Source: Alicyclobacillus acidocaldarius subsp. acidocaldarius Tc-4-1 | GTDB lineage: Bacteria; Bacillota; Bacilli; Alicyclobacillales; Alicyclobacillaceae | Length of the DNA stretch: 64,000 nucleotides | NCBI RefSeq assembly: GCF_000219875.1 | Contig: NC_017167.1 | Coordinates: 1,361,092-1,425,091, forward strand | Reading direction: 5' to 3' | Shown: piece by piece, positions 1-64,000 of the stretch | How the letters are laid out: each line of letters opens with the position of its first letter | How positions within the stretch are numbered: position 1 is the first letter of the stretch | Made by a program: the position numbers and the translations under genes | Notes under the pieces: model-generated | What the model was told of the DNA's origin: nothing | Seen by the model: only the letters and a program-made list of their open reading frames with translations | The model's database searches: none

Positions 1-1
1 T

Positions 2-847
2 CTGATTGCGCGCGGCGTCTATGGGGAGCATCCGCTGGGGTACGCCATTCTCGGCCGTGACGAAAATCTGCTCCGGTTTTCGCGGGAGGACCTCGTCCGG
101 TACGTGAACCGGCACTACCGGCCGGAGCGCATGGTGGTTTCGGTCGCGGGGCATGTCCCCGAGGATGTGGTGATTCGCGAAGTGGAGCGCGTCTTTGGCG
201 GGTTGAGCAAAGGCGCGGATGGCGCCCCGGCGTTAGTCCCCCCGCCTTTCCACAAGACCGTGACAACCGAAGATAAGGACATCGAGCAGGTGCACATCTG
301 TTTGGCGGCGCCGGGGTATCCGGCCGGATCGCGCGAATTGTACCCACTGCTTCTGTTGAACAACGTGCTCGGAGGTACGCAATCCTCCCGCTTGTTTCAG
401 GAAATTCGGGAGGAGCGCGGGATGGCCTACTCTGTGTACTCCTTTCACACGGGCTACCGCGATGCGGGCATGTTCGGCATTTACGTGGGCACCTCGCCAG
501 AGACGGCCGAGGAGGTCCTGGCGCTCGTTCAACAGGTCACGGCGCGCATGTGGCAAGAGCCCATTTCTCGCGACGAGCTCGAAAAAGCCAAGCGACAGGT
601 GAAAGGGGCGCTCATGCTTGGGCTCGAGAGCTCAGGGAGCCGGATGAGCCGGCTGGCGAAAAAGGAGATTCTGCTCGGCCGCGAGGTCCCGCTCGAGGAG
701 ACCCTCGCGGGCATTGATGCGGTTGCGCCCGAGGACATCCAGCGCGTTGCCGAGGACGTCTTGAGCCACGGGTTCGCGCTCGCGGCTGTTGGGCCGCTCG
801 CCGAGTTCGCGTTCGATCGCGCCGCAAAGGTGTGTGTATCGTCATGA
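2..847 (+). CDS. M16 family zinc peptidase (YmxG/MlpA-like), 3' part only
   Basis: The reading frame is open from the first bases of the window, so the gene begins upstream and 281 residues are visible. The visible part contains the HPLG...ILG segment that follows the zinc-binding half of pitrilysin-type (M16) peptidases, and then the second M16 domain with GYPAGSRELYPLLLLNN and an LFQEIREERGMAYSVYS block that is typical of the family. The HxxEH zinc motif would lie before the window. In Bacillus the homologue ymxG (mlpA) also lies just upstream of the dipicolinate synthase operon, which supports the assignment. The stop codon overlaps an ATG at 844, and dut follows at once, so the two genes are probably cotranscribed. 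The apparent internal start at 104 is only a GTG codon inside the domain and is not a real start. Confidence 0.9.
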   Translation: MIARGVYGEHPLGYAILGRDENLLRFSREDLVRYVNRHYRPERMVVSVAGHVPEDVVIREVERVFGGLSKGADGAPALVPPPFHKTVTTEDKDIEQVHICLAAPGYPAGSRELYPLLLLNNVLGGTQSSRLFQEIREERGMAYSVYSFHTGYRDAGMFGIYVGTSPETAEEVLALVQQVTARMWQEPISRDELEKAKRQVKGALMLGLESSGSRMSRLAKKEILLGREVPLEETLAGIDAVAPEDIQRVAEDVLSHGFALAAVGPLAEFAFDRAAKVCVSS

Positions 848-861
848 TGGAGGGGTGGGAG

Positions 862-1311
862 ATGGAGGTCAAAGTCCAAATCGTGTCGCCCCTCCTCACC
901 CCTGACGATCTCCCTCAGTACGCCACGGAGGGCTCCGCTGGGATGGATTTGCGCGCTTGCCTGGAAGCACCCCGGGTCGTGCGGCCGGGCGAGATTGTAC
1001 CCGTGCCAACGGGCCTCGCCATTCAACTGCCGCGACGGGACGCGGTCGCCCTCGTATACGCGCGAAGTGGGCTCGCAGCCAAACACGGCATCGCGCTCGC
1101 GAATGGCGTCGGGGTCATCGACAGTGACTATACGGGCGAGATCGTCGTTCCGCTTCACCACCTCGGCGCGCAGGAGTTTGTCCTGCAACCGAAGGAGCGC
1201 ATCGCTCAGCTCGTCATTGCGCCCATCTATGTGGCGCGCCTTGTGGCGGTCGACCATCTCGGCGCCACGGCGCGCGGCGCTGGCGGATTTGGATCGACGG
1301 GGCGGGTGTGA
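862..1311 (+). CDS. dut: dUTP diphosphatase (dUTPase)
   Basis: This 149-residue protein should hydrolyse dUTP to dUMP and pyrophosphate, keeping uracil out of DNA and supplying dTMP synthesis. The conserved trimeric dUTPase motifs appear in order: AGMDLRA (motif 1), ARSGLAAKHGIALANGVG (motifs 2-3), GVIDSDYTGEI (motif 3, with the catalytic Asp), RIAQLVI (motif 4) and the glycine-rich C-terminal RGAGGFGSTGR (motif 5). The length matches the family. I chose ATG 862 because GGAGGGG lies about 7 bases upstream. Earlier in-frame starts at 832, 844 and 847 lack such a site or lie inside the preceding gene. Bacillus has no dut gene at this place, where ymxH normally stands. Confidence 0.95.
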   Translation: MEVKVQIVSPLLTPDDLPQYATEGSAGMDLRACLEAPRVVRPGEIVPVPTGLAIQLPRRDAVALVYARSGLAAKHGIALANGVGVIDSDYTGEIVVPLHHLGAQEFVLQPKERIAQLVIAPIYVARLVAVDHLGATARGAGGFGSTGRV

Positions 1312-1352
1312 TCTCTCACCTCGACAACTCCATATCGAGGAGGGCCAGGTAG

Positions 1353-1384
1353 GAGGCTCAGGTGTCAGCGGGCACCTGGGCCTC
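1353..1384 (+). terminator. Probable Rho-independent terminator after dut
   Basis: A 12-bp stem with one G-T wobble and an 8-base loop is followed by ATTTCG. The T-run is short, so termination may be partial. The hairpin separates dut from the sporulation operon, which has its own promoter just downstream. Confidence 0.5.
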
Positions 1385-1395
1385 ATTTCGTGCGC

Positions 1396-1423
1396 ACCCC
1401 TCGTGGGCGGGCGTCATAAGCTA
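1396..1423 (+). promoter_or_regulatory. Sigma-K-type promoter of the dipicolinate operon
   Basis: The -10 element CATAAGCTA (1415-1423) fits the sigma-K consensus CATAnnnTA exactly. The -35 AC dinucleotide (1396-1397, in GCGCACC) lies 17 bases upstream. Sigma-K drives spoVFAB (dpaAB) in the mother cell of B. subtilis, so motif and downstream gene agree. Transcription would start near 1430, which supports the dpaA start at 1453 rather than the in-frame ATG at 1423. Confidence 0.7.
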
Positions 1424-1452
1424 TGGCGCATGCCAATGGCGAGGTGACCTCG

Positions 1453-2364
1453 ATGCTCACTGGGAAACACCTGGTCTTCGTCGGCGGTGACAGGCGTCAG
1501 TTGGAAGTCATCGCGCAGATCACCGACAACGACGCGAGCGCCACGCTCATCGGCTTCTCGGAACTCGGGCGGACGTTTGCCGACACGACATTTGCCGAGC
1601 CGAGTGAGGCGGTGTTTGCGCAGGCGGACGCGCTCGTGCTGCCCGTCGCGGGCATGGAGGACGACGGGCGCGTCGATACCGCTTTCGCGCCGCAGCCCGT
1701 GGAATTGAAAGAGTCCCATTTTCAGGCCATGCGGCCCGGCACCTTCGTCTTCACGGGCATCGCGCATCGCGTGCTCACGGAGTGGTGCGAACGATACTCG
1801 CTCCGCCTGGTGAAGTTGATGGAGCTCGACGACGTGGCGATTTTGAATTCGATTCCCACTGCCGAAGGGGCCATTGCCATCGCGATGCAAGAGACAGACA
1901 TCACGCTGCACGGCGCCAAGACCGTCGTTCTCGGCTTCGGGCGGTGTGGCCAAACCCTCGCGCACAAGTTGCACGCCATGGGGGCCGTCGTCCACGTGTG
2001 CGCGTCGGACCCGCGCGATCTCGCCCGGATCCACGAGCAGTCGCTCACCCCTGTACCCCTGAAACACATTGAGCATGCCGTGCACGACGCGGATATCGTG
2101 TTCAACACCATTCCAGCCATGGTGCTGCCGGCGGCCGTGCTCAAGCGAATGCGGCGGGAAGCGGTGATCATCGATATCGCGTCCAAGCCCGGCGGCACGG
2201 ACTTTCGGTACGCCGAGCGGCGAGGCATCAAGGCCATTCTCACGCCGAGTCTGCCGGGACTTGTCGCGCCGCGGACGGCCGGGCGGATCATCGCGGCATC
2301 CATCACGCGCATGTTGGCAGACGACGACGAGCCGGAGTTCGAGGAGGAAGAGCTATGGATCTGA
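1453..2364 (+). CDS. dpaA: Dipicolinate synthase subunit A
   Basis: This is the NAD(P)-binding subunit of dipicolinate synthase (SpoVFA). With DpaB it oxidises dihydrodipicolinate to dipicolinic acid in the mother cell for import into the forespore core. The N-terminus MLTGKHLVFVGGDRRQLEVI is characteristic of SpoVFA. A Rossmann dinucleotide fold is seen at VVLGFGRCGQTLAHKL (about residue 158), followed by the conserved IIDIASKPGGTDF and LPGLVAPRTAG segments. The 303-residue length is normal. Start 1453 is preceded by GAGGTGA at 1441-1447 and agrees with the homologous N-terminus. An in-frame ATG at 1423 overlaps the sigma-K -10 element and would not be in the transcript. The gene overlaps dpaB by 10 bases, as expected for a translationally coupled pair. 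Confidence 0.95.
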   Translation: MLTGKHLVFVGGDRRQLEVIAQITDNDASATLIGFSELGRTFADTTFAEPSEAVFAQADALVLPVAGMEDDGRVDTAFAPQPVELKESHFQAMRPGTFVFTGIAHRVLTEWCERYSLRLVKLMELDDVAILNSIPTAEGAIAIAMQETDITLHGAKTVVLGFGRCGQTLAHKLHAMGAVVHVCASDPRDLARIHEQSLTPVPLKHIEHAVHDADIVFNTIPAMVLPAAVLKRMRREAVIIDIASKPGGTDFRYAERRGIKAILTPSLPGLVAPRTAGRIIAASITRMLADDDEPEFEEEELWI

Positions 2365-2957
2365 GCGGAAAGACTATCGGCTTTGGCGTGACCGGGAGTC
2401 ATTGCACTTACGAAGAGATATTCCCAGAAGTCAAGCGTCTGTGCGATCTCGGCGCGCGCGTCATTCCTGTATTTTCCCACCACGTGATGCACACCGATAC
2501 GAGGTTTGGCAAGGCGGGAGAGTGGGCTCGGAAAATTGAAGAAGTCACGGGCAACCAGGCCATCACCACGATTCCGGAGGCCGAGCCTCTCGGGCCGTCC
2601 AAGGCGCTCGACGCCTTCGTCATCGCGCCTTGCACGGCCAGCACCTTGAGCAGGTTCGCGCATGCCAACACCGACTCCCCGGTCCTGATGGCGGCCAAGG
2701 CCACCCTGCGCAACGGCCGGCCTGTCGTGGTTGCCATCTCCACCAATGATGGGCTAGGCTTGAGCTTGTACAACATCGCGACGCTCATGAACGCGAAGAA
2801 CATCTATTTTGTGCCGTTTGGCCAGGATGCGCCGCATGTTAAAATGAACTCGCTTGTTGCGCTCATGCGGTTGATTCCTGATACCGTCGCGGCTGCGCTC
2901 GAAGGGCGCCAACTCCAGCCGGTGCTCATCGAACGCTGGCGCGAAGATAGGCCTTGA
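2355..2957 (+). CDS. dpaB: Dipicolinate synthase subunit B
   Basis: This 200-residue flavoprotein-like subunit (SpoVFB) partners DpaA in dipicolinate synthesis. It begins MDLSGKTIGFGVTGSHCTYE, the flavodoxin-like N-terminal strand and loop of the family. The conserved APCTASTLSRFAHANTDSPV segment and the downstream GQDAPHVKMNSLVA block are also present. The start ATG lies 10 bases inside dpaA with GGAGGAAGAG before it. The protein is likely to be made only in the sporulating mother cell, from the sigma-K promoter upstream of dpaA. Length and gene order match B. subtilis spoVFA-spoVFB-asd-dapG-dapA. Confidence 0.95.
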   Translation: MDLSGKTIGFGVTGSHCTYEEIFPEVKRLCDLGARVIPVFSHHVMHTDTRFGKAGEWARKIEEVTGNQAITTIPEAEPLGPSKALDAFVIAPCTASTLSRFAHANTDSPVLMAAKATLRNGRPVVVAISTNDGLGLSLYNIATLMNAKNIYFVPFGQDAPHVKMNSLVALMRLIPDTVAAALEGRQLQPVLIERWREDRP

Positions 2958-2986
2958 GCGCGGATTCTGGGAGAAGGAGTTTGGGG

Positions 2987-4024
2987 ATGGAGAGAAAAGA
3001 TCGGTATCACATCGCGATTCTCGGCGCAACGGGCGCGGTGGGCAGGCGGATGTTGTCCACGCTCGAACGCCGCGGCGTTCCGGTCGGAGAGGTACGACTT
3101 CTCGCTTCCCCTCGGTCGGCGGGGACACGCATCCCGTTCCGAGGCGAGGAACTCACCGTCCAGGCCGTCCAGCCTGACTCATTCGACGGCGTGGACATCG
3201 CCTTGTTCAGCGCCGGCGCGTCCGCGAGCGAAGAATGGGCACCAGTCGCCGTGGAGCGCGGCGCCGTCGTGATCGACAACTCGTCGGCGTTCCGGATGCA
3301 TGAGGACGTGCCGCTCGTCGTGCCGGAGGTCAACCCGCACGCCCTCGCGGATCATCGCGGCATTATCGCGAATCCGAATTGCTCGACCATTCAATTGGTG
3401 GTGGTGCTGCATGCGCTGCGCGACTTTGGCCTCGAGCACGTGACCATCTCGACGTATCAGGCCGTGAGTGGCATGGGTCAGCGGGCGATTGACGCCCTCT
3501 TAGAGGAGGTCCGGCGGACGGAAGCCGGTGAGCGCGATGTGACCACGGTGTTCCCGGTGGTCAAACAGGACCGGCACGTGCCCATGGCGTTTAACGTTAT
3601 TCCGCAGTGCGACATCTTCCTCGACAACGGCTACACCAAGGAGGAAATGAAGCTCGTCAACGAGTCGAGAAAGATCCTGGAGCTCCCATCGCTGCGCGTC
3701 ACCCCTACAGCGGTACGCGTGCCCGTCCTGTACGGTCATGCCGAGTCGGTCGCGGTGCGCTTTCGCCAACCGGTTACCGTCGCAGAGGTCCGCGAGCGCC
3801 TCGCAAACGCCGAAAACGTCGTGTTGGTCGACGATCCGGCGTCCTGCGCCTATCCGCACCCTCGGATGGTGGAGGATCGCGGGGAGACGTTCGTCGGCCG
3901 TATTCGCCAGGATTTAGAAGATCCGTGCACGATGCTCCTTTTCATCGTCGCCGACAACTTGCTAAAAGGCGCGGCGTGGAACGCGGTGCAGATAGCTGAG
4001 AAACTCATCGAGATGGCGGGTTGA
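2987..4024 (+). CDS. asd: Aspartate-semialdehyde dehydrogenase
   Basis: The enzyme reduces aspartyl-4-phosphate to aspartate semialdehyde, the branch metabolite for lysine, threonine, methionine, diaminopimelate and dipicolinate. The N-terminal nucleotide-binding motif is ILGATGAVGR (residues 11-20). The catalytic cysteine is Cys132 in ANPNCSTIQL. The GIRQD-type segment GRIRQDLED near the C-terminus is also recognisable. The length is 345 residues, normal for the bacterial type. I chose ATG 2987 because AAGGAG stands 7 bases upstream. A TTG overlapping the dpaB stop is in frame but has no ribosome site. The gene is part of the dpa-asd-dapG-dapA operon, although vegetative need for the enzyme implies another promoter as well. 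Confidence 0.96.
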   Translation: MERKDRYHIAILGATGAVGRRMLSTLERRGVPVGEVRLLASPRSAGTRIPFRGEELTVQAVQPDSFDGVDIALFSAGASASEEWAPVAVERGAVVIDNSSAFRMHEDVPLVVPEVNPHALADHRGIIANPNCSTIQLVVVLHALRDFGLEHVTISTYQAVSGMGQRAIDALLEEVRRTEAGERDVTTVFPVVKQDRHVPMAFNVIPQCDIFLDNGYTKEEMKLVNESRKILELPSLRVTPTAVRVPVLYGHAESVAVRFRQPVTVAEVRERLANAENVVLVDDPASCAYPHPRMVEDRGETFVGRIRQDLEDPCTMLLFIVADNLLKGAAWNAVQIAEKLIEMAG

Positions 4025-4043
4025 GCGAAGGAGTCGAGCCGTT

Positions 4044-5261
4044 GTGAAGATTGTGGTGCAGAAGTTTGGGGGCACGTCCGTGGCGACACCGGAGACAAGG
4101 CGCGCGGCGTACCGCCACGTCGAGCGCGCCTTGGACGAGGGGTATGCGGTCGCCGTGGTGGTCTCCGCCATGGGGCGGCGCGGAGACCCATATGCGACAG
4201 ACACGCTTCTCAGCCTGTTGGATTCGGGGGATGGGGCAGGCCACGAGCCCGACCCGCGGGATCGCGACCTCCTGATGAGCTGCGGCGAGATTATCTCGGC
4301 GGTGGTCTTTGCGCACGAGCTTCGCAGTCGGGGCCACCGGGTGCGCGTCTTCACCGGAGCGCAGGCTGGGATTGTCACCTCGGACGACTTTGGCAATGCG
4401 CGCATCCTGGACGTGCGCACGGATGGGCTGCGGGCCGCGCTCGAAGCGGGTGAAATCGCAGTCGTGACGGGATTCCAGGGCTGCACGGAGTCCGGCGACG
4501 TGACCACGCTCGGGCGAGGTGGGAGCGACACGACGGCCACCGCCCTCGGCGTGGCGCTCGGGGCGGAAGTGGTCGACATCTTCACCGACGTCTCCGGGAT
4601 CATGACCGCGGATCCCCGCATCGTGGAGGACGCGCGCCAGCTGCGCCAGGTGACGTATACTGAGATCTGTAACATGGCCTACCAGGGGGCGAAGGTGATT
4701 CACCCGCGGGCCGTGGAGCTCGCGATGCAGGGCAACGTGCCCATCCGGGTGCGAAGCACCCTGTCGGACGATCCCGGCACGCTCGTGACGCAGGCCGCAG
4801 CGCATTTGGAGCACGGCCGCGTGATGGATCGCTACGTCACCGGGATTGCGCATACGCCGAACGTCACGCAGATTCGCGTACGGGGCGAGGGCATCGGGGC
4901 GTCGTCCATCTTTCGCCTGATGGCGGAACACCGCATCTCAGTGGACTTCATCTCGGTGACGCCCTCGGAGGTGGCGTTCACCGTACCGGACGCGCTCGCC
5001 GATGCGGCTGTCCACCACCTGTCTCAGCTCGGCTACCGAGTCGAGACGCGGCCCGGATGTGCGAAGGTATCGGCCGTTGGCGCGGGCATGATGGGCGTTC
5101 CTGGCGTGATGGCTCGAATTGTGGACGCGCTGGCGGAGGCCGGGATCGAGATCTTGCAGTCCGCGGATTCGCACACGACCATCTGGGTGCTGGTCGATGG
5201 AAGTCAGATGGAAGACGCAGTTCGCGCCCTTCACCGCGCCTTTCAGCTTTCCGGAACCTGA
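4044..5261 (+). CDS. dapG: Aspartokinase I (monofunctional aspartate kinase)
   Basis: The enzyme phosphorylates aspartate in the first step of the aspartate pathway. The N-terminal kinase signature KFGGTSV (residues 7-13) is present, and GRGGSDTTA marks the substrate and ATP site. The C-terminal third holds paired ACT domains, as expected for allosteric control by diaminopimelate or lysine. The 405-residue length is close to B. subtilis DapG. The start is GTG, with AAGGAG about 12 bases before it. The position between asd and dapA identifies it as the DapG isoform, which supplies diaminopimelate and dipicolinate. There is only about 20 bp between asd and this gene, so no lysine riboswitch is present here. 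Confidence 0.95.
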   Translation: MKIVVQKFGGTSVATPETRRAAYRHVERALDEGYAVAVVVSAMGRRGDPYATDTLLSLLDSGDGAGHEPDPRDRDLLMSCGEIISAVVFAHELRSRGHRVRVFTGAQAGIVTSDDFGNARILDVRTDGLRAALEAGEIAVVTGFQGCTESGDVTTLGRGGSDTTATALGVALGAEVVDIFTDVSGIMTADPRIVEDARQLRQVTYTEICNMAYQGAKVIHPRAVELAMQGNVPIRVRSTLSDDPGTLVTQAAAHLEHGRVMDRYVTGIAHTPNVTQIRVRGEGIGASSIFRLMAEHRISVDFISVTPSEVAFTVPDALADAAVHHLSQLGYRVETRPGCAKVSAVGAGMMGVPGVMARIVDALAEAGIEILQSADSHTTIWVLVDGSQMEDAVRALHRAFQLSGT

Positions 5262-5276
5262 ACAGGGGAGATGCGT

Positions 5277-6167
5277 ATGGATTTTGGAAGTCTGATCACG
5301 GCAATGGTCACGCCCTTCGATGCCACGGGTGCGCTCGACGAGGGGCGGCTGCGGCGGCTTGTGGATCATCTGATTGACACGGGCACGACCGCGGTCGTCG
5401 TGTGCGGGACGACAGGCGAATCGCCGACTCTGAGCCACTCGGAAAAGCTGCGCCTGTTCGATGCCACCCTTCGGGCGGTGGACGGCCGGATTCCGGTGAT
5501 TGCCGGCACGGGCACCAACTCCACCAAGGATTCCATTGAGCTCACGCTCGAGGCCGCCCGTCTCGGCGTGCAGGCTGTCATGCTCGTGACTCCGTATTAC
5601 AACCGCCCGTCCCAGGAAGGGCTGTACATGCACTTCGCCAACATCGCGGAATCGACCACCTTGCCCGTGATGTTGTACAACGTGCCGGGGCGCACGGGGG
5701 TCAATCTGCAGCCGCAGACCGCGCTTCAGCTGGCGGCCATCCCGAACATTGTCGCGCTCAAGGAGGCGAGCGGCGATTTTTCGCAGATCCTCCGCATTGC
5801 AGCCGAAAAGCCAGATGACTTTCTTCTCTACAGCGGGGACGACAAGTTCACGCTGCCCATGCTCGCCATTGGCGCCGCGGGCGTCGTGAGCGTCGCGGGC
5901 CACGTCGTCGGCCGGCAGATCCGCACGATGATGGATCTGTTCTGGCAAGGGCAGGTGGACGAGGCGGCCTACTGGAGTGCACGGCTGTTGCCCATCTTTG
6001 AAGCCATGTTTATGGAGGCGAGCCCGGCGCCGGTGAAGGAGGCGCTTTCCCTGATCGGCATCGACGTGGGATCCGTCCGCTCGCCGCTTGTGCCGGCCTC
6101 GAAGGCGCTCCGCGATCACCTGTATACGCTTCTGAACGCGCTCGGGGTCATTGAGGCAAGCGCATGA
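5277..6167 (+). CDS. dapA: 4-hydroxy-tetrahydrodipicolinate synthase
   Basis: The enzyme condenses pyruvate with aspartate semialdehyde to give the ring precursor of diaminopimelate and dipicolinate. The aldolase barrel signature GTTGES (residues 44-49) is present. The catalytic Tyr134 lies in YNVPGRT and the Schiff-base Lys162 in ALKEASGD. The length of 296 residues is typical. Two ATGs stand close together. The one at 5277 is favoured because GGGGAG is about 7 bases away, and because MDFGSLITAMVTPFD aligns with the B. subtilis start. The stop codon overlaps the next gene by 4 bases, so the downstream methyltransferase is probably cotranscribed. Confidence 0.96.
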   Translation: MDFGSLITAMVTPFDATGALDEGRLRRLVDHLIDTGTTAVVVCGTTGESPTLSHSEKLRLFDATLRAVDGRIPVIAGTGTNSTKDSIELTLEAARLGVQAVMLVTPYYNRPSQEGLYMHFANIAESTTLPVMLYNVPGRTGVNLQPQTALQLAAIPNIVALKEASGDFSQILRIAAEKPDDFLLYSGDDKFTLPMLAIGAAGVVSVAGHVVGRQIRTMMDLFWQGQVDEAAYWSARLLPIFEAMFMEASPAPVKEALSLIGIDVGSVRSPLVPASKALRDHLYTLLNALGVIEASA

Positions 6168-7429
6168 CAGAGAGGAGAGACGGGCTGTTGCCAACGCGCC
6201 TCGTCCTGCGCCGCGATCGAAGGCGGCGCTTGGAACAAGGTCATCCCTGGATTTATCGCTCGGAGGTGGAGCGGGTGGAAGGCCCGCTCGCTCCGGGCGA
6301 TCTCGTCGACATCGTGAATCACCAAGGCGTCTTTTTGGCCCGCGGCTACGCGAATCCCCAGTCGCAGATCTTTGCGCGCGTCCTGACCTATCGGCAAGGC
6401 GAGCCCATCGACGTCGATTTTTCATCCGGCGCTTTCAACAGGCGCTGGAGTACCGCCGCAGGTTTTCACCCGCAGGCGCTCTCCTATGGACGCGCCGTGT
6501 ACGGCGAGGCAGATTTTGTGCCTGGACTTGTCGTGGATCGGTTCGGAGAGGTGCTCGTCGCCCAGGTGCTGACTGCGGGCATGGAGCGGCTGTTTGCGCA
6601 GGCGCTTGAAGCGCTTGTCGAAGTGTACAAGCCCGTCGGGATCCTGGCGCGAAACGACGTGTCCGTGCGAGCACTGGAGGGGCTGCCTCTGGTGGTGGAG
6701 ACGGTGTACGGCGAGGTCCCCGACGTGGTCGACGTGATCGACAACGGGCTCACATTCGCAGTGGATCTGCGCGAAGGCCAAAAGACAGGGTATTTTTGGG
6801 ATCAGTCGGAGAACCGGGCGGCGATTCGACCGCTCATGACGGGCTGGACGGCGCGGCGCGCGCTGTTCGGCGAAGCTCCGGGGCATGTGGACGGCGCCCA
6901 TGTGCTCGACTGTTTCTGCCATACGGGGGCGTTCGCCGTGCATGCGCTGCACTACGGTGCGGCACACGTCACAGCGGTGGACATCTCTGCGGACGCCGTG
7001 GAGCTCGCGCGGCACAACGCTCAACGAAACGGCGTGTGGGATCGGATAGACTTCGCCGTGGCCAACGCGTTCGATTACCTGCGCGAACAGGATGCGCGCG
7101 GCGCGCGTTACGACGTGGTCATCCTGGATCCGCCGGCTTTTGCGAAGTCGCGGCACTCCGTCGATAGCGCGGCGAGAGGCTACAAGGAGATCAACCTCCG
7201 CGCCATGCGCATCCTGCGGGAGGGCGGCTTCCTCGTCACGGCGAGCTGTTCCTACCACATGTCGCCCGAGCGGTTTCGGGAGACCGTCCTGGAGGCGGCT
7301 GTCGATGCCCACAAGGTGCTGCGGGTCGTGCGCGACGCGCGCGCCGCAAGCGATCACCCCCAAATCGCCGGTGCCCCAGAACAGCACTACCTGAAGTTTC
7401 TCATCTACGAGGTGCGCAGTCGGCGGTGA
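6164..7429 (+). CDS. PUA-domain class I SAM-dependent rRNA methyltransferase (RlmI/YwbD-like)
   Basis: The protein resembles the RlmI family, which makes 5-methylcytosine in 23S rRNA. An N-terminal PUA RNA-binding domain covers about residues 8-90 (GHPWIYRSEVERVEGP, GFLARGYANP-like segment). A Rossmann methyltransferase domain follows, with DCFCHTGAFAVHAL binding SAM near residue 247, VTAVDISADAVELA, and the DPPAFAKSR motif. A TASCSYHM segment supplies a candidate catalytic cysteine. The 421-residue length is near that of the family. ATG overlaps the dapA stop (ATGA), showing translational coupling to the dap operon. The exact target nucleotide cannot be read from the sequence. Confidence 0.88.
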   Translation: MTERRDGLLPTRLVLRRDRRRRLEQGHPWIYRSEVERVEGPLAPGDLVDIVNHQGVFLARGYANPQSQIFARVLTYRQGEPIDVDFSSGAFNRRWSTAAGFHPQALSYGRAVYGEADFVPGLVVDRFGEVLVAQVLTAGMERLFAQALEALVEVYKPVGILARNDVSVRALEGLPLVVETVYGEVPDVVDVIDNGLTFAVDLREGQKTGYFWDQSENRAAIRPLMTGWTARRALFGEAPGHVDGAHVLDCFCHTGAFAVHALHYGAAHVTAVDISADAVELARHNAQRNGVWDRIDFAVANAFDYLREQDARGARYDVVILDPPAFAKSRHSVDSAARGYKEINLRAMRILREGGFLVTASCSYHMSPERFRETVLEAAVDAHKVLRVVRDARAASDHPQIAGAPEQHYLKFLIYEVRSRR

Positions 7430-7447
7430 GCCGACTGCGCCGGACCC

Positions 7448-7477
7448 TTGCGCTCCAGGTCGCCGTCGGGGTATAGT
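7448..7477 (+). promoter_or_regulatory. Candidate sigma-A promoter of the acyl-CoA catabolic operon
   Basis: TTGCGC (7448-7453) and TATAGT (7472-7477, five of six consensus bases) are separated by 18 bases. The -35 is weak. This is the best promoter in the roughly 160-bp gap before the acyl-CoA dehydrogenase gene. Confidence 0.45.
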
Positions 7478-7487
7478 GAATCTATAC
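7471..7487. promoter_or_regulatory. Perfect palindrome over the -10 region, candidate repressor operator
   Basis: GTATAGTGAATCTATAC is a perfect 6-bp inverted repeat around a 5-base centre, and it covers the predicted -10 hexamer. The layout fits a dimeric repressor of the TetR or FadR type (inference). No regulator gene lies in the cluster. Confidence 0.45.
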
Positions 7488-7547
7488 AATGATTGCATAA
7501 TGTTGTGCGCGAGCCGGGCGAGGGTTCGCATAAACTTGTGGACCTGC

Positions 7548-7562
7548 TTGAAACCGTTTGCA
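7548..7562 (+). promoter_or_regulatory. CcpA cre-type motif upstream of the catabolic operon
   Basis: TTGAAACCGTTTGCA matches the published cre consensus WTGNAANCGNWNNCW at every position. It differs at only two positions from a site in front of the leucine dehydrogenase gene. It lies in the leader, just before the acyl-CoA dehydrogenase start, where bound CcpA could block elongation (inference). Confidence 0.6.
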
Positions 7563-7593
7563 TACGGCTCGGCGGAAGGAGATGCGTCGCACG

Positions 7594-9327
7594 GTGGATG
7601 TCACCCAGGAATTTCACCTAGGTTTCGAAGACGCGCTCACGCCGGAGCGCCGAAGCGACGAGCATGATCTCATCGAGGAAACGGCCCGATCCTTCGTGGG
7701 ACGAGATGTGCTTCCGCGCATGGAGGCGCTCGAGTCTGGCGACGTCGCTGTCCTGAAAGCGCTTTATCGGAAGGCCGGGGAATTGGGCCTCATCGGAGTG
7801 GATCTGCCGGAAAAGTACGGCGGGCTGGAATTGGATCTTCTCTCGTCCCTGTTGGTCTCGGAGACGCTGGGGGAAACGGCAGGATTCGGCGTGTCCATCA
7901 ACATTCACAGCGGGGTTGCGCTTCACCCAATTCTCTATTTTGGCGATGAAGCGCAGCGTTCTTCCTATCTGCCGCGGCTCGCTGCGGGCGAAGTCATCGC
8001 GTCGTACGCGCTCACGGAACCGGATGCGGGGTCCGACGCGCTCCACGGCAAGACCAGCGCCCGCTTGGACGAAGCTCGTAAATGCTATGTTCTCTCTGGG
8101 CAAAAACAGTGGATCTCGAACGCGCGCGTGGCCGGCGTGTTTGTGGTGTTCGCGCAGCTTGCCGGCCGTGGCATGACCGCCTTCGTGGTGGATCGAGATC
8201 GACCTGGTGTGTCCGTCGGCAAGGAGGAGAACAAGGTGGGCATTCACGCGAGCCCGACGGCCTCCCTGATCCTCGACGACGTGGAGGTTCCGGCGTCGGC
8301 CCTGCTCGGCGCGCGTGGTCATGGACACCGGATTGCCCTTTCCGTTCTCAATCTCGCAAGGCACAAGATGGCGCTCTACGCACTGGGGCAAACGAGGCGA
8401 GCCATCCGGATTGCCGCGGCGTACGCCAAGGAGCGCCGCCAGTTCGGCGTACCCATCGCGTCGTTCGGCATGATCCGGGAAAAGCTCGGCTACATGGCGG
8501 CGCGGTACTTTGTGGCGCGGAGCGCGGCCTATCGAACGGCGGGGGAACTTGCCCCAGGCAAGAAGCGGGCGCTGGACCTCGCGTTCCGGTCGGACCTCGA
8601 GCCGGAGGAGAAGGTGCGCAGCGTGGCTTCGGCTCTGTCGTCGTGTATCGCCGCGTGTTCGCTGAACAAGGTGCTTGCCACGGAGGTTCAGGCGTTCGTC
8701 ATCGACGAGGCGGTGCAGATTCACGGCGGATACGGCTACATGGAGGACTACGAAATTGCGCGGATGTACCGAGACGCGCGGATCACGCGCATTTTCGAAG
8801 GGACAAACGAGATCAACCGGCTGGCGATTGTGCGGGACCTGATTTCGTCTCGCGCTCGGGAAGCGAGCGCTTGTTCATCAAGCGCCGCATCGCCTGGTGG
8901 ATCGGCTTCCTTAGCCGCAGCTCTCCCTGCAGGCCGTCTTCGCGCGACCCTCGAGGGCGCGGAACAGGTGCTTCGGGCCATGAAGAAGGGCTTTGATACT
9001 GTCGTCGAGGCGGCAGTCGCCCGTGAGGGCGCGAGACTCGTGGATGAGCAGCCCCTCGTGCGTCGGCTCGCGGATGCCCACATGTGGATGTACGCGTTGG
9101 AGTCCGCGCTCGTGCGGGTGGCATTGGCCGCCGACGGGCGAGGTGTCGCGCGCGATCTCGGCGCGGAGTTCGCCGCCGTCGCCTGGGCGGACGCGGTTCG
9201 CCATGGTGTCACACCGCTCCTCGAGGCCGCTCGCCACGTCGGCGTGAAGCTTGATGGCTTGGACTACCCGGACGAGATCGGCCAACTTCAGGCCATCGCA
9301 GAGTACGTATTGGATAAGGTGAGGTGA
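7594..9327 (+). CDS. Acyl-CoA dehydrogenase (FadE/YusJ-like, long form)
   Basis: The enzyme is a FAD-dependent acyl-CoA dehydrogenase that introduces the trans-2,3 double bond. The N-terminal helical domain contains PEKYGG. The central FAD-contacting blocks are YALTEPDAGSDA and GQKQWISNA. The C-terminal signature is IHGGYGYMEDYEIARMYRD, followed by ITRIFEGTNEINR with the usual catalytic-glutamate region. A further C-terminal helical extension of about 150 residues makes the protein near 577 residues, like B. subtilis FadE rather than the 380-residue short-chain type. The chain-length preference is therefore open: straight-chain acyl-CoA, or isobutyryl- and 2-methylbutyryl-CoA given the neighbours. 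The start is uncertain. GTG 7594 has AGGAG 12 bases upstream, whereas ATG 7582 abuts it. It is the first gene of a seven-gene operon. Confidence 0.92.
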   Translation: MDVTQEFHLGFEDALTPERRSDEHDLIEETARSFVGRDVLPRMEALESGDVAVLKALYRKAGELGLIGVDLPEKYGGLELDLLSSLLVSETLGETAGFGVSINIHSGVALHPILYFGDEAQRSSYLPRLAAGEVIASYALTEPDAGSDALHGKTSARLDEARKCYVLSGQKQWISNARVAGVFVVFAQLAGRGMTAFVVDRDRPGVSVGKEENKVGIHASPTASLILDDVEVPASALLGARGHGHRIALSVLNLARHKMALYALGQTRRAIRIAAAYAKERRQFGVPIASFGMIREKLGYMAARYFVARSAAYRTAGELAPGKKRALDLAFRSDLEPEEKVRSVASALSSCIAACSLNKVLATEVQAFVIDEAVQIHGGYGYMEDYEIARMYRDARITRIFEGTNEINRLAIVRDLISSRAREASACSSSAASPGGSASLAAALPAGRLRATLEGAEQVLRAMKKGFDTVVEAAVAREGARLVDEQPLVRRLADAHMWMYALESALVRVALAADGRGVARDLGAEFAAVAWADAVRHGVTPLLEAARHVGVKLDGLDYPDEIGQLQAIAEYVLDKVR

Positions 9328-9334
9328 GAGACTC

Positions 9335-10225
9335 ATGGAAAAACCGGTGGTTGGATTTTTGGGGCTCGGCAAGATGGGCCTGCCCATGAGCCTGAATTTG
9401 GTGCGCGGCGGGTATGAGGTGTACGGCTATGACGTCGTGGAGCGATCTCGAGGCGCGTTCGCGCAAGAGGGCGGCAAAGCGTGTGAATCCGCTCTCGACG
9501 TGGTGCGCGCGGCGGACGTGTTGTGCGCGAGCCTGCCAGGGCCCGCAGAAGTGACCCAGGTGTTCGGCGAACTCGTGAGCCAGGAGGGGCGCGCGGGGCA
9601 GCTTGTGATTGACTTCAGCACCGTGTCGCCTCAGGTGAATCATCAGGTCGCCGAGGCGCTCGCCAACCGCGGCATCGACTATCTCGGCGCCCCGGTCTCG
9701 GGCGGCGTCGAACGAGCGGTGGATGGGTCGCTCACCGTCATGGTGGGTGGGGCAAAGGCGGCCTTTGACCGCGCGAAGCCGCTGCTCGACCTCATCGGCC
9801 AAAACGTGTTTCACATCAGCGAGGACGTCGGCGCCGGATCGGTGGTGAAGCTGGTCAACAATTACTTCATTGGATATTACACACTTGCGGTGGCCGAGGC
9901 GCTCACGCTCGCAGGCGAGATGGGGATGGATCTGGAGCAGTTGTTTTCCATCCTCAACGTGAGCTACGGCCAGAGCCGAATCTACGAGCGCAACTGGAAA
10001 TTGTTCATTTCGAAGGATTTCTACGAACCCGGTTTTACCACGAGGCTTCTCATTAAAGACCTGCACCTCGCCAAGGACATGGCCGCGGCCAAAGGACTCG
10101 AGTTGCCGATGACCGAGGTGCTGATTGACATGTACGAAAGGGCGGCGGAACGCGGATACGCGGATCTCGACATGGCCGCCATGTACCGCTACATCCAGGA
10201 TGTCAAAAACGAGCAACGGGCGTGA
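9335..10225 (+). CDS. mmsB: 3-hydroxyisobutyrate dehydrogenase
   Basis: The enzyme oxidises 3-hydroxyisobutyrate to methylmalonate semialdehyde with NAD, a late step of valine breakdown. The nucleotide-binding motif GFLGLGKMG lies at residues 7-15. The family substrate motif APVSGG is at 119-124, and the catalytic Lys172 is in GSVVKLVNN. The length of 296 residues is standard. The start is ATG with GGTGAG upstream, 7 bases after the acyl-CoA dehydrogenase stop. Placement directly before methylmalonate-semialdehyde dehydrogenase fixes the substrate much better than sequence alone, because beta-hydroxyacid dehydrogenases are otherwise hard to tell apart. Confidence 0.92.
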   Translation: MEKPVVGFLGLGKMGLPMSLNLVRGGYEVYGYDVVERSRGAFAQEGGKACESALDVVRAADVLCASLPGPAEVTQVFGELVSQEGRAGQLVIDFSTVSPQVNHQVAEALANRGIDYLGAPVSGGVERAVDGSLTVMVGGAKAAFDRAKPLLDLIGQNVFHISEDVGAGSVVKLVNNYFIGYYTLAVAEALTLAGEMGMDLEQLFSILNVSYGQSRIYERNWKLFISKDFYEPGFTTRLLIKDLHLAKDMAAAKGLELPMTEVLIDMYERAAERGYADLDMAAMYRYIQDVKNEQRA

Positions 10226-10249
10226 TCGCCTGGAAAGAGGGGAACCTGC

Positions 10250-11692
10250 ATGCGCCGTCTCCAGAACTACGTGAATGGAACTTGGGTGGAAGTTGAGAGC
10301 GAAGGCGCCGTACCGGTCTACAACCCTGCGACAGGCGAGGTGATCGCCGAGGCGCCGCTATCGGCACACGCCGACGTGGCTCGTGCCGTCGAGGGCGCGA
10401 AGCGGGCGTTTGCTTCGTGGAGCCGCGTGCCCGTCGTGAAGCGGGCTCGGGTGGTGTTCGATTTCCTGGCGAAGCTGAAGGCGGAGCGGGACAACATCGC
10501 GAAGATGATCACGACGGAGCACGGAAAGAGCTACCTGGACGCGCAAGCCGAGGTGGATCGCGGTATCGAGGGACTTGAACACGCCTTGTCCGCGCCCACG
10601 CTGATGATGGGCGAATCGCTCGCCGAGGTGTCCGAGGGTCTGGAGCAGACGTACTACCGATATCCCCTGGGCGTTGTCGCGAGCATCACACCGTTCAACT
10701 TCCCGGCCATGATCCCCTTGTGGGTGATGGGGTGGGCCATCGTCACGGGCAACGCGCTGATCCTGAAGCCGTCGGAGCAGACGCCGATGACCACCCTTCG
10801 CTTAGTCGAGATGTTTCACGAAGCGGGGTTGCCCCCGGGCGTACTTCAAGCGGTGAACGGCGGCAAGGAGGCTGTGGACGCCATCCTGACGCATCCTGAG
10901 ATTGTCGCCGTGAACTTCACCGGCTCGACGAGGACGGCCGCCTACGTGTACGAGACGGCCGCGCGCCACCACAAGCGGGTACAGGCCTTCGCGGGCGCGA
11001 AGAACCACGCCATTGTGCTGGAAGACGCGGTGCTCGAGCCGACCGTCGACGGCATTCTGCGCGCGGCGTTTCACAACGGCGGCCAGCGCTGCATGGCCAC
11101 CTCCGTCGTCGTGGCCGTGGGCTCCGTCGCAGACGAAGTGGTGGAGCGGCTGGCCGAGGGCGCGCGGCGCATGAAGATTGGCCACGGTTTTGAGGAAGGC
11201 GTCGATGTCACGCCGCTGATTCGAAAGGAACATCGCGATCGCGTCCGGGCCTACGTCGACGAAGCCGCGATGTCTGCGCGGCTCGTGGTCGACGGCCGGC
11301 CGGCCATCGAGGAACACCCGGAAGGATTTTATCTCGGCCCGTGCTTGCTCGATGGCGTCACGACTGACATGCGCGTCTGGCAGGAAGAGCTGTTCGGCCC
11401 TGTGCTTTCCGTCGTGCGGGCGCGCGATCTCGACGAGGCCATTGCCATCGCGAATCGCTCGCGCTACGCAAACGGCGCCATCCTGTATACGCAGAGCGGC
11501 AAGGCCGCACAGGTGTTCCGCGATCGCATTGACGCCGGCATGGTGGGCATCAACGTCAACGTTCCGCTGCCTGTGGCCTTCTTCCCGTTCGGAGGACACA
11601 AGGACTCCTTTTACGGCGTGACAGGCGAGAACGGCAAGGAACTCGTTCAGTTCTTCACGCGAAGAAAGGTTGTCTCGACGCGTTGGTTTTGA
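10250..11692 (+). CDS. mmsA: CoA-acylating methylmalonate-semialdehyde dehydrogenase
   Basis: This aldehyde-dehydrogenase-fold enzyme converts methylmalonate semialdehyde, CoA and NAD to propionyl-CoA, CO2 and NADH. The catalytic cysteine is Cys281 in GGQRCMATS. The GAKNH segment near residue 250 stands where ordinary aldehyde dehydrogenases have the general-base glutamate, and this is diagnostic of the CoA-dependent family. TPFNFPAMIPLWV and NFTGSTRTAAYV mark the cofactor site. The 480-residue length is typical. The gene lies 24 bases after mmsB, with GAGGGGAAC before its ATG. In Bacillus the iolA product has the same activity in inositol breakdown. Here the setting points to valine. Confidence 0.94.
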   Translation: MRRLQNYVNGTWVEVESEGAVPVYNPATGEVIAEAPLSAHADVARAVEGAKRAFASWSRVPVVKRARVVFDFLAKLKAERDNIAKMITTEHGKSYLDAQAEVDRGIEGLEHALSAPTLMMGESLAEVSEGLEQTYYRYPLGVVASITPFNFPAMIPLWVMGWAIVTGNALILKPSEQTPMTTLRLVEMFHEAGLPPGVLQAVNGGKEAVDAILTHPEIVAVNFTGSTRTAAYVYETAARHHKRVQAFAGAKNHAIVLEDAVLEPTVDGILRAAFHNGGQRCMATSVVVAVGSVADEVVERLAEGARRMKIGHGFEEGVDVTPLIRKEHRDRVRAYVDEAAMSARLVVDGRPAIEEHPEGFYLGPCLLDGVTTDMRVWQEELFGPVLSVVRARDLDEAIAIANRSRYANGAILYTQSGKAAQVFRDRIDAGMVGINVNVPLPVAFFPFGGHKDSFYGVTGENGKELVQFFTRRKVVSTRWF

Positions 11693-11710
11693 CTTCAAGC
11701 GAGGTGGACT

Positions 11711-12781
11711 ATGGACAGCATCGTGTTTCGAAGGACAGGATCGGTCGCTTGGCTCGCACTCAACCGCCCGAAGCAGTTGAACGCGCTCAGCCTCGAGATG
11801 ATCCGCCTACTTCGCCATCACTTGGACGAGATGGCGCAGGATCCGTCGATCCAACTCGTGGTGCTGTACGGCGAGGGCGACCGCGCCTTCTGCGCCGGCG
11901 GCGACATCCGTGCGCTATACGACGCCAAGGATGAACCGAATCTCGACACCGCGGCCGCCTTTTTCTCCGAGGAGTACGCGCTCGACGATCGCGTCGCGCG
12001 GTTTCCAAAGCCGGTCGTCGCGCTGTGGAACGGCATCGTGATGGGAGGCGGCGTTGGGCTCACGTATGGCGCGGCGTGGAAGGTCGCGACGGACCGCACG
12101 CGGTTTGCCATGCCCGAGACCGGGATCGGCTTCTTTCCGGACGTCGGCATGTGCCACGCGCTCAGCCGAATGCAGGGTGGGCTCGGGCATTATCTGGCGC
12201 TCACCGGCGAGTCCGTTGGGGCCGATGTGCTCCTCGCGGCGGGCGTGGCCAACGGCTGGCTCGCGAGCGGCGAGCGCCCGTCCTTTGAGGCGGAGCTCGC
12301 GAAGCGAGGTGAACAGGGAGAAACCGCGGAGCAACTCCAGCGCTGGTTGAAAGAAAAGCTTACCCCAGAGCACCGGCCATCCGAGGAGGTCGCGAACTTT
12401 CTCCAGCGGGTGCAGGCATACTTCGACAGCCCGTCGCTCTCCGACATCTTGGCTCGCCTGCGGGAGGGATCCACGCGCGACCCGTTCGCCGCGCAGGCGC
12501 TCGAGATCCTTCGCCAGCGCTCGCCGCTCTCGTTGGCGGTGACCTTCGAGGCGCTCCGCCGCGCGCGGAACGCCACGTACCGCGAGGTCCTGGAGACCGA
12601 TCTCAATCTCGCTCTTCAATTCATTCGCCGGGGCGATTTTGTCGAAGGGGTGCGCGCCCAGCTCGTCGACAAGGACCGGCGCCCCCGGTGGCGTCACGCC
12701 GACCTGGCGAGCGTGACGCCCGACGAAGTGGAAGCGTTTTTCGAACCCATCACTCACCTTTCCATCCCGTTTGCCGATTAA
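11711..12781 (+). CDS. Enoyl-CoA hydratase/isomerase family protein, probable 3-hydroxyisobutyryl-CoA hydrolase
   Basis: The protein has the crotonase fold with the oxyanion-hole segments CAGGDIRALY (about 61-70) and GIVMGGGVGL. MPETGIGFFPDVG supplies Glu136 and Asp144, the pair seen in 3-hydroxyisobutyryl-CoA hydrolases. The 356-residue length also fits that subgroup rather than plain 260-residue hydratases. The reaction would release 3-hydroxyisobutyrate for MmsB, so product and neighbour match. A long C-terminal region with EVEAFFEPI is normal for the family. A separate methacrylyl-CoA hydratase is not seen in the cluster, so it must be encoded elsewhere. Confidence 0.85.
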   Translation: MDSIVFRRTGSVAWLALNRPKQLNALSLEMIRLLRHHLDEMAQDPSIQLVVLYGEGDRAFCAGGDIRALYDAKDEPNLDTAAAFFSEEYALDDRVARFPKPVVALWNGIVMGGGVGLTYGAAWKVATDRTRFAMPETGIGFFPDVGMCHALSRMQGGLGHYLALTGESVGADVLLAAGVANGWLASGERPSFEAELAKRGEQGETAEQLQRWLKEKLTPEHRPSEEVANFLQRVQAYFDSPSLSDILARLREGSTRDPFAAQALEILRQRSPLSLAVTFEALRRARNATYREVLETDLNLALQFIRRGDFVEGVRAQLVDKDRRPRWRHADLASVTPDEVEAFFEPITHLSIPFAD

Positions 12782-12817
12782 GCGCCCCATGAGCTTCCTG
12801 GAGAGGAGCGTCGTGAG

Positions 12818-14464
12818 ATGGAGCCAACCCAAACCGCTGCATTTGCGGACCTTCTGGCGCCGGACGTGTTTAACATCGCGGGCGCCATTTTGGACCGGGA
12901 CGAGTCGAGGCGCGCGCTCGTGTGGCGCTCGGAAACCGGAGCGAAGCGGACGCTGACCTACGGCGAACTTCGCCGCGAGTCCCTTCGCCTGGCGCACGCC
13001 CTTCACGATCTCGGCCTTCGAAAAGGCGACCGGGTGCTGGTGTTGATGCCGCGCCGCCCGGAGACCTACGCCGTGTATCTCGCCATCCTCTCGATCGGCG
13101 CCGTGGTTCTGCCGGGGTCGGAATTGCTCATGCCGAACGACATCGCCTATCGCCTGAAGCATGCGGAGGCGAAGGGCGTGATCGCCCACGCGGCACTCGC
13201 GGAGCGGGCCGAGGCGGCCATCGCCGAGGCGCCGTGGGTGCAGTTGCGCGTGGTGGTGGAGGGCTCGCGCGAAGGCTTTTTGGCGTACGAGGACCTCGTG
13301 CGCGGCGCACCCGGAGAGTGGGACGTGGTTCCGACCCGTCGGGACGATCTCGCCTTCCTGTCGTACACCTCCGGCACGACGGGCTACCCCAAAGGCGTGA
13401 TGCACGTCCACGGCTGGGCATATGCGCACTGGCACATCGCTGCGAAGCGCTGGCTTGGCATTGAGCCGGACGACGTCGTGTGGGCCACCGCCGGGCCCGG
13501 ATGGGCGAAGTGGATCTGGAGTCCATTCGTCGCCACGCTCATGTCGGGAGCCACAGGGTTTCACTACGGCGGCCGTTTCGACGCGGAGACGTTCCTTCGG
13601 CTCATCGACGAAGAAGGGGTGAATGTGCTCTGCGCGACCCCTACGGAATATCGGATGATGGCGAAGGTGGATGGACTAGACAGGTTTCGCCTCTCGTCGC
13701 TGCGCCAGGCCGTGAGCGCGGGCGAGCCTCTCAATCGGGAGGTCATTGATACGTTCCGGCGGCATTTTCAGATCACCGTGCGCGACGGGTACGGGCAGAC
13801 GGAGAACACGCTTCTTGTCGCGACGTGCGTCGATACGGAGGTTCGCCCCGGGTCCATGGGGCTGCCGACGGTGGAAGGGGCTGTCGACATTGTCGACGAA
13901 GAGGGCAGGTCGCTTCCGCCGGGCCAGGTGGGAGACATCGCGGTCAGGCGGGACTTCCCGGCCCTCTTTCGGGGCTACTACAAGGACGAGGAGCGGACGG
14001 TAGCTCAGTTTCGTGGCGCGTGGTACATCACGGGCGATCGCGCCGAGAAAGACCAGGACGGCTATCTGTGGTTCAGCGGCCGGGCGGACGACATCATCAT
14101 CAGCGCGGGATACACCATCGGGCCGTTTGAGGTGGAGGATGCGCTTGTGAAACATCCGCTGGTGCGCGAGTGCGCGGCGGTATCGAGCCCGGATGAGGTG
14201 CGGGGTGCGATTGTCAAGGCGTTCGTCGTCTTGAAGGATCTCAACCTTCATCGAGAGTTGGCATCCGACGCCGAGCGGCGCGAAGCGCTGGTGCGCGAAC
14301 TTCAGGAGCACGTGAAGCGGATCACCGCGCCCTACAAGTATCCGCGCGCAATCGAGTTTGTGGAGGATTTGCCGAAAACGACGTCGGGGAAGATTCGCCG
14401 CGTCGAGCTCAGAGAGCGAGAGTGGAAACGGCACCGCGAGCTGAACGCGGGGCAGGGAGGGTGA
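12818..14464 (+). CDS. Acyl-CoA synthetase (AMP-forming, medium-chain/benzoate-type)
   Basis: This ANL-superfamily ligase activates a carboxylic acid to its acyl-CoA through an acyl-adenylate. The P-loop-like signature YTSGTTGYPKGV lies at residues 183-194. The DGYGQTENT motif and the YITGDRAEKDQDGYLWFSGR hinge block follow, and the conserved C-terminal lysine is Lys525 in TTSGKIRR. Overall it resembles the medium-chain acyl-CoA synthetase group that includes EutE/AcsM-like enzymes. The substrate is not evident from sequence. A branched short-chain acid is a reasonable guess from context (inference). The gene lies in the same operon, 36 bases after the hydrolase gene, with GGAGAGG upstream of its ATG. 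Confidence 0.88.
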   Translation: MEPTQTAAFADLLAPDVFNIAGAILDRDESRRALVWRSETGAKRTLTYGELRRESLRLAHALHDLGLRKGDRVLVLMPRRPETYAVYLAILSIGAVVLPGSELLMPNDIAYRLKHAEAKGVIAHAALAERAEAAIAEAPWVQLRVVVEGSREGFLAYEDLVRGAPGEWDVVPTRRDDLAFLSYTSGTTGYPKGVMHVHGWAYAHWHIAAKRWLGIEPDDVVWATAGPGWAKWIWSPFVATLMSGATGFHYGGRFDAETFLRLIDEEGVNVLCATPTEYRMMAKVDGLDRFRLSSLRQAVSAGEPLNREVIDTFRRHFQITVRDGYGQTENTLLVATCVDTEVRPGSMGLPTVEGAVDIVDEEGRSLPPGQVGDIAVRRDFPALFRGYYKDEERTVAQFRGAWYITGDRAEKDQDGYLWFSGRADDIIISAGYTIGPFEVEDALVKHPLVRECAAVSSPDEVRGAIVKAFVVLKDLNLHRELASDAERREALVRELQEHVKRITAPYKYPRAIEFVEDLPKTTSGKIRRVELREREWKRHRELNAGQGG

Positions 14465-14468
14465 CATC

Positions 14469-15647
14469 ATGTACGAGGCCGTGATCGTCGACGCTATCCG
14501 CACGCCCATCGGGCGCAGAAACGGCTCGCTGAAGGACGTGCACCCGGTGGATCTTTTGGGACACGTCCTGCGCTCCATCGTCGAGCGCAACCAGTTGCCG
14601 CCCGAGGCGGTGGACGACGTGATCGCAGGGTGCCTGACGCAGATTGGCGATCAGGCGGTGAACATCGCGCGAAATGCCTGGCTCGCGGCGGGGCTCCCGG
14701 AGTCGGTGCCGGGGTGCACCATCGATCGCCAGTGTGGATCGAGCTTGCAAGCGCTTCACTTCGCGGCGCAGGGGGTGATGAGCGGCGCGTACGAGATCGC
14801 CATCGCCTGTGGCGTCGAGGCAATGTCGCGCGTGCCGATGATGTGTTCCATTGGGGTCTATGGGACGCCGATGACGGAATCGCTGGAAGCGCGTTATCAC
14901 ATGCGCCAGTACAACCGCTCCTTCTTCGATCAAGCGCTCGGGGCCGAGCTCTTGGCGAAGGAATGGGGCTTTTCCAGGGAGGATCTCGACCGATTTGGTC
15001 TCCGGAGTCATCAATTGGCAGCCAAGGCGAGGACCGAAGGGAAGTTTCGGCGCGAAATCGTGCCGGTCCCGCTTTCGCTCGCCAAGTCCTCCGGGTACTT
15101 TGCAGAGGACGAGGGCATTCGGACGGACACCTCCCTCGAGAAGATGTTGTCGCTGAAGCCGGCCTTCCCCGATCTGGAACTCATCACCGCCGGCAACGCG
15201 AGCCAGATCTCGGATGGCGCCAGCGCAGCGCTGGTTATGCGCAAGGAGACAGCGGAGAAGCTGGGACTGCGGCCGCGCGCGCGGTTTGTCGCGTTCAGCG
15301 TGGTGGGCGTGAACCCCGTGACGATGTTGACCGGTCCGATTCCGGCGACCGAAAAGGTGTTGCAGAACGCTGGGCTCAAGGTCGAAGACATCGATCTGTT
15401 CGAGGTGAACGAGGCGTTCGCGCCCGTGGTCTTAGGGTGGCAAAAGGAGATTGGCGCGCCGTGGGACCGCGTGAACGTCCATGGAGGCGCCATCGCGCTC
15501 GGACATCCGCTCGGCGCGACGGGGACTCGAATTGCGGCGACGCTGTTAAACGCGCTCGAGGATCGCGGAGGGCGCTATGGGCTCATCGCCATTTGTGAAG
15601 GGGCGGGCATGGCGAACGCGACCGTGATCGAACGGATGGATGCCTGA
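14469..15647 (+). CDS. Acetyl-CoA acyltransferase (thiolase)
   Basis: This is a degradative or biosynthetic thiolase that cleaves 3-ketoacyl-CoA with CoA. The nucleophile is Cys89 in IDRQCGSSLQAL. The histidine motif GHPLGATG and the C-terminal base Cys376 in CEGAGMANA are both present, so the enzyme looks active. The 392-residue length is standard. The usual C-terminal GGGMG is GAGMA here, as in many acyl-CoA thiolases of the SCP-x/FadA-like branch. Next to an HSD10-like dehydrogenase it would serve isoleucine breakdown (2-methylacetoacetyl-CoA) or general beta-oxidation. The start ATG follows the previous stop by 4 bases. Confidence 0.93.
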   Translation: MYEAVIVDAIRTPIGRRNGSLKDVHPVDLLGHVLRSIVERNQLPPEAVDDVIAGCLTQIGDQAVNIARNAWLAAGLPESVPGCTIDRQCGSSLQALHFAAQGVMSGAYEIAIACGVEAMSRVPMMCSIGVYGTPMTESLEARYHMRQYNRSFFDQALGAELLAKEWGFSREDLDRFGLRSHQLAAKARTEGKFRREIVPVPLSLAKSSGYFAEDEGIRTDTSLEKMLSLKPAFPDLELITAGNASQISDGASAALVMRKETAEKLGLRPRARFVAFSVVGVNPVTMLTGPIPATEKVLQNAGLKVEDIDLFEVNEAFAPVVLGWQKEIGAPWDRVNVHGGAIALGHPLGATGTRIAATLLNALEDRGGRYGLIAICEGAGMANATVIERMDA

Positions 15648-15679
15648 AATGGCAGTAGGAAGATCAGGGAGGTTGCGGA

Positions 15680-16438
15680 ATGAAACTTGACGGAGCGACG
15701 TTCATTGTGACAGGCGGCGGATCCGGGCTCGGCGAAGCGACAGCGCGGGCGTTCGCCGAGGCCGGCGCGCGCGTCGCCATCTTCGATATTCAGGAGGAAC
15801 GAGGAAAGCGAGTGGCGGAGGAGATCGGCGGCCAGTTTTTCCGCGTCGACGTGACGGACGAAGACGCGGTGCGCCGCGCGGTGGGCGAAGCTGCGGAGGG
15901 CGGCGTGCTCCGGGGCGCCGTGAACTGCGCCGGGATCGCCGCGGTGGAAAAAATTCTCTCGAAGCGTGGCGTGCATGCGCTGGAGAGCTTCGCGCGCGTG
16001 ATCCAGATCAATCTCGTCGGTACGTTCAACGTGTTGCGCCTCGTGGCGGCGCGCGTAGCCGAGGCGCCAGCGCTTGAAGACGGCGAGCGGGGGGTGATCA
16101 TCAACACCGCGTCCATCGCGGCGTACGAGGGTCAGATTGGCCAGGCGGCCTACTCGGCGTCCAAGGGCGGCATCGTCGGGCTCACGCTTCCCGCGGCGCG
16201 AGAGCTGGCGGCGTACGGCATTCGCGTGGTGGCCATCGCGCCGGGCATCTTTGAGACGCCGCTTCTCATGGGCCTGCCCGAGGCCGCGCGCCAGTCGCTC
16301 GGGCAGCAGGTACCGTTCCCGCAGCGGCTGGGACGGCCGCGCGAGTACGCGTTCTTGGCGCGGCATATCGTGGAAAACCCCATGCTGAACGGCGAAGTCA
16401 TCCGCCTGGACGGGGCGCTGCGGATGCAACCGAGGTGA
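15680..16438 (+). CDS. SDR-family 3-hydroxyacyl-CoA dehydrogenase (HSD10/type 2-like)
   Basis: This is a 252-residue classical short-chain dehydrogenase. The cofactor loop TGGGSGLG is at residues 11-18, and FDIQEE suits NAD. The catalytic Ser145 lies in [10 protein letters not shown], Tyr158 and Lys162 in YSASKGG. The long helix insert with [14 protein letters not shown] and the [10 protein letters not shown] segment match the type-2 (HSD17B10) branch, which oxidises 2-methyl-3-hydroxybutyryl-CoA and related acyl-CoAs. As the last gene of the operon it would form the thiolase substrate. A strong terminator follows within 20 bases. Confidence 0.9.
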
Positions 16439-16453
16439 ATGGGCGGATACGAA

Positions 16454-16489
16454 AGGCGCGGGGTAGGTCCCCGCGCCTCGCACTTTTTT
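16454..16489 (+). terminator. Rho-independent terminator between the catabolic operon and bcd
   Basis: A perfect 10-bp GC-rich stem (16454-16463 with 16469-16478) and a 5-base loop are followed by CGCAC and six T residues. The leucine dehydrogenase gene converges on it, and the opposite strand reads out into CTTTCG, so weaker termination in that direction is possible. Confidence 0.85.
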
Positions 16490-16492
16490 AGG

Positions 16493-17587
16493 TCAGCGCC
16501 CGCGACGCAGCGGTTCGTGATGACCCAAGTGCGTGCTCCGGACCTGCCGCAGGGTTTCGATGCGCTTCATGGCCATCTCGTCAGCGGCCCGATGCGTCGG
16601 AATGCGCCGCTCGGCCGAGAGCTTGTACAGGTTGAGCATAATCTCGTAAATTCGCTCGACCTTGGACCGAGCGCGATCCGGATGATACCCTTCGAGCTCG
16701 TCCGCCACGTTGATAAGTCCACCGGCGTTGATCACGTAATCCGGTGCGTACAAAATACCTCGCTCGTGCAACATGTCTCCGTGCCGCTCCTCGGCCAGTT
16801 GGTTGTTCGCTGAGCCTGCGATGATCTGCGCCCGGATCCGCGGAATCGTCTCGTCGTTCAAGACCGCGCCCAGTGCGCACGGCGCGACGATGTCGCAGTC
16901 AGCGCTCAGGATGTCTTGAGGAGCCAGCGCCTGTGCGCCGAATTCGTTGACCGCCCGTTCTACCTGCACAGGGTTGACGTCGGCCACAAGCAGTTGGGCT
17001 CCGGCCCCTCGCAGGAGGCGAGCTAGTTCGTACCCGACACTTCCCAGCCCCTGAATCGCGACGCGGCGCCCGGCGAGATCGTCCGTGCCGTAGAGATACT
17101 TGGCACTCGCCTGGATCCCGCGAAAGACGCCAAGGGCGGTCATGCCGCTCGGGTTGCCGCTCGAACCGTAACTCGGCGAGATGCCGCACACGTACGGCGT
17201 CTCGAGGTGAATGAGATCCATGTCCTGAACGGTGGTGCCGACGTCTTCGGCGGTGATGTAACGCCCGCCCAGGCTGTGGATATACCGCCCGAGGGCGCGA
17301 AACAGGGCCTCACTCTTGTCCTTGCGAGGATCTCCCATGATCACGGTCTTGCCGCCGCCGAGGTTCAGTCCGGCCGCGGCCGCCTTGTAGGTCATGCCAC
17401 GCGCCAGGCGCAGCGCGTCGACGACCGCATCTTCTTCGGACGGGTAGGTCCACATCCGGCACCCGCCGAGCGCAGGGCCGAGCGTCGTGTCGTGGATGGC
17501 AATGACGGCGCGCAGGCCCGAGGCCTCGTCGTAGCAGAACACCACCTGTTCGTAGTCGTATTGGGCCATGCGGGTAAACAGTTCCAT
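16493..17587 (-). CDS. bcd: Leucine dehydrogenase
   Basis: The enzyme deaminates leucine, valine and isoleucine to their 2-oxo acids with NAD. It has the length (364 residues) and N-terminus of Bacillus leucine dehydrogenase. The two active-site lysines fall at exactly the known positions: Lys68 in [12 protein letters not shown] and Lys80 in [10 protein letters not shown]. The dinucleotide fold is at [13 protein letters not shown] chose the ATG at 17587, giving [18 protein letters not shown], because GGGGAGG stands 11 bases upstream and the homologues begin there. A longer open frame to 17677 would run into the regulatory region. The gene is transcribed towards the catabolic operon. A cre motif and an extended -10 lie upstream. 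Other branched-chain genes (ptb, buk, bkd) are not adjacent. Confidence 0.95.
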
Positions 17588-17662
17588 GTCGTTGAAGACC
17601 TCCCCACTGGAGTATACCGCTCCGGCGGTCCTACCAGAACGATAGGGCGGCGCTCGCGTAAT

Positions 17663-17677
17663 TGCAATCGCTTTCAA
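17663..17677 (-). promoter_or_regulatory. CcpA cre-type motif in the bcd leader
   Basis: On the minus strand TTGAAAGCGATTGCA fits the cre consensus WTGNAANCGNWNNCW at all positions. It sits just after the predicted start of transcription of bcd, a usual place for repression. It shares 13 of 15 bases with the site in front of the catabolic operon. Confidence 0.62.
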
Positions 17678-17686
17678 TCAAACTCA

Positions 17687-17695
17687 ATTGTAGCA
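17687..17695 (-). promoter_or_regulatory. Extended -10 promoter of bcd
   Basis: Read on the minus strand the element is TGC followed by TACAAT, an extended -10 (TGn) with five of six consensus bases. No good -35 exists 16-18 bases upstream, which extended -10 promoters tolerate. The expected transcription start is near 17680, directly before the cre motif. Confidence 0.45.
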
Positions 17696-17779
17696 TGATT
17701 TCTGATTCAAGACTACATCTTGTGGGCGACGCCGCGGTCGGTCGGATTCCTTGTTCGCGCCGTAGGCGGCGATGGATGG

Positions 17780-17808
17780 TTGTATGAGGATCCGAACGGG
17801 AGTATAAT
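17780..17808 (+). promoter_or_regulatory. Sigma-A promoter of the RNase J gene
   Basis: TTGTAT (17780-17785) and a perfect TATAAT (17803-17808) are separated by 17 bases. The predicted start of transcription is near 17815, which leaves an untranslated leader of roughly 240 bases. Confidence 0.6.
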
Positions 17809-18057
17809 GACAATGATAGTGACATGTGCGGCTTATTCGCGCGAGGGGCGTGCGAACCCTGGCGCGGAGACAACGAATGGCGTGAAAGCGGATGGAACGG
17901 GTCGGGTGGTCCGTTTGAGCGCGTTCGATGCACAGAAAGACACGGCCTTGGTCTGAGCGGGCTTTTTTTGCATGTTGAGGGAAGTGCGAAAAGAGACCGG
18001 GCGGGCGGGTCGTGATCGTGTCGCTGAATTCCATAAGTGTGGCAACGGAGGTGCAAA
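17809..18057 (+). other. Long 5' leader of the RNase J gene, no coding sequence seen
   Basis: No convincing gene lies here. A stem of 10 bp with one mismatch and a 9-base loop can form around 17835-17865. A T7 tract stands at 17965-17971, after a GC-rich stretch, but no good partner arm precedes it, so it is not a clear terminator. A GGGTGGTCCG stretch recalls a T-box core but lacks the rest of such an element. The function of the leader is unknown. Confidence 0.4.
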
Positions 18058-19713
18058 ATGCCAAGATCCAAATCGAGACTTTCCATCATCCCGCTCGGCG
18101 GAGTCGGGGAGATTGGAAAGAACATGACGTTGTATTGGTACGGGCAGGACATGATTGTGGTCGATGCGGGGCTGAAGTTTCCCGACGAAGATATGCTCGG
18201 CATCGATATCGTCATTCCGGATATCACGTTTTTGGTCGAGAATCGCGAGAAAATTCGCGGCATCTTTCTGACGCACGGACACGAGGACCATATCGGCGGG
18301 CTTCCGTACGTGCTTCGGGAGATCAAGGTGCCAGTGTACGGGACGCGGTTGACGCTCGGTCTCGTCGAGAACAAGCTGCGCGAGGCGGGCGTTCACGACG
18401 TGAAGCTCGTGACGATGGACGGCAAGTCGCGCGTTCAGCTCGGCCAATTCGCAGTGTCTCCGTTTTACGTGAACCACAGCATTCCGGACACGGTCGGGTT
18501 TGCCATCGAAACGCCGGAAGGTATTGTCATCCACACGGGCGACTACAAGTTCGATCAGACGCCAATTGACGGGCGGCACGCGGACATTCATAAGTTGGCG
18601 CAGTGGGGGGCGCGGGGCGTGCTCGCGCTCGTCGGCGACAGCACGAATGCAGAGCGGCCCGGTTACACGCCGTCCGAGATGACGGTCGGGATTCGAATTG
18701 ACGAGATCATCAGTCAGGCCCCTGGGCGCGTCATTCTGTCCACTTTTGCGTCCAACATCCACCGCCTGCAACTGATGATTCGGGCGGCGGAGCGACATGG
18801 CCGCAAGGTCGCCATTGTCGGCCGCAGCATGGTCAACAATGTCCAGACGTCGCTGCAACTCGGGTATTTGGAGGCGCAGCCGGACACGCTGATCGATCCC
18901 GACGAGGTGAACAAGTTGCCGCCAGAAAAGGTGGTCATCCTCTCCACGGGCAGTCAAGGAGAGCCCATGTCCGCGCTTACGCGCATGGCTCGCGCCGCGC
19001 ATCGGAAGATCGAAATCGTGCCGGGCGACACCGTGGTGTTAGCGAGTTCGCCCATTCCGGGCAACGAAAAGTTCGTGGCGAGGACCATCGATCAGCTGTT
19101 CCGCGCGGGAGCTCACGTGATTTACCGCGGCGTGCACGCCTCAGGGCACGGAAGCCAGGAAGAGCTCAAGTGGATGCTCCAACTCGTGCGCCCGAAGTAC
19201 TTCGTCCCGGTTCACGGCGAGTTTCGCATGCAGCGAATTCACGCCGATCTCGCCATGCAACTCGGCATTCAGCCGGACCACATCTTCATCACGGAGATTG
19301 GCGATGTGGTCGAATTTGAAGACGGGCGCGCCCGACTCGGCGGCAAGGTGCCGGCTGGATCGGTGATGATCGACGGGCTCGGCGTGGGAGATGTCGGCAA
19401 TATCGTGTTGCGAGATCGCAAGTTGTTGTCGCAGGACGGCATCCTGGTCGTGGTGGTCACGCTGTCCAAGACGACAGGACACATCCTGTCGGGTCCCGAC
19501 ATCATCTCGCGCGGGTTCGTCTATGTGCGCGAGTCAGAGGCGCTTTTGGACGAGGCGAATCGCCTCGTGGAGAGCACACTCAGCAAACTGGTCTCGGACA
19601 ACGTGAGCGAGTGGTCTTCGCTGAAGACGGCGGTCCGCGATACACTCGGCAGGTACCTGTACGAACAGACGCGGCGCCGCCCGATGATCCTGCCCATCAT
19701 TATGGAGGCGTGA
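18058..19713 (+). CDS. rnjB: Ribonuclease J (YmfA/RNase J2-position homologue)
   Basis: This is a 551-residue metallo-beta-lactamase/beta-CASP ribonuclease with 5'-3' exonuclease and endonuclease activity on RNA. The zinc motif HGHEDHIGG lies around residue 75. The beta-CASP blocks include [11 protein letters not shown] and LSTGSQGEP, and [14 protein letters not shown] carries the motif C histidine region. The C-terminal dimerisation domain ([17 protein letters not shown]) is present. All zinc ligands seem intact. The symbol rests on position next to tepA-ylzJ-spoIIIE, as in B. subtilis. By sequence alone J1 and J2 cannot be told apart here. The start ATG has GGAGGTG 6 bases upstream. Confidence 0.9.
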
Positions 19714-19739
19714 TGGCCAAGGGCTGCATCCGCGAAGTC

Positions 19740-19786
19740 AGGGCTATCCTCGGTCCGCACGAAACGCGGCGAGCGGGGATAGCCCT
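19740..19786 (+). other. Long hairpin between rnjB and tepA
   Basis: A perfect 10-bp inverted repeat (AGGGCTATCC with GGATAGCCCT) encloses a shorter CCGC/GCGG stem. A second 7-bp hairpin (ACCGCCG with CGGCGGT) follows at about 19805-19836. Neither is followed by a T-run, so processing or translational control is as likely as termination. Confidence 0.4.
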
Positions 19787-19892
19787 CGTCGTCTTTCAGC
19801 AGGACCGCCGTTCTAAGCCGGACCGAATCGGCGGTTGCGTATGGACGCGCTTCCCTTTGCCGATACTGGGACGGCGGGAGGCGGATGCGAAC

Positions 19893-20672
19893 ATGGAGAC
19901 AAAGTCCACCTACGATGCGGTGATGAACGCGAAGACTACGGGCGGGGCGGATGCTCAGGAGACGAAGGACGCTCCCTCGTCCGTCGAGTCGCTCGGCGCG
20001 AACGAACCCGCCGCCGTGGTGACGGGCGACATCTATTGTTTGACGGTCATCGGCCAGATCGAGGGTCACATGGTGCTGCCGCCGCAGAACAAGACCACGA
20101 AATACGAACACGTCATCCCGCAGCTTGTCGCGGTGGAGGAGAGCGATAAAATCGATGGATTGCTCATCATCCTCAACACGGTGGGCGGCGACGTAGAGGC
20201 GGGCCTCGCCATCGCAGAACTGGTGGCGTCGATGTCGAAACCCAAGGTGTCCGTCGTGCTCGGCGGAGGCCACTCCATCGGCGTCCCCATCGCGGTAGCA
20301 GCGGATTACACGTTCATCGCTGAGTCCGCCAGCATGACCATCCATCCGATTCGCTTGAACGGCCTCGTGATTGGCGTGCAGCAGTCGTTTGAGTACCTCG
20401 AGAAGATGCAGGATCGGGTGATCCGTTTCGTGGTTGAACACTCGCGAATTTCGGAGGACATGTTTCGCCACTTGATGCTCAACACCGGCGAGATGGCGAA
20501 AGACATCGGCACGACGGTGGTGGGACGGGATGCCGTCAAGTATGGCCTGTGCGACGAAGTGGGCGGCCTGGGGCATGCGATGAAGAAACTGAAAGATCTC
20601 ATTCGGGAACACAAGGAGTCCCGAACAGGTGCGGTGCTCGCGCAAGTTCCTCGGCCGGGGGTGATCCAGTGA
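19893..20672 (+). CDS. tepA: ClpP-like protease of the TepA family
   Basis: This 259-residue protein is related to ClpP. TepA (YmfB) in B. subtilis was described as a translocation-enhancing protease and later as a germination-related protease. After a short acidic, Ser/Ala-rich N-terminus of about 40 residues the crotonase/ClpP fold begins at [31 protein letters not shown] and [15 protein letters not shown] (with the nucleophile serine) follow, and the active-site region with the conserved histidine is [10 protein letters not shown] chose ATG 19893 because GGGAGG lies 11 bases upstream. The frame remains open further upstream but overlaps rnjB there. The stop codon overlaps the ylzJ start. 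Confidence 0.88.
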
Positions 20673-20875
20673 TGCTTTGGACGATCTTGGCAGAGAGTGA
20701 AATTTATAGCGGGTGGTGGGGCAGTGGGCCGCGCTTCGAAGAGTGGAAGGATGGACACCGCACGCTCATCGTCGCCCGGGACGAATCCGGCACGCCGAGA
20801 CTTGTGCGGCTGATAAGCCCCATTGCAAGTGACTATCTCAGGCCTGAGTGGCAGCCGGGCACCGCGCTTCGCTGA
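20672..20875 (+). CDS. YlzJ-like small protein
   Basis: This 67-residue protein follows the ClpP-like gene with a TGATG overlap. It begins [15 protein letters not shown] and ends with LISPIASDYLRPEWQPG. That matches the YlzJ-like family pattern of a hydrophobic start and a conserved Leu-x-Pro-x-x-x-Pro-Gly tail. The gene stands exactly where ylzJ stands in Bacillus, between tepA and spoIIIE. The function is unknown. Since the family accompanies tepA in many spore formers, a sporulation link is possible (inference). Confidence 0.75.
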   Translation: MLWTILAESEIYSGWWGSGPRFEEWKDGHRTLIVARDESGTPRLVRLISPIASDYLRPEWQPGTALR

Positions 20876-20940
20876 AGGCGGAAGGCAGGAGTTTGAGCGC
20901 CCGGGTCGAATCATCAGTCTAAGGAAGGGACTGGTGAGGA

Positions 20941-23370
20941 TTGGCTCGCAAGCAGCAGCAAAAGAATGTGCTGAAGTACGAAGTCACCGGTCTGGCGATG
21001 CTCACGGCCTGTGCGCTGGCGCTCGGGCGCCTGGGACTCGTGGGCCAGTTCCTGGCCGTCGTGAGCATCTACCTCGCTGGGAGCTGGTATTTTCTCATTC
21101 CCATTTTGGTGGGCTACGCGGCCGTTTACATGATGGTGCGCAGGAGTCGCTTCGTGTGGGACGGCCGCCATCTGGGTCTCTTGATCCTCCTCCTGTGCAT
21201 GCTCGCTCTCATTGAGATGAATTTTTATTCCAATCTCGCGGATCAAGGGCTTCAGTCGTACTTTTGGTCGAGCGAGTGGAACGCGCTGCAGGCCTTGCGC
21301 GCCTACGTCTTTCATCCGACGTCCGGTGCGCCTCCGAGCGCCGGAGGGGGACTCATTGGCTTTTTCGTCTTTCAACTCTTACATCTCTTGTTCAATTCGC
21401 CGCAGACCTACGAGCTGGGGCCGCGTCTGGTGATTGTCGCGGGGGGGCTTATCGGGATTGCCCTCGTCTTCCAGGTGTCGCTCGTGAGCGTGGTTCGTCG
21501 CGGTTCTCGGTATACGGAGCAGGCTTTAGACCGCATGTGGTCCAACATCCGTCGGCAGGCTGGGCAGGTGTTTAGACGGGAGAAAGATCCTGAGCCCGAA
21601 GTGGTGGAGGATGCGCCGAGGGCCACACGGCCTGCAGTGGTGATTGACGGCGACGTGCTGGAGGAAGCGGAGCCGGAGGCTCCTCAGGTGGAGGCGGAGC
21701 CCATCATCCATGACTTTGCGGCTCGCGCCAGCCGGTCGGAGAAGGCCGACGACCTCCCGCCCTGGGGAGAGCCCGACGAACCTGTGGTCGAGACCGATGC
21801 CAAGGGACTTGTGGTCCGCTTCCCGTCGAAAGGCGAGCGGAAAAGGCCATCGCCCACGCGTGAGGAGGAGCGAAATTCGACCGTTGTGCCCGAGTACGAG
21901 GTGGGGCCGATGGTCCACGACGAGTCGTATCAGCTTCCTCCGCTCACGCTGTTCGATCCACCTTCGGGCAAGCACGCGCCTGTGGCGACGGCGAACGTGC
22001 AAGAGAATGCGCACAAGCTGCAGTCTACGCTCCAGTCGTTCAACGTGCAGGCTCGGGTCGTGGAAATTCACCGCGGGCCCACGGTGACGCGATACGAAAT
22101 TCAGCCTGCGGCCGGCGTGAAGGTTGCGCGGGTCCTGTCGCTTCAGGACGACATCGCGCTCGCGCTGGCGGCCCGGGATATCCGCATCGAGGCGCCGGTG
22201 CCGGGCAAATCCGTGATCGGCATCGAGATTCCCAATGACGAGATCGCCGTGGTGACGCTCCGCGAGGTCCTGGAGTCGCCCGAATTTCAGAACTCGCCCG
22301 CGAAGCTCGCGCTCGCGCTCGGGCGCGACATCACCGGTGCACCGATTGTCGGGGATCTGCAGAAGATGCCTCACCTCCTGGTGGCGGGCGCCACGGGATC
22401 GGGCAAGAGCGTCTGCATCAACGGGATGATCGCGTCCCTCTTGGTGCGCGCCAAGCCCCACGAGGTCAAGCTGATGATGATCGATCCCAAGATGGTCGAG
22501 CTGAGCATCTACAACGGCATTCCGCACCTTCTGACGCCCGTCGTGACGGACGCGAGGCTGGCCGCGGGCGCGCTCAAGAAAATCGTGCAGGAGATGGAGA
22601 ACCGGTATCGGCTGATGGCGGAGCGGGGCGCGCGCGACATCGATCGGTTCAACGAGATCATGCGCGAAGAAGGTCTCGAGCCGCTGCCATATATCGTCGT
22701 GATCGTCGACGAATTGGCCGATTTGATGATGGTGGCGCCGCACGACGTGGAAGACGCCATCTGCCGCTTGGCGCAAATGGCGCGCGCGGCAGGGATTCAC
22801 CTCATTGTGGCGACGCAGCGCCCCTCGGTCGACGTCATCACCGGTCTCATCAAGGCGAACATCCCCAGCCGAATTGCGTTTGCTGTTTCGTCCATGGCGG
22901 ATTCCCGCACCATCCTCGACATGGGCGGCGCGGAGAAGCTGCTCGGCCGCGGCGACATGTTGTACTATCCCGTGGGAGCGGCGAAACCGACGCGCGTGCA
23001 GGGCGCTTACGTGTCGGAACGCGAGATTGAGCGGCTCGTGGAATACGTGAAGAGTCAGCAGCACGCGGTGTATACGATGGATCTGAGTACCGCCATCGAA
23101 GAGGAACCGGAGGACGAGGGCGAGCCGGAACTCGACAGCCTGTTCATGGACGCGGTCGATCTCGTCGTGGACATGGGGCAAGCGTCCGTCTCCCTTTTGC
23201 AGCGGCGGTTTCGCATCGGATACTCGCGCGCCGCACGCATCATCGATCAAATGGAACAAAGCGGAATTGTAGGACCATACGAGGGCAGCAAGCCTCGCGA
23301 GGTGCTGATCACGAAAGAGCAGTGGCTGCAGGCCAAAGCCTCGTTCATGCGCCAGCATCAGGCCGAGTGA
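20941..23370 (+). CDS. spoIIIE: DNA translocase SpoIIIE/FtsK
   Basis: This septal, ATP-driven DNA pump moves the chromosome into the forespore. The N-terminal quarter has four predicted membrane segments (for example [20 protein letters not shown]). A charged linker of about 200 residues, rich in Glu and Pro, follows. The motor domain has the Walker [10 protein letters not shown] near residue 483, the Walker B region [13 protein letters not shown], and [21 protein letters not shown]-terminal winged-helix gamma domain ([17 protein letters not shown]) reads KOPS/SRS-type sequences. The length is 809 residues. The start is TTG, supported by AAGGAAGGGA upstream and by alignment of [18 protein letters not shown] with the B. 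subtilis protein. Confidence 0.95.
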
Positions 23371-23432
23371 GGCATACACCCGTCCGCCCTCCCGTATACA
23401 TGTCCTAGTCCAATACAAGGAGAGGACGACGG

Positions 23433-24014
23433 GTGGTACGCCAAAAATCGTCCATCACGCTCATGGCCGTGGCTTTTCTCGCGCTGTGTGGATACATGGG
23501 TTTGGAACACGCGTTGTCGGAGCGGGGAGCGGATCGCAACGCGTCTGGCGTTCGTGGCGCCGGCGAGGTCGTCATGTCCACTGAAGCCGCGCCGTCGGAT
23601 GCCGAGATGGACACCATCGCCGCGAGTCTGGCGGACATTCCGGGGCTGTATGACCTCGCGGTGTTGCCCGACGATCGCGGCGACGGCCAGTTCGTCGTGT
23701 CGGCGATGGTGGAAGTGGAGACGGCCTCTGGGCAGTTGCCAGACCCGACGGTCGCGTTTCGCGATATGCGCGCGGATACGGACGCGTATTTGAGCGATCT
23801 GTACTTGTTGAAAGAGCCGATTGCGGAGGCCGAGATCACCTTCACAGAGGGAGGAACCATCGTGGGAACGGCCGGGCTGGGGCGGAGCGCCTACGCGCAT
23901 TTGGCGGCCCGGACAGCCGGGGAAGATCTGGCTGGCGCGATGGAGGGTGCACATCAAGACGATACGAGCGTGGACGAAGCGTGCTGGATCGAACTGAAGC
24001 CCCTGGCGAACTGA
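23433..24014 (+). CDS. Hypothetical exported or membrane-anchored protein
   Basis: I do not recognise this 193-residue protein. It has an N-terminal basic stretch and one hydrophobic segment (ITLMAVAFLALCGYMGL, about residues 8-24) that could be a signal anchor. The cysteine context LALC is not a good lipobox. The rest is acidic and soluble in character, with a repeated MDTIAASLADIPGLYDLAVL-like alpha/beta pattern. The start is GTG with AAGGAGAGG 7 bases upstream, about 60 bp after spoIIIE. A strong bidirectional terminator follows. Codon use looks native. Confidence 0.7.
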   Translation: MVRQKSSITLMAVAFLALCGYMGLEHALSERGADRNASGVRGAGEVVMSTEAAPSDAEMDTIAASLADIPGLYDLAVLPDDRGDGQFVVSAMVEVETASGQLPDPTVAFRDMRADTDAYLSDLYLLKEPIAEAEITFTEGGTIVGTAGLGRSAYAHLAARTAGEDLAGAMEGAHQDDTSVDEACWIELKPLAN

Positions 24015-24047
24015 GGACCTTTCGCTCCGAGCCAGAAGCAGTCAGAA

Positions 24048-24081
24048 GACAAAAGGGACGCCTAGGGGCGTCCCTTTTGTC
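24048..24081. terminator. Bidirectional Rho-independent terminator
   Basis: A perfect 15-bp stem with a TAGG loop reads CTTTTGTC on either strand after the GC-rich part. It ends both the exported-protein gene and the convergent gene on the minus strand. The stop codon and last codons of the minus-strand gene lie inside the hairpin. Confidence 0.85.
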
Positions 24082-24412
24082 GGCTTGCGCCGTCGATGAA
24101 CCGCTGGGTGACGGAGATCTGCTCGCGGCGAAACGATCGCATCAGCGCGCGAACAACCGGCTCGTGACCTGTGCGCAGAAGCGCATCCACGATGGTCTGC
24201 AGCGTAAAATTCTCGTCGAGCGACTCACGCACATGCGGGTGGTCCTCGAGATGATCGAGCCAGGTCTCGTCGTAGTACTTCCCGCGCAGCTCTCGATAGG
24301 CCTCCTCATAGAGGTCGTAAATGTCGAACGGCGCGTCGATCTGCTCTAAATAAAAGTCAAGCTGGTACAGCGCTTTGGCTACGGACACGTGGTCTCCGCT
24401 GATATCCCCCAC
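24062..24412 (-). CDS. Hypothetical acidic protein
   Basis: I do not recognise this 116-residue protein. It is rich in Asp, Glu, Tyr and Leu and looks all-helical (VAKALYQLDFYLEQ, IYDLYEEAYRELRGKYYDE). It has no signal or membrane segment. I chose GTG 24412 because AAAGGA lies about 10 bases upstream on the minus strand. A longer frame reaching 24496 has no ribosome site. It is transcribed alone, against its neighbours, and its last residues are encoded within the shared terminator stem. It is probably a small cytosolic protein confined to close relatives (inference). Confidence 0.65.
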   Translation of the reverse strand: MGDISGDHVSVAKALYQLDFYLEQIDAPFDIYDLYEEAYRELRGKYYDETWLDHLEDHPHVRESLDENFTLQTIVDALLRTGHEPVVRALMRSFRREQISVTQRFIDGASRQKGRP

Positions 24413-24561
24413 GGCGCCATCATCCTTTCGTATACCCTTATCATGTGAGAGAGACGCGTGAAAGGCAAGCGTGGAGATCTCCCTGGGATGAGACAAGCCG
24501 ATCGCGAAGGTTTACAATAGGGTGAAGCGATGCTGGCGGAAGCCCGCGCAAAAGGAGTGGA

Positions 24562-25599
24562 GTGTCGACGGTGAAAGGAAAGTGGCGGTTCGCGGTGGCG
24601 ATTTGCACTGTCGCGGCCAATGTCGCGGGCTGTGGTGCGCCGGATCTTGCGGCGATGCGCCCGACCGTTCACAAACCCGCCGTGCTCGTGGAGATCGTAG
24701 GTTCGCCTCCGTTTGCGCCGTCTGCATCCCAACTGGGAACGGCAGGCGCCACGGCAGTTGAGGTGGTGCACGTATCTTCGAGCACATGGCGGTCGGAGGC
24801 GGAGAAGGAGCTTGCGAGACGGAGACTGACAGGTCTCATGCTCGTATGCGACGACGCGAGCGTCGTCACGCCGGGCCTCGACGAGTTGGCGTCTTCAAAT
24901 CCTTCCGTGCGCTTTCTGGTCGTCAGCGATTGGCCAGCTCCTCTAACGGAATCAAGCAATGTCGCGGAAGTGGCACAGGATCCCGTCGGCATCGCGTACA
25001 GCATCGGTGCGCTCTGCGGGGATTGGATGGTGGCCCTGGCGCCGGGATCGACGAGCGGCGCCGTATACAGCGGCGTGCCGAGTCTCGTGTATGTGCCGGA
25101 GGGGGCGAGCGCTGCTGAACAAAAGGCGTTCTTCGTCGGTCTGTACCAGACGAACGCGAACGTCCGGGTGGTTCCGCTTCCACAACAGGCCGCGCCTAGC
25201 TTGTCGAGCTATGGGTACGCGGTGGAACTCGGTGTTCTTGGGGGCGACGCATCTCCTGCGGCAATTCAGTCGCTTCGTGGTGTGACGCCCAACTGGGGCT
25301 GTTTCGGAACGGCGACGAATCCAGGCTGCGCCATTGCGCCGGGTCACCTCGACCCTTCGGAGGTGCTTCGGGCGTTCAAGGTCCTCGCATCGCCGGCGTC
25401 CTGGCGGTCTGGCGAGCACCTTGTGCTCGACTTGTCATCTGTCGCGCTATACGACAAGGGATTGCCGGCTTCGGTGATCACCGCGTGGGCCGCACTGCAG
25501 GTTCGAGCGGAGTTGGAAGCGGCGCGCGCGGACGCCGCCTTTTCCTCGCTGCCGGCCAACGTGAGATCGAACCTCGAGAATACATTTCACCTGTCGTAG
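24562..25599 (+). CDS. Lipoprotein, distant BMP/Med-like substrate-binding fold
   Basis: This 345-residue protein has a signal peptide ending in the lipobox VAGC (Cys at about residue 24), so it should be anchored to the outer face of the membrane. The mature part shows LMLVCDDASVVTPGLDELA, then VRFLVVSDWP, then IAYSIGALCG. This spacing recalls BMP-family lipoproteins of the PnrA/Med type, which bind nucleosides in some species. The similarity is weak and the binding residues cannot be confirmed. The start is GTG with AAGGAG 4 bases upstream. No ABC transporter genes are adjacent, so a stand-alone or regulatory role is possible. It stands between spoIIIE and ymfK, where Bacillus has the ymfC-ymfJ group. 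Confidence 0.6.
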   Translation: MSTVKGKWRFAVAICTVAANVAGCGAPDLAAMRPTVHKPAVLVEIVGSPPFAPSASQLGTAGATAVEVVHVSSSTWRSEAEKELARRRLTGLMLVCDDASVVTPGLDELASSNPSVRFLVVSDWPAPLTESSNVAEVAQDPVGIAYSIGALCGDWMVALAPGSTSGAVYSGVPSLVYVPEGASAAEQKAFFVGLYQTNANVRVVPLPQQAAPSLSSYGYAVELGVLGGDASPAAIQSLRGVTPNWGCFGTATNPGCAIAPGHLDPSEVLRAFKVLASPASWRSGEHLVLDLSSVALYDKGLPASVITAWAALQVRAELEAARADAAFSSLPANVRSNLENTFHLS

Positions 25600-25622
25600 G
25601 ATGCGAGAAAGGTTGAGACGAT

Positions 25623-26393
25623 TTGGCCGAGTATTACTTCCAGTATCACATTCGCCGAGATCGACCGGGGTTGTTGGGCGACATCGCTTCCCTGCTTGGC
25701 ATGCTCGGGGTCAACATCGTACAATTATCGGGAGTGTCCGAGTATGGAAGAGGATTCCTGATCGACGTGGATCGGCCTGACATCCTCGATGTGCTTCGGA
25801 CCATGCTCGAGTCCATGGAAGACATCGAAGTGACAGCGCTCCGGGAACCGACGCTTCGGGACAGGCTTGCGCTGCGCCACGGGCGATTTATCGAGCGGAG
25901 CGACACGGAGAAACGGACGTATCGGTTCGTTCGAGACGAACTCGGCGTTCTGGTCGACTTTTTGGGTGAAATTCTGAAGCGCCCCGGTCGACAGGTCATT
26001 GGCGTCCGTGGACAGCCGCGCGTGGGAAAGACCGAGGCGGTGGTGGCGGCGAGCGTCTATGCGAATAAGCGTTGGCTGTTTGTGTCGTCCACGCTGCTGA
26101 AGCAGACGATTATGCGCGAGCTTCCATCCGCCACGTTTCGCGCCGAACCCTTCGTCTACATTATCGACGGCGCGGTCTCCGTGATGCGCGGCGGCGAGGA
26201 CCATATGCGCTGCGTGGACGAAATCCTGCGCATGAAAGCGCCGGTCGTGATCGAGCATCCCGACATTTTTGTCCGGCGGACGCGCTACACGTGGGATTTG
26301 TTCGACATGTTGATCGAATTGCGCCGAGATCCGCAGGAAGAAATTCGCTATGATATGTTCGAAGACGAAGCGGCCACGTGGGCTCAAGAATAG
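25623..26393 (+). CDS. YmfK-like protein (DUF3388)
   Basis: This 256-residue protein begins with an ACT-like small-molecule-binding domain (YYFQYHIRRDRPGLLGDIAS ... VNIVQLSGVSEYGRG, residues 2-75). The C-terminal part contains RGQPRVGKTEAVVAA near residue 125, which fits a Walker A loop (GxxxxGKT), and VYIIDGAVSVM, which could be the partner strand. This suggests an ACT-regulated nucleotide-binding protein (inference). The family has no established function. It is coded by a TTG start with AGAAAGG upstream. In Bacillus ymfK also lies just before the rodZ homologue ymfM and pgsA, so synteny supports the call. Confidence 0.8.
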   Translation: MAEYYFQYHIRRDRPGLLGDIASLLGMLGVNIVQLSGVSEYGRGFLIDVDRPDILDVLRTMLESMEDIEVTALREPTLRDRLALRHGRFIERSDTEKRTYRFVRDELGVLVDFLGEILKRPGRQVIGVRGQPRVGKTEAVVAASVYANKRWLFVSSTLLKQTIMRELPSATFRAEPFVYIIDGAVSVMRGGEDHMRCVDEILRMKAPVVIEHPDIFVRRTRYTWDLFDMLIELRRDPQEEIRYDMFEDEAATWAQE

Positions 26394-26422
26394 AGACGCC
26401 ACAGGACAAGGGAGGGCGACGC

Positions 26423-27361
26423 GTGCACGAGCATTTGGGGCAAATTCTGCGCGCCAGGCGCGAATCGCTCGGACTCTCGGTCGAAGATATCGAGGAGCGG
26501 ACGAAAATCCGGAAGCGCTATATCGAGGCGCTGGAATCAGGGCAGTGGGATGTCCTGCCCGGCCGCGTGTATGCGCGCGGTTTTGTCCGGAGTTATGCCG
26601 AAGTTCTCGGGCTGGACGGAAGCGAGCTTTTGGAAAAGTACGTGGACGGCGGTGAAGCGGGCAGCAGTGAGCCAGGCGTGAGGGCCGAGCCCTCTTCGCA
26701 GACTTCCGAAAACCGGGCCGCGGACCGAAAGCCAGCGGCGCGGATGGTAGAGCCGAGATCGCTCAACGAGATGGAGCGGACAAGATCCCGGGCCTATGAA
26801 CGCACCGGGGCATCTCGACGGGAGACGTATGACCGGCCCGTCCGATCGGTGGGATCCTGGATCGGACAAGGACTTCTCATCGGCGGGGCGCTTGCGGTGG
26901 TTGGAGGGCTGTATGTTCTTCTGCATCAGCACCACGGTCAACCGAATCATGGAGCGAATACCACTACGCCGAGTCCGCAGAAGACGGAGGCGACCAAGCC
27001 TGCCACGCATAAGACGGCTCCGCCCAAGCACGCGACGCAGCCTGTCAAGAAGGCACAGCCTATGGTGGTGGCGTTGCCGTACGCCAACGGGACGTACTCG
27101 TACAAAGTGCTTAACGCCACGAGCCTCCAGGTGGTGGTGAGCGTCAATTCGGGCGAGCTGTGGTTCAGCGCGACTGCAGACGGACAGGCGGTGGCGCCGA
27201 ACGTCATCCTGAATCAAGGACAGTCGAAATCGATCTCGGCGCAGAACAACGTTACCTTCCACCTAGGGCATGTCGAGGGGGTATCCATCACAGTGGATGG
27301 GCAGCCCATCCAGCTTCCGAACATCACGTGGGCGCCCGTGGTGGTCATCGAGCGAGGGTGA
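26423..27361 (+). CDS. rodZ: RodZ-like cell-shape protein (YmfM)
   Basis: This protein couples the MreB cytoskeleton to wall synthesis. The N-terminal helix-turn-helix domain (LGQILRARRESLGLSVEDIE through WDVLPGRVYARGFVRSYA, residues 4-65) is typical of RodZ. A charged linker follows, then one transmembrane helix (GQGLLIGGALAVVGGLYVLL, about residues 148-168). A Thr/Pro/Lys-rich periplasm-side linker comes next, and a C-terminal beta domain (DUF4115-like). The length is 312 residues. GTG 26423 is preceded by GGGAGGG with 6 bases spacing. An upstream GTG in the previous gene is less likely. Confidence 0.88.
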   Translation: MHEHLGQILRARRESLGLSVEDIEERTKIRKRYIEALESGQWDVLPGRVYARGFVRSYAEVLGLDGSELLEKYVDGGEAGSSEPGVRAEPSSQTSENRAADRKPAARMVEPRSLNEMERTRSRAYERTGASRRETYDRPVRSVGSWIGQGLLIGGALAVVGGLYVLLHQHHGQPNHGANTTTPSPQKTEATKPATHKTAPPKHATQPVKKAQPMVVALPYANGTYSYKVLNATSLQVVVSVNSGELWFSATADGQAVAPNVILNQGQSKSISAQNNVTFHLGHVEGVSITVDGQPIQLPNITWAPVVVIERG

Positions 27362-27409
27362 CGAGGAATGGTCAGAAGCGTACACTGGAGGATGTAGAGG
27401 AGCGGGAAC

Positions 27410-27904
27410 ATGGCCAAAGAGGCTTCGTTCGACATTGTGTCCAAAGTGGATCTTCAGGAGGTATCGAACGCCGTTCAGCAGGCTCGGCGGGAGATTGAGA
27501 CGAGGTTTGATTTCAAAGGTTCGAAGAGCGAGATCCGACTGGAGGGCGACAAGCTGACACTCATTTCGGATGACGAGTACAAACTTGAACAGTTGATGGA
27601 CGTGCTCAAGACCAAACTTGTCAAGCGGAATGTGTCGCTGAAGGCGCTGAGGCCGGGCAAGGTCGAGCCTGCCTCCGGGGGCACGGTTCGCCAGGTGGTT
27701 GAGCTTGTGAATGGCCTCGACGCCGATCACGCCAAGCAGATCACCAAGCTCATCAAGGACTCGAAGATCAAGGTCCAGGCGCAGATTCAGGGAGATCAGA
27801 TCCGCGTCTCCGGCAAAAGCCGCGACGACCTTCAGGCGGTCATTCAGATGTTGCGGAACGCCGATTTGGATGTTCCGCTGCAATTCACGAACTATCGCTC
27901 GTGA
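27410..27904 (+). CDS. YajQ family nucleotide-binding protein
   Basis: This 164-residue protein matches the YajQ family over its whole length: [20 protein letters not shown] at the start, [13 protein letters not shown] in the first half and [15 protein letters not shown] near the end. The fold holds two ferredoxin-like domains. Some members bind cyclic di-GMP, or GTP and RNA, but the role in Firmicutes is not settled. The start ATG has GGAGCGGG upstream. It is probably transcribed with the rodZ-pgsA group. Confidence 0.93.
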
Positions 27905-27946
27905 TGGGGTGCCCGTGCGCAAATTGGACAAGAGGGGCGTGGGCCG

Positions 27947-28527
27947 TTGAATCTGGCAAATCGGATTACACTGGCCAGGATTCTGCTGGTGCCTGTCGTC
28001 TGCGTCATCCTGTTGGTCCCGTTCCACATCGGTTCGGTGACATTTCACGGACAGACCACCACCGCAAACGAGGTCCTGGCTGCGCTCGTCTTCATTGCGG
28101 CGGCGGCCACGGACGCACTGGACGGACGCATCGCGCGGAAGCGGAAGATGATCACAAACTTCGGCAAATTTCTCGACCCGCTGGCGGATAAGCTGTTGGT
28201 GTCGGCGGTGCTTATCATTCTGGTTCAAATGCAGCGCATGCCGGCCTGGGTCGCCATCGTGATCATCAGCCGCGAGTTCGCGGTCACCGGGCTCCGCCTC
28301 ATCGCCGCGGGAGACGGGGTGGTGGTGGCGGCAAGCCAGTGGGGTAAGTGGAAGACGACTGCACAGATGGTGGGAATCGTGCTTTTGATGTTGAATAATT
28401 TCCCTTTTCCGTCATCAATGTTCCGATTGCCCAGGTGATGATCTACGTGATGGTGATCATGACTGTGGTGTCGGCGATCGACTATTTCTTGAAAAATCGA
28501 GAGATGATTTTGTCGCGCGCCTCGTGA
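27947..28527 (+). CDS. pgsA: CDP-diacylglycerol-glycerol-3-phosphate 3-phosphatidyltransferase, apparent -1 frameshift near the C-terminus
   Basis: This membrane enzyme makes phosphatidylglycerophosphate, the first committed step to phosphatidylglycerol. The CDP-alcohol phosphotransferase motif is complete: DALDGRIAR followed by GKFLDPLAD. The frame starting at TTG 27947 runs through LLMLNNFPF and then stops early at 28438 after an unrelated tail. Shifting by -1 at 28402-28408 gives SVINVPIAQVMIYVMVIMTV and a normal end at 28527. The product is then 193 residues, the usual PgsA length. The shift site C CCT TTT has the X XXY YYZ form of a -1 slippery heptamer. A missing T in the T4 run is the simpler explanation. 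The gene is essential in Bacillus, so loss of function is unlikely. Confidence 0.85.
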
Positions 28528-28555
28528 GGCGCTTGTCAGGATGGAGAGGGTGGCT

Positions 28556-29854
28556 GTGTCCTTGGCAGAGCCTTGCCGCGCCGAATTGATTGCGGTCGGT
28601 ACAGAAATTGTCATTGGGCAGATCCACAACGGGCATGCCCGAGAGATTTCGCAGGAACTTGCGAAGCACGGAATGTACGTGTACTATCACAGTGCGGTAG
28701 GAGACAACGAGGCGCGGATTATGGAGACGTTCTCCATCGCGTCCCGGCGCTCGAACGTCGTGATCGCGACGGGAGGACTGGGGCCGACGCAGGACGACTT
28801 GACGAAGGAATCGCTGGCGAAGTTTCTGGGAAGACGACTCGTACTTTCCCAGGAGGCGCTCGCCGAGGTCGAGTCCTATTTCAAACGAAGAGGCAGGCCC
28901 ATGCCGGAGCAGAACCGGAAGCAGGCCCTCGTCATCGAGGGCGGTGAATGGATTCCAAACCCGAACGGGACCGCACCGGGACAGTATGTGTTTCACAACG
29001 GCGTGCATTACTTTCTTCTTCCGGGTCCGCCCCTCGAAATGCGTCCCATGCTGCAAAATTACGTGATTCCTCGCCTGGTTGACCACTTTGGCGGCACGCG
29101 CAAGTTGGTTTCCCGGATTCTCCATTTCTGCGGCATCGGCGAGTCGGATGTGGATGCAAGCATCGCCGATCTGACATGCAAGGACAACCCGACCGTGGCT
29201 CCGTACGCCGGGGAGGGCGAGATGGTGCTCCGCATCACGGCATCGGGTCCCACGGAAGAGGCGTGTTGGGAACTGATCCGTCCGGTCGAGGACGAGTTGC
29301 GCAAGCGGTTCGGGCCGTTTATCTACGGCGTCGACGACGACTCGCTGGCCTCCGTCGTCTTGCGGCGGCTCCACGAGACCGGCTCGACGTTGGCCGTGGC
29401 GGAAAGCTGCACCGGCGGCATGCTGGCCGAGATGATCACGGACGTGCCCGGCAGCTCAGCCGCGTTCGTGGGCGGTGTCGTGGCGTACGACAATCGGATC
29501 AAGGAGTCTGTGGTGGGTGTTCGCGCCGAGACCTTGGCGGCACACGGAGCCGTGTCGGAACAAATGGCGCGCGAGCTGGCGGAGGGCATCCGGGCGAAAC
29601 TCGGGGCGACGTACGGCATTGGCGTGACGGGCATCGCGGGCCCCAGCGGCGGTACGCCGGAAAAACCGGTGGGTCTTGTGTACGTGGGGCTCGCGGGACC
29701 ACGTGGGTCGCAGGTGTATGAGCTCAGACTGCGCGGTTCGCGCGCCCAGATTCGCATCCGCAGTTGCAAACAGGCGCTCTGGAGACTGTGGCAGGAGTTG
29801 AATGGAGATTCTGATGTGGGAAGAGACAAGACAGGCAGAGGAGAGAAAGGTTGA
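28556..29854 (+). CDS. cinA: CinA competence/damage-inducible protein (nicotinamide-nucleotide amidase-type)
   Basis: The N-terminal molybdopterin-binding-like domain (residues 1-170) includes AELIAVGTEIVIGQI and ATGGLGPTQDDLT, and FLLPGPPLEM follows. The C-terminal CinA amidase domain contains AVAESCTGGMLAEMITDVPG and GVTGIAGPSGGTPEKPVG. In characterised members these parts act as ADP-ribose pyrophosphatase and NMN deamidase. The length is 432 residues. The start is best placed at GTG 28556, 6 bases after GGAGAGG, which gives the short leader normal before AELIAVG. In Bacillus cinA is also cotranscribed with recA. Here a helicase gene stands between them. Confidence 0.92.
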   Translation: MSLAEPCRAELIAVGTEIVIGQIHNGHAREISQELAKHGMYVYYHSAVGDNEARIMETFSIASRRSNVVIATGGLGPTQDDLTKESLAKFLGRRLVLSQEALAEVESYFKRRGRPMPEQNRKQALVIEGGEWIPNPNGTAPGQYVFHNGVHYFLLPGPPLEMRPMLQNYVIPRLVDHFGGTRKLVSRILHFCGIGESDVDASIADLTCKDNPTVAPYAGEGEMVLRITASGPTEEACWELIRPVEDELRKRFGPFIYGVDDDSLASVVLRRLHETGSTLAVAESCTGGMLAEMITDVPGSSAAFVGGVVAYDNRIKESVVGVRAETLAAHGAVSEQMARELAEGIRAKLGATYGIGVTGIAGPSGGTPEKPVGLVYVGLAGPRGSQVYELRLRGSRAQIRIRSCKQALWRLWQELNGDSDVGRDKTGRGEKG

Positions 29855-29858
29855 GAGT

Positions 29859-31439
29859 ATGTCATCGTTTGAGTCTTTTGGGTTGAACCGCCGCGTACTG
29901 CAGGCGATTCACGATATGGGGTTTGAAGAGCCATCGCCGATTCAGGCGGCGTGTATTCCGGTCGTGCTGGAGGGCCGGGACGTGATCGGCCAGGCTCAGA
30001 CCGGCACAGGGAAGACGGCGGCGTTTGGAATCCCGCTGGTGGAACGGGTGTCGACGGAGCCGCGCGTGCAGGCCATCGTGTTGACCCCTACGCGCGAGCT
30101 GGCGATTCAAGTGGCGGGTGAGATCCGCAAGATCGCGAAATACAAGCGTGTCCGATCCGTCCCGATTTACGGCGGGCAGTCGATTGTGCACCAAATCCGC
30201 GCTCTGAAGCAAGGCGTGCAGATCGTCATTGGTACCCCGGGACGGGTGTTGGACCACATCCACCGCGGCACGTTGTCGCTGAGCGATGTCCGGATGGTCG
30301 TGCTCGACGAAGCCGACGAGATGCTCGACATGGGCTTCATTGACGACATCGAAGCCATTTTGCGCGAGACGCCGAGCGAGCGGCAGACCATGCTGTTCTC
30401 GGCCACCTTCCCGAACGAGGTCAAGCGTCTCGCGCTGCGTTACATGCGTGATCCGCAGCACATCACGGTCAATCGCGGCGAGGTGACCGTGCCGCAGATC
30501 GATCAAGTGTGCTACAAGGTGCTCGAGCGCAACAAGCTCGACAGCCTCTGCCGCATCGTGGACAGCGAGGACATCCAGCTCGGGATCATCTTCTGCCGGA
30601 CGAAGCGCGGCGTGGACGATCTCGTCGAGGCCCTGCTTGCGCGGGGGTACCTGGCTGACGGACTTCATGGCGACCTGAGCCAGGCCCAACGCGACAGAGT
30701 CATGCGGAAGTTCCGCAAAAACGAAATTGAGCTGTTGGTCGCGACGGACGTGGCGGCTCGCGGCCTGGACGTCGACGACGTGACGCACGTCATTAACTAC
30801 GACGTCCCGCAGGATCCCGAGTCGTACGTGCATCGCATTGGCCGCACCGGGCGCGCTGGCAAGCGAGGTCTCGCGATTACGCTGGTGACGCCGCGCGAAT
30901 ACAAGCTGTTGAAGCAGATTGAGCGGGAAATCAAGCAGAAGATCACGGTCCGCGAGGTGCCGTCGCTGGAGGACGTGGCCGAGCGGCAGGCGGAGATGTG
31001 GCGCAGCAAAATCGTGGACGTCATCCGCGAGGGCGGCCTCGCGCCGTATCGCGCGATTCTGAGCGGCCTCGTGGACGAGCACGATCCCATCGATATCGCT
31101 TCAGCCCTGCTGAAACTTGCATCCTCAGGAGATGGGAACCGGTCGGAGGCGGACGAATACGACTTCGGAGACACGGGCGCGCGGCCGGGGATGGTGCGGT
31201 TCTTCGTCAATGTCGGCCGCACAGCTCGGATGAGCCCGCAGGACTTTGTGCGTGCCATTTCCGAAGAGGCCGGTGTGCCGGGCGACGCGGTTGGGCGGAT
31301 CGACATGTTCGAGAAGTTTACGTTCATCGAGGTGGAGGAAGAGAGCGCGCCTTTCGTCTACGAGGCGCTGCGCCAAAGCCGAATCAATGGCACGCGGGTG
31401 AATTTGGAGCCCGCGAAGCCGCGCTCGTCGCGCCGCTGA
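29859..31439 (+). CDS. DEAD-box RNA helicase with DbpA RNA-binding domain (CshA/DbpA type)
   Basis: This 526-residue ATP-dependent RNA helicase shows Walker A AQTGTGKT near residue 46, DEAD at about 150, SAT in LFSATFP, and the motif VI HRIGRTGRAGKRG. After residue 440 a DbpA-type RRM-like domain follows (MVRFFVNVGRTARMSPQDFV). In YxiN/DbpA this domain targets helix 92 of 23S rRNA. The core sequence resembles CshA, so the protein could serve ribosome assembly, mRNA decay or cold adaptation. The start ATG is 4 bases after the cinA stop, with GAGAAAGG 8 bases upstream. Confidence 0.92.
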   Translation: MSSFESFGLNRRVLQAIHDMGFEEPSPIQAACIPVVLEGRDVIGQAQTGTGKTAAFGIPLVERVSTEPRVQAIVLTPTRELAIQVAGEIRKIAKYKRVRSVPIYGGQSIVHQIRALKQGVQIVIGTPGRVLDHIHRGTLSLSDVRMVVLDEADEMLDMGFIDDIEAILRETPSERQTMLFSATFPNEVKRLALRYMRDPQHITVNRGEVTVPQIDQVCYKVLERNKLDSLCRIVDSEDIQLGIIFCRTKRGVDDLVEALLARGYLADGLHGDLSQAQRDRVMRKFRKNEIELLVATDVAARGLDVDDVTHVINYDVPQDPESYVHRIGRTGRAGKRGLAITLVTPREYKLLKQIEREIKQKITVREVPSLEDVAERQAEMWRSKIVDVIREGGLAPYRAILSGLVDEHDPIDIASALLKLASSGDGNRSEADEYDFGDTGARPGMVRFFVNVGRTARMSPQDFVRAISEEAGVPGDAVGRIDMFEKFTFIEVEEESAPFVYEALRQSRINGTRVNLEPAKPRSSRR

Positions 31440-31458
31440 ACGCAGGTCGAGCAGGGGG

Positions 31459-31487
31459 AGAGCCGGACACGCGAGTGTCCGGCTCTT
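31459..31487 (+). terminator. Rho-independent terminator after the helicase gene
   Basis: A stem of about 12 bp (GAGCCGGACAC with GTGTCCGGCTC) and a GCGA tetraloop are followed by TTGCTT. The T-run is interrupted but the stem is strong. It isolates recA from the upstream operon. Confidence 0.7.
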
Positions 31488-31517
31488 GCTTCGCCTAGGG
31501 GAACGGAAACGTCAATG

Positions 31518-31531
31518 CGAACGTTTGTTTG
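31518..31531. promoter_or_regulatory. LexA (SOS) box of recA
   Basis: CGAACGTTTGTTTG matches the Firmicute SOS box CGAAC-N4-GTTCG with one mismatch. It overlaps the -35 region of the recA promoter, the expected place for repression. Confidence 0.65.
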
Positions 31532-31556
31532 CGTTTTTCGCAGGAACGTGTACAAT
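31529..31556 (+). promoter_or_regulatory. Sigma-A promoter of recA
   Basis: TTGCGT and TACAAT are separated by 16 bases. The -10 has five of six consensus bases. Transcription should begin near 31563, leaving a leader of about 100 bases. Confidence 0.6.
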
Positions 31557-31666
31557 CGGATCGAAGGATTCCTGCGAGCGTTCGCGAATAGGTTCTCGTG
31601 TTCGGGAGCAAGCCGAGAAGAGGCTCACGGGCATACGCGCTTGAAGAAATTGAGGGATGGTGTGCC

Positions 31667-32731
31667 ATGGGAGACAAAAAAGCGGCTTTGGAACAAGCCC
31701 TGCGAAAAATTGAAAAGGAGTTTGGGAAGGGCTCCATCATGCGGCTCGGTGAAGCGGCCGCAATGACGGTGGAGACCGTGCCGACGGGATCGATTGCGCT
31801 TGACATTGCGCTCGGCGTCGGAGGACTTCCTCGTGGCAGAATCGTGGAAATCTACGGGCCGGAGTCGTCGGGCAAGACGACCGTGGCGCTGCACGTTGTC
31901 GCGGAGGTGCAGAAGCTCGGCGGTCAGGCGGCGTTCATCGACGCGGAACACGCGCTGGATCCGGTGTACGCCCAAAAGCTTGGGGTCAACATCGACGAAC
32001 TCTTGATTTCTCAGCCGGACACGGGGGAGCAGGCGCTCGAAATCGCAGAGGCGCTCGTTCGAAGTGGCGCGGTGGACGTGATCGTCGTAGACTCCGTGGC
32101 AGCCCTGGTCCCGAAGAATGAGCTGGAGGGCGACATGGGCGATTCGCACGTCGGATTGCAGGCGCGCCTAATGTCGCAGGCGTTGCGCAAGTTAGCGGGC
32201 GCCATCAGTAAATCGAAGACCATTGCCATCTTCATCAACCAGATCCGGGAAAAGGTCGGCGTCATGTTTGGAAATCCCGAGACCACGACAGGCGGGCGCG
32301 CGCTGAAATTCTACGCCTCTGTGCGGTTGGAAGTTCGGCGCGTTGAGGCCATCAAACAGGGGAATGACGTGGTGGGATCGCGGACGCGAATCAAGGTTGT
32401 GAAAAACAAGGTCGCTCCGCCGTTCCGCCAGTGCGACGTGGATATCATGTTTGGGGAAGGGATCTCGCGCGAGGGCAGCCTGATCGATATTGCTACGGAA
32501 ATCGACGTCGTTCAGAAAAGCGGAGCCTGGTATTCCTTTGGCGAGGAGCGCCTTGGACAAGGGCGTGAAAACGCCAAGCAGTACTTAAAGGAGCATCCGG
32601 AGATCGCGGAGCAAATCGAGGCGGCGGTTCGCGAGTACTTCCACGTGAATCCGGCAAAACCGCTGGTGGCCGCCGCTGCGGAGGATGCGGACGATGGTGC
32701 AGACGCCTTCGACGACTTCGACGCCTTCTGA
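31667..32731 (+). CDS. recA: Recombinase RecA
   Basis: RecA forms nucleoprotein filaments for strand exchange and triggers LexA self-cleavage. The Walker A GPESSGKT is at residues 64-71. [19 protein letters not shown] holds Walker B and the following loop. [20 protein letters not shown] covers loop L2. The C-terminus is acidic ([15 protein letters not shown]), as usual. ATG 31667 gives [16 protein letters not shown], in line with homologues, and a longer upstream frame is not needed. The LexA box and terminator before it indicate an independent, SOS-controlled unit with recX. The recX start lies inside the 3' end. Confidence 0.98.
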
Positions 32732-33395
32732 TGATGAATCGTTCGTTCTCATTCGCCGCACGGAGGCCACGGGCAAATGGCGCTCCCTCATTTGCGCGGA
32801 GTTCGAAGGTGCGCCCTCTCTGTACCTGACAGCCGAGGACTGGGTCGATTGCGGGCTCAAGGTCGGGATGAGGATCTCCGTGAAGCAGTACGCGGATCTG
32901 GAGAGGAGATCGAAGGTAGCGCGAGCCCTGCGTGAGGCGCTGAAACTGTTCGAGGTTCGCCCGCGCTTGGAAGGTGAGTTAAGTCGGGCGCTCCTGCGCA
33001 AGGGCTGGGAGCGTGAGGTCATCGAGGGGGCGATGGCCCGCCTGCGCGAGAAGGGGCTTCTCAATGACGAGAAACTCGTCCGGGATCTCGTGGATGTTTG
33101 GGGAGGGACGAGAAGCCGCCGGGAAATTCGCGCGAAATTGAGATCTCGGGGGGCGCCGACTGCGCTCGTGACCCAAGCCCTGGAGTCGTGCGTCGACGAT
33201 GAACGAGAGCGAGAGGCCGCGCTCAGGCTCGCGGAGAAATCCTTTCGCCGCGCGGCTGGCCGCCTTGCGGACGTGGATGAACGCCGGATCCTGATGCGCC
33301 TTGTGCGGAAGGGATTTTCACCTTCCCTTGCGCGCTGGGCGGTGCGTGAAGCCATCAGACGGCTGGGTGAGCAGGAAGTCGACCCACGAGCGTAA
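32694..33395 (+). CDS. recX: Regulatory protein RecX
   Basis: RecX modulates RecA filaments. This 233-residue protein is helical and carries the tandem three-helix repeats of the family: [20 protein letters not shown], then [20 protein letters not shown], then [20 protein letters not shown]. The gene overlaps recA by 38 bases. ATG 32694 has GGAGG 9 bases upstream. An ATG at 32685 directly abuts that site and is unlikely. Overlap with recA implies coupled translation and SOS induction. Confidence 0.9.
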
Positions 33396-33405
33396 TCGCC
33401 TTTTC

Positions 33406-33435
33406 TTGACACCGTTTTGAAACAACACGTAGAAT
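33406..33435 (+). promoter_or_regulatory. Sigma-A promoter of rny
   Basis: A perfect TTGACA (33406-33411) and TAGAAT (33430-33435) are separated by 18 bases. This is among the best promoters in the window. Transcription should start near 33442. Confidence 0.8.
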
Positions 33436-33526
33436 AAAAGTGCGTATCACCTACGGCCTCTAGCTCGAAGACGTCATGGTTCCGATGCGAACAGGTGATC
33501 GTCGACCGGAGCAAGGAGGCGCCTCA

Positions 33527-35074
33527 TTGGAAGTCGCAGTCTGGCTGTTGATTGTGGTTTCGCTGGTTTGTCTAGGCTTGGGCTTAGGTGTAGGTTACGT
33601 GGTCCGGCGTATGGTCGCCGAGGCCAAGATTGGCGCCGCAGAAGCGCGCGCCTTGGAAATTATAGAAGCCGCGCAGCGGGACGTCGAGGCTCGGCGCAAG
33701 GAAGCGGTCCTTGAAGCCAAGGAAGAGGCTCACCGCATCCGGCAGGAGGCCGAGAAGGAACTGCGCGAGCGACGCAACGAGATTCAACGGATGGAACGCC
33801 GAATCCTGCAAAAAGAGGAGGCGCTCGATAAGAAGCTCGAAGTCCTGGAGCAGAAGTCGGAGGAGCTTCGCCGCGAAGAACTAGCCATCCAGGCGCTCAA
33901 AGACGAGGCTGAGGCTCTGCGTCAGGAACAGGTCCGGGAGCTCGAGCGAATTTCCGGTTTGACGCGAGAAAGCGCGAGGCAGCTCATCCTGGAACAGGTT
34001 GAGCGCGAGGCGCGCCATGATGCGGCGGTCATGGTCAAGCAGATTGAACAAGAAGCCAAGCGCGAGGCGGATCGGCGGGCGAGGGACATTGTCGCCAACG
34101 CCATCCAGCGGTGTGCGGCGGATCATGCTTCCGAGATCACCGTGACGGTGGTCAACTTGCCGAATGACGAGATGAAGGGCCGCATCATCGGACGAGAAGG
34201 CCGTAATATCCGAACCCTCGAGTCGCTTACGGGCGTGGACTTGATTATCGATGACACGCCGGAAGCGGTCATTCTGTCAGGGTTTGACCCCATCCGTCGC
34301 GAGATCGCCAAAATTGCACTTGAGCGACTGGTTGCCGATGGGCGCATCCACCCTGCGCGGATCGAGGAGATGGTAGAGCGGGCTCGCCGGGAAATCGAGG
34401 ACGTCATCCGCGAGCAGGGAGAACAGGCCACGTTTGACGCGAATGTCCATGGCCTGCATCCCGACCTGGTGAAACTTCTCGGTCGCCTCCGCTTCCGCAC
34501 GAGTTACGGGCAAAACGTGCTGAAGCATTCCATCGAGGTTGCGCATCTCGCAGGGATGATGGCTTCCGAGCTCGGGCTCGACGCTGCCCTTGCGCGCCGA
34601 GGTGGATTGCTGCACGACATCGGCAAGGCGGTCACGCACGAGGTGGAGGGGTCGCACGTGGAGATCGGCGTTGATCTTGCGCGTCGATACAAAGAGCATC
34701 CCGTCGTGATCAACTGTATCGCCGCACACCACGGCGACGTGGAGTTCACCTCACCGATTTCCGTGATCGTCGCGGCGGCAGACGCCATCTCGGCGGCTCG
34801 CCCGGGTGCGCGCCGCGAAACACTGGAAGTGTATATGAAACGTCTGGAGAAGCTCGAACATATCGCGGATTCGTTCGCGGGTGTCGAGAAGAGTTATGCG
34901 ATTCAGGCGGGTCGCGAGATCCGCATCATTGTAAAACCCGAATTGGTCGACGATGCTGAGTCTGCGCTGGTTGCGAAGGAGATATCCAAGAAGATCGAGA
35001 ATGAACTCGACTATCCCGGCCAGATCAAGGTGACGGTAATTCGAGAAACTAGAGCCGTTGAATACGCAAAATAG
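33527..35074 (+). CDS. rny: Ribonuclease Y
   Basis: This membrane-anchored endoribonuclease initiates mRNA decay. An N-terminal membrane helix ([20 protein letters not shown]) is followed by a long coiled coil to about residue 200 (rich in Glu, Arg and Lys). A KH domain ([15 protein letters not shown]) and an HD domain ([17 protein letters not shown]) with intact metal ligands follow. The length is 515 residues. The start is TTG 33527, since AAGGAGG stands exactly 7 bases upstream. The in-frame ATG at 33476 has no ribosome site. A hairpin with five Ts ends the unit. Confidence 0.95.
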
Positions 35075-35101
35075 GGCAGCCTGGAGGCTGACCCTATTTT
35101 T
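35069..35101 (+). terminator. Rho-independent terminator after rny
   Basis: A stem of 13 bp with one bulged A and a TGGA loop is followed by TTTTT. It overlaps the last codons and stop of rny. Confidence 0.85.
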
Positions 35102-35238
35102 ATACATCTGTTCGCGTTTCCAGCGAGCCGTGCGCTGTTGGGCGACGTTTGACCCCTCTTGTCCGTTGGCATAAAGGGCTTTCTGGCGAATATCGTATAG
35201 TGTCCTACTGCCGACGGAACAGAGGAGGTCATCTCACC

Positions 35239-35499
35239 GTGGATGTGTTAAAAGTCTCGGCAAAATCCAATCCCAATTCGGTCGCAGGCGCCCTCGCCGG
35301 CGTCGTGCGCGAGCAAGGTTCGGCAGAGATTCAGGCCATTGGCGCGGGCGCCCTCAATCAAGCCGTCAAGGCCGTCGCCATCGCGAGGGGGTTCGTCGCA
35401 CCAAGCGGAATCGACCTGGTCTGCGTACCTGCCTTTACGGACATCAAGATTGATGGCGAAGACCGAACTGCCATTCGCCTCCTCGTAGAGCCTCGTTGA
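35239..35499 (+). CDS. spoVS: Stage V sporulation protein S
   Basis: SpoVS is an 86-residue Alba-like protein needed for normal septation and coat assembly. The sequence is nearly the family consensus: VLKVSAKSNPNSVAGALAGV, then EIQAIGAGALNQAVKAVAIA, then DGEDRTAIRLLVEPR. The start is GTG with GAGGAGGT 9 bases upstream. A GGCGAATAT element at 35185-35193 resembles a sigma-H -10, which would fit B. subtilis regulation. No matching -35 is seen, so the promoter remains unassigned. The dipeptidase gene follows after 16 bases. Confidence 0.97.
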   Translation: MDVLKVSAKSNPNSVAGALAGVVREQGSAEIQAIGAGALNQAVKAVAIARGFVAPSGIDLVCVPAFTDIKIDGEDRTAIRLLVEPR

Positions 35500-35515
35500 G
35501 AAAGGATGAACTTCA

Positions 35516-36472
35516 GTGGCGCGAATGCTTGTGGCCGACGCACACGTAGACGTCCTGATGAAGTTGGCGGAGGGCAACGTGGCGTTTCTGGACGACTCGC
35601 CCCATCTGCGCGCGAATTATCATTCCCTGCGCGAAGGTGGTGTCGCCACACAAGTGTTCGCGCTCTACGTCGATCCGTCCTTGGACTCGTACACGCAACT
35701 CGCGCAAGTTTTACGGCAGATCGACGCCTTCTACCAGCAAATTGCTATCCTGGCCGACGTTCGGGCGGTGCGTTCCAAGGAAGATCTACGCATCGCCCGC
35801 CAACAGGGACAAATGGCCGCCATCTTGTCACTTGAGGGCGGCGGCTGCCTGCGCGGGCGCGTCGAACTCCTTCGCGTACTGTACCGGCTCGGCGTTCGAG
35901 GCGTCGGTCTGACGTGGAACGACGCGAACGAGTTGGCCGACGGATGCGGCGAGTTGCGAGGCGCTGGGCTCACCCGCGCTGGGCGCGATGTGCTGCGTGA
36001 GATGCAGCATCTGTCGATGTGGATCGATCTCGCCCATCTGCATGACGCGGGTGTGCGCGACGTGCTCCGGCTCACGGATGGACCCGTCATGGCGTCGCAC
36101 GCGAACGCGCGTGCTGTCCATCCTCACCGCAGGAATCTGACGGACGATGTCATTCGCGAAATCATCCGCCGGGACGGGTGGATGGGGTTGACGTTTCATC
36201 CATCATTCGTCGGACCGGATCCGGTCGGGGTGGACGACGTGTTCCGCCATTTGGATCACGTGCTCGATCTCGGAGGGCACCGCCACGTCGGCTTTGGATC
36301 GGATTTCGACGGCACGTCTGCGGACATTCCCGGCCTCGCGGCCAGCCGGGACTACCGCACGTTCGCGGAACGCCTGTGCGACCGGTACGGCCAAGACCTC
36401 GCGCAGGACTTCCTCTTCCGCAATTTTGAAGCGTTTCTGTTGCGTCAGCTTCCTTCTACGTCGCTGCTCTGA
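35516..36472 (+). CDS. Membrane dipeptidase family (M19) peptidase
   Basis: This 318-residue zinc dipeptidase is related to renal dipeptidase. The first metal motif HxD occurs at DAHVDVLMK (residues 9-11). The bridging region is LSLEGGG, with a glutamate. Later histidines lie in VMASHANARAVHPHRRN, and VGFGSDFDG is the conserved C-terminal signature. There is no signal peptide, so it acts in the cytosol. It would cleave dipeptides, including those with D-residues. The start is GTG with AAAGGA 9 bases upstream, 16 bases after spoVS, so the two are probably cotranscribed, possibly in early sporulation. Confidence 0.9.
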   Translation: MARMLVADAHVDVLMKLAEGNVAFLDDSPHLRANYHSLREGGVATQVFALYVDPSLDSYTQLAQVLRQIDAFYQQIAILADVRAVRSKEDLRIARQQGQMAAILSLEGGGCLRGRVELLRVLYRLGVRGVGLTWNDANELADGCGELRGAGLTRAGRDVLREMQHLSMWIDLAHLHDAGVRDVLRLTDGPVMASHANARAVHPHRRNLTDDVIREIIRRDGWMGLTFHPSFVGPDPVGVDDVFRHLDHVLDLGGHRHVGFGSDFDGTSADIPGLAASRDYRTFAERLCDRYGQDLAQDFLFRNFEAFLLRQLPSTSLL

Positions 36473-36785
36473 CGGAATCGCCAAATCGCCGCCTGAGGCG
36501 GCCTATGGTTGGATTGCGCCACCGACGTTTGCGGCAAAACCGAAACCTCTGCAAGTCTGGGAGAACCCTCCGGAAATCCTCCGCTTAAACCCTGTGGGCC
36601 ATCGCCCAATTTTTCCCCTCCCGTGTTCATCTCGGCGCACCTCCATTCGCCCATGCATACGATGTGCTGTGAGCGCGACTGGGCAGAAGCCGCCGGGCGC
36701 GATGCCCGCTGGCTCCTTGCCTCGCAATCGGTCCGATCCCTGCGAGCGCAGGTCCGCTCGATTTCTGCACAGAGGAGGTAGCCGC
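36473..36785 (+). other. Intergenic region before cotE
   Basis: No gene is seen in these 313 bases. A GCCGCC-TGA-GGCGGC hairpin (36488-36502) near the start may weakly terminate the dipeptidase transcript, but no T-run follows. A mother-cell-type promoter candidate lies further down. The remainder shows no clear signal. Confidence 0.5.
36639..36664 (+). promoter_or_regulatory. Candidate mother-cell (sigma-K/sigma-E-like) promoter of cotE
   Basis: CATACGATG (36656-36664) differs from the sigma-K -10 CATAnnnTA at one base and also resembles the sigma-E -10. GCAC with AC at 36639-36640 lies 15 bases upstream. B. subtilis cotE is read from both sigma-E and sigma-K promoters. Placement about 120 bases before the gene is plausible, but the match is imperfect. 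Confidence 0.4.
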
Positions 36786-37322
36786 ATGGTGCTGTCCAGT
36801 AAAGACCTCAGCTACCGGGAAATCATGGCCAATGCTGTGTGTGGCCGCGGCAACAAGTACTCTCAGACCACGTACACGGTTCGCCCGGCCCACCGCCCGA
36901 GCACAATCGGAGGCTGCTGGGTGATGAACCACGTGTACGAGGCGGAGTTGGTCGGCGACTACGTCGAGGTCCGGGGCCGGTTTGACATCAATGTATGGTA
37001 CTCGTACAACGGCAACACGGACACGGCGGTCGCCAAGGAGACCGTCACGTACACGGAACAGATTGCCCTTCGCGACATCGACGACGCCTGTGTGCGCGAC
37101 AGCCGCGAGGTGTGCGTGCACGTGATCCAGAGCCCGAACTGCCTGGACGCCACCCTGACGGGCAACGGCTCCGAGGTGTTGGTGCGCGTCGAGAAGGAAC
37201 TCGGCGTCGAGGTGATTGGTCAGACCAAGTTGTGTGTCGTCACGGTCGACCTCGCGGACAAGAAAGACGCCGACTTCTTCGAAGAGGAGAGCCAGGTCGA
37301 GGAAGTCGAGATTGAAGACTGA
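36786..37322 (+). CDS. cotE: Outer spore coat morphogenetic protein CotE
   Basis: CotE forms a layer around the forespore on which the outer coat assembles. This 178-residue protein starts at ATG with GAGGAGGT upstream. It contains YREIMANAVCGRGNKYSQTT, GGCWVMNHVYEAE and DINVWYSYNGNTDTAVAKET, all conserved in CotE. It ends in the usual acidic tail (EEESQVEEVEIED). A longer open frame reaching into the intergenic region is accidental. A hairpin follows. In Bacillus cotE lies between ymcA and mutS. Here it heads a cluster of ATP-grasp and amidoligase genes upstream of miaB. Confidence 0.95.
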   Translation: MVLSSKDLSYREIMANAVCGRGNKYSQTTYTVRPAHRPSTIGGCWVMNHVYEAELVGDYVEVRGRFDINVWYSYNGNTDTAVAKETVTYTEQIALRDIDDACVRDSREVCVHVIQSPNCLDATLTGNGSEVLVRVEKELGVEVIGQTKLCVVTVDLADKKDADFFEEESQVEEVEIED

Positions 37323-37338
37323 AGCCGCGACCGCATTC

Positions 37339-37364
37339 GAGGGGGCAGGCGCCCCCTCCCTTTG
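37339..37364 (+). terminator. Possible attenuating terminator after cotE
   Basis: An 8-bp all-GC-rich stem (GAGGGGGC with GCCCCCTC) and a 4-base loop are followed by CCTTTG. The short T-run suggests partial read-through into the ATP-grasp genes. Confidence 0.5.
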
Positions 37365-37384
37365 TGTCCGGAGGAGGTGCGCGC

Positions 37385-38461
37385 ATGGGGGATGACGTTG
37401 CACGCGCACAACTGACCATCTACGCGGACGGCCCCTTTCCGGGGTCGCGGAAGTTCGGCGAACAGACGCGGTTGTTCCAAGATCTCACCCTCCTCGGGCG
37501 CGGTGGGGGCGTGGACGTACAAGTCCTGACGCCAGGCGATCTATCGGCCGGACGCGCGCATGTGTTTACGGGCGCCGAGTGGGAAGTAGCGCCACGCAGG
37601 GACGTCGGCATGGTGTTGCGCCGGTCCGGCGTCTTCCACCGCCAACCAGCCGTCGCCGTAAGGGAATTAGTCGCGCTTCGCCGACAGGGGCTTCTACATA
37701 CACTCCCTCGACAAAGTGGGCATAAATGGAAACTGTACACCTGGCTTCGCGTACACCAGCGCCTACGACCTCATCTCCCGCCCACCTGGTTGTGCGCTCG
37801 GATGGAGGACCTCGTGGCGCTTCTCACCAGGCAGGATGACATGTATGTCAAGCCGCTCAACGGGACGCAGGGCCAGGGCGTCCACCGCGTGCGGAGGCGA
37901 GCGGGCCGCATCGAGCTATGGCCTGCGTCGGGCTGCGAACCTATCGTGGTGGCGACGCCGTCCGATCTCTCACGCGCTTGGCCCACTCGTTCGTGGCTGC
38001 CATCCGTGGCTCAGCAAACCATCCCCCTCGCTCGTACGGGAAACAGGCCATTTGACCTTCGATGGCTCGTCTGCGACGGTGACCAACCGCGGATCATCGC
38101 CAGGGTCGCGCGCGTTGCCAAGCCTCAGGCGGTCACCACCAACATTCACACGGGCAGTGAACCGCGGGCCGCGGATGCTGTCCTCGCCGAGGTGTTCGGG
38201 CCGCAGCCGGCGAGCGATCTCGTCGACCAGTTGGACGAGATCGCCATGACCATCGCGCAGCTCGCTCGCGAGCGATTTGGGCCGTATGCCGAACTGGGGC
38301 TGGATCTCGCGGTGAGCGAGGACGGCCACCCGTACTTCATCGAGCTCAACCCCACGCCCGGCCGCAAAATGCTGCGCCGGCTGGATCCCAAGGTGCATCG
38401 TCTGTCACTCCAAGCGTTACTGGAATATGCTATCCAAGTTCGACAGCGGCGCGGGGGATGA
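37385..38461 (+). CDS. YheC/YheD-family ATP-grasp protein (first copy)
   Basis: This 358-residue protein belongs to the YheC/YheD endospore coat-associated family, whose C-terminal half is an ATP-grasp ligase. KLYTWLRVHQRLRPHLPPTW leads into the fold, the ATP-binding lysine is in MYVKPLNGTQGQGVHRV, and the metal site lies in ELGLDLAVSEDGHPYFIELN. The N-terminal third carries the family's PLIG-like beta domain in divergent form. The reaction is predicted to form an amide or peptide bond with ATP, but the substrate is unknown. The start ATG has GGAGGAGGTG upstream. Its stop overlaps the next ATG. Location after cotE suggests expression in the mother cell and a coat function (inference). Confidence 0.85.
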   Translation: MGDDVARAQLTIYADGPFPGSRKFGEQTRLFQDLTLLGRGGGVDVQVLTPGDLSAGRAHVFTGAEWEVAPRRDVGMVLRRSGVFHRQPAVAVRELVALRRQGLLHTLPRQSGHKWKLYTWLRVHQRLRPHLPPTWLCARMEDLVALLTRQDDMYVKPLNGTQGQGVHRVRRRAGRIELWPASGCEPIVVATPSDLSRAWPTRSWLPSVAQQTIPLARTGNRPFDLRWLVCDGDQPRIIARVARVAKPQAVTTNIHTGSEPRAADAVLAEVFGPQPASDLVDQLDEIAMTIAQLARERFGPYAELGLDLAVSEDGHPYFIELNPTPGRKMLRRLDPKVHRLSLQALLEYAIQVRQRRGG

Positions 38462-39591
38462 CTGCGGGGGTGAGGAAGATGGTGCAGCGGCCGCTCATTG
38501 GCATTCTGGATCACCCGCGATGGGACGTACGCCGGGAGACCCTCCGAGAGAGTGATCAAATGGCAGGGATTCGACGGATGGTCGAGATCGCGCAATCGCT
38601 GGGGGCGGAGGCGTTCGTGTTTGGCTTAGGGGACGTCGATCTCCAGGCGAGGCGCATCCGCGGCTTCTCTCGTGCAAACGGCCAATGGGTGGAGCGCGTT
38701 TATCCGTTTCCCGACGTGATCTACGACCAGCTGGTCTCTCGCAAAATCGAGCGAAACGAGGCCTATCGATCGATTCGACAGGCGCTTTCATCCGCGTACA
38801 GGGATCGGTTCTTCAACGACGGCTTCTTTGACAAGTGGCAGATCTACGAATGGTTGCGGCGCTCTCCCGTGCGTTCGCACGTGCCTGAAACCATTCGTCA
38901 CAGGTCTCTCGCTCAGGCGGCGGCCTTTGTCGCCCGCCACCACGTCACGTTTCTCAAGCCCCTTCACGGGAGCCTCGGTCTCGGCATCGTTCGCTTTGCG
39001 CTCGAGAAAGACGGGTCCGTTTCGTACGAATGGAAGCGATCGCGGGACGGCGTCGTCCGCGGCACCGCCGCTTCACCCGCCGAGGCCGTGCAACTGTTCC
39101 GCACGCAATTGCGAAGGCGGCCGTATATTTGGCAGCAGGGTATCGATCTTGTCGCGCTCGACGGACGGCCTGTCGATGTTCGCATCCTGCTGCAGCGCGA
39201 CGGCACCGGCGCTTGGAAGCGCACCAAGATGTTTGCCCGGGTCGCGAAATCCGGGGACTTCACTTCCAATCTCGCGACGGGCGGCGGCGCCATGCCTGTG
39301 GACCGCGCGATTCTCGGCGCCTTTCCTGACGAAGCGAAGAAGCGTGTGCGCGCTTCGATCCGCCGCATCGCCGAGGCGGTGGCGGAGGCGGTTGAAGCGG
39401 GCGCGGGACGCACCTTTGGCGAACTCGGTATCGATCTCGGCGTCGATCGGCGCGGTTTCGTGTGGGTCATTGAGGTCAACTCCAAGCCGCGCAAAGCACC
39501 TGCGTCGGCGAGCGGCCGCGACGACCTGGTCGAACTTTCGTTCAGGCGACCGATGGAATACGCGCTGTTCCTTGCGCGCCGGCCGTCGTGA
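38458..39591 (+). CDS. YheC/YheD-family ATP-grasp protein (second copy)
   Basis: This 377-residue protein is a paralogue of its neighbour. It opens with RPLIGILDHPRWD and a YPFPDVIYDQLVSRKIER block, the N-terminal YheC/D domain. The ATP-grasp half follows: DKWQIYEWLRRSPVRSHVPE, then the binding lysine in TFLKPLHGSLGLGIVRF, and the metal ligands in GELGIDLGVDRRGFVWVIEV with NSKPRK. All key residues are present. An ATG at 38479 is an alternative start. The ATGA overlap with the first copy indicates translational coupling. Confidence 0.86.
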   Translation: MTAGVRKMVQRPLIGILDHPRWDVRRETLRESDQMAGIRRMVEIAQSLGAEAFVFGLGDVDLQARRIRGFSRANGQWVERVYPFPDVIYDQLVSRKIERNEAYRSIRQALSSAYRDRFFNDGFFDKWQIYEWLRRSPVRSHVPETIRHRSLAQAAAFVARHHVTFLKPLHGSLGLGIVRFALEKDGSVSYEWKRSRDGVVRGTAASPAEAVQLFRTQLRRRPYIWQQGIDLVALDGRPVDVRILLQRDGTGAWKRTKMFARVAKSGDFTSNLATGGGAMPVDRAILGAFPDEAKKRVRASIRRIAEAVAEAVEAGAGRTFGELGIDLGVDRRGFVWVIEVNSKPRKAPASASGRDDLVELSFRRPMEYALFLARRPS

Positions 39592-39618
39592 GTCGCGCCG
39601 AACCAGGGGGGAGTGCAG

Positions 39619-41081
39619 ATGGCGTACTATCTGTTGTTTAAAAACCAGCCCTCGGCCAGACGGCTCATGGCAAGCGTGCCTCGCCTCTCCAGGTACACGG
39701 CGAGCAATCGAATGACGGATCGCGACGTATTGGTTCGATGGGGAATGATGGAGGAGAGCGATCCGGCCCACGGCACCGTGCTGAACAGCAGCGAAGCCCA
39801 GCGCCGCATCGCTTCGCGCGCGCAGATGGCGAAGTTTTAAGGCGGGTGGGCGTGCGCGTCGCGCCGCGCGTGAATCGAGACGGGCTTCCCACGACGTTCA
39901 GCCGTCAATACCGCATCCCGATTTTCGACTTTGTGCCCATCGGCTGCTTTCGCTCGGACTCGGGGGTGGACTGGACCTCATCCCGCATTTCGCGGATCCA
40001 CGATTCGTTCGAGGAGGTGCCGCTCGACAGCGATGGACAGACGCGCCGTGCCACCTACTTGGCGACGCGCACGCTGCACGCGCTGGGGCTCGACTTTGGC
40101 CTCGTCTCCATTGGCGTCTCCGATCGCGGCTTTCTCCAGGTACTGGACGTGAGCGCCGCGCCCATCTTGGAGGGCCGCTTACTGGAGTTATACCGGGATG
40201 CCATCCAGCGCTTCGTCGAGCGGGAAGAAGAGTGGCGCCGCCTAGGTCCGCCGACCGTCACGCTTGGCGCCGATGTCGAAATCATGCTGAGAAATGGGCA
40301 AGGGAAGATGGTACTTGCAAGCAAGTATTTTCCTAGAAAGGGCCGGATAGGATGCGACGACCGAAGCGTCCAATTCGACGGCCGGCGCTTGCCCCTGATG
40401 GAGCTTCGACCGGCACCCGATTCATCACCCGAGGGTCTCTTGCTGAACCTGCGTGCGTTGATGCAGGAAGCGAGCGAGATCATCAATCGACCTGGCGTCG
40501 AATGGCGAGCGGGCAGTGCTCCGTTTCGGCCGTACTGCACGGGAGGGCACATTCACATCTCCGGGGTGTCGCTCGGCGCGCGGTTGGTCCGGGCGCTCGA
40601 TCACTACGTCGGGTTACCCCTCATGGCCGTCGAAGACCCCGTCCGCGCTCAGTGGCGTCGGCCCAAGTACGGATTTTTGGGCGACGTGCGCCAAAAGTCG
40701 CACGGCGGATTCGAGTACCGGACGCCCGCGAGCTTCGTATGTAGTCACGCGGCTACCCGTGCCGCGTTTCACCTCGCTCACCTGGTCGCTCGTCATCACC
40801 GCGAACTTCCTTTGTACGACATCTACTCTCCGCAACGTCAATTGGCGTTTTACAGTGCTGACCGCGAGGCGCTGCGGCCCATCCTGCTGCGCAACATCGA
40901 CGCCATCCGTGCGCACCCCGAGTACGCCCAGCATCAGGACGCCATCGAACCGCTGTTTGCGATGATCGAACGTGGCGAGACCTGGGACGAGACGGTGGAC
41001 GTTCGCCAGGAGTGGGGAGTACCCCTCCGCCGCGCGCAGGGGCCGAAACGGACACATGTCTCCGCAGCCCGAAGCGTGTAG
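39619..41081 (+). CDS. Putative amidoligase (phiEco32-like COOH-NH2 ligase type 2), apparent frameshift
   Basis: The gene appears as two overlapping frames. The first, from ATG 39619 (GGGGGAG upstream), encodes MAYYLLFKNQPSARRLMASV, then DVLVRWGM and LNSSEAQRRIASRAQMAKF, and stops at 39840. A -1 shift at the T4 run 39835-39838 continues as LRRVGVRVAPRV and runs to 41081, giving a protein of about 487 residues. The C-terminal half has the glutamine-synthetase-like amidoligase motifs: LGADVEIML (metal-binding acids), GCDDRSVQFD with LMELRP, GGHIHISG and GFEYRTPAS. Such ligases are predicted to make amide bonds on peptides or proteins. No slippery heptamer is present, so a lost T (error or mutation) is likelier than programmed shifting. 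It lies between the second and third ATP-grasp genes. Confidence 0.75.
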
Positions 41082-41107
41082 ATTGCACGTCGCGTGAGGT
41101 GGGGGTC

Positions 41108-42229
41108 ATGAGTGAGGCATTCCGTGGAAATGTCCACAACGGCCAGGCGAGAGACGTCTCGTGGCGGCATGATGGCCCGGCCTTTGCCATTCTCACCGCG
41201 GAACATCCAACTGGATTCGCCGGATCGCGGCGTTATTTCCGTGATATTCTTGCAGCGGGACAAAAGCGAGGATTCCTCGTGTACGTGATCACGCCAGAAT
41301 ATGTTTCGGAAGAAGCTTACTGGAAAGGGTACGTGAGGTTGGGTTTTCGCAATTGGCAACGGATGTGGTTGCCTCGCCCGCTTGCAGTGTACAATCGCAT
41401 CCCAAACCGGGCGCTCGAAGCGAGCGCTCCGGTGCAACAGGCGCGCGCCACGCTCCAGGCGATGGGCATCCCGTTCTTCAATCACCGTTACTTCAACAAG
41501 GCCAAGATTTACGAGGCCGTTCGCCGCGCAGGGCTCGGCCAGCACCTCCCGGAGACAAGGATGTTTGCGGGTGCGGACTCGCTGATGGACCTTTTGAGCC
41601 GCCACCAAGCGGTCTATTTGAAGCCCGTGGGCGGCAGCATCGGGCGCGGCATCGTGCGCGTGGAGCGCCGGGGCGACACCTTCGAGGTGTGGGCGCAGCG
41701 CGCCCATCGGGCGGAGCATTGGACGGTTCACGAGTTTCGAGAGTTGGACGAAGCCCTTCGTCGAGCGCGTCTCCCAGGCGCCTACGTGGCGCAGGCTGCC
41801 GTGCCTGTCATTCGCTTCGAGGGGCGACCGTGCGACGCGCGCGTTCTCCTTCAGCGCCCAGGGCCGAGCTGGCAGGTTGTCGGTTATGGGATTCGCGTCA
41901 GCGGTGCAGAAAGCATTACGAGCCACGTCCCGAACGGCGGCCATATCGCAGACCGGTGGACCGTGCTGCGCGAAGTGTTCGGGTCCCGCAGTGAAGAAGT
42001 CGATGCCAGGCTCGTCTCGTTCACCCGATCCGCCGCAGCAGCGATTGAGCGGTCGATGCCAGGGCACGTGCGCGAAATGTCCATCGACGTCGGCCTCGAC
42101 GAAGCCGGACACCCATGGTTGTTCGAAGCGAACGCGAAGCCGATGCGATTTGACGAGCCCGACATCGCTCGCCGCGCGAGCGCGGGCGTGATCGAGATCT
42201 TGCGGGACCTCGCCGGCATCTCGCGTTAG
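41108..42229 (+). CDS. YheC/YheD-family ATP-grasp protein (third copy)
   Basis: This 373-residue protein begins with a unique 25-residue tail and then AFAILTAEHPTGFAGSRRYF. The middle has LAVYNRIPNRALEAS and NKAKIYEAVRRAGLGQHLPE, followed by the ATP lysine in VYLKPVGGSIGRGIVRVERR. The metal region is MSIDVGLDEAGHPWLFEANA. It is thus a complete ATP-grasp unit but quite diverged from the other two copies. ATG 41108 has GAGGTGGGGG upstream. A longer open frame overlapping the amidoligase gene is not supported. The stop codon overlaps that of a convergent small gene. Confidence 0.85.
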   Translation: MSEAFRGNVHNGQARDVSWRHDGPAFAILTAEHPTGFAGSRRYFRDILAAGQKRGFLVYVITPEYVSEEAYWKGYVRLGFRNWQRMWLPRPLAVYNRIPNRALEASAPVQQARATLQAMGIPFFNHRYFNKAKIYEAVRRAGLGQHLPETRMFAGADSLMDLLSRHQAVYLKPVGGSIGRGIVRVERRGDTFEVWAQRAHRAEHWTVHEFRELDEALRRARLPGAYVAQAAVPVIRFEGRPCDARVLLQRPGPSWQVVGYGIRVSGAESITSHVPNGGHIADRWTVLREVFGSRSEEVDARLVSFTRSAAAAIERSMPGHVREMSIDVGLDEAGHPWLFEANAKPMRFDEPDIARRASAGVIEILRDLAGISR

Positions 42230-42474
42230 ACGAGCGGCCACGGCAGCAGAAAGCGCTGCTTGCCTTTGGTCACATATTGAATTTGGTGCAGGGGAATATA
42301 GTGCCACTTGCTGTCGTACACCAGCAGAGCTCGATGGGATTGGAGAATCTCGTCGATCTCAGGGAAATCGCTGGCGTACGATTTTTTATTGGGCGCGACC
42401 ACGGCGCCGTCCAGCGGGTGCTCGCGGAAGGCCACGTGCACCTCGAAGGTAGGAACGTTCACTTTCTCCGACAT
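42226..42474 (-). CDS. Hypothetical small protein convergent with the ATP-grasp cluster
   Basis: I do not recognise this 82-residue protein. It begins MSEKVNVPTFEVHVAFREHP and has a mixed alpha/beta pattern with many aromatic residues (LLVYDSKWHYIPLHQIQYV). There is no signal or membrane segment. The start codon has GAGGA 7 bases upstream on the minus strand, which supports reality. Its stop codon overlaps that of the third ATP-grasp gene. It may be expressed from a promoter in the miaB upstream region reading left. No function can be given. Confidence 0.65.
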   Translation of the reverse strand: MSEKVNVPTFEVHVAFREHPLDGAVVAPNKKSYASDFPEIDEILQSHRALLVYDSKWHYIPLHQIQYVTKGKQRFLLPWPLV

Positions 42475-42492
42475 GACGAGTTCCTCACCACG

Positions 42493-42521
42493 TTTATACA
42501 CTTTACTGCTTATGGTATCAT
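42493..42521 (+). promoter_or_regulatory. Sigma-A promoter of the miaB-mutSL operon
   Basis: TTTATA (42493-42498) and TATCAT (42516-42521, five of six) have 17 bases between them. Transcription would start near 42528, about 50 bases before miaB. Confidence 0.55.
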
Positions 42522-42576
42522 GTGAGATTAGATGTGCAAGACGCAACCATCATTCCAGACGACGGAGTGTTGAGAT

Positions 42577-44070
42577 ATGGAGAACTTGATTCGCCTCGCG
42601 CGCGAGGGAAGGCTCGAAAAGGGCCTCGGCCTCGTGTTTGGACAGACGCATCGGCCCAATCAGTCGGTGCGCGTGTCGTACGATGCCGATGCGCTCACGC
42701 GCGCGTATCGAGTGGGTCGGAAGCCAAGCGGAGAGCCGTACCGGTTTTTGATCCGGACGTACGGCTGCCAGATGAACGAGCACGACACGGAGGTCATGGC
42801 GGGCCTTCTGACCGCCATGGGCTATGAACCGACGCAGGATGTGGAGGAGGCCGATTTCATCCTCTTCAACACCTGCGCGGTTCGGGAAAACGCGGAGGAG
42901 AAGGTGTTTGGCGAGATCGGCCGGCTGCGGCCCCTCAAGCGTCAAAACCCCGAGCTCATCTTCGGCCTGTGCGGCTGTATGGCCCAGGAGAAGGGCGTGC
43001 AGCGAATGGTGCGTGAGAAATATCCGTGGATCGATCTTGTGTTCGGCACGCACAACATCCACCGCCTGCCGGCGCTCCTCTATGCCGCCCGCGCGTCACA
43101 GGAGACGGTGATGGAGGTCTGGGACAACGCCCCAGAGACGGTGGAGGACTGGCCGAAGCTGCGCAAGGACCGGGTTCGCGCGTGGGTCAACGTGCAATAC
43201 GGGTGCAACAAGTTCTGCACGTACTGCATCGTCCCGTATACGCGCGGCGTCGAGCGCAGCCGCCTGCCCGAGGACGTCCTGCGCGAAGTGGCGGAGTTGG
43301 TTCAGGAGGGGTACCAGGACATCACGCTGCTCGGGCAAAACGTGAACGACTACGGCGTGGATCTCGGCACGACCAACTTCGCTCGCCTCTTGCGTCAGGT
43401 CAATGCGGTGCCAGGGATCGGCTGGATCCGGTTTACGACGTCCAATCCGTGGAACTTCACGGACGAGCTCATCGACGCCATCGCCGAGTCGGAGAACGTC
43501 GTCGAACACATTCACCTGCCCGTGCAGTCCGGCAACAACGAGATTTTGCGGCGGATGAACCGCTCGCACACGCAGGAGTACTATCTGCGCCTGGTTGACA
43601 AGATTCGCCGAAGAATTCCCGGCGTTTCGATCACGACCGATCTCATCGTTGGCTTCCCCGGCGAGACGGAGGCGCACTTCCAGGACACGCTGCGGCTGGT
43701 GCAAGAGGTGGAGTTCGACAACGCGTTCACGTTCATCTACTCTCCTCGGGAGAACACCCCGGCGGCGCGCTGGAAGGACGACACGCCGCTCGAGGAGAAG
43801 AAAGAACGCCTCCTGCGGTTGAACGAGGTGCAGAACGAGATCAGCCGGCGGCATAACGAGAAGCTGCGCGGCGCGCTCGTCGAAGTGCTCGTCGACGGCG
43901 AGAGCAAGACGAATCCGGACGTGCTCTCGGGTCGCACGCGGACGAACAAGTTGGTCCTGTTCCGAGGCGACAAGTCGCTCATCGGGCAGCGCATCCGCGT
44001 GCGCGTGACGGAGCCGCAGACGTTCTTGTTGAAGGGCGAGATCGCGCAGGTGGAAGAGGTGGTCTCGTGA
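42577..44070 (+). CDS. miaB: tRNA-2-methylthio-N6-dimethylallyladenosine synthase
   Basis: This radical SAM enzyme adds a methylthio group to i6A37 of tRNAs reading UNN codons. The N-terminal UPF0004 cluster domain has TYGCQMNEHD and FNTCAVRENAEEKV with GLCGCMAQ (three Cys ligands). The radical SAM triad is CNKFCTYC (near residue 210). A C-terminal TRAM domain ends the protein. The length of 497 residues includes an N-terminal extension of about 50 residues, common in Bacilli. It works downstream of MiaA, whose gene lies later in the same region. Confidence 0.96.
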   Translation: MENLIRLAREGRLEKGLGLVFGQTHRPNQSVRVSYDADALTRAYRVGRKPSGEPYRFLIRTYGCQMNEHDTEVMAGLLTAMGYEPTQDVEEADFILFNTCAVRENAEEKVFGEIGRLRPLKRQNPELIFGLCGCMAQEKGVQRMVREKYPWIDLVFGTHNIHRLPALLYAARASQETVMEVWDNAPETVEDWPKLRKDRVRAWVNVQYGCNKFCTYCIVPYTRGVERSRLPEDVLREVAELVQEGYQDITLLGQNVNDYGVDLGTTNFARLLRQVNAVPGIGWIRFTTSNPWNFTDELIDAIAESENVVEHIHLPVQSGNNEILRRMNRSHTQEYYLRLVDKIRRRIPGVSITTDLIVGFPGETEAHFQDTLRLVQEVEFDNAFTFIYSPRENTPAARWKDDTPLEEKKERLLRLNEVQNEISRRHNEKLRGALVEVLVDGESKTNPDVLSGRTRTNKLVLFRGDKSLIGQRIRVRVTEPQTFLLKGEIAQVEEVVS

Positions 44071-44522
44071 TGGCTCTTGCTACGCATGTCGGCACGGACA
44101 CCATTCTGGCTGTCGCGGATGAACTCGCGGAGATGATCCGGCAGTCCGACGAGTGTCGATCGTACTGGCACGCGAGAGAAAAGATGGAGCGCAATCCGCG
44201 GGCGCAGCGCCTGTTTGACGAGCTCAAGAAGAAGACGAATGGGCTATGGACGCTCAGGGACAGGCTCGGGGAATCGCATGAAAAATACCTGCGCATGAAG
44301 CGGGAGATCGATGACCTCTGGGAGCGCCTGTACGAGATTCCCGTTGCGCTGCAATACAAGGCTGCTCAGGACGAGTTGAACGCCCTCGTGCAGGAGGTCG
44401 TCGAGGTGATTTTGGCGAATTTGCACGGGACGCTCCCTGTCGAGCGGGGGCCGCGCATGTGCGGGAGCGGCGGGTGTTCAGGAGGCTGTGGCGGATCCTG
44501 CCACGCGAGGGCGGGAGCGTGA
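44070..44522 (+). CDS. YlbF/YmcA-family protein (RicF/RicA-like) with Cys-rich tail
   Basis: This 150-residue helical protein has the YlbF/YmcA core: SDECRSYWHAREKMERNPRA, then LFDELKKKTNGLW and YLRMKREIDDLWERL. Partners of this family (YlbF, YmcA and YaaT) form a complex that affects mRNA processing with RNase Y and sporulation, biofilm and competence in B. subtilis. The last 20 residues carry four cysteines (131, 136, 140 and 144) in a Gly/Ser-rich tail, as in the iron-sulfur-binding RicF. Position after miaB recalls ymcA, while the tail recalls YlbF, so the exact orthologue is open. ATG 44070 overlaps the miaB stop. Confidence 0.85.
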   Translation: MALATHVGTDTILAVADELAEMIRQSDECRSYWHAREKMERNPRAQRLFDELKKKTNGLWTLRDRLGESHEKYLRMKREIDDLWERLYEIPVALQYKAAQDELNALVQEVVEVILANLHGTLPVERGPRMCGSGGCSGGCGGSCHARAGA

Positions 44523-44534
44523 GGAGGTCGACTC

Positions 44535-47138
44535 GTGAGCCTGACGCCGATGATGCGGCAATACCGTGAGATCAAGTCGAAGCTCGGCGGCGATACGCTT
44601 TTGATGTTCCGCCTGGGAGACTTCTACGAGCTGTTCTTCGAGGACGCCGTCATCGCGAGCCAGGCCCTCGACATCACGCTCACGGGGCGCGACGCGGGCG
44701 AGGCGGGGCGGGTGCCGATGTGCGGCGTGCCTCATCACGCGCTGGACGGGTACCTCGAGCGGCTCATCGAGCAAGGGTTTCGCGTGGCGATCTGCGATCA
44801 GGTCGAGGATCCGAAGGCGGCGAAGGGCCTGGTGCGCCGCGAGATTGTCCGCATCGTCACGCCGGGCACGGCGGTGATGGAGGAGTCGGACGCGCGCTAC
44901 CTCGCGGCGCTCGCGTTCCAAGGCGACGAAGTCGGCCTTGCGCTCGTCGACGTCGGCGCCGGCGACGTGTGGTTCGGGGCCGGGAGCGCCGAGGATGTGC
45001 GCGATCACGTCGCCAGATTTCGGCCGCGCGAGATCCTGCTCGAAGGCGCGCAGGCGTTTCCCAGTTGGCTCGAGGAGACGGTGAATCGGCACGGAGCCAT
45101 CGTGACACGCGTCCCCGCCCCGTCGGGCGACGCGTTTCTCATGCACTATGATGTGACGTCGCCGGAGGCGCTCGGCCTGCGGGCGGGATCGGCCGCGGTA
45201 TCCGCCTGCAACATGGCCTTTCAATACCTGAGGGACACGCAGATGGCCGCGCTCCGCCATCTTGCCCCGCCGCGGCCGCTCCTCGAACCGGGGCGGATGT
45301 GGCTTTCGGAGCGCACGGTCGAACATCTGGAACTCGTGCCAATGGGAAGCGGCCGGGATCGGAGGACCTCCCTGTACGACGTCATCCGCGAGACGGTGAC
45401 GGCCGCCGGATCCCGCCTGTTGCGCACGTGGATTCTGCGGCCGCTCACCGACCGCCGGGCCATCGAGGAGCGGCTCGACGCCGTGACGGCGCTCGCCGAC
45501 GACTCGCTCCTTCGCGCGGAAATTCGCGAGGCGCTGAAGGGCATGCACGACCTGCCGCGGCTTCTCGCAAAGTGCTCCATCGGCCGCGCCACGCCCCGCG
45601 ATTTGCTCTCACTGGCGCACGCCATCGAGAAAGGCGAGGCGGCCGTGGCGCTTTTGCCTCTGGAGGGCCCGGCGCTTTTCAGCCGCCTGACCCGAGATCT
45701 GCCCGACTTTCGGCCGCTTGCCGAACACATCCTGGGCGAACTCGTTGACGATCCGCCCGCAACGGCCACCGAGGGCGGCATCTTCCGGGACGGCGTCGAT
45801 GCCGAGATCGACCGCCTGCGTTCGCTGCAATCGGAGGGCCGCAGCTGGCTGCGCGACTTCGAAGCGCGAGAGCGTGAGCGCACGGGGATCAAGTCGCTCA
45901 AAATCGGGTACAACAAAGTGTTTGGCTATTACATCGAGGTGTCCAAGGCGAACTTGTCGCTCGTGCCCGCGGATTATGAGCGCAAGCAGACGCTCGCATC
46001 CGGCGAGCGCTTCACGCACCCCGAGCTCAAGGCGAGGGAGGCCGACATGCTCACCGCCGCGGAACGCGTGGTGGAGCTAGAGCGCGCGCGCTTCGAGTCG
46101 TGGATCCATCGCGTTCGGGAGCAGGCGAGCGAACTTCAACAGTTTGCGGAGGTCGTGAGCACCGTCGACGTGCTCGCGGGGCTGGCCGAGCTGGCCGTGA
46201 AACGCGGCTATGTCCGGCCCGAGGTGACCGAGGACGTCGGTATGGAAATCCGTGAGGGCCGCCACCCGGTCGTGGAGGCGTCGCTCGGAGCGGAATTTGT
46301 GCCGAACGACCTCGTGCTCACGCCGGATGCGCCCATCGTCCTCCTCACGGGCCCGAACATGGGCGGCAAAAGCACCTACATGCGCCAGGCGGCACTCATC
46401 GCCATTCTCGCGCAGATGGGCTCGTACGTGCCCGCCCGCTCGGCCCGCATTGGCCTCGTCGATCGCGTCTTCACGCGCATCGGCGCGTCGGACGATCTCA
46501 GCCGCGGCCAAAGCACGTTCATGGTCGAGATGACGGAACTCGCGGAGATCCTGCGCGAGGCGAGTGGGAGGAGCCTCGTCCTGCTCGACGAAATTGGGCG
46601 GGGCACGTCGACGTATGACGGATTGTCCATCGCCGAAGCCGTGCTGGAGGATTTGGCCGAGCGGCGCCATCGGCCGCTCACGCTCTTCGCGACGCACTAC
46701 CACGAGCTCATCTCGTTTTCGGAGCGGTTCTCCTGCGTCCGCAATCAGTCCATGGCGGTGGAGGAGACGGACACGGGCATTCGCTTCCTGCACACCGTCG
46801 TGATGCGCCCGTCCGACCGAAGCTACGGCATCCAGGTGGCTCGGCTCGCGGGCTTGCCGGATCGAGTCATTCGGCGCGCCATGGAATTTTTGGCCGCGCG
46901 GGAGGTCACACCCGAGGTGGCGGCGGCTCGGGACGACCGGCGCGAGCGGCGCCGAGAGCCGCAGGTGCGTGAAGACGGCCCGGTCGCGCTCGATTTGTTT
47001 GCCGCTCCGTATCGCGATCTCGTCGATTGGCTGGCCGCGCAGGACGTGATGCGCATGACGCCGCTTGAGGCGATGCAGGTGTTGCACGAGGCCGCGGAGA
47101 AAGCGAGGGATCTCGTCGGATGGGCAAAATCCAGGTAA
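44535..47138 (+). CDS. mutS: DNA mismatch repair protein MutS
   Basis: MutS recognises mismatches and recruits MutL. The 867-residue protein starts at GTG with the mismatch-contact motif LGDFYELF (Phe-x-Glu, near residue 30). Then come the connector, lever and clamp domains, with SLKIGYNKVFGYYIEVS in the clamp. The ATPase has Walker A GPNMGGKST, the region DDLSRGQSTFMVEM, Walker B LVLLDEIGRGTSTYDG and TLFATHYHEL. The C-terminus is of normal length. Ribosome site GGAGGTC lies upstream. The gene overlaps mutL by 19 bases. Confidence 0.98.
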   Translation: MSLTPMMRQYREIKSKLGGDTLLMFRLGDFYELFFEDAVIASQALDITLTGRDAGEAGRVPMCGVPHHALDGYLERLIEQGFRVAICDQVEDPKAAKGLVRREIVRIVTPGTAVMEESDARYLAALAFQGDEVGLALVDVGAGDVWFGAGSAEDVRDHVARFRPREILLEGAQAFPSWLEETVNRHGAIVTRVPAPSGDAFLMHYDVTSPEALGLRAGSAAVSACNMAFQYLRDTQMAALRHLAPPRPLLEPGRMWLSERTVEHLELVPMGSGRDRRTSLYDVIRETVTAAGSRLLRTWILRPLTDRRAIEERLDAVTALADDSLLRAEIREALKGMHDLPRLLAKCSIGRATPRDLLSLAHAIEKGEAAVALLPLEGPALFSRLTRDLPDFRPLAEHILGELVDDPPATATEGGIFRDGVDAEIDRLRSLQSEGRSWLRDFEARERERTGIKSLKIGYNKVFGYYIEVSKANLSLVPADYERKQTLASGERFTHPELKAREADMLTAAERVVELERARFESWIHRVREQASELQQFAEVVSTVDVLAGLAELAVKRGYVRPEVTEDVGMEIREGRHPVVEASLGAEFVPNDLVLTPDAPIVLLTGPNMGGKSTYMRQAALIAILAQMGSYVPARSARIGLVDRVFTRIGASDDLSRGQSTFMVEMTELAEILREASGRSLVLLDEIGRGTSTYDGLSIAEAVLEDLAERRHRPLTLFATHYHELISFSERFSCVRNQSMAVEETDTGIRFLHTVVMRPSDRSYGIQVARLAGLPDRVIRRAMEFLAAREVTPEVAAARDDRRERRREPQVREDGPVALDLFAAPYRDLVDWLAAQDVMRMTPLEAMQVLHEAAEKARDLVGWAKSR

Positions 47139-49024
47139 TGCCGAAGGTGATGGCAGACCAGATTGCGGCCGGCGAGGTCGTTGCCCGGCCTGCGTCGTGC
47201 GTCAAGGAGCTCGTCGAGAACAGCCTCGACGCGGGTGCCACGCGCATCGAGGTTGCGCTTGCCGAGGGCGGGATCGCCTGTGTGACCGTCGTGGACGACG
47301 GGGAGGGCATGTCAGCCGAGGATGCCGCCTTGGCTTTCCACCGCCACGCCACGAGCAAGGTGCATGAACCGCGCGATCTCGCCCGCATCCGCACGCTCGG
47401 CTTTCGGGGCGAGGCGCTCGCGGCCATCGCGTCGGTCGCGCGCGTTCGCCTCATCACGCGGGCCCGCGGGGAGGAATCGGGGGTCCTGGTGCGCGTGGAA
47501 GGCGGTCACATTCACCCACCCGAGCCCATCGGTGCGCCGTTTGGCACGACCATGGAGGTGCGGGATCTGTTCTTCAACACGCCTGCACGTCTCAAGTATC
47601 TCCGCAGCGCGCACACGGAGCAGGCGCGATCGGTGGAAGTCGTGCAGCGCGAAAGCCTCGCACATCCCGAGGTGGCCTTTGTGTGCCGCACCGAGCGCCA
47701 GGTTCTGTTCCAGACGCCGGGGCGCGGCGATGCGCGCGAAGTCTGGGCGGCGCTCTACGGGGTGGGCGAAGCGCGCATGCTTCTCGAGGCGCGCGGCGCG
47801 ACGGATGATTATACCCTGCACGGATACGTGGGCCGACCGACGCAGGCCCGCTCCTCCCGGCAGCACGGTTACCTCTTCATCAACGGCAGGCCCGTGCGCA
47901 ATCTGGTCGTACAGCAGGCCGTGGAGCGCGCCTATGGCGAGCGGCTGATGGTGGGGAGATATCCCGTCTATGCCCTGTACCTCGAGATGGACCCGGCGCT
48001 GGTCGATCCCAATGTCCATCCACAAAAATGGGAGGTCCGCCTGAGCGAGGAGCGCGACGTCTGCCAACTCGTCGAATCGGCCGTTCGGGAGGCCCTGGAT
48101 AACGCGATGCTCACGGCGTCTCCACGCGTGCGGACGAGCGCTCCGATCGGGTCCCCCGTGCCACTCAAGTTGCCGGAGGAGCCAGAGCGCTTGCCGGAGG
48201 TGCCGGAGCGCACGCGCGAGATGCAGCAGAGTCCGTCGCCCGGCGCAGATCCCAAGGAGCCCCCGCGTCACCTGGCGCGCTCGCTTTCATTCGGCCAAGG
48301 CACAGGCCGAACGGCCGCGCCGAGAGAGGTTTGGGAGTCTGCGCTCGCGGTGCGCGAATCGGCGGCTTCGCAGCTCGAGGCTGAGCCCAAGACGGAGGCA
48401 AACCACGCCGAGGACAAGCGCGAGGTCCAGCAGGAGCGGCCCACGGACTGGAGGCTTCGCCCTATCGGGCAGGCGCTCCGCGCCTACATCCTGGCTGAAG
48501 ATGGGAATGACCTGTATATCATTGATCAGCATGCCGCGCACGAGCGCGTGCTGTACGAGGATCTGCTCGACGCATGGGAACACGGCGACATTCAGCCCAT
48601 GCCGCTTCTGACACCTCTTGAACTTTCGCTTAGGCCGTCGGTTTTCGAGGAGGTCATGGCCTGCCGAGAGGAACTCCTCGCGCTCGGAATCGAGATCGAC
48701 CCGTTCGGCGCCCACACCGTGCTGGTGCGCACCATTCCCGATTCGTGGCAGGGGCTCGACTACGCCGCGCTCCTTCGCGACGCGCTGGATGACCTCGCGT
48801 CCATGGGGGCAAAGGCGACCGCCCCTGATATCATGCACCGGCTAGCGACCCGGGCGTGCAAGGCGGCCGTCAAAGCGCACGACGTGCTCACCATGCCGGA
48901 GATGGAAGCGCTCTGTCGAAGATTGACCCGCGCGCGGGATCCCTATCATTGCCCGCATGGTCGCCCCGTGTTTCTGCGCATGACCGAACGGGAATTGGCG
49001 AGATCGTTTCGGAGGATCGTATGA
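47120..49024 (+). CDS. mutL: DNA mismatch repair protein MutL
   Basis: This GHKL ATPase coordinates mismatch repair. The N-terminal motifs are ELVENSLDAGA, VVDDGEGM and TLGFRGEALAAI. After a Pro/Glu-rich linker (about residues 340-440) the C-terminal endonuclease domain shows DQHAAHERVLYEDLL and ends with CPHGRPV. Both are features of MutL proteins with intrinsic nicking activity, found in bacteria without MutH. The length is 634 residues. The stop overlaps the next ATG. Confidence 0.97.
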   Translation: MGKIQVMPKVMADQIAAGEVVARPASCVKELVENSLDAGATRIEVALAEGGIACVTVVDDGEGMSAEDAALAFHRHATSKVHEPRDLARIRTLGFRGEALAAIASVARVRLITRARGEESGVLVRVEGGHIHPPEPIGAPFGTTMEVRDLFFNTPARLKYLRSAHTEQARSVEVVQRESLAHPEVAFVCRTERQVLFQTPGRGDAREVWAALYGVGEARMLLEARGATDDYTLHGYVGRPTQARSSRQHGYLFINGRPVRNLVVQQAVERAYGERLMVGRYPVYALYLEMDPALVDPNVHPQKWEVRLSEERDVCQLVESAVREALDNAMLTASPRVRTSAPIGSPVPLKLPEEPERLPEVPERTREMQQSPSPGADPKEPPRHLARSLSFGQGTGRTAAPREVWESALAVRESAASQLEAEPKTEANHAEDKREVQQERPTDWRLRPIGQALRAYILAEDGNDLYIIDQHAAHERVLYEDLLDAWEHGDIQPMPLLTPLELSLRPSVFEEVMACREELLALGIEIDPFGAHTVLVRTIPDSWQGLDYAALLRDALDDLASMGAKATAPDIMHRLATRACKAAVKAHDVLTMPEMEALCRRLTRARDPYHCPHGRPVFLRMTERELARSFRRIV

Positions 49025-49821
49025 CACAGGCTTGCAAGGAGAATATGCGGATCCTTGTGACCACGCCGCTTCGCCCCAAAGCCGATCAGGTGACGCGCGC
49101 GTCGGAGATGGCGGCTTGGTTTGGCGGCGTCGCTGTGCCAAGACGCGGCCAGAGCATCGCCCATTTCCTCGCCGACGCGGACGCCGCCGTGGTGGTGGCC
49201 GATCCGGCCGTCGTGCACGTGCGCGGCGTCGAGCACCCGCTCTTTTTCCACCCGAGCATGGCCCATCAACGGCTGAGGAGGCTCGAGCAGGGAGAACATG
49301 ATCGCCTGCTCGCACTTGCCGGGGTTTCGCCGGGCGACGTGATCGTCGACGCCACGTTGGGGCTTGGCACCGACGCACTGGTCTTCGCCGCGGCCGTCGG
49401 GCCGGAAGGGCGCGTCATAGGTCTCGAGCGCTCGCCAGTGCTCTACGGCTTGCTCCGCGCCGTGCAGGTTTACGGGTGTGAGGCTCATCCGCGCGAAGCC
49501 GCGCTCCTCAAGCGGGTGGCGCTCGTTCCTGGCGATCACGCCGATTGGCTGAAGGCCCAGCCCGACGACAGCGCGGACGTCGTGTACTTTGACCCGATGT
49601 TTCGCGAGCCCGTGCGCCAGTCCGCGCACATGCAGCCCATTCGGCCCGTCGCCTGGGAAGCGCCGCTGTCGCGTGAGGCCCTGGAAGAGGCCAAGCGCGT
49701 CGCACGGAGGGCCGTGATCGTCAAGGAGCGGCCCAAATCGGGCGTATTCGAGGCGCTGGATCTTGAGCCCGACCGCACCGCGGGCCGATTCGCGTACGGT
49801 GTATGGAGGAAGCCACGATGA
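49021..49821 (+). CDS. Class I SAM-dependent methyltransferase, RsmJ-like
   Basis: This 266-residue protein starts on the mutL stop (ATGA). The SAM-binding region is VIVDATLGLGTDALVFAAAV (about residue 105) with VIGLERSPVLYGLL after it. VYFDPMFREPVRQS resembles the DPMFPHK motif of RsmJ, the 16S rRNA guanine-N2 methyltransferase. The N-terminal 90 residues, with PKADQVTRASEMAAWF, form an extra domain also known in Firmicute relatives. The target RNA cannot be fixed from sequence. The operon context (mutSL and miaA) suggests a housekeeping RNA-modifying role (inference). Confidence 0.75.
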   Translation: MTQACKENMRILVTTPLRPKADQVTRASEMAAWFGGVAVPRRGQSIAHFLADADAAVVVADPAVVHVRGVEHPLFFHPSMAHQRLRRLEQGEHDRLLALAGVSPGDVIVDATLGLGTDALVFAAAVGPEGRVIGLERSPVLYGLLRAVQVYGCEAHPREAALLKRVALVPGDHADWLKAQPDDSADVVYFDPMFREPVRQSAHMQPIRPVAWEAPLSREALEEAKRVARRAVIVKERPKSGVFEALDLEPDRTAGRFAYGVWRKPR

Positions 49822-50819
49822 CCGACAGGAAACCCATTGTCTGCGTGGTCGGGCCGACGGGCGTCGGCAAGAGCGAACTCAGCGTCGAGATCGCGCTGCG
49901 CTACAGTGGAGAGGTCGTCTCGGCGGATTCCATGCAGATTTATCGGGGCATGGACATCGGGACGGCGAAGCTTCGCCCGGACGAGATGCGCGGGGTTCCC
50001 CATCACCTGCTTGACATCGCCGACCCTGCGGAGAAATTCACGGTTGCGCAGTGGAAGCGGCAGGTGGACATGGTCATCGACGAGATTGTCGCGAGGTGCC
50101 GCCTTCCCGTGGTGTGCGGCGGCACGGGATTGTATGTCCGGGCCCTCCTCGACGATCTCGACTTTTCGCAGACGCCGGAGGACGCCCATCTGCGCGAGGC
50201 GCTCGAGCGGCGCGCGGACGAGGAAGGCGTGGAGGCGCTGTACGAGGAACTGCGCGCGAAGGACCCGGAGCGAGCCCGGATGATTCATCCGAACGACCGG
50301 AAGCGGATTGTTCGTGCACTCGAGGTCGCGATGGTGCGGGGCACAGGCATGTCGGAAGACTACGACTGGACGCCGCGGCAAGGGCGGTACGAGGCGCTGG
50401 TCATCGGTATCACGATGCCGCGCGAGGCGCTGTATCAGCGCATCGACCGGCGGGTGGAAATGATGTGGCGCCTCGGGCTGGTGGACGAGGTCAAGCGCCT
50501 GCTTGCGGCCGGCGTGCCGATGGATGGGACGGCCATGCAGGCCATAGGCTACAAGGAAGTGGTCGCGTATCTGTCCGGTGCTGTATCGGAGGAGGAGGCA
50601 ATTCGCATCATACAACAGAACACAAGGCGGTTCGCCAAGCGGCAGTGGTCATGGTTTCGGCGCGATCCGCGAGTGCACTGGTTTGCAAAAGGCAGCGATG
50701 GACTGTTTTCGACGGACGAGATCGCGCGATTGTGGGCACATGTCGACCACTTTTTGCAGGATATCGGATGGTCGACTGCGAATAGATCCAGCACCTGCAG
50801 ATTGGAGAGTGAATCGTAG
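49818..50819 (+). CDS. miaA: tRNA dimethylallyltransferase
   Basis: MiaA transfers the dimethylallyl group to N6 of A37 in tRNAs reading UNN codons, making the substrate of MiaB. The P-loop is GPTGVGKS (residues 12-19). [32 protein letters not shown] and [11 protein letters not shown] are family signatures. [13 protein letters not shown] near the C-terminus binds tRNA. The length is 333 residues. ATG 49818 overlaps the previous stop by 4 bases and GGAGGAAG lies upstream. An in-frame ATG at 49803 overlaps that site. Confidence 0.96.
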
Positions 50820-50820
50820 C

Positions 50821-51081
50821 ATGTCGAAGTCGTCAGTCAACATTCAGGACACATTTCTCAATCAGGTGCGCAAAGAGCGAATACCGGTCATCGTGTACCT
50901 GGTGAACGGTTTTCAAATCCGCGGACTGGTCCGCGCGTTCGACAACTTCACCATCGTCGTGGAGACGGACGGCAAGCAGCAGCTCATCTACAAGCACGCC
51001 ATCTCCACGTTCGCGCCCATGCGGGCGGTATCGCTCGTGCAACCCGAACCAAGTGCGGAGGCTGATCAGCCGGCGGAATAA
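50821..51081 (+). CDS. hfq: RNA chaperone Hfq
   Basis: This 86-residue Sm-like protein forms a ring that binds small RNAs and mRNAs. Sm1 covers [20 protein letters not shown] and the Sm2 motif is IYKHAIST, preceded by KQQL. Both are nearly invariant. The short C-terminal tail ([12 protein letters not shown]) is acidic. The gene begins 1 base after miaA, the same pair as in Bacillus and in E. coli. GGAGAG stands about 12 bases upstream of the ATG. Confidence 0.97.
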
Positions 51082-51141
51082 CGAGGATTGGGCGAGGACT
51101 GTTGTGCGTCGGTGGGTGATGGATTTGGCGACGAATAAGGG

Positions 51142-51171
51142 TTGACAATCCGAAGCGCCCCGTGCTATATT
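51142..51171 (+). promoter_or_regulatory. Strong sigma-A promoter of the tRNA cluster
   Basis: A perfect TTGACA and TATATT (five of six) are separated by 18 bases, and the first tRNA begins 18 bases further on. This spacing is usual for stable RNA promoters. Confidence 0.85.
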
Positions 51172-51189
51172 GATCCTCGCCGCGACAAT

Positions 51190-51265
<76 letters not shown>

Positions 51266-51310
51266 AACGGTGGAGGGTGGCACAAGGTTCATCCTCCACA
51301 GATTCCACGC

Positions 51311-51386
51311 AGGGGCGTAGTTCAGCTGGTAGAACGGCGGTCTCCAAAACCGCATGTCGTGGGTTCGAATCCTGCCGCCCCTGCCA
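51311..51386 (+). tRNA. tRNA-Trp (anticodon CCA)
   Basis: The acceptor stem AGGGGCG pairs with CGCCCCT, the anticodon stem GCGGT/ACCGC closes loop CTCCAAA, and the T-arm contains GGTTCGAATCC. The discriminator is G and CCA is encoded. The anticodon CCA reads TGG. Confidence 0.97.
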
Positions 51387-51407
51387 TTTTTCCCCTTCAT
51401 TCCTCGT

Positions 51408-51483
51408 GCTCCCATAGCTCAGTTGGTAGAGCGCATCCATGGTAAGGATGAGGTCACCAGTTCAAGCCTGGTTGGGAGCTCCA
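51408..51483 (+). tRNA. tRNA-Thr (anticodon GGT)
   Basis: The acceptor stem GCTCCCA pairs with TGGGAGC, the anticodon stem CATCC/GGATG closes loop ATGGTAA, and the T-arm contains AGTTCAAGCCT. The discriminator is T and CCA is encoded. It reads ACC and ACT, so it complements the first threonine tRNA. Confidence 0.95.
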
Positions 51484-51485
51484 GA

Positions 51486-51561
51486 GGGCGTTTAGCTCAG
51501 TTGGGAGAGCATCTGCCTTACAAGCAGGGGGTCGGCGGTTCGAGTCCGTCAACGCCCACCA
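51486..51561 (+). tRNA. tRNA-Val (anticodon TAC)
   Basis: The acceptor stem GGGCGTT pairs with AACGCCC, the anticodon stem closes loop CTTACAA, and the T-arm contains GGTTCGAGTCC. The discriminator is A and CCA is encoded. It follows the previous tRNA by only 2 bases, so one precursor is processed. Confidence 0.96.
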
Positions 51562-51575
51562 TACTGCTAGTCGCG

Positions 51576-51602
51576 AAATCCCTTGTACTGCAAGGGATTT
51601 TT
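51576..51602 (+). terminator. Rho-independent terminator of the tRNA operon
   Basis: A 9-bp stem (AAATCCCTT with AAGGGATTT) and a 7-base loop run into a T-rich end (TTTTTGCTTTT). It closes the stable RNA unit before the mobile-element region. Confidence 0.9.
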
Positions 51603-51712
51603 GCTTTTGATACACGTTGTGAAATGAATCGTACGGTAGGACGAGAGCTCTGAAAAAGTCATTGTTCATTGGGCGATTTCACGGTATTCTTATATGTGTA
51701 TAACACATCGGA

Positions 51713-52045
51713 TTGGTGGTGATCCCTTTGTCTAAAAGAAGCATCCTCGTCCTACATCGAAATCGTCAACAGCAACACTTGCTCGCTCATCTCGATGGAG
51801 CGATCGCTGGCTCACTTGTTGAAACCTACCGCACTTGTGGCAAACCCAATTGCATCTGCCATTCCGGGCAAAAACACGGGCCGTACTACCTGCTGACGTG
51901 GTCGGAGAATGGCCGGACGCGTACCTGCCACGTCCCCGCCGACAAAGTGGATGTCGTACGCACTGGGGTTGAGCGTTTTCGCGCCGCGCGAGAGGCGCTA
52001 CAGAAACTGGGCGAGTACAATCGCCGTCTGATGCTGGAGGACTGA
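51713..52045 (+). CDS. IS-associated small protein (DUF6788-like)
   Basis: This 110-residue protein contains the metal-binding-like pattern CGKPNCICHSGQKHGPYYLL followed by TWSENGRTRTCHVPADKVD. The pattern is shared by small accessory proteins found beside IS1182- and IS4-type transposases. Its function is unknown, although the Cys/His cluster suggests zinc. The start codon is uncertain (TTG 51713, or GTG 51716 or 51719). A perfect palindrome ATGTGT-ATA-ACACAT lies just upstream at 51694-51708 and may mark the element's end or a regulatory site. A transposase remnant follows within 6 bases. Confidence 0.6.
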   Translation: MVVIPLSKRSILVLHRNRQQQHLLAHLDGAIAGSLVETYRTCGKPNCICHSGQKHGPYYLLTWSENGRTRTCHVPADKVDVVRTGVERFRAAREALQKLGEYNRRLMLED

Positions 52046-52050
52046 TCCTC

Positions 52051-53258
52051 ATGCTCACGCGCTTCCCGGATTCACGTTCGCTATGGGATGACTGGTTGAT
52101 TCGAAAGCTGTTGCCGGAGAATCACATTCTTCTTGCCATTGACCAACATATCGACTTTCTTTCGTGGAAGAAGAAACCCGCGATCTGTATAGTCTCCATC
52201 ATGGCCGTCCCGCCTATGCGCCTGAACAGCTCCTGCGTGTGCTGTTTCTCGCGTACTTCTACAACCTGTCAGACGTACGGGTTGCAGAGGAGCTGCGGTA
52301 CAACCTGTTGTATCGTGCCTTTGCCCACTTTCTCTGGATGACGATACCCCTGACGACTCCACCCTGGTCGTGTTCCGCCGCCGACTGGGACCTGAACGAT
52401 GCGCCCGGCTATTGGACCGCATCGTGGAACAGGCCCGCCAAAAGGGGCTTCTTGAAGGGAACGGCAGTGTGTGGATGCCACGGTGATTTCGGCGAATGCA
52501 GCCGTACAAAACCGGAAGGAGTTACTCCGTGCTGCACGGCGGCGTCTGTTCCGTGCTTGGGAGCGCATAGATGCCAAGACCGCTGCGGAGACGGCGAACC
52601 AGCTACAAGAAGAGTACACGAATGCATCCGAGCCGGACCTGGCCAAAGAGGAGAAGTTGACCCAACACTTGCTCGACGCGGTTGATGCTGCGGGCCATAC
52701 GGAATTGCAGTCTTTGCGGGACACGGTGGCACAGATTCTGTCGGGGGAAGGGGGTGTGACCAACTTGATCGACCCGGACGGCAGGTGGGGATTCAAAAAC
52801 AAACGGACTCCGTTTTTGGTTACAAAGCCCACGCGTCCATGGATGCCTCTGGGATTGTCACTTCTGTTCAAATATTGAGCGGGAACGAACACGAAGGAGA
52901 GCACCTGCCAGAACTGCTTGAACAGGACGTCCGCAAAGGGCATCGGTTTACTTCGGTGGTGGCCGACAAAGGCTATGACTCGATCGGGAATCGAAACGCC
53001 ATTCGCAGCCATGGCGCAAAGCCGGAGATTCCTTCACGAAACGCCGGTGTCCTGGCGAAGACACGATTCCGTTATCGGCCTCGGAAAGACACCTTTGTGT
53101 GCCCAGGACGGAAGGAGACGAGCGGAAAACGCCTTTCAAAGGCGGGTTTCTGTACTACTTTCGCAAACCGATTGCCAAACTGCCCATTGAAACCGCGTGT
53201 CTGGGAAAGAAGGAAACCCGGGAGCGAGTGTATCTCAGCGACCGGGTTCGGGAGTCCT
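52051..53258 (+). pseudogene. IS1182-type transposase remnant with multiple frameshifts
   Basis: Successive pieces in different frames rebuild one transposase: LLPENHILLAIDQHIDFLS, then HGRPAYAPEQLLRVLFLAYF with NLSDVRVAEELRYNLLYRAF, then DDSTLVVFRRRLGPERCARL, then DATVISANAAVQNRKELLRA, then VFGYKAHASMDASGIVTSVQ, then RKPIAKLPIETACLGKKETR. At least five frame changes are needed, so no functional protein is made. The order of N-terminal DUF772-like domain and DDE domain fits the IS1182 family. Its right end is cut by the IS21 element. Confidence 0.8.
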
Positions 53259-53406
53259 TGTCAACATCGGTTGTAAAATCCCCAATAACATCGGATGAGA
53301 ATTCCCCAAGATCATCGGCCTCAATTCCTCAAAATCATCGGGATGAATTCCCCACACCCCATGTCGAATCGTGGCACCTGTCATCCATTCATGGGAGGTG
53401 CCCGTT

Positions 53407-54645
53407 ATGAGGGAGGACGAGAGGATGGAAATCAGGCAACTCTACGAGGCAGGCGTCAGCATCTCGGAGCTGGCCAGAAGATTCGGCTATGACCGAAAGA
53501 CCATTCGCAGTGCACTGAATTCATCGGTGGAGGAGAAGCAGGGCGCAAGAGCGTCGCGTGGGGAGCGAAAGAAAGGTTCCAAACTCGAGCCCTACAAAGA
53601 TTACGTGAAGCAGCGCATGCAACTTGGTGTGCTCAACGCTGAACGAATTCTACGAGAGATTCGGGAGCAAGGCTATACCGGCGGGATCACCGTCCTGCGT
53701 GAGTTCATGCATCCGCTTCGTCCGGTGGTCTCGCCAAGGCCACTGAGCGCTTTGAGTCGGATCCTGGTGAACAAGCCCAGATCGACTTGGGCCTTCCCCT
53801 ACTACGATTCGCACGGTCAGCGACGAACGATTTGGGCTTTCGCCATGGTACTCGCCTACTCCCGCATGCTCTACGTTGAGTTTATCAAAGCGGCGGACCA
53901 GCTGCATATCCTTCAGGCCCTTCGCAACGCGCTGGAGTTCTTTGGCGGTGTGCCTCGGGTGATTCTCAGCGACAACTGTTCGTCTTTGGTCGTCGCCAAT
54001 GACGGTCAGGGTCACGTGGACTGGCAACAGGCGTATCTCGATTTTGCCAAGTTCTACGGATTCGTGCCCAAGGCATGTCGGCCCCGCCGGAGCCAGACCA
54101 AAGGCAAGGTAGAACGGCCCATTCGCTATATCCGGGACAACTTCTGGCCAGTTGCCTTTGTGGACGAAGCGGATTTGAACCGACAGGTCGCATGGTGGCG
54201 CGATCACGTCGCCAACGTCCGCATCCACGGAACGACACATGAACAGCCCATCGTGCGGTTTCAAGCTGAGAAGCTGCAACCGCTACCGGCCACCCCATAT
54301 GTGTTGGCTTGTGCAGGTCTTCGGAAGGTGATGAGTGACTGCCGGGTCTCCTGGAACACGAACTTGTACACTGTTCCCTGGTCGTATGTGGGCCACACGG
54401 TCCTGGTTCGGGAATTCGAGTCTGGCCGCCTGCAAATCGAGTACGGCGGACAGGTGATTGCAGAACATTGCGTGCTGTCCGGCAAGCATCAAATCTCCAC
54501 GGATCCCGAGCACTACAAGAACCTCCCTCGGGACACCGCGAATCCAGCGCGGGGTAAGACAGCGGGATGGCAAGTCGATCCGGACGTGGAGCAGCGCGAG
54601 CTTAGGGTCTATGAACAGATCGCCATGGGAGGTCATGTGCAATGA
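53407..54645 (+). CDS. istA: IS21 transposase IstA, with an out-of-frame segment over the first catalytic Asp
   Basis: This frame encodes a 412-residue IstA-like protein. The N-terminal helix-turn-helix (QLYEAGVSISELARRFGYDR), an integrase core with WAFAMVLAYSRMLYVEF and RVILSDNCSSLVV (second Asp), and KGKVERPIRYIRDNFWP (Glu) are present. Between about 53730 and 53800 the frame reads ALSRILVNKPRSTWAF. The neighbouring frame there encodes RFESDPGEQAQIDLGLP, the normal IstA block with the first catalytic Asp. Two opposite one-base shifts therefore flank this piece, and the protein as read lacks that Asp. It is probably inactive unless the shifts are sequence errors. The start has GGAGGTG upstream. 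Confidence 0.82.
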   Translation: MREDERMEIRQLYEAGVSISELARRFGYDRKTIRSALNSSVEEKQGARASRGERKKGSKLEPYKDYVKQRMQLGVLNAERILREIREQGYTGGITVLREFMHPLRPVVSPRPLSALSRILVNKPRSTWAFPYYDSHGQRRTIWAFAMVLAYSRMLYVEFIKAADQLHILQALRNALEFFGGVPRVILSDNCSSLVVANDGQGHVDWQQAYLDFAKFYGFVPKACRPRRSQTKGKVERPIRYIRDNFWPVAFVDEADLNRQVAWWRDHVANVRIHGTTHEQPIVRFQAEKLQPLPATPYVLACAGLRKVMSDCRVSWNTNLYTVPWSYVGHTVLVREFESGRLQIEYGGQVIAEHCVLSGKHQISTDPEHYKNLPRDTANPARGKTAGWQVDPDVEQRELRVYEQIAMGGHVQ

Positions 54646-55457
54646 GCGAGGCATTGGTGGTCGCTCAGGTCGAGGAACAACTGTTGGACCTGGGCTTGAA
54701 GCGAGCTGCTGCCGTCTTGCCGGCGTGCGTGGAGTGGGCCGCCGGGCAAGAGGCGACCTATGTCGCATTTCTCCAGCGTTTGCTGGAGGCTGAGCAGGAG
54801 GAGCGGCACAGCCGGGCCATGCAGGCTCGGCTGCGCTTGGCGAACTTCCCGTTCCACAAGACACTCGCCGACTTCGACTTCTCGTTCCAGCCATCTGTGG
54901 ATGAGCGCCAAATCCGAGAGCTCGCAACGCTAACGTTTGTCCAAGAATGCGGAAACGTGATTTTCCTAGGGCCTCCAGGGGTGGGAAAGACGCATTTGGC
55001 CGTGGCCCTCGGCATGGAGGCGATTCGCCAGCGGATGAGCGTCTACTTCGTCACCATGCAGAAACTCGTGAGCGATTTACGCCGAGCCTACCAAGAAGGG
55101 CGGCTGGACAGGCGGCTCCGAGTCTATACGCAGCCAAAGATTCTGATCTGTGATGAGGTGGGCTACTTGCCTCTTGACGCGCTCGACGCCGCGAACTTTT
55201 TCCGGCTGGTCTCAGAGAGGTACGAGCGAGGGTCGTTGCTCATCACGTCCAACACGAGTTTCACGAATTGGGGAACGCTCTTTGGCGACCAGGTCCTGGC
55301 CGCCGCCTTACTCGACCGTTTGTTGCATCATGCAACGACCGTGAATATCCGTGGCAACAGTTACCGCATGAAAGACAAGCTGCGAGCTGGCGTTACGCAC
55401 GGATTCTCGGCAACAAGAGACGAAGCGAACACATGTGTGGGGAACGAATCGCGATGA
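54642..55457 (+). CDS. istB: IS21 helper ATPase IstB
   Basis: This 271-residue AAA+ ATPase assists IstA in target selection. Walker A is GPPGVGKTHLAVALG (near residue 110), Walker B is ILICDEVGYLPLD and sensor 1 is LLITSNTSFTNW. NFPFHKTLADFDFSF is the usual IstB N-terminal block. The start overlaps the istA stop (ATGA). The reading frame looks intact through the C-terminal NIRGNSYRMKDK. Confidence 0.93.
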   Translation: MSEALVVAQVEEQLLDLGLKRAAAVLPACVEWAAGQEATYVAFLQRLLEAEQEERHSRAMQARLRLANFPFHKTLADFDFSFQPSVDERQIRELATLTFVQECGNVIFLGPPGVGKTHLAVALGMEAIRQRMSVYFVTMQKLVSDLRRAYQEGRLDRRLRVYTQPKILICDEVGYLPLDALDAANFFRLVSERYERGSLLITSNTSFTNWGTLFGDQVLAAALLDRLLHHATTVNIRGNSYRMKDKLRAGVTHGFSATRDEANTCVGNESR

Positions 55458-55601
55458 TTTTGGGGAATCGAATCCGCTGTTTTTGAGGAATCGGGCGCGA
55501 TTTTTTTGGGGAGTTTTAATCCGCTGTTGACAGGTGTTAGGTTAAAACAGTGGACACAGCGAATCGAGAATGTAAGAATAAGTCGATTCGAGGTGAGCCA
55601 C

Positions 55602-55889
55602 GTGACACAAAAATACGACAACGACTTTAAACTCCATGCTGTTCAACTCGCTTTGGAAGGCCACAAGGCAGCAAGTGAAATCGCACGCGATCTCGGGATA
55701 TCTGTGAAGAGTTTGTACGGGTGGATCGCGAAGTATCGCGAAGATCCTGAAACCCCGTTCGTCGGAAGCGGAAACCTGAGACCGGAAGCGAAAGCGATGC
55801 GCGATCTGGAGCGGGAAAATCGCAAATTGCGAGAGGAGAATGAGATCCTAAAAAAAGCCATGCGCATCTTCACCAACGACCGGAAGTAG
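55602..55889 (+). CDS. IS3-family OrfA
   Basis: This 95-residue protein carries the helix-turn-helix DNA-binding domain (YDNDFKLHAVQLALEGHKAA ... ISVKSLYGWIAKYRED) and a C-terminal leucine-zipper-like helix ([20 protein letters not shown]). The start is GTG with GAGGTGAG upstream. The sequence A AAA AAA G at 55850-55857 permits the -1 shift that makes the OrfAB transposase. OrfB lies in the -1 frame, as required. Confidence 0.88.
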   Translation: MTQKYDNDFKLHAVQLALEGHKAASEIARDLGISVKSLYGWIAKYREDPETPFVGSGNLRPEAKAMRDLERENRKLREENEILKKAMRIFTNDRK

Positions 55890-56791
55890 TGTATGCCTGG
55901 ATCCACAAGCACCGCTCCGAATTTCCGGTTCAGAAGATGTGCAAAGTCCTTGGCGTATCTCGGAGCGGCTACTACGCATGGCGCGGACGGCCCGAAAGTC
56001 TTCGGGCCAAGCGCAGGAAGCGACGGATTCGTCGCATTCATGAGCTGTTCCTGCAATCTCGTCGATTGTATGGGAGTCCAAAGATCACAGCGCTCCTACG
56101 TCGGGACGGGGAACGCATCGCACAAAAGACGGTAGCGCGTCTCATGCGAGAGCACGGGCTTCGGAGTCGTACCGTACGCAAGTACAAAGCGACAACCGAT
56201 TAGAAGCATCGTCATCCCGTGCATGAGAACGTCCTCCATCAGCGTTTTGTGGCAGAACGGCCAGGACAGGTCTATATGGCAGATATCACTTACATCCCCA
56301 CGGATGAAGGATGGGTGTATCTTGCCAGCGTTGAGGATCTGTACAGCCGTAAGATTGTGGGTTGGAGCGCAGGTGCGAGGATGTCCAAAGAGCTCTGCAT
56401 CCGCGCGTTGGAGCAAGCACACAAACACAGGCAGCAACCCGACGGCGTTGTCCTGCACCATTCGGATCGTGGAGGCCAGTATGCGTCGCAAGCGTATCAG
56501 AACCGGCTCAGAGCCTATGGGATGACGGCAAGCATGAGTCGGAAAGGGAATTGTTATGACAATGCTTGTATGGAATCATTCCACAGCGTGCTCAAGCGAG
56601 AACTCGTGTACCTCGAGAGATTCCGGACGCGAGCTGAGGCCATCCGACGGATCTTCGAGTACATCGAAATCTGGTACAACCGACAACGGATCCACGGTGC
56701 AGTTGGATATCGGACGCCCGATGACGTCGAGCGCCAATACTTCGAGGCGAAGTTGAAAGGTGTCGGTGCAGATGGCCAAGTGAGTGCTTGA
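55889..56791 (+). pseudogene. IS3-family OrfB transposase interrupted by an amber codon
   Basis: The frame begins [20 protein letters not shown] and continues to KYKATTD, where TAG (56201-56203) stands in place of a probable serine codon. The same frame goes on without shift as KHRHPVHENVLHQRFVAERP. It includes the catalytic acids in YMADITYIPTDEGW, LHHSDRGGQYAS and CYDNACMESFHSVLK. The domain is thus complete apart from a single nonsense mutation. No initiation signal precedes the second half, so transposition in cis seems abolished. Confidence 0.85.
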
Positions 56792-56867
56792 CGTGGAGAG
56801 GCGGGCATGATAGCCTGGCCGGTCTTCCAAGGGCGAGCGTGGCTCGGCTGCGGTCAAACGCGACATC

Positions 56868-57407
56868 ATGCCCGCGGAGGCTCCATGTCAAGCACGGCCC
56901 AGGCAGCGCATCGGGCAGGAAATCTTGTACATTCTCGGTTTTGATGTGTCCATTGTATTGACTCAATACCACAAGATACCGGTGACTAGGTCCAATGAGC
57001 ATTTCCAATGTGACATGACCAAGGTGTGGTGCGGGAAAGACGGATGGGGTTATCTGTTTGCCGTGATTGACGCCTATGACCGAGAGATTGTGGGATACTC
57101 GTTTTCCCGATTCTGTCGTACGGAGGACTTGCTGAATGCTGTGGATATGGCGCTGGATTATCGTTTCCCAAACGGCGTTCAAGGTGCCGGTTTGACGCTT
57201 CGAACGGACAACGGCTGCCAGATGACAAGTCGACGTTTCATCGAAGCGATGAAAGCCTGCCAAATCAACCACGAGCGGACAGGTTTCAACAACCCCGACG
57301 CTGACGGATACATCGAGCGATTCTTCCGGTCGCTGAAAGAAGAGGAGGTCTGACTGCAGGAATACAGCAGCTTTGCCGAGGCGAAAGCGGGGATTGAATC
57401 GTATATT
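56868..57407 (+). pseudogene. Second IS3-type OrfB fragment
   Basis: This partial transposase differs from the preceding element. It starts within RQRIGQEILYILGFDVSIVL and includes FQCDMTKVWCGKDGWGYLFA, LTLRTDNGCQMTS and DADGYIERFFRSLKEEEV, hence all three acidic residues. A TGA follows EEEV where relatives have Trp, and the frame continues LQEYSSFAEAKAGIESYI before joining IS256-type sequence. The N-terminus is missing. An 11-bp inverted repeat (56801-56811 with 56865-56875) brackets its junction with the previous element. Confidence 0.75.
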
Positions 57408-57697
57408 CGCCGATGCGGAAGACGATGTGTTGGCGTTCATGGCGTTGCCTTTCGAGCACTGGCGACAGATCTGCTCGACCAATCCGCTGGAGCGCCTGAA
57501 TCGGGAGATGCGGAGGCGGATGGACGTCGTGGGCATCTTCCCCCAACCGGGACGCGGTGTTGCGACTGGCAGGCGCGATTTTGCAGGAGCAACACGAAGA
57601 GTGGCTCGTGGCACGGCGGTACTTCAGCTTGGAGTCGATGGCCAAGCTCAAACCGAACAAGCCCCAGCTCGCAGCGGCAGCCCTGTTACAAAAATAG
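57403..57697 (+). pseudogene. IS256-family (Mutator) transposase C-terminal remnant
   Basis: The first frame reads FADAEDDVLAFMALPFEHW and [20 protein letters not shown], the conserved C-terminal part of IS256 transposases. After a one-base shift near 57541 a second frame continues [20 protein letters not shown] and [20 protein letters not shown] to a normal stop at 57697. The N-terminal two thirds are absent. Confidence 0.82.
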
Positions 57698-57917
57698 ACA
57701 CATGAGGCGAGGTGGTGCTAACCCACGCACATCGAGGCTTTGGCCCTAACGACTTAGAATCGACCGGCGAGCGCTCCGTCAAGGGCGCCCGAGGGGCGAG
57801 CGAAGCGTCCCTTGACGAAGCGTGAAGGCGGTCGATAAGGTTCCCAAGGGTCAAAGCCGACCATGTCACACACATGAGACACGCACGGTGAAATTCCACC
57901 ACTTGACGAGACACTAC
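57698..57917 (+). other. Probable IS256-type non-coding right end
   Basis: No gene is seen. The stretch CACGGTGAAATTCCACCACT followed by TGACGAGACACTACC resembles the ends of IS256-family elements. It also holds a large imperfect hairpin (CGTCAAGGGCGC with GCGTCCCTTGACG) around 57777-57820. It abuts the inverted IS3 copy exactly, consistent with insertion into that copy. Confidence 0.5.
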
Positions 57918-58569
57918 CTTGCGTACGGTACGACTCCGAAGCCCGTGCTCTCGCATGAGACGCGCTACCGTCTTTTGTGCGATGCGTTCCCCGTCCCGAC
58001 GTAGGAGCGCTGTGATCTTTGGACTCCCATACAATCGACGAGATTGCAGGAACAGCTCATGAATGCGACGAATCCGTCGCTTCCTGCGCTTGGCCCCGAA
58101 GACTTTCGGGCCGTCCGCGCCATGCGTAGTAGCCGCTCCGAGATACGCCAAGGACTTTGCACATCTTCTGAACCGGAAATTCGGAGCGGTGCTTGTGGAT
58201 CCAGGCATACACTACTTCCGGTCGTTGGTGAAGATGCGCATGGCTTTTTTTAGGATCTCATTCTCCTCTCGCAATTTGCGATTTTCCCGCTCCAGATCGC
58301 GCATCGCTTTCGCTTCCGGTCTCAGGTTTCCGCTTCCGACGAACGGGGGTTTCAGGATCTTCGCGATACTTCGCGATCCACCCGTACAAACTCTTCACAG
58401 ATATCCCGAGATCGCGTGCGATTTCACTTGCTGCCTTGTGGCCTTCCAAAGCGAGTTGAACAGCATGGAGTTTAAAGTCGTTGTCGTATTTTTATGTCAC
58501 GTGGCTCACCTCGAATCGACTTATTCTTACATTCTCGATTCGCTGTGTCCACTGTTTTAACCTAACACC
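57918..58569 (-). pseudogene. Inverted partial copy of the IS3 element (OrfA and 5' OrfB)
   Basis: On the minus strand this is a near-identical copy of 55533-56182. Differences seen are C to T in OrfA codon 3, which makes TAA, an additional C in the run near 58348, and an additional G in the CGGGGCC run near 58097. Both frames are thus broken. OrfB stops where the IS256-type end begins. Confidence 0.9.
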
Positions 58570-58625
58570 ATCGAGTGCCTCCTCTACTGATTGTTTGGCC
58601 ACTTTTAGTAGAGTGCACTCGATGG
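58568..58625. repeat. Long two-step hairpin at the edge of the mobile region
   Basis: A perfect 11-bp outer repeat (CCATCGAGTGC with GCACTCGATGG) encloses a 7-bp inner repeat (CTCTACT with AGTAGAG) around an 18-base loop. It may be an element end, a terminator or a folded RNA. The first two bases also belong to the IS3 copy. Confidence 0.6.
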
Positions 58626-58733
58626 CTTTCTCGCCAAGATCAAGCTCAGAATTTACACCACCAATTGAGACTTTAACTGTGAATGTTCAGTAAAAATCTG
58701 TTCACAATATGGTAGAAGACTTTTCACGATTGG

Positions 58734-58764
58734 TTGACAACATGGAGCTTGTGTGAGCTATGAT
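58734..58764 (+). promoter_or_regulatory. Candidate sigma-A promoter of icd
   Basis: TTGACA (58734-58739) and TATGAT (58759-58764) are separated by 19 bases, slightly longer than ideal. An inverted repeat TGTGAA-N17-TTCACA lies about 30 bases upstream and might bind a regulator. The start of transcription would be near 58771. Confidence 0.55.
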
Positions 58765-58827
58765 ACACTACGGTCGTACCGATGACGGATCGTTAATCAT
58801 CAATTTGTGGTTGAAGGGGTCTTCTCG

Positions 58828-60270
58828 ATGGCGAAAACACCGATTACTGTTGCGTACGGCGATGGAATTGGTCCCGAAATCATGACTGCGACCCTGCGCA
58901 TTTTGGAAGCTGCGGGTGCAGAACTCGACATTGAGACGGTCGAGATCGGCGAGAAGGTGTATAAGCGCGGCATTGACAACGGCATGGATCCGAAGGCTTG
59001 GGAAAGCGTACGGCGGACGCGCGTGCTCCTCAAGGCGCCTATCACGACGCCGCAGGGCGGAGGCTACAAGAGCTTGAACGTCACGCTGCGCAAGGCGCTC
59101 AACTTGTACGCCAACGTGCGCCCGACGGTTGCGTACAGCCCGTTCGTGGAGACGACGCATCCGAAGATGGATCTCGTCATCATCCGCGAGAACGAGGAAG
59201 ACCTGTACGCGGGTATCGAGCATCGTCAGACGCAGCAGGTGTATCAGTGCCTGAAGCTCATCACGCAGCCCGGCTCTGAGCGGGTCATCCGGTACGCGTT
59301 TGATTATGCGCGTGCAAATGGGCGCAAGAAGGTCACGTGCTTTGTCAAGGACAACATTATGAAGTTCACCGACGGGCTCTTTCACAAGGAGTTCGAGCGC
59401 ATCGCGGCTGAGTATCCGGATCTCGAGCACGAGACGATGATCGTGGACATTGGCGCGGCCCGCCTCGCTAACACGCCGGAGCGGTTCGATGTGGTGGTCA
59501 TGCCGAATCTGTACGGCGATATCTTGTCTGACGTGACAGCGGAGTTGTCGGGCTCGGTGGGTCTGGCGCCGTCGGCTAACATTGGCGACGGGTTTGCGAT
59601 GTTCGAGGCGATTCACGGTTCTGCACCGGACATCGCAGGCCAGAACATCGCCAATCCGTCCGGGCTCTTGCTCGCCGCCGTCATGATGCTGATTCACATC
59701 GGGCAGCCGGCCGTGGCGGAAGAAAATCCACCTCGCCTGGCTCCGCACCATCGAGGACGGCATTCACACGCGCGACATTTACCGCGAGGGTTCCAGCAAA
59801 AGCTGGTGGGGACCGACGCGTTCGCGGACGCCGTGATTGAGCGCTTAGGCGAGCGCCCGCAGATTCTGAAGCCTGTGTCGTACCGTCAAGATGCGGCTGG
59901 AATCGCAAGGCGCGCGTGGCAACCGGGGCCGAAGGCGGAAAAGCAGCTCGTCGGCGTGGACGTTTTCCTCGACTGGGGCCCGGGGGCGCCTGACGATCTC
60001 GGCAGCAAGTTGAGCCAGAACCACGTAAATGAATTGAAACTCGAGGTCATCACGAATCGCGGCATCAAGGTGTGGCCGAACGGTCTACCGGAGACGTTCT
60101 GCACGGATCACTGGCGTTGTCGGTTCCGCAAAGAAGGCGGCGCGCCGGTTCAGCCCGCGGAGGTTGTGGAGTTGCAGCGGAGGTTGATTGAGGCCGGATT
60201 CGACGTCATCAAGACCGAAAATCTCTATACCTTCGACGGAGTTCCGGGGTTCTCGGCGGTGCACGGCTGA
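58828..60270 (+). CDS. icd: NADP-dependent isocitrate dehydrogenase, Thermus type, with an out-of-frame inner segment
   Basis: The enzyme oxidises isocitrate to 2-oxoglutarate in the TCA cycle. The sequence follows the roughly 490-residue Thermus thermophilus type with its additional C-terminal domain: AYGDGIGPEIM, then NVTLRKALNLYANVRP, ENEEDLYAGIEH, SDVTAELSGSVGLAPSANIG and, at the end, ENLYTFDGVPGFSAVHG. From about 59719 to 59811 the frame reads an Arg/His/Pro-rich stretch. The +1 frame there gives KIHLAWLRTIEDGIHTRDIY and REGSSKSWWG, as expected for the family. Two compensating one-base indels (at an AAAA run and a GGGG run) explain this. ATG 58828 has GAAGGGG upstream. Confidence 0.9.
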   Translation: MAKTPITVAYGDGIGPEIMTATLRILEAAGAELDIETVEIGEKVYKRGIDNGMDPKAWESVRRTRVLLKAPITTPQGGGYKSLNVTLRKALNLYANVRPTVAYSPFVETTHPKMDLVIIRENEEDLYAGIEHRQTQQVYQCLKLITQPGSERVIRYAFDYARANGRKKVTCFVKDNIMKFTDGLFHKEFERIAAEYPDLEHETMIVDIGAARLANTPERFDVVVMPNLYGDILSDVTAELSGSVGLAPSANIGDGFAMFEAIHGSAPDIAGQNIANPSGLLLAAVMMLIHIGQPAVAEENPPRLAPHHRGRHSHARHLPRGFQQKLVGTDAFADAVIERLGERPQILKPVSYRQDAAGIARRAWQPGPKAEKQLVGVDVFLDWGPGAPDDLGSKLSQNHVNELKLEVITNRGIKVWPNGLPETFCTDHWRCRFRKEGGAPVQPAEVVELQRRLIEAGFDVIKTENLYTFDGVPGFSAVHG

Positions 60271-60301
60271 TCGCAAGGATGGCGTAGCACGAGGGTCATA
60301 T

Positions 60302-60350
60302 GAACAGGGGCGTTCTCGAGTGGTGCGGCACTCGGGGATAGCCCCTGTTC
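60302..60350 (+). terminator. Terminator hairpin after icd
   Basis: A 10-bp outer stem (GAACAGGGGC with GCCCCTGTTC) encloses an inner CGAGTG/CACTCG stem. It is followed by TGGTTTGG, a weak T-run. It isolates icd from the germination operon. Confidence 0.7.
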
Positions 60351-60372
60351 TGGTTTGGCGATCAGATGCCAT

Positions 60373-60402
60373 ACATGAAAACACCTTGGTTTCTACAAAT
60401 TA
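60373..60402 (+). promoter_or_regulatory. Candidate sigma-G promoter of the germinant-receptor operon
   Basis: ACATG (60373-60377) and CAAATTA (60396-60402) are separated by 18 bases. They differ from the forespore sigma-G consensus (GHATR and CATNHTA) by one base each. Germinant receptor operons are sigma-G controlled in B. subtilis. Confidence 0.4.
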
Positions 60403-60426
60403 GGGGGTGAGAGAGCGGATTGCGAG

Positions 60427-61923
60427 GTGTGGGTGAGCTTGAGACAGGAGGTTCTGGCACGCAGGGCCGCGGAAGTGGCGAAACAGATGGCCAAACGCCT
60501 CGAGCCGTGTCCTGATCTCCGCGTGCAACCCTGGTCGACGCAGCGCGACACGGGCGTCGTGGTGTGGCTCGAAGGGCTGGTGGACGCCGACAAGCTGCAG
60601 GAGGCACTGCTCGCGCTGCGCGACGCTGGGGGCGCCCGCGGGCGCAGGGAGATCCCGCATCCGGGCGTTGCCACGCAACAGGTGGAAACGCTCTCTGCTG
60701 CCGTTCGAGCTGTCCTCGACGGATGTGCCGTGATCGCCCGAGACGGGGCCAGTTCGGCGCAGGCATGGCGGCTCGATCGAGTGCCGGCCAGGTCCGTGGA
60801 CCGCTCGGAGAACGAACCCACCCTACACGGCCCGCAGGAAGCGTTCATCGAACGTCTGTCCGTCAATCTGGCCTTGGTGCGCAAGCGCCTTAAGTCGCCA
60901 CGGTTGAAGATTGAGACGTTCATGGTCGGCGAGACGTCGCCGTGCGAGATCGCAATTTTGTATGAAGAAGGCGTGGTGAAGTCCGACCTGTTGTGCGAGG
61001 TGCGGCGGCGGATCTCGCAAATTCGCGTCGACTATGTCGCGGACATCAACGAGGTGCGCGAGTTCATCAACGACCCGCGCTTCTCGGTGTTTCCGACGAC
61101 GGAGGAGACGGAGCGGCCGGATTGCGTGGTGGCAGGGTTGATGGAGGGGCGGGTGGCCATCATCGCGGACGGATCGCCGACGTGTCTGATGGTGCCTGTG
61201 ACCTTCGCCATGAATCTGAGTTCGCCCGAAGACTACTACATGCACTATTCGCTTGCCTTGCCGCTTCGCCTCCTGCGGCACCTGATGTTTTGGAGTTCCG
61301 TGCTGTTGCCCGCATTGTACGTGGCGCTCTTGACGTACAACCAGGACTTGTTGCCGACGCCGCTCTTGGTGAGCGTGGCGGCACAACACTCGGGCATTCC
61401 GTTTCCGACGGTCATCGAGGCGCTCGGCATGATGGTGGCCTTCGAGGCGCTTCGCGAGGCCGGAACCCGTTTGCCGCGGGCAGTGGGGCAATCTGTGAGC
61501 ATCGTCGGCACGCTCGTCATTGGCGACGCGGCGGTTCGTGCTGGGCTCGTATCCCCGGGCATGGTCATCATTGTCTCGGCCACGGGCGTGGCATCGTTCA
61601 CGCTGCCCGCCCTCGGCCTGGTGCAGGCCGCGCGGCTGCTTCAGTTTCCGTTCGTGCTGGCCGCGGGGCTGTTCGGCCTGTACGGGGTGCTCATGCTGGG
61701 CATCGCGCTTTTGGGCCGCATGGCGTCTCTCCGATCGTTCGGCGTGCCGTATCTCGCGCCCATCGCCCCAACTTTCATCCGCGATATGAAGGACGTGATC
61801 ATCCGCGCGCCGTGGTGGATGATGCAGGGAAGGCCGCGCCAGTTTCAACCGGTGAAGCGCGATCGTGTCCCGAAACATCCCGCGCGCAAGCAGTCGCCGC
61901 GGTGGAGGTGGCGTCCATGGTGA
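60427..61923 (+). CDS. Spore germination protein, GerAA/GerKA family (A subunit)
   Basis: This is the A subunit of a GerA-type germinant receptor in the inner spore membrane. The 498-residue protein has a soluble N-terminal domain up to about residue 250, with IETFMVGETSPCEIAILYEE, VREFINDPRFSVFPTTEETE and RPDCVVAGLMEGRVAIIADG, all characteristic. A membrane domain of several helices follows (LLPALYVALLTYNQDLLP, LPRAVGQSVSIVGTLVIGDA). The C-terminus is basic. The N-terminus is shorter than in Bacillus GerAA. The start is uncertain among GTG 60427, GTG 60433 and TTG 60439. It heads an A-C-D-B gene order. Confidence 0.9.
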   Translation: MWVSLRQEVLARRAAEVAKQMAKRLEPCPDLRVQPWSTQRDTGVVVWLEGLVDADKLQEALLALRDAGGARGRREIPHPGVATQQVETLSAAVRAVLDGCAVIARDGASSAQAWRLDRVPARSVDRSENEPTLHGPQEAFIERLSVNLALVRKRLKSPRLKIETFMVGETSPCEIAILYEEGVVKSDLLCEVRRRISQIRVDYVADINEVREFINDPRFSVFPTTEETERPDCVVAGLMEGRVAIIADGSPTCLMVPVTFAMNLSSPEDYYMHYSLALPLRLLRHLMFWSSVLLPALYVALLTYNQDLLPTPLLVSVAAQHSGIPFPTVIEALGMMVAFEALREAGTRLPRAVGQSVSIVGTLVIGDAAVRAGLVSPGMVIIVSATGVASFTLPALGLVQAARLLQFPFVLAAGLFGLYGVLMLGIALLGRMASLRSFGVPYLAPIAPTFIRDMKDVIIRAPWWMMQGRPRQFQPVKRDRVPKHPARKQSPRWRWRPW

Positions 61924-63089
61924 AATGGGTGACCGTGCGCAAGCGCCCGAGCGCGATCACGGCCGCCTTGCTTTGCGCCGCCTTTGTGACCGGGTGCGAT
62001 TACAACGACATCGATCACCTGTACATTGCGACGGGCATGGGCGTGGATCGAGAGGGACACAGTGTGCGGCTGTCCATGGATCTCGTCCAACCCGGAGGCG
62101 CGGACAACCCGGCGACGGGCGAGAACGCTAACTCGCAGGGCAACGCGCCGGATTGGATTGTGTCGGCGGACGCGCCGACGTTTGAAGAGGCCATGAGCAG
62201 TCTCCAAGCGAAGCTCTCCCATTCGCTGTACCTGCAGCACAACGCGCTTGTGCTGTTTTCGGAAGATGCCCTTCGCGACTTCGCGCCCATCGCGGACGCG
62301 CTCGAGCGAGATCGGCAGTTGCGCCGCAGCCAGCTCTGGGTCATCACGCCGACGTCCGCTGAGTCCGTGCTGCGGGAATCCACGGGGCAGACAGAGCCTA
62401 TCTCGCTCGTCATCCGAGATCTCGTGGATGAGGCATCGCGCAGGGAGGCGTGCCTCGCGAGCGACGAGCTCCACGTGGTGAAGGCGCTGCTTCGGCCGTC
62501 GGGTGTCGCACCGCTCGCGGCCATCGAAGAGGGACCTGGCGGATCGCCCGAAGTCAAGGGACTGGCTTACCTGCAGCGAGATGGAAAGTTGGCCATCGTC
62601 GATCGCGGCCGGTTGCTGGACAACGCCTGGTGGTTGGGGCGCACTTTGGATGTGCGCGAGGTGGTTCCCTGGGCAAAGGGCGGACGCCAGGGCGCCATCG
62701 GGGTGCATTGGCTGCGCACTTCGACGCGGCTCGTAGTGGACACTTCCGGTCAATCCCCGAAGGTGCGCGTGGTCTGGCGCGGGACGGGCGAGATTGAGCG
62801 TTGGCAAGCGAGCGAGAAGATGAGCGCGAACACGTTTGCGGCACTGGAGCAAGCCATCCGCGAGGACGTCGAACATCGCCTCGCCAAGGCCCTCGACCAG
62901 GCCCGAGCCGTCGATATGGACGCCTTTGGCTTGACCAACGCGTGCGCGGAGAAGGGCATCCAACTGCGCGACGGGGCGTGGAAGCGCCTCCAGGTCGAGT
63001 ATGACATCGAACCTCACATCGTTCATGGCCAGCTCGCCAGCACAACCCCGTTTGCCCAGGAGGCGAAGGGAAGGGAGGGCTCTTCATGA
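61917..63089 (+). CDS. Spore germination lipoprotein, GerAC/GerKC family (C subunit)
   Basis: This 390-residue lipoprotein has a signal peptide ending in VTGC (Cys near residue 27), the site of diacylglycerol attachment that depends on GerF/Lgt. DIDHLYIATGMGVDREGHS replaces the common EL-like start of GerAC proteins. LYLQHNALVLFSEDALRDF and the C-terminal AWKRLQVEYDIEPHIVHGQL follow family patterns. ATG 61917 has GGAGGTGG upstream and overlaps the A gene by 7 bases. A far longer in-frame extension across the A gene is accidental. Confidence 0.88.
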   Translation: MVKWVTVRKRPSAITAALLCAAFVTGCDYNDIDHLYIATGMGVDREGHSVRLSMDLVQPGGADNPATGENANSQGNAPDWIVSADAPTFEEAMSSLQAKLSHSLYLQHNALVLFSEDALRDFAPIADALERDRQLRRSQLWVITPTSAESVLRESTGQTEPISLVIRDLVDEASRREACLASDELHVVKALLRPSGVAPLAAIEEGPGGSPEVKGLAYLQRDGKLAIVDRGRLLDNAWWLGRTLDVREVVPWAKGGRQGAIGVHWLRTSTRLVVDTSGQSPKVRVVWRGTGEIERWQASEKMSANTFAALEQAIREDVEHRLAKALDQARAVDMDAFGLTNACAEKGIQLRDGAWKRLQVEYDIEPHIVHGQLASTTPFAQEAKGREGSS

Positions 63090-63331
63090 CGAGCGTTTGG
63101 GCCGTCCTGTGGGCCATTCTCGGCGCTGTCGTGGACTTTCGCAGATGGGTGCCCAAGTCGTGGCGCGAGTGGGTGGCGTGGTTCCTGTTGACCGCACTGG
63201 CCATTGGAGTCGCGGTTGCGGCCGATGTCCATCTGTGGCCTCGTCTGGGCCCGCTTCATCTGTTCGATCTCGCATTTTCCGGTCCGAGCTCGTGGTTGTA
63301 CGGGGGGCGGGCCGGGCCGCAGGAGGCGTGA
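63086..63331 (+). CDS. Small two-helix membrane protein in the ger operon (possible D-type subunit)
   Basis: This 81-residue protein has two hydrophobic stretches (VWAVLWAILGAVVDF, residues 4-18, and WVAWFLLTALAIGVAVAADV, about 29-48). The ATG overlaps the previous stop (ATGA), so translation is coupled. Small two-helix D subunits exist in some Bacillus ger operons and tune germination. By size and place this protein may be such a subunit, but sequence similarity cannot be confirmed. The polar C-terminus is rich in Gly and Pro. Confidence 0.7.
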   Translation: MTSVWAVLWAILGAVVDFRRWVPKSWREWVAWFLLTALAIGVAVAADVHLWPRLGPLHLFDLAFSGPSSWLYGGRAGPQEA

Positions 63332-63334
63332 CTC

Positions 63335-64000
63335 GTGATTCAGATCTCACGCTATCAACTCATCCTCATGCTCATCTGGACTGTGCTGGGGACGGGCATC
63401 GTCACCATGCCCGGTACCATCGCTCAATTCACGCTCCGCGACGCATGGATTTCAGGCTTTGGATTGCTCCTGGGCGCCGTGATATGCGCGGTCCTTTCGC
63501 TGGCACACGTGCGCCTGTTTCCCGGGCGAACCCTCACCCAGGCCGCCATCGACGTGCTCGGTCCCACGCTTGGCCGCGCCTACGGGATCTGGTATCTCGC
63601 GTACGGCTTTGTCACGATGGCCACCATCGGCCGCGAGATGAGCGCCTTCATCGGCATCTCCATCTTGCCGAACACGCCGGATTTTCTTCTGAGTGCCATC
63701 GCGTTTGCGGTATCCATGTACCTGGCGTACCTCGGCATCGAAGTGGTGGCGCGCGTGAACGAGTTCATCCTGCCGCTTGCCGCCGTCGTCTCCCCGGTCT
63801 TGTTCCTTCTCGCGGCTCGGTTGTTTGACACGTCGTCCTTTCGACCGCTCCTCGGCGATCCCGCCGGCGCCGCCTGGCGCGCAGCTGTCGTGCCTGCATT
63901 TGCCTACGGCCTGGAGTTTGCCATCGCGCTGCAGTGGGTTCCAGTGCTCCGCTCGCCTCGCACGCTGCCGTGGGACATCCTCGTTGCGGGAGCCATTAGT
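63335..64000 (+). CDS. Spore germination permease, GerAB/GerKB family (B subunit), 5' part
   Basis: The frame is open from GTG 63335 to the window end, giving 222 residues. It begins IQISRYQLILMLIWTVLGTG followed by IVTMPG, the helix 1 pattern of GerAB/amino acid-permease-like (APC superfamily) receptors. At least six hydrophobic segments are visible, including FILPLAAVVSPVLFLLAARL. The B subunit binds germinant in characterised receptors. AGGAGGCG lies about 8 bases upstream. The rest lies outside the window. Confidence 0.88.
   Translation, partial: MIQISRYQLILMLIWTVLGTGIVTMPGTIAQFTLRDAWISGFGLLLGAVICAVLSLAHVRLFPGRTLTQAAIDVLGPTLGRAYGIWYLAYGFVTMATIGREMSAFIGISILPNTPDFLLSAIAFAVSMYLAYLGIEVVARVNEFILPLAAVVSPVLFLLAARLFDTSSFRPLLGDPAGAAWRAAVVPAFAYGLEFAIALQWVPVLRSPRTLPWDILVAGAIS

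Follow-up and report, generated by a model that had tools for sequence, protein, structure and literature searches.

Conserved linkage of cotE to three YheC/D-like ATP-grasp genes and a COOH-NH2 ligase gene in Alicyclobacillus acidocaldarius points to a proposed spore coat-tailoring operon

Our results point to a conserved operon in Alicyclobacillus acidocaldarius, probably expressed in the mother cell, that encodes the outer spore coat morphogenetic protein CotE together with four putative ATP-dependent amide ligases, and we favor with moderate confidence the view that these enzymes tailor a coat protein or a coat-bound peptide. Three of the ligases are YheC/D-like (YheCD) ATP-grasp proteins, here called Y1, Y2 and Y3, and the fourth, AL, is an amidoligase with a COOH-NH2 ligase domain.

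The window, by which we mean the whole stretch of 64,000 nucleotides that was analyzed, is part of a single contig of 3,124,048 bases. On its + strand, rny, spoVS and a gene for an M19 dipeptidase precede cotE (36786-37322; PF10628, E=8.8e-61, 204.9 bits against a cut-off of 25), which is followed by Y1 (37385-38461; PF14398, E=3e-49, 168 bits), Y2 (38479-39591, with an alternative start at 38458; PF14398, E=4.9e-77, 259 bits), AL, and Y3 (41108-42229; PF14398, E=2.5e-59, 201 bits), the curated cut-off for PF14398 being 26.8 bits. From cotE to Y3, the intergenic gaps measure about 62, -4 (or 17), 21 to 27, and 26 nt. None of the five cluster proteins scored above cut-off against NCBIfam. An earlier note, made from the sequence alone, had read this stretch as cotE followed by three YheC/D ATP-grasp genes and an amidoligase gene, all on the + strand, and the Pfam results bear out both its coordinates and its families. 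Between cotE and Y1, a G+C hairpin with an 8-pair stem and a poor T tail (37339-37358, + strand) may act as an attenuator or weak terminator that dampens read-through. Downstream of Y3 lies a - strand gene whose 106-aa product has no clear family match, followed by miaB, a ricA/ylbF-type gene and mutS.

The amidoligase gene departs in one respect from that earlier reading. Its ligase domain is present, with the motifs LGADVEIML, GGHIHISG and GFEYRTP, but the gene is not intact, as a one-base deletion splits it. The 5' fragment (39613-39840, + strand), which equals the N terminus of intact orthologs and encodes the N-terminal part of a lid-less ATP-grasp-like domain, ends in TAA after 73 to 75 codons; the remainder (39849-41081, + strand), in another frame, encodes the rest of that domain and the COOH-NH2 ligase domain (approximately 40263-41021; PF14395, E=8.3e-105, 350 bits against a cut-off of 25, domain positions 1-254 covered), which is whole and keeps all invariant active-site columns. 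The deletion lies in a T-run (39835-39838, + strand) that is one base shorter than the matching site in relatives; the gap is visible in a direct alignment with a near relative (G002), and AL reads straight through the site in every relative inspected. When the 64-kb window was scanned against the same near relative, a second one-base deletion was found near 28407 in pgsA, whose protein is 98.8% identical to that of the relative before its break. Because pgsA, a usually essential gene, carries a similar deletion, and because both deletions adjoin T/C runs, a sequencing or assembly error is likelier than a dead AL gene. A programmed frameshift was considered and rejected, as no slippery heptamer was seen by eye at the site and all inspected relatives are unbroken; with this set aside, a sequencing error or a recent mutation is favored, for which the pgsA deletion also speaks.

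The arrangement is conserved far beyond chance, because the order cotE-Y1-Y2-AL-Y3 is kept in 49 of 49 complete loci of the same taxonomic order and because AL and CotE co-occur across 141 Bacilli genomes with a Fisher p of 2e-19 (a second Fisher test gave 2e-23; both p-values ignore shared ancestry). AL was found in 57 of the 61 genomes searched, our own included. Among 50 loci of the order, 34 have exactly this layout, 15 carry an extra Y3-like gene, and 1 lies on a contig that ends before cotE. In a set of 80 named loci, the same layout was found in Alicyclobacillus, Ferroacidibacillus, Sulfoacidibacillus, Tumebacillus and Kyrpidia, and the layout cotE-AL-mutS, without an adjoining YheCD gene, in Paenibacillus, Ammoniphilus and Thermoactinomycetaceae-like genera. 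The Bacilli genomes were sampled evenly (n=141); AL was present in 88, CotE in 107 and YheCD in 102, and none of the 88 AL-bearing genomes lacked CotE or YheCD. CotE lies directly upstream of AL, on the same strand and within 7 kb, in 86 of these 88; of the two exceptions, one AL sits at a short contig's edge and the other near the start of a large contig. The median YheCD count is 7 in AL-bearing genomes versus 2.5 in genomes that have YheCD without AL.

Outside the Bacilli, a phylum-wide set of 199 genomes yielded 28 with AL. YheCD genes stand beside AL in all 25 AL genomes from outside the Bacilli, and CotE lies in the same stretch in 16 of the 25, typically as CotE-CotE-YheCD x4-AL or CotE-YheCD-AL-YheCD x3. 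The clostridial CotE proteins, such as those of Thermincola (Clostridia) and a Peptococcaceae MAG, score well above the Pfam cut-off for CotE; a 2012 survey reported that no CotE was seen in clostridia (PMC3533761). Some lineages carry AL and YheCD without a detectable CotE, so CotE is not obligatory for the ligases. These clusters also bear on the possibility that the neighborhood is kept merely as part of a conserved spoVS-miaB-cotE-mutS region, the role of the ligases being unrelated. While spoVS, rny, miaB, mutS and the M19 dipeptidase gene do remain near the cluster in relatives, the clostridial CotE-YheCD-AL sets stay together without miaB or mutS, and AL without CotE was found in 0 of 88 Bacilli AL genomes; we regard this as the least probable of the alternatives. 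The earlier note had proposed a dedicated linkage between cotE and the ligases and a search of spore-former genomes for their co-occurrence, and that search found the linkage conserved in relatives, within the order, across the AL-bearing Bacilli and in the clostridial clusters.

In a midpoint-rooted tree of 76 YheCD sequences, four supported clades were obtained (A, 98/87; B, 97/98; C, 99/93; D, 97/95), with Y2 in clade A, Y1 in clade B and Y3 in clade D. Clade C has members from the sister family, Tumebacillus, Kyrpidia and a Peptococcaceae MAG but none among the loci sampled from the window's family; a fourth YheCD gene of this genome, which sits elsewhere, belongs to clade B. Because each clade mixes members from Alicyclobacillales with clostridial ones, the tree indicates that Y1, Y2 and Y3 are old paralogs that were kept apart rather than recent copies, with the reading that midpoint rooting allows and with transfer between lineages possible. 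Paralogs that have apparently been separate for so long are what one would expect if the enzymes differ in function. Across 150 YheCDs of the order, Y1 to Y3 included, the ATP-grasp landmarks do not vary; these are two lysines, a Glu-x3-Asp pair and the metal ligands Glu-x-Asn, which correspond to K114, K156, E303, D307, E320 and N322 in Y1 and K131, K172, E323, D327, E340 and N342 in Y3. All three genes are complete, as had been claimed, with every ATP-grasp catalytic residue kept. This invariance of all ATP and metal ligands, together with the four old clades, weighs against the view that the YheCDs serve chiefly as structural components of the coat, with little role for catalysis. That view, which we consider very unlikely, draws on B. 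subtilis YheD, a protein without an assigned function that forms a shell on the spore and interacts strongly with itself (PMC7911427).

The AlphaFold model of Y2 (pLDDT 94) has as its nearest solved folds a graspetide ligase (7mgv, the top match), RimK, glutathione synthetase, ArgX and D-Ala-D-Ala ligase. These enzymes activate a carboxylate that is then attacked by an amine, and several of them act on proteins or peptides. By sequence, the solved relatives of YheCD are weak ones (glutathione synthetase, E=3e-4). The top structural match raises the possibility that the ATP-grasp enzymes cross-link a dedicated small precursor peptide, as graspetide ligases do, to which we give very little weight: no precursor gene was found in the operon gaps, the largest of which, at about 62 nt, offers no precursor-sized space, and several ligases accompanied by a GS-type ligase are unlike the graspetide layout.

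The model of an intact AL ortholog (pLDDT 93) matches two groups of structures, RimK-type ATP-grasps on the one hand and the YbdK/GCS/glutamine-synthetase group (including 3ln7 and 1r8g) on the other. The first 210 residues of AL match YheCD profiles (E from 3e-5 to 6e-5, probability 64-73%); its C-terminal half gave no profile match to YheCD, and a sequence search for a solved relative of AL returned none (best E=0.5). The N-terminal domain has lost features that RimK and YheCD possess, namely the nucleotide lid, including the lysine loop, and the Asn that binds metal; it is therefore presumably inactive and, judging from its sequence and length, may serve to hold the acceptor. In three genomes, AL and YheCD are fused in one polypeptide (open frame of 894-913 codons), which lends backing to the earlier idea that the two ligase types act jointly. 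The fusion genes sit away from cotE, and each is followed by a gene of similar size, Mur-ligase-like in both cases tested; at least one stands beside genes for a phosphoenolpyruvate (PEP) mutase, a TPP enzyme and an aminotransferase. The fusion loci are possibly a second system.

These loci and folds bring in the nearest rival to our favored reading, namely, that the ligases, instead of modifying a coat protein, make a free nonribosomal peptide or poly-amino-acid for deposition in the coat. Glutathione synthetase and D-Ala-D-Ala ligase, both among the nearest folds, are small-molecule ligases, and the surroundings of the fusion paralogs, with Mur-ligase-like genes and at least one phosphoenolpyruvate mutase cassette, resemble those of a metabolite or polymer pathway. 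However, the protein- or peptide-acting RimK, ArgX and graspetide ligases score equally well or better against Y2, the linkage to a coat morphogenetic protein is tight, and the window operon contains no precursor-synthesis genes. Linkage alone does not tell protein modification from the synthesis of a separate peptide; on the evidence as a whole, we judge the free-peptide alternative unlikely.

Expression of the cluster in the mother cell, which had also been proposed in the earlier note, is suggested by a conserved CATAnnnT motif upstream of cotE and by putative intervening elements in the cotE of relatives. CATAnnnT is the -10 type of sigma-E and sigma-K. In the window, a -10-like element of this type, CATACGAT, lies at 36656-36663 (+ strand), and in 40 of 54 loci a CATAnnnT stands 60-180 bp upstream of cotE, most often in the form CATACGAT or CATAGGAT; the number expected was 4.1 (maximum of 9 in 200 shuffles). 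The cotE gene of B. subtilis has sigma-E and sigma-K promoters (PMC517825). In four Alicyclobacillus genomes, including those of A. suci and A. fastidiosus, cotE is split by elements of 2.9-5.0 kb, in all four at the same codon (IGQ^TKLC), with a large serine recombinase gene just inside the left junction; in A. suci, the CotE frame is restored by joining at the shared CAAACGAA core. The cotE gene of the window itself is intact. These elements share the layout of the sporulation gene-intervening elements in sigK, spsM, spoVFB, gerE and yabG, and those reports do not list cotE (PMC5595907, PMC10747680, PMC13141910). Should the cotE elements be excised in the mother cell, as is the rule for their kind, that cell alone would have cotE and the downstream ligase genes connected to the cotE promoter.

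We propose that the mother cell would produce the four ligases along with CotE. Each YheC/D ATP-grasp enzyme would activate a carboxylate as an acyl-phosphate and couple it to an amine, and AL would carry out a further coupling by its glutamate-cysteine-ligase-type domain, with the acceptor docked on the lid-less, presumably inactive ATP-grasp domain. Acting in succession on one and the same acceptor, a coat protein or coat-bound peptide, the ligases would lengthen its side chains or cross-link them; the order of the steps, the acceptor and the chemistry of the product are what we infer. The acidic C-terminal tail of CotE was considered as a substrate of AL; it is not singled out as the target, because the tail is equally acidic in 17 sequences from AL-less genomes and in 93 AL-associated ones (p=0.34). 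Counting against a coat-tailoring operon are the split of AL in this assembly, the lineages in which AL and YheCD occur but CotE was not detected, and the presence of cotE-AL without an adjoining YheCD gene in Paenibacillaceae- and Thermoactinomycetaceae-like genomes. More tentatively, and at less than even chances, the cluster may be a remnant of an ancestral Bacillota coat-modification pathway that predates the split between Bacilli and clostridia and comprised CotE, four functionally distinct ATP-grasp ligases and an amidoligase with a lid-less docking domain, its product being a specific side chain or cross-link added to a coat protein. Under this reading, one of the four ATP-grasp ligases would have been lost in Alicyclobacillaceae and the amidoligase in Bacillus.

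Few reactions that chemically finish the coat are known, such as those of Tgl transglutaminase, dityrosine and CotH phosphorylation; for two decades YheC and YheD have been linked to the coat with no function assigned to them, and we found no functional study of YheC/D, amidoligases or coat polyglutamylation in the literature searched. Alicyclobacillus species are juice-spoilage organisms with very resistant spores, and a compact conserved operon in a culturable member of the genus offers a defined set of genes and a specific chemistry to be expected of them, the formation of new amide or isopeptide bonds.

The general idea of coat modification is already predicted from gene neighborhoods and is not new. 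Iyer et al. in 2009 reportedly predicted a Firmicutes neighborhood of a YheC-like ATP-grasp, a type 2 COOH-NH2 ligase and CotE, with a role in coat modification; the Pfam text for PF14395 and PF14398 reportedly carries the same CotE-linked association. The three families, the association and the predicted role are thus reportedly the same, and ours is the Alicyclobacillus version, with three YheCDs. The additions made here are the four-paralog ancestry, the lid-less ATP-grasp domain of AL, the clostridial CotE clusters and the cotE-intervening elements. The operonic pairing of ATP-grasp and COOH-NH2 ligases is credited to Iyer et al. 2009 in PMC4431377. Unlike the window genome, that of B. subtilis, searched as a control, has no AL, and its yheCD genes are not known to lie beside cotE. 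B. subtilis yheC and yheD belong to the same ATP-grasp family as Y1 to Y3 and are members of the sigma-E regulon, raised by SpoIIID, with a location on the spore surface (PMC517825, PMC7911427). With the ATP-grasps of the RimK, ArgX and tubulin-tyrosine ligase type, the YheCDs have fold and catalytic residues in common, the sequences being distant. AL resembles YbdK and the GshF-type fusions of glutamate-cysteine ligase and ATP-grasp in joining GCS-like and ATP-grasp-like domains, but unlike in the GshF-type fusion, its ATP-grasp part is N-terminal and, without the nucleotide lid and the metal-binding Asn, presumably inactive.

Directly upstream of cotE lies a gene for an M19 membrane dipeptidase (window 35516-36472), which also directly precedes cotE in nearly all relatives. 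Because this peptidase adjoins peptide ligases, its gene arrangement raises the possibility that it could be a member of the same pathway. At the other end, a gene on the minus strand, opposite to the ATP-grasp gene Y3, encodes a protein of 106 aa that matches no family clearly (window 42226-42546); located between Y3 and miaB, it is kept in the genus and in part of the family. Elsewhere in the window, pgsA lacks one base at about 28399-28408, leaving its final 40 codons out of frame relative to the near relative G002. This deletion is probably an assembly error of the Tc-4-1 genome, which bears also on the frameshift that splits the amidoligase gene AL.

Genes fusing AL to a YheC/D-like ligase occur distant from cotE at three loci (L170:9548-13646, L171:9011-13102, and L172:4601-12603). 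The next gene is Mur-ligase-like in both loci tested, and genes for PEP mutase, a TPP-enzyme, and an aminotransferase/nucleotidyltransferase lie downstream in L172. These loci possibly represent a second, phosphonate-linked ligase pathway.

A 2012 survey reported CotE as not seen in clostridia (PMC3533761); in Thermincola-like Clostridia, the ligase cluster opens with two tandem CotE-family proteins (L155:3008-4307; also L149, L156, and L161). In some Alicyclobacillus relatives, cotE itself is split, always at the same codon, by inserts of 2.9 to 5.0 kb that each encode a large serine recombinase (A. suci, L096:3664-7053; A. fastidiosus, L097:about 1500-7043; also L041-L044). Joining the two A. 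suci parts at their shared core restores CotE. The inserts look like an undescribed candidate cotE-intervening element that would be excised during sporulation, similar to skin.
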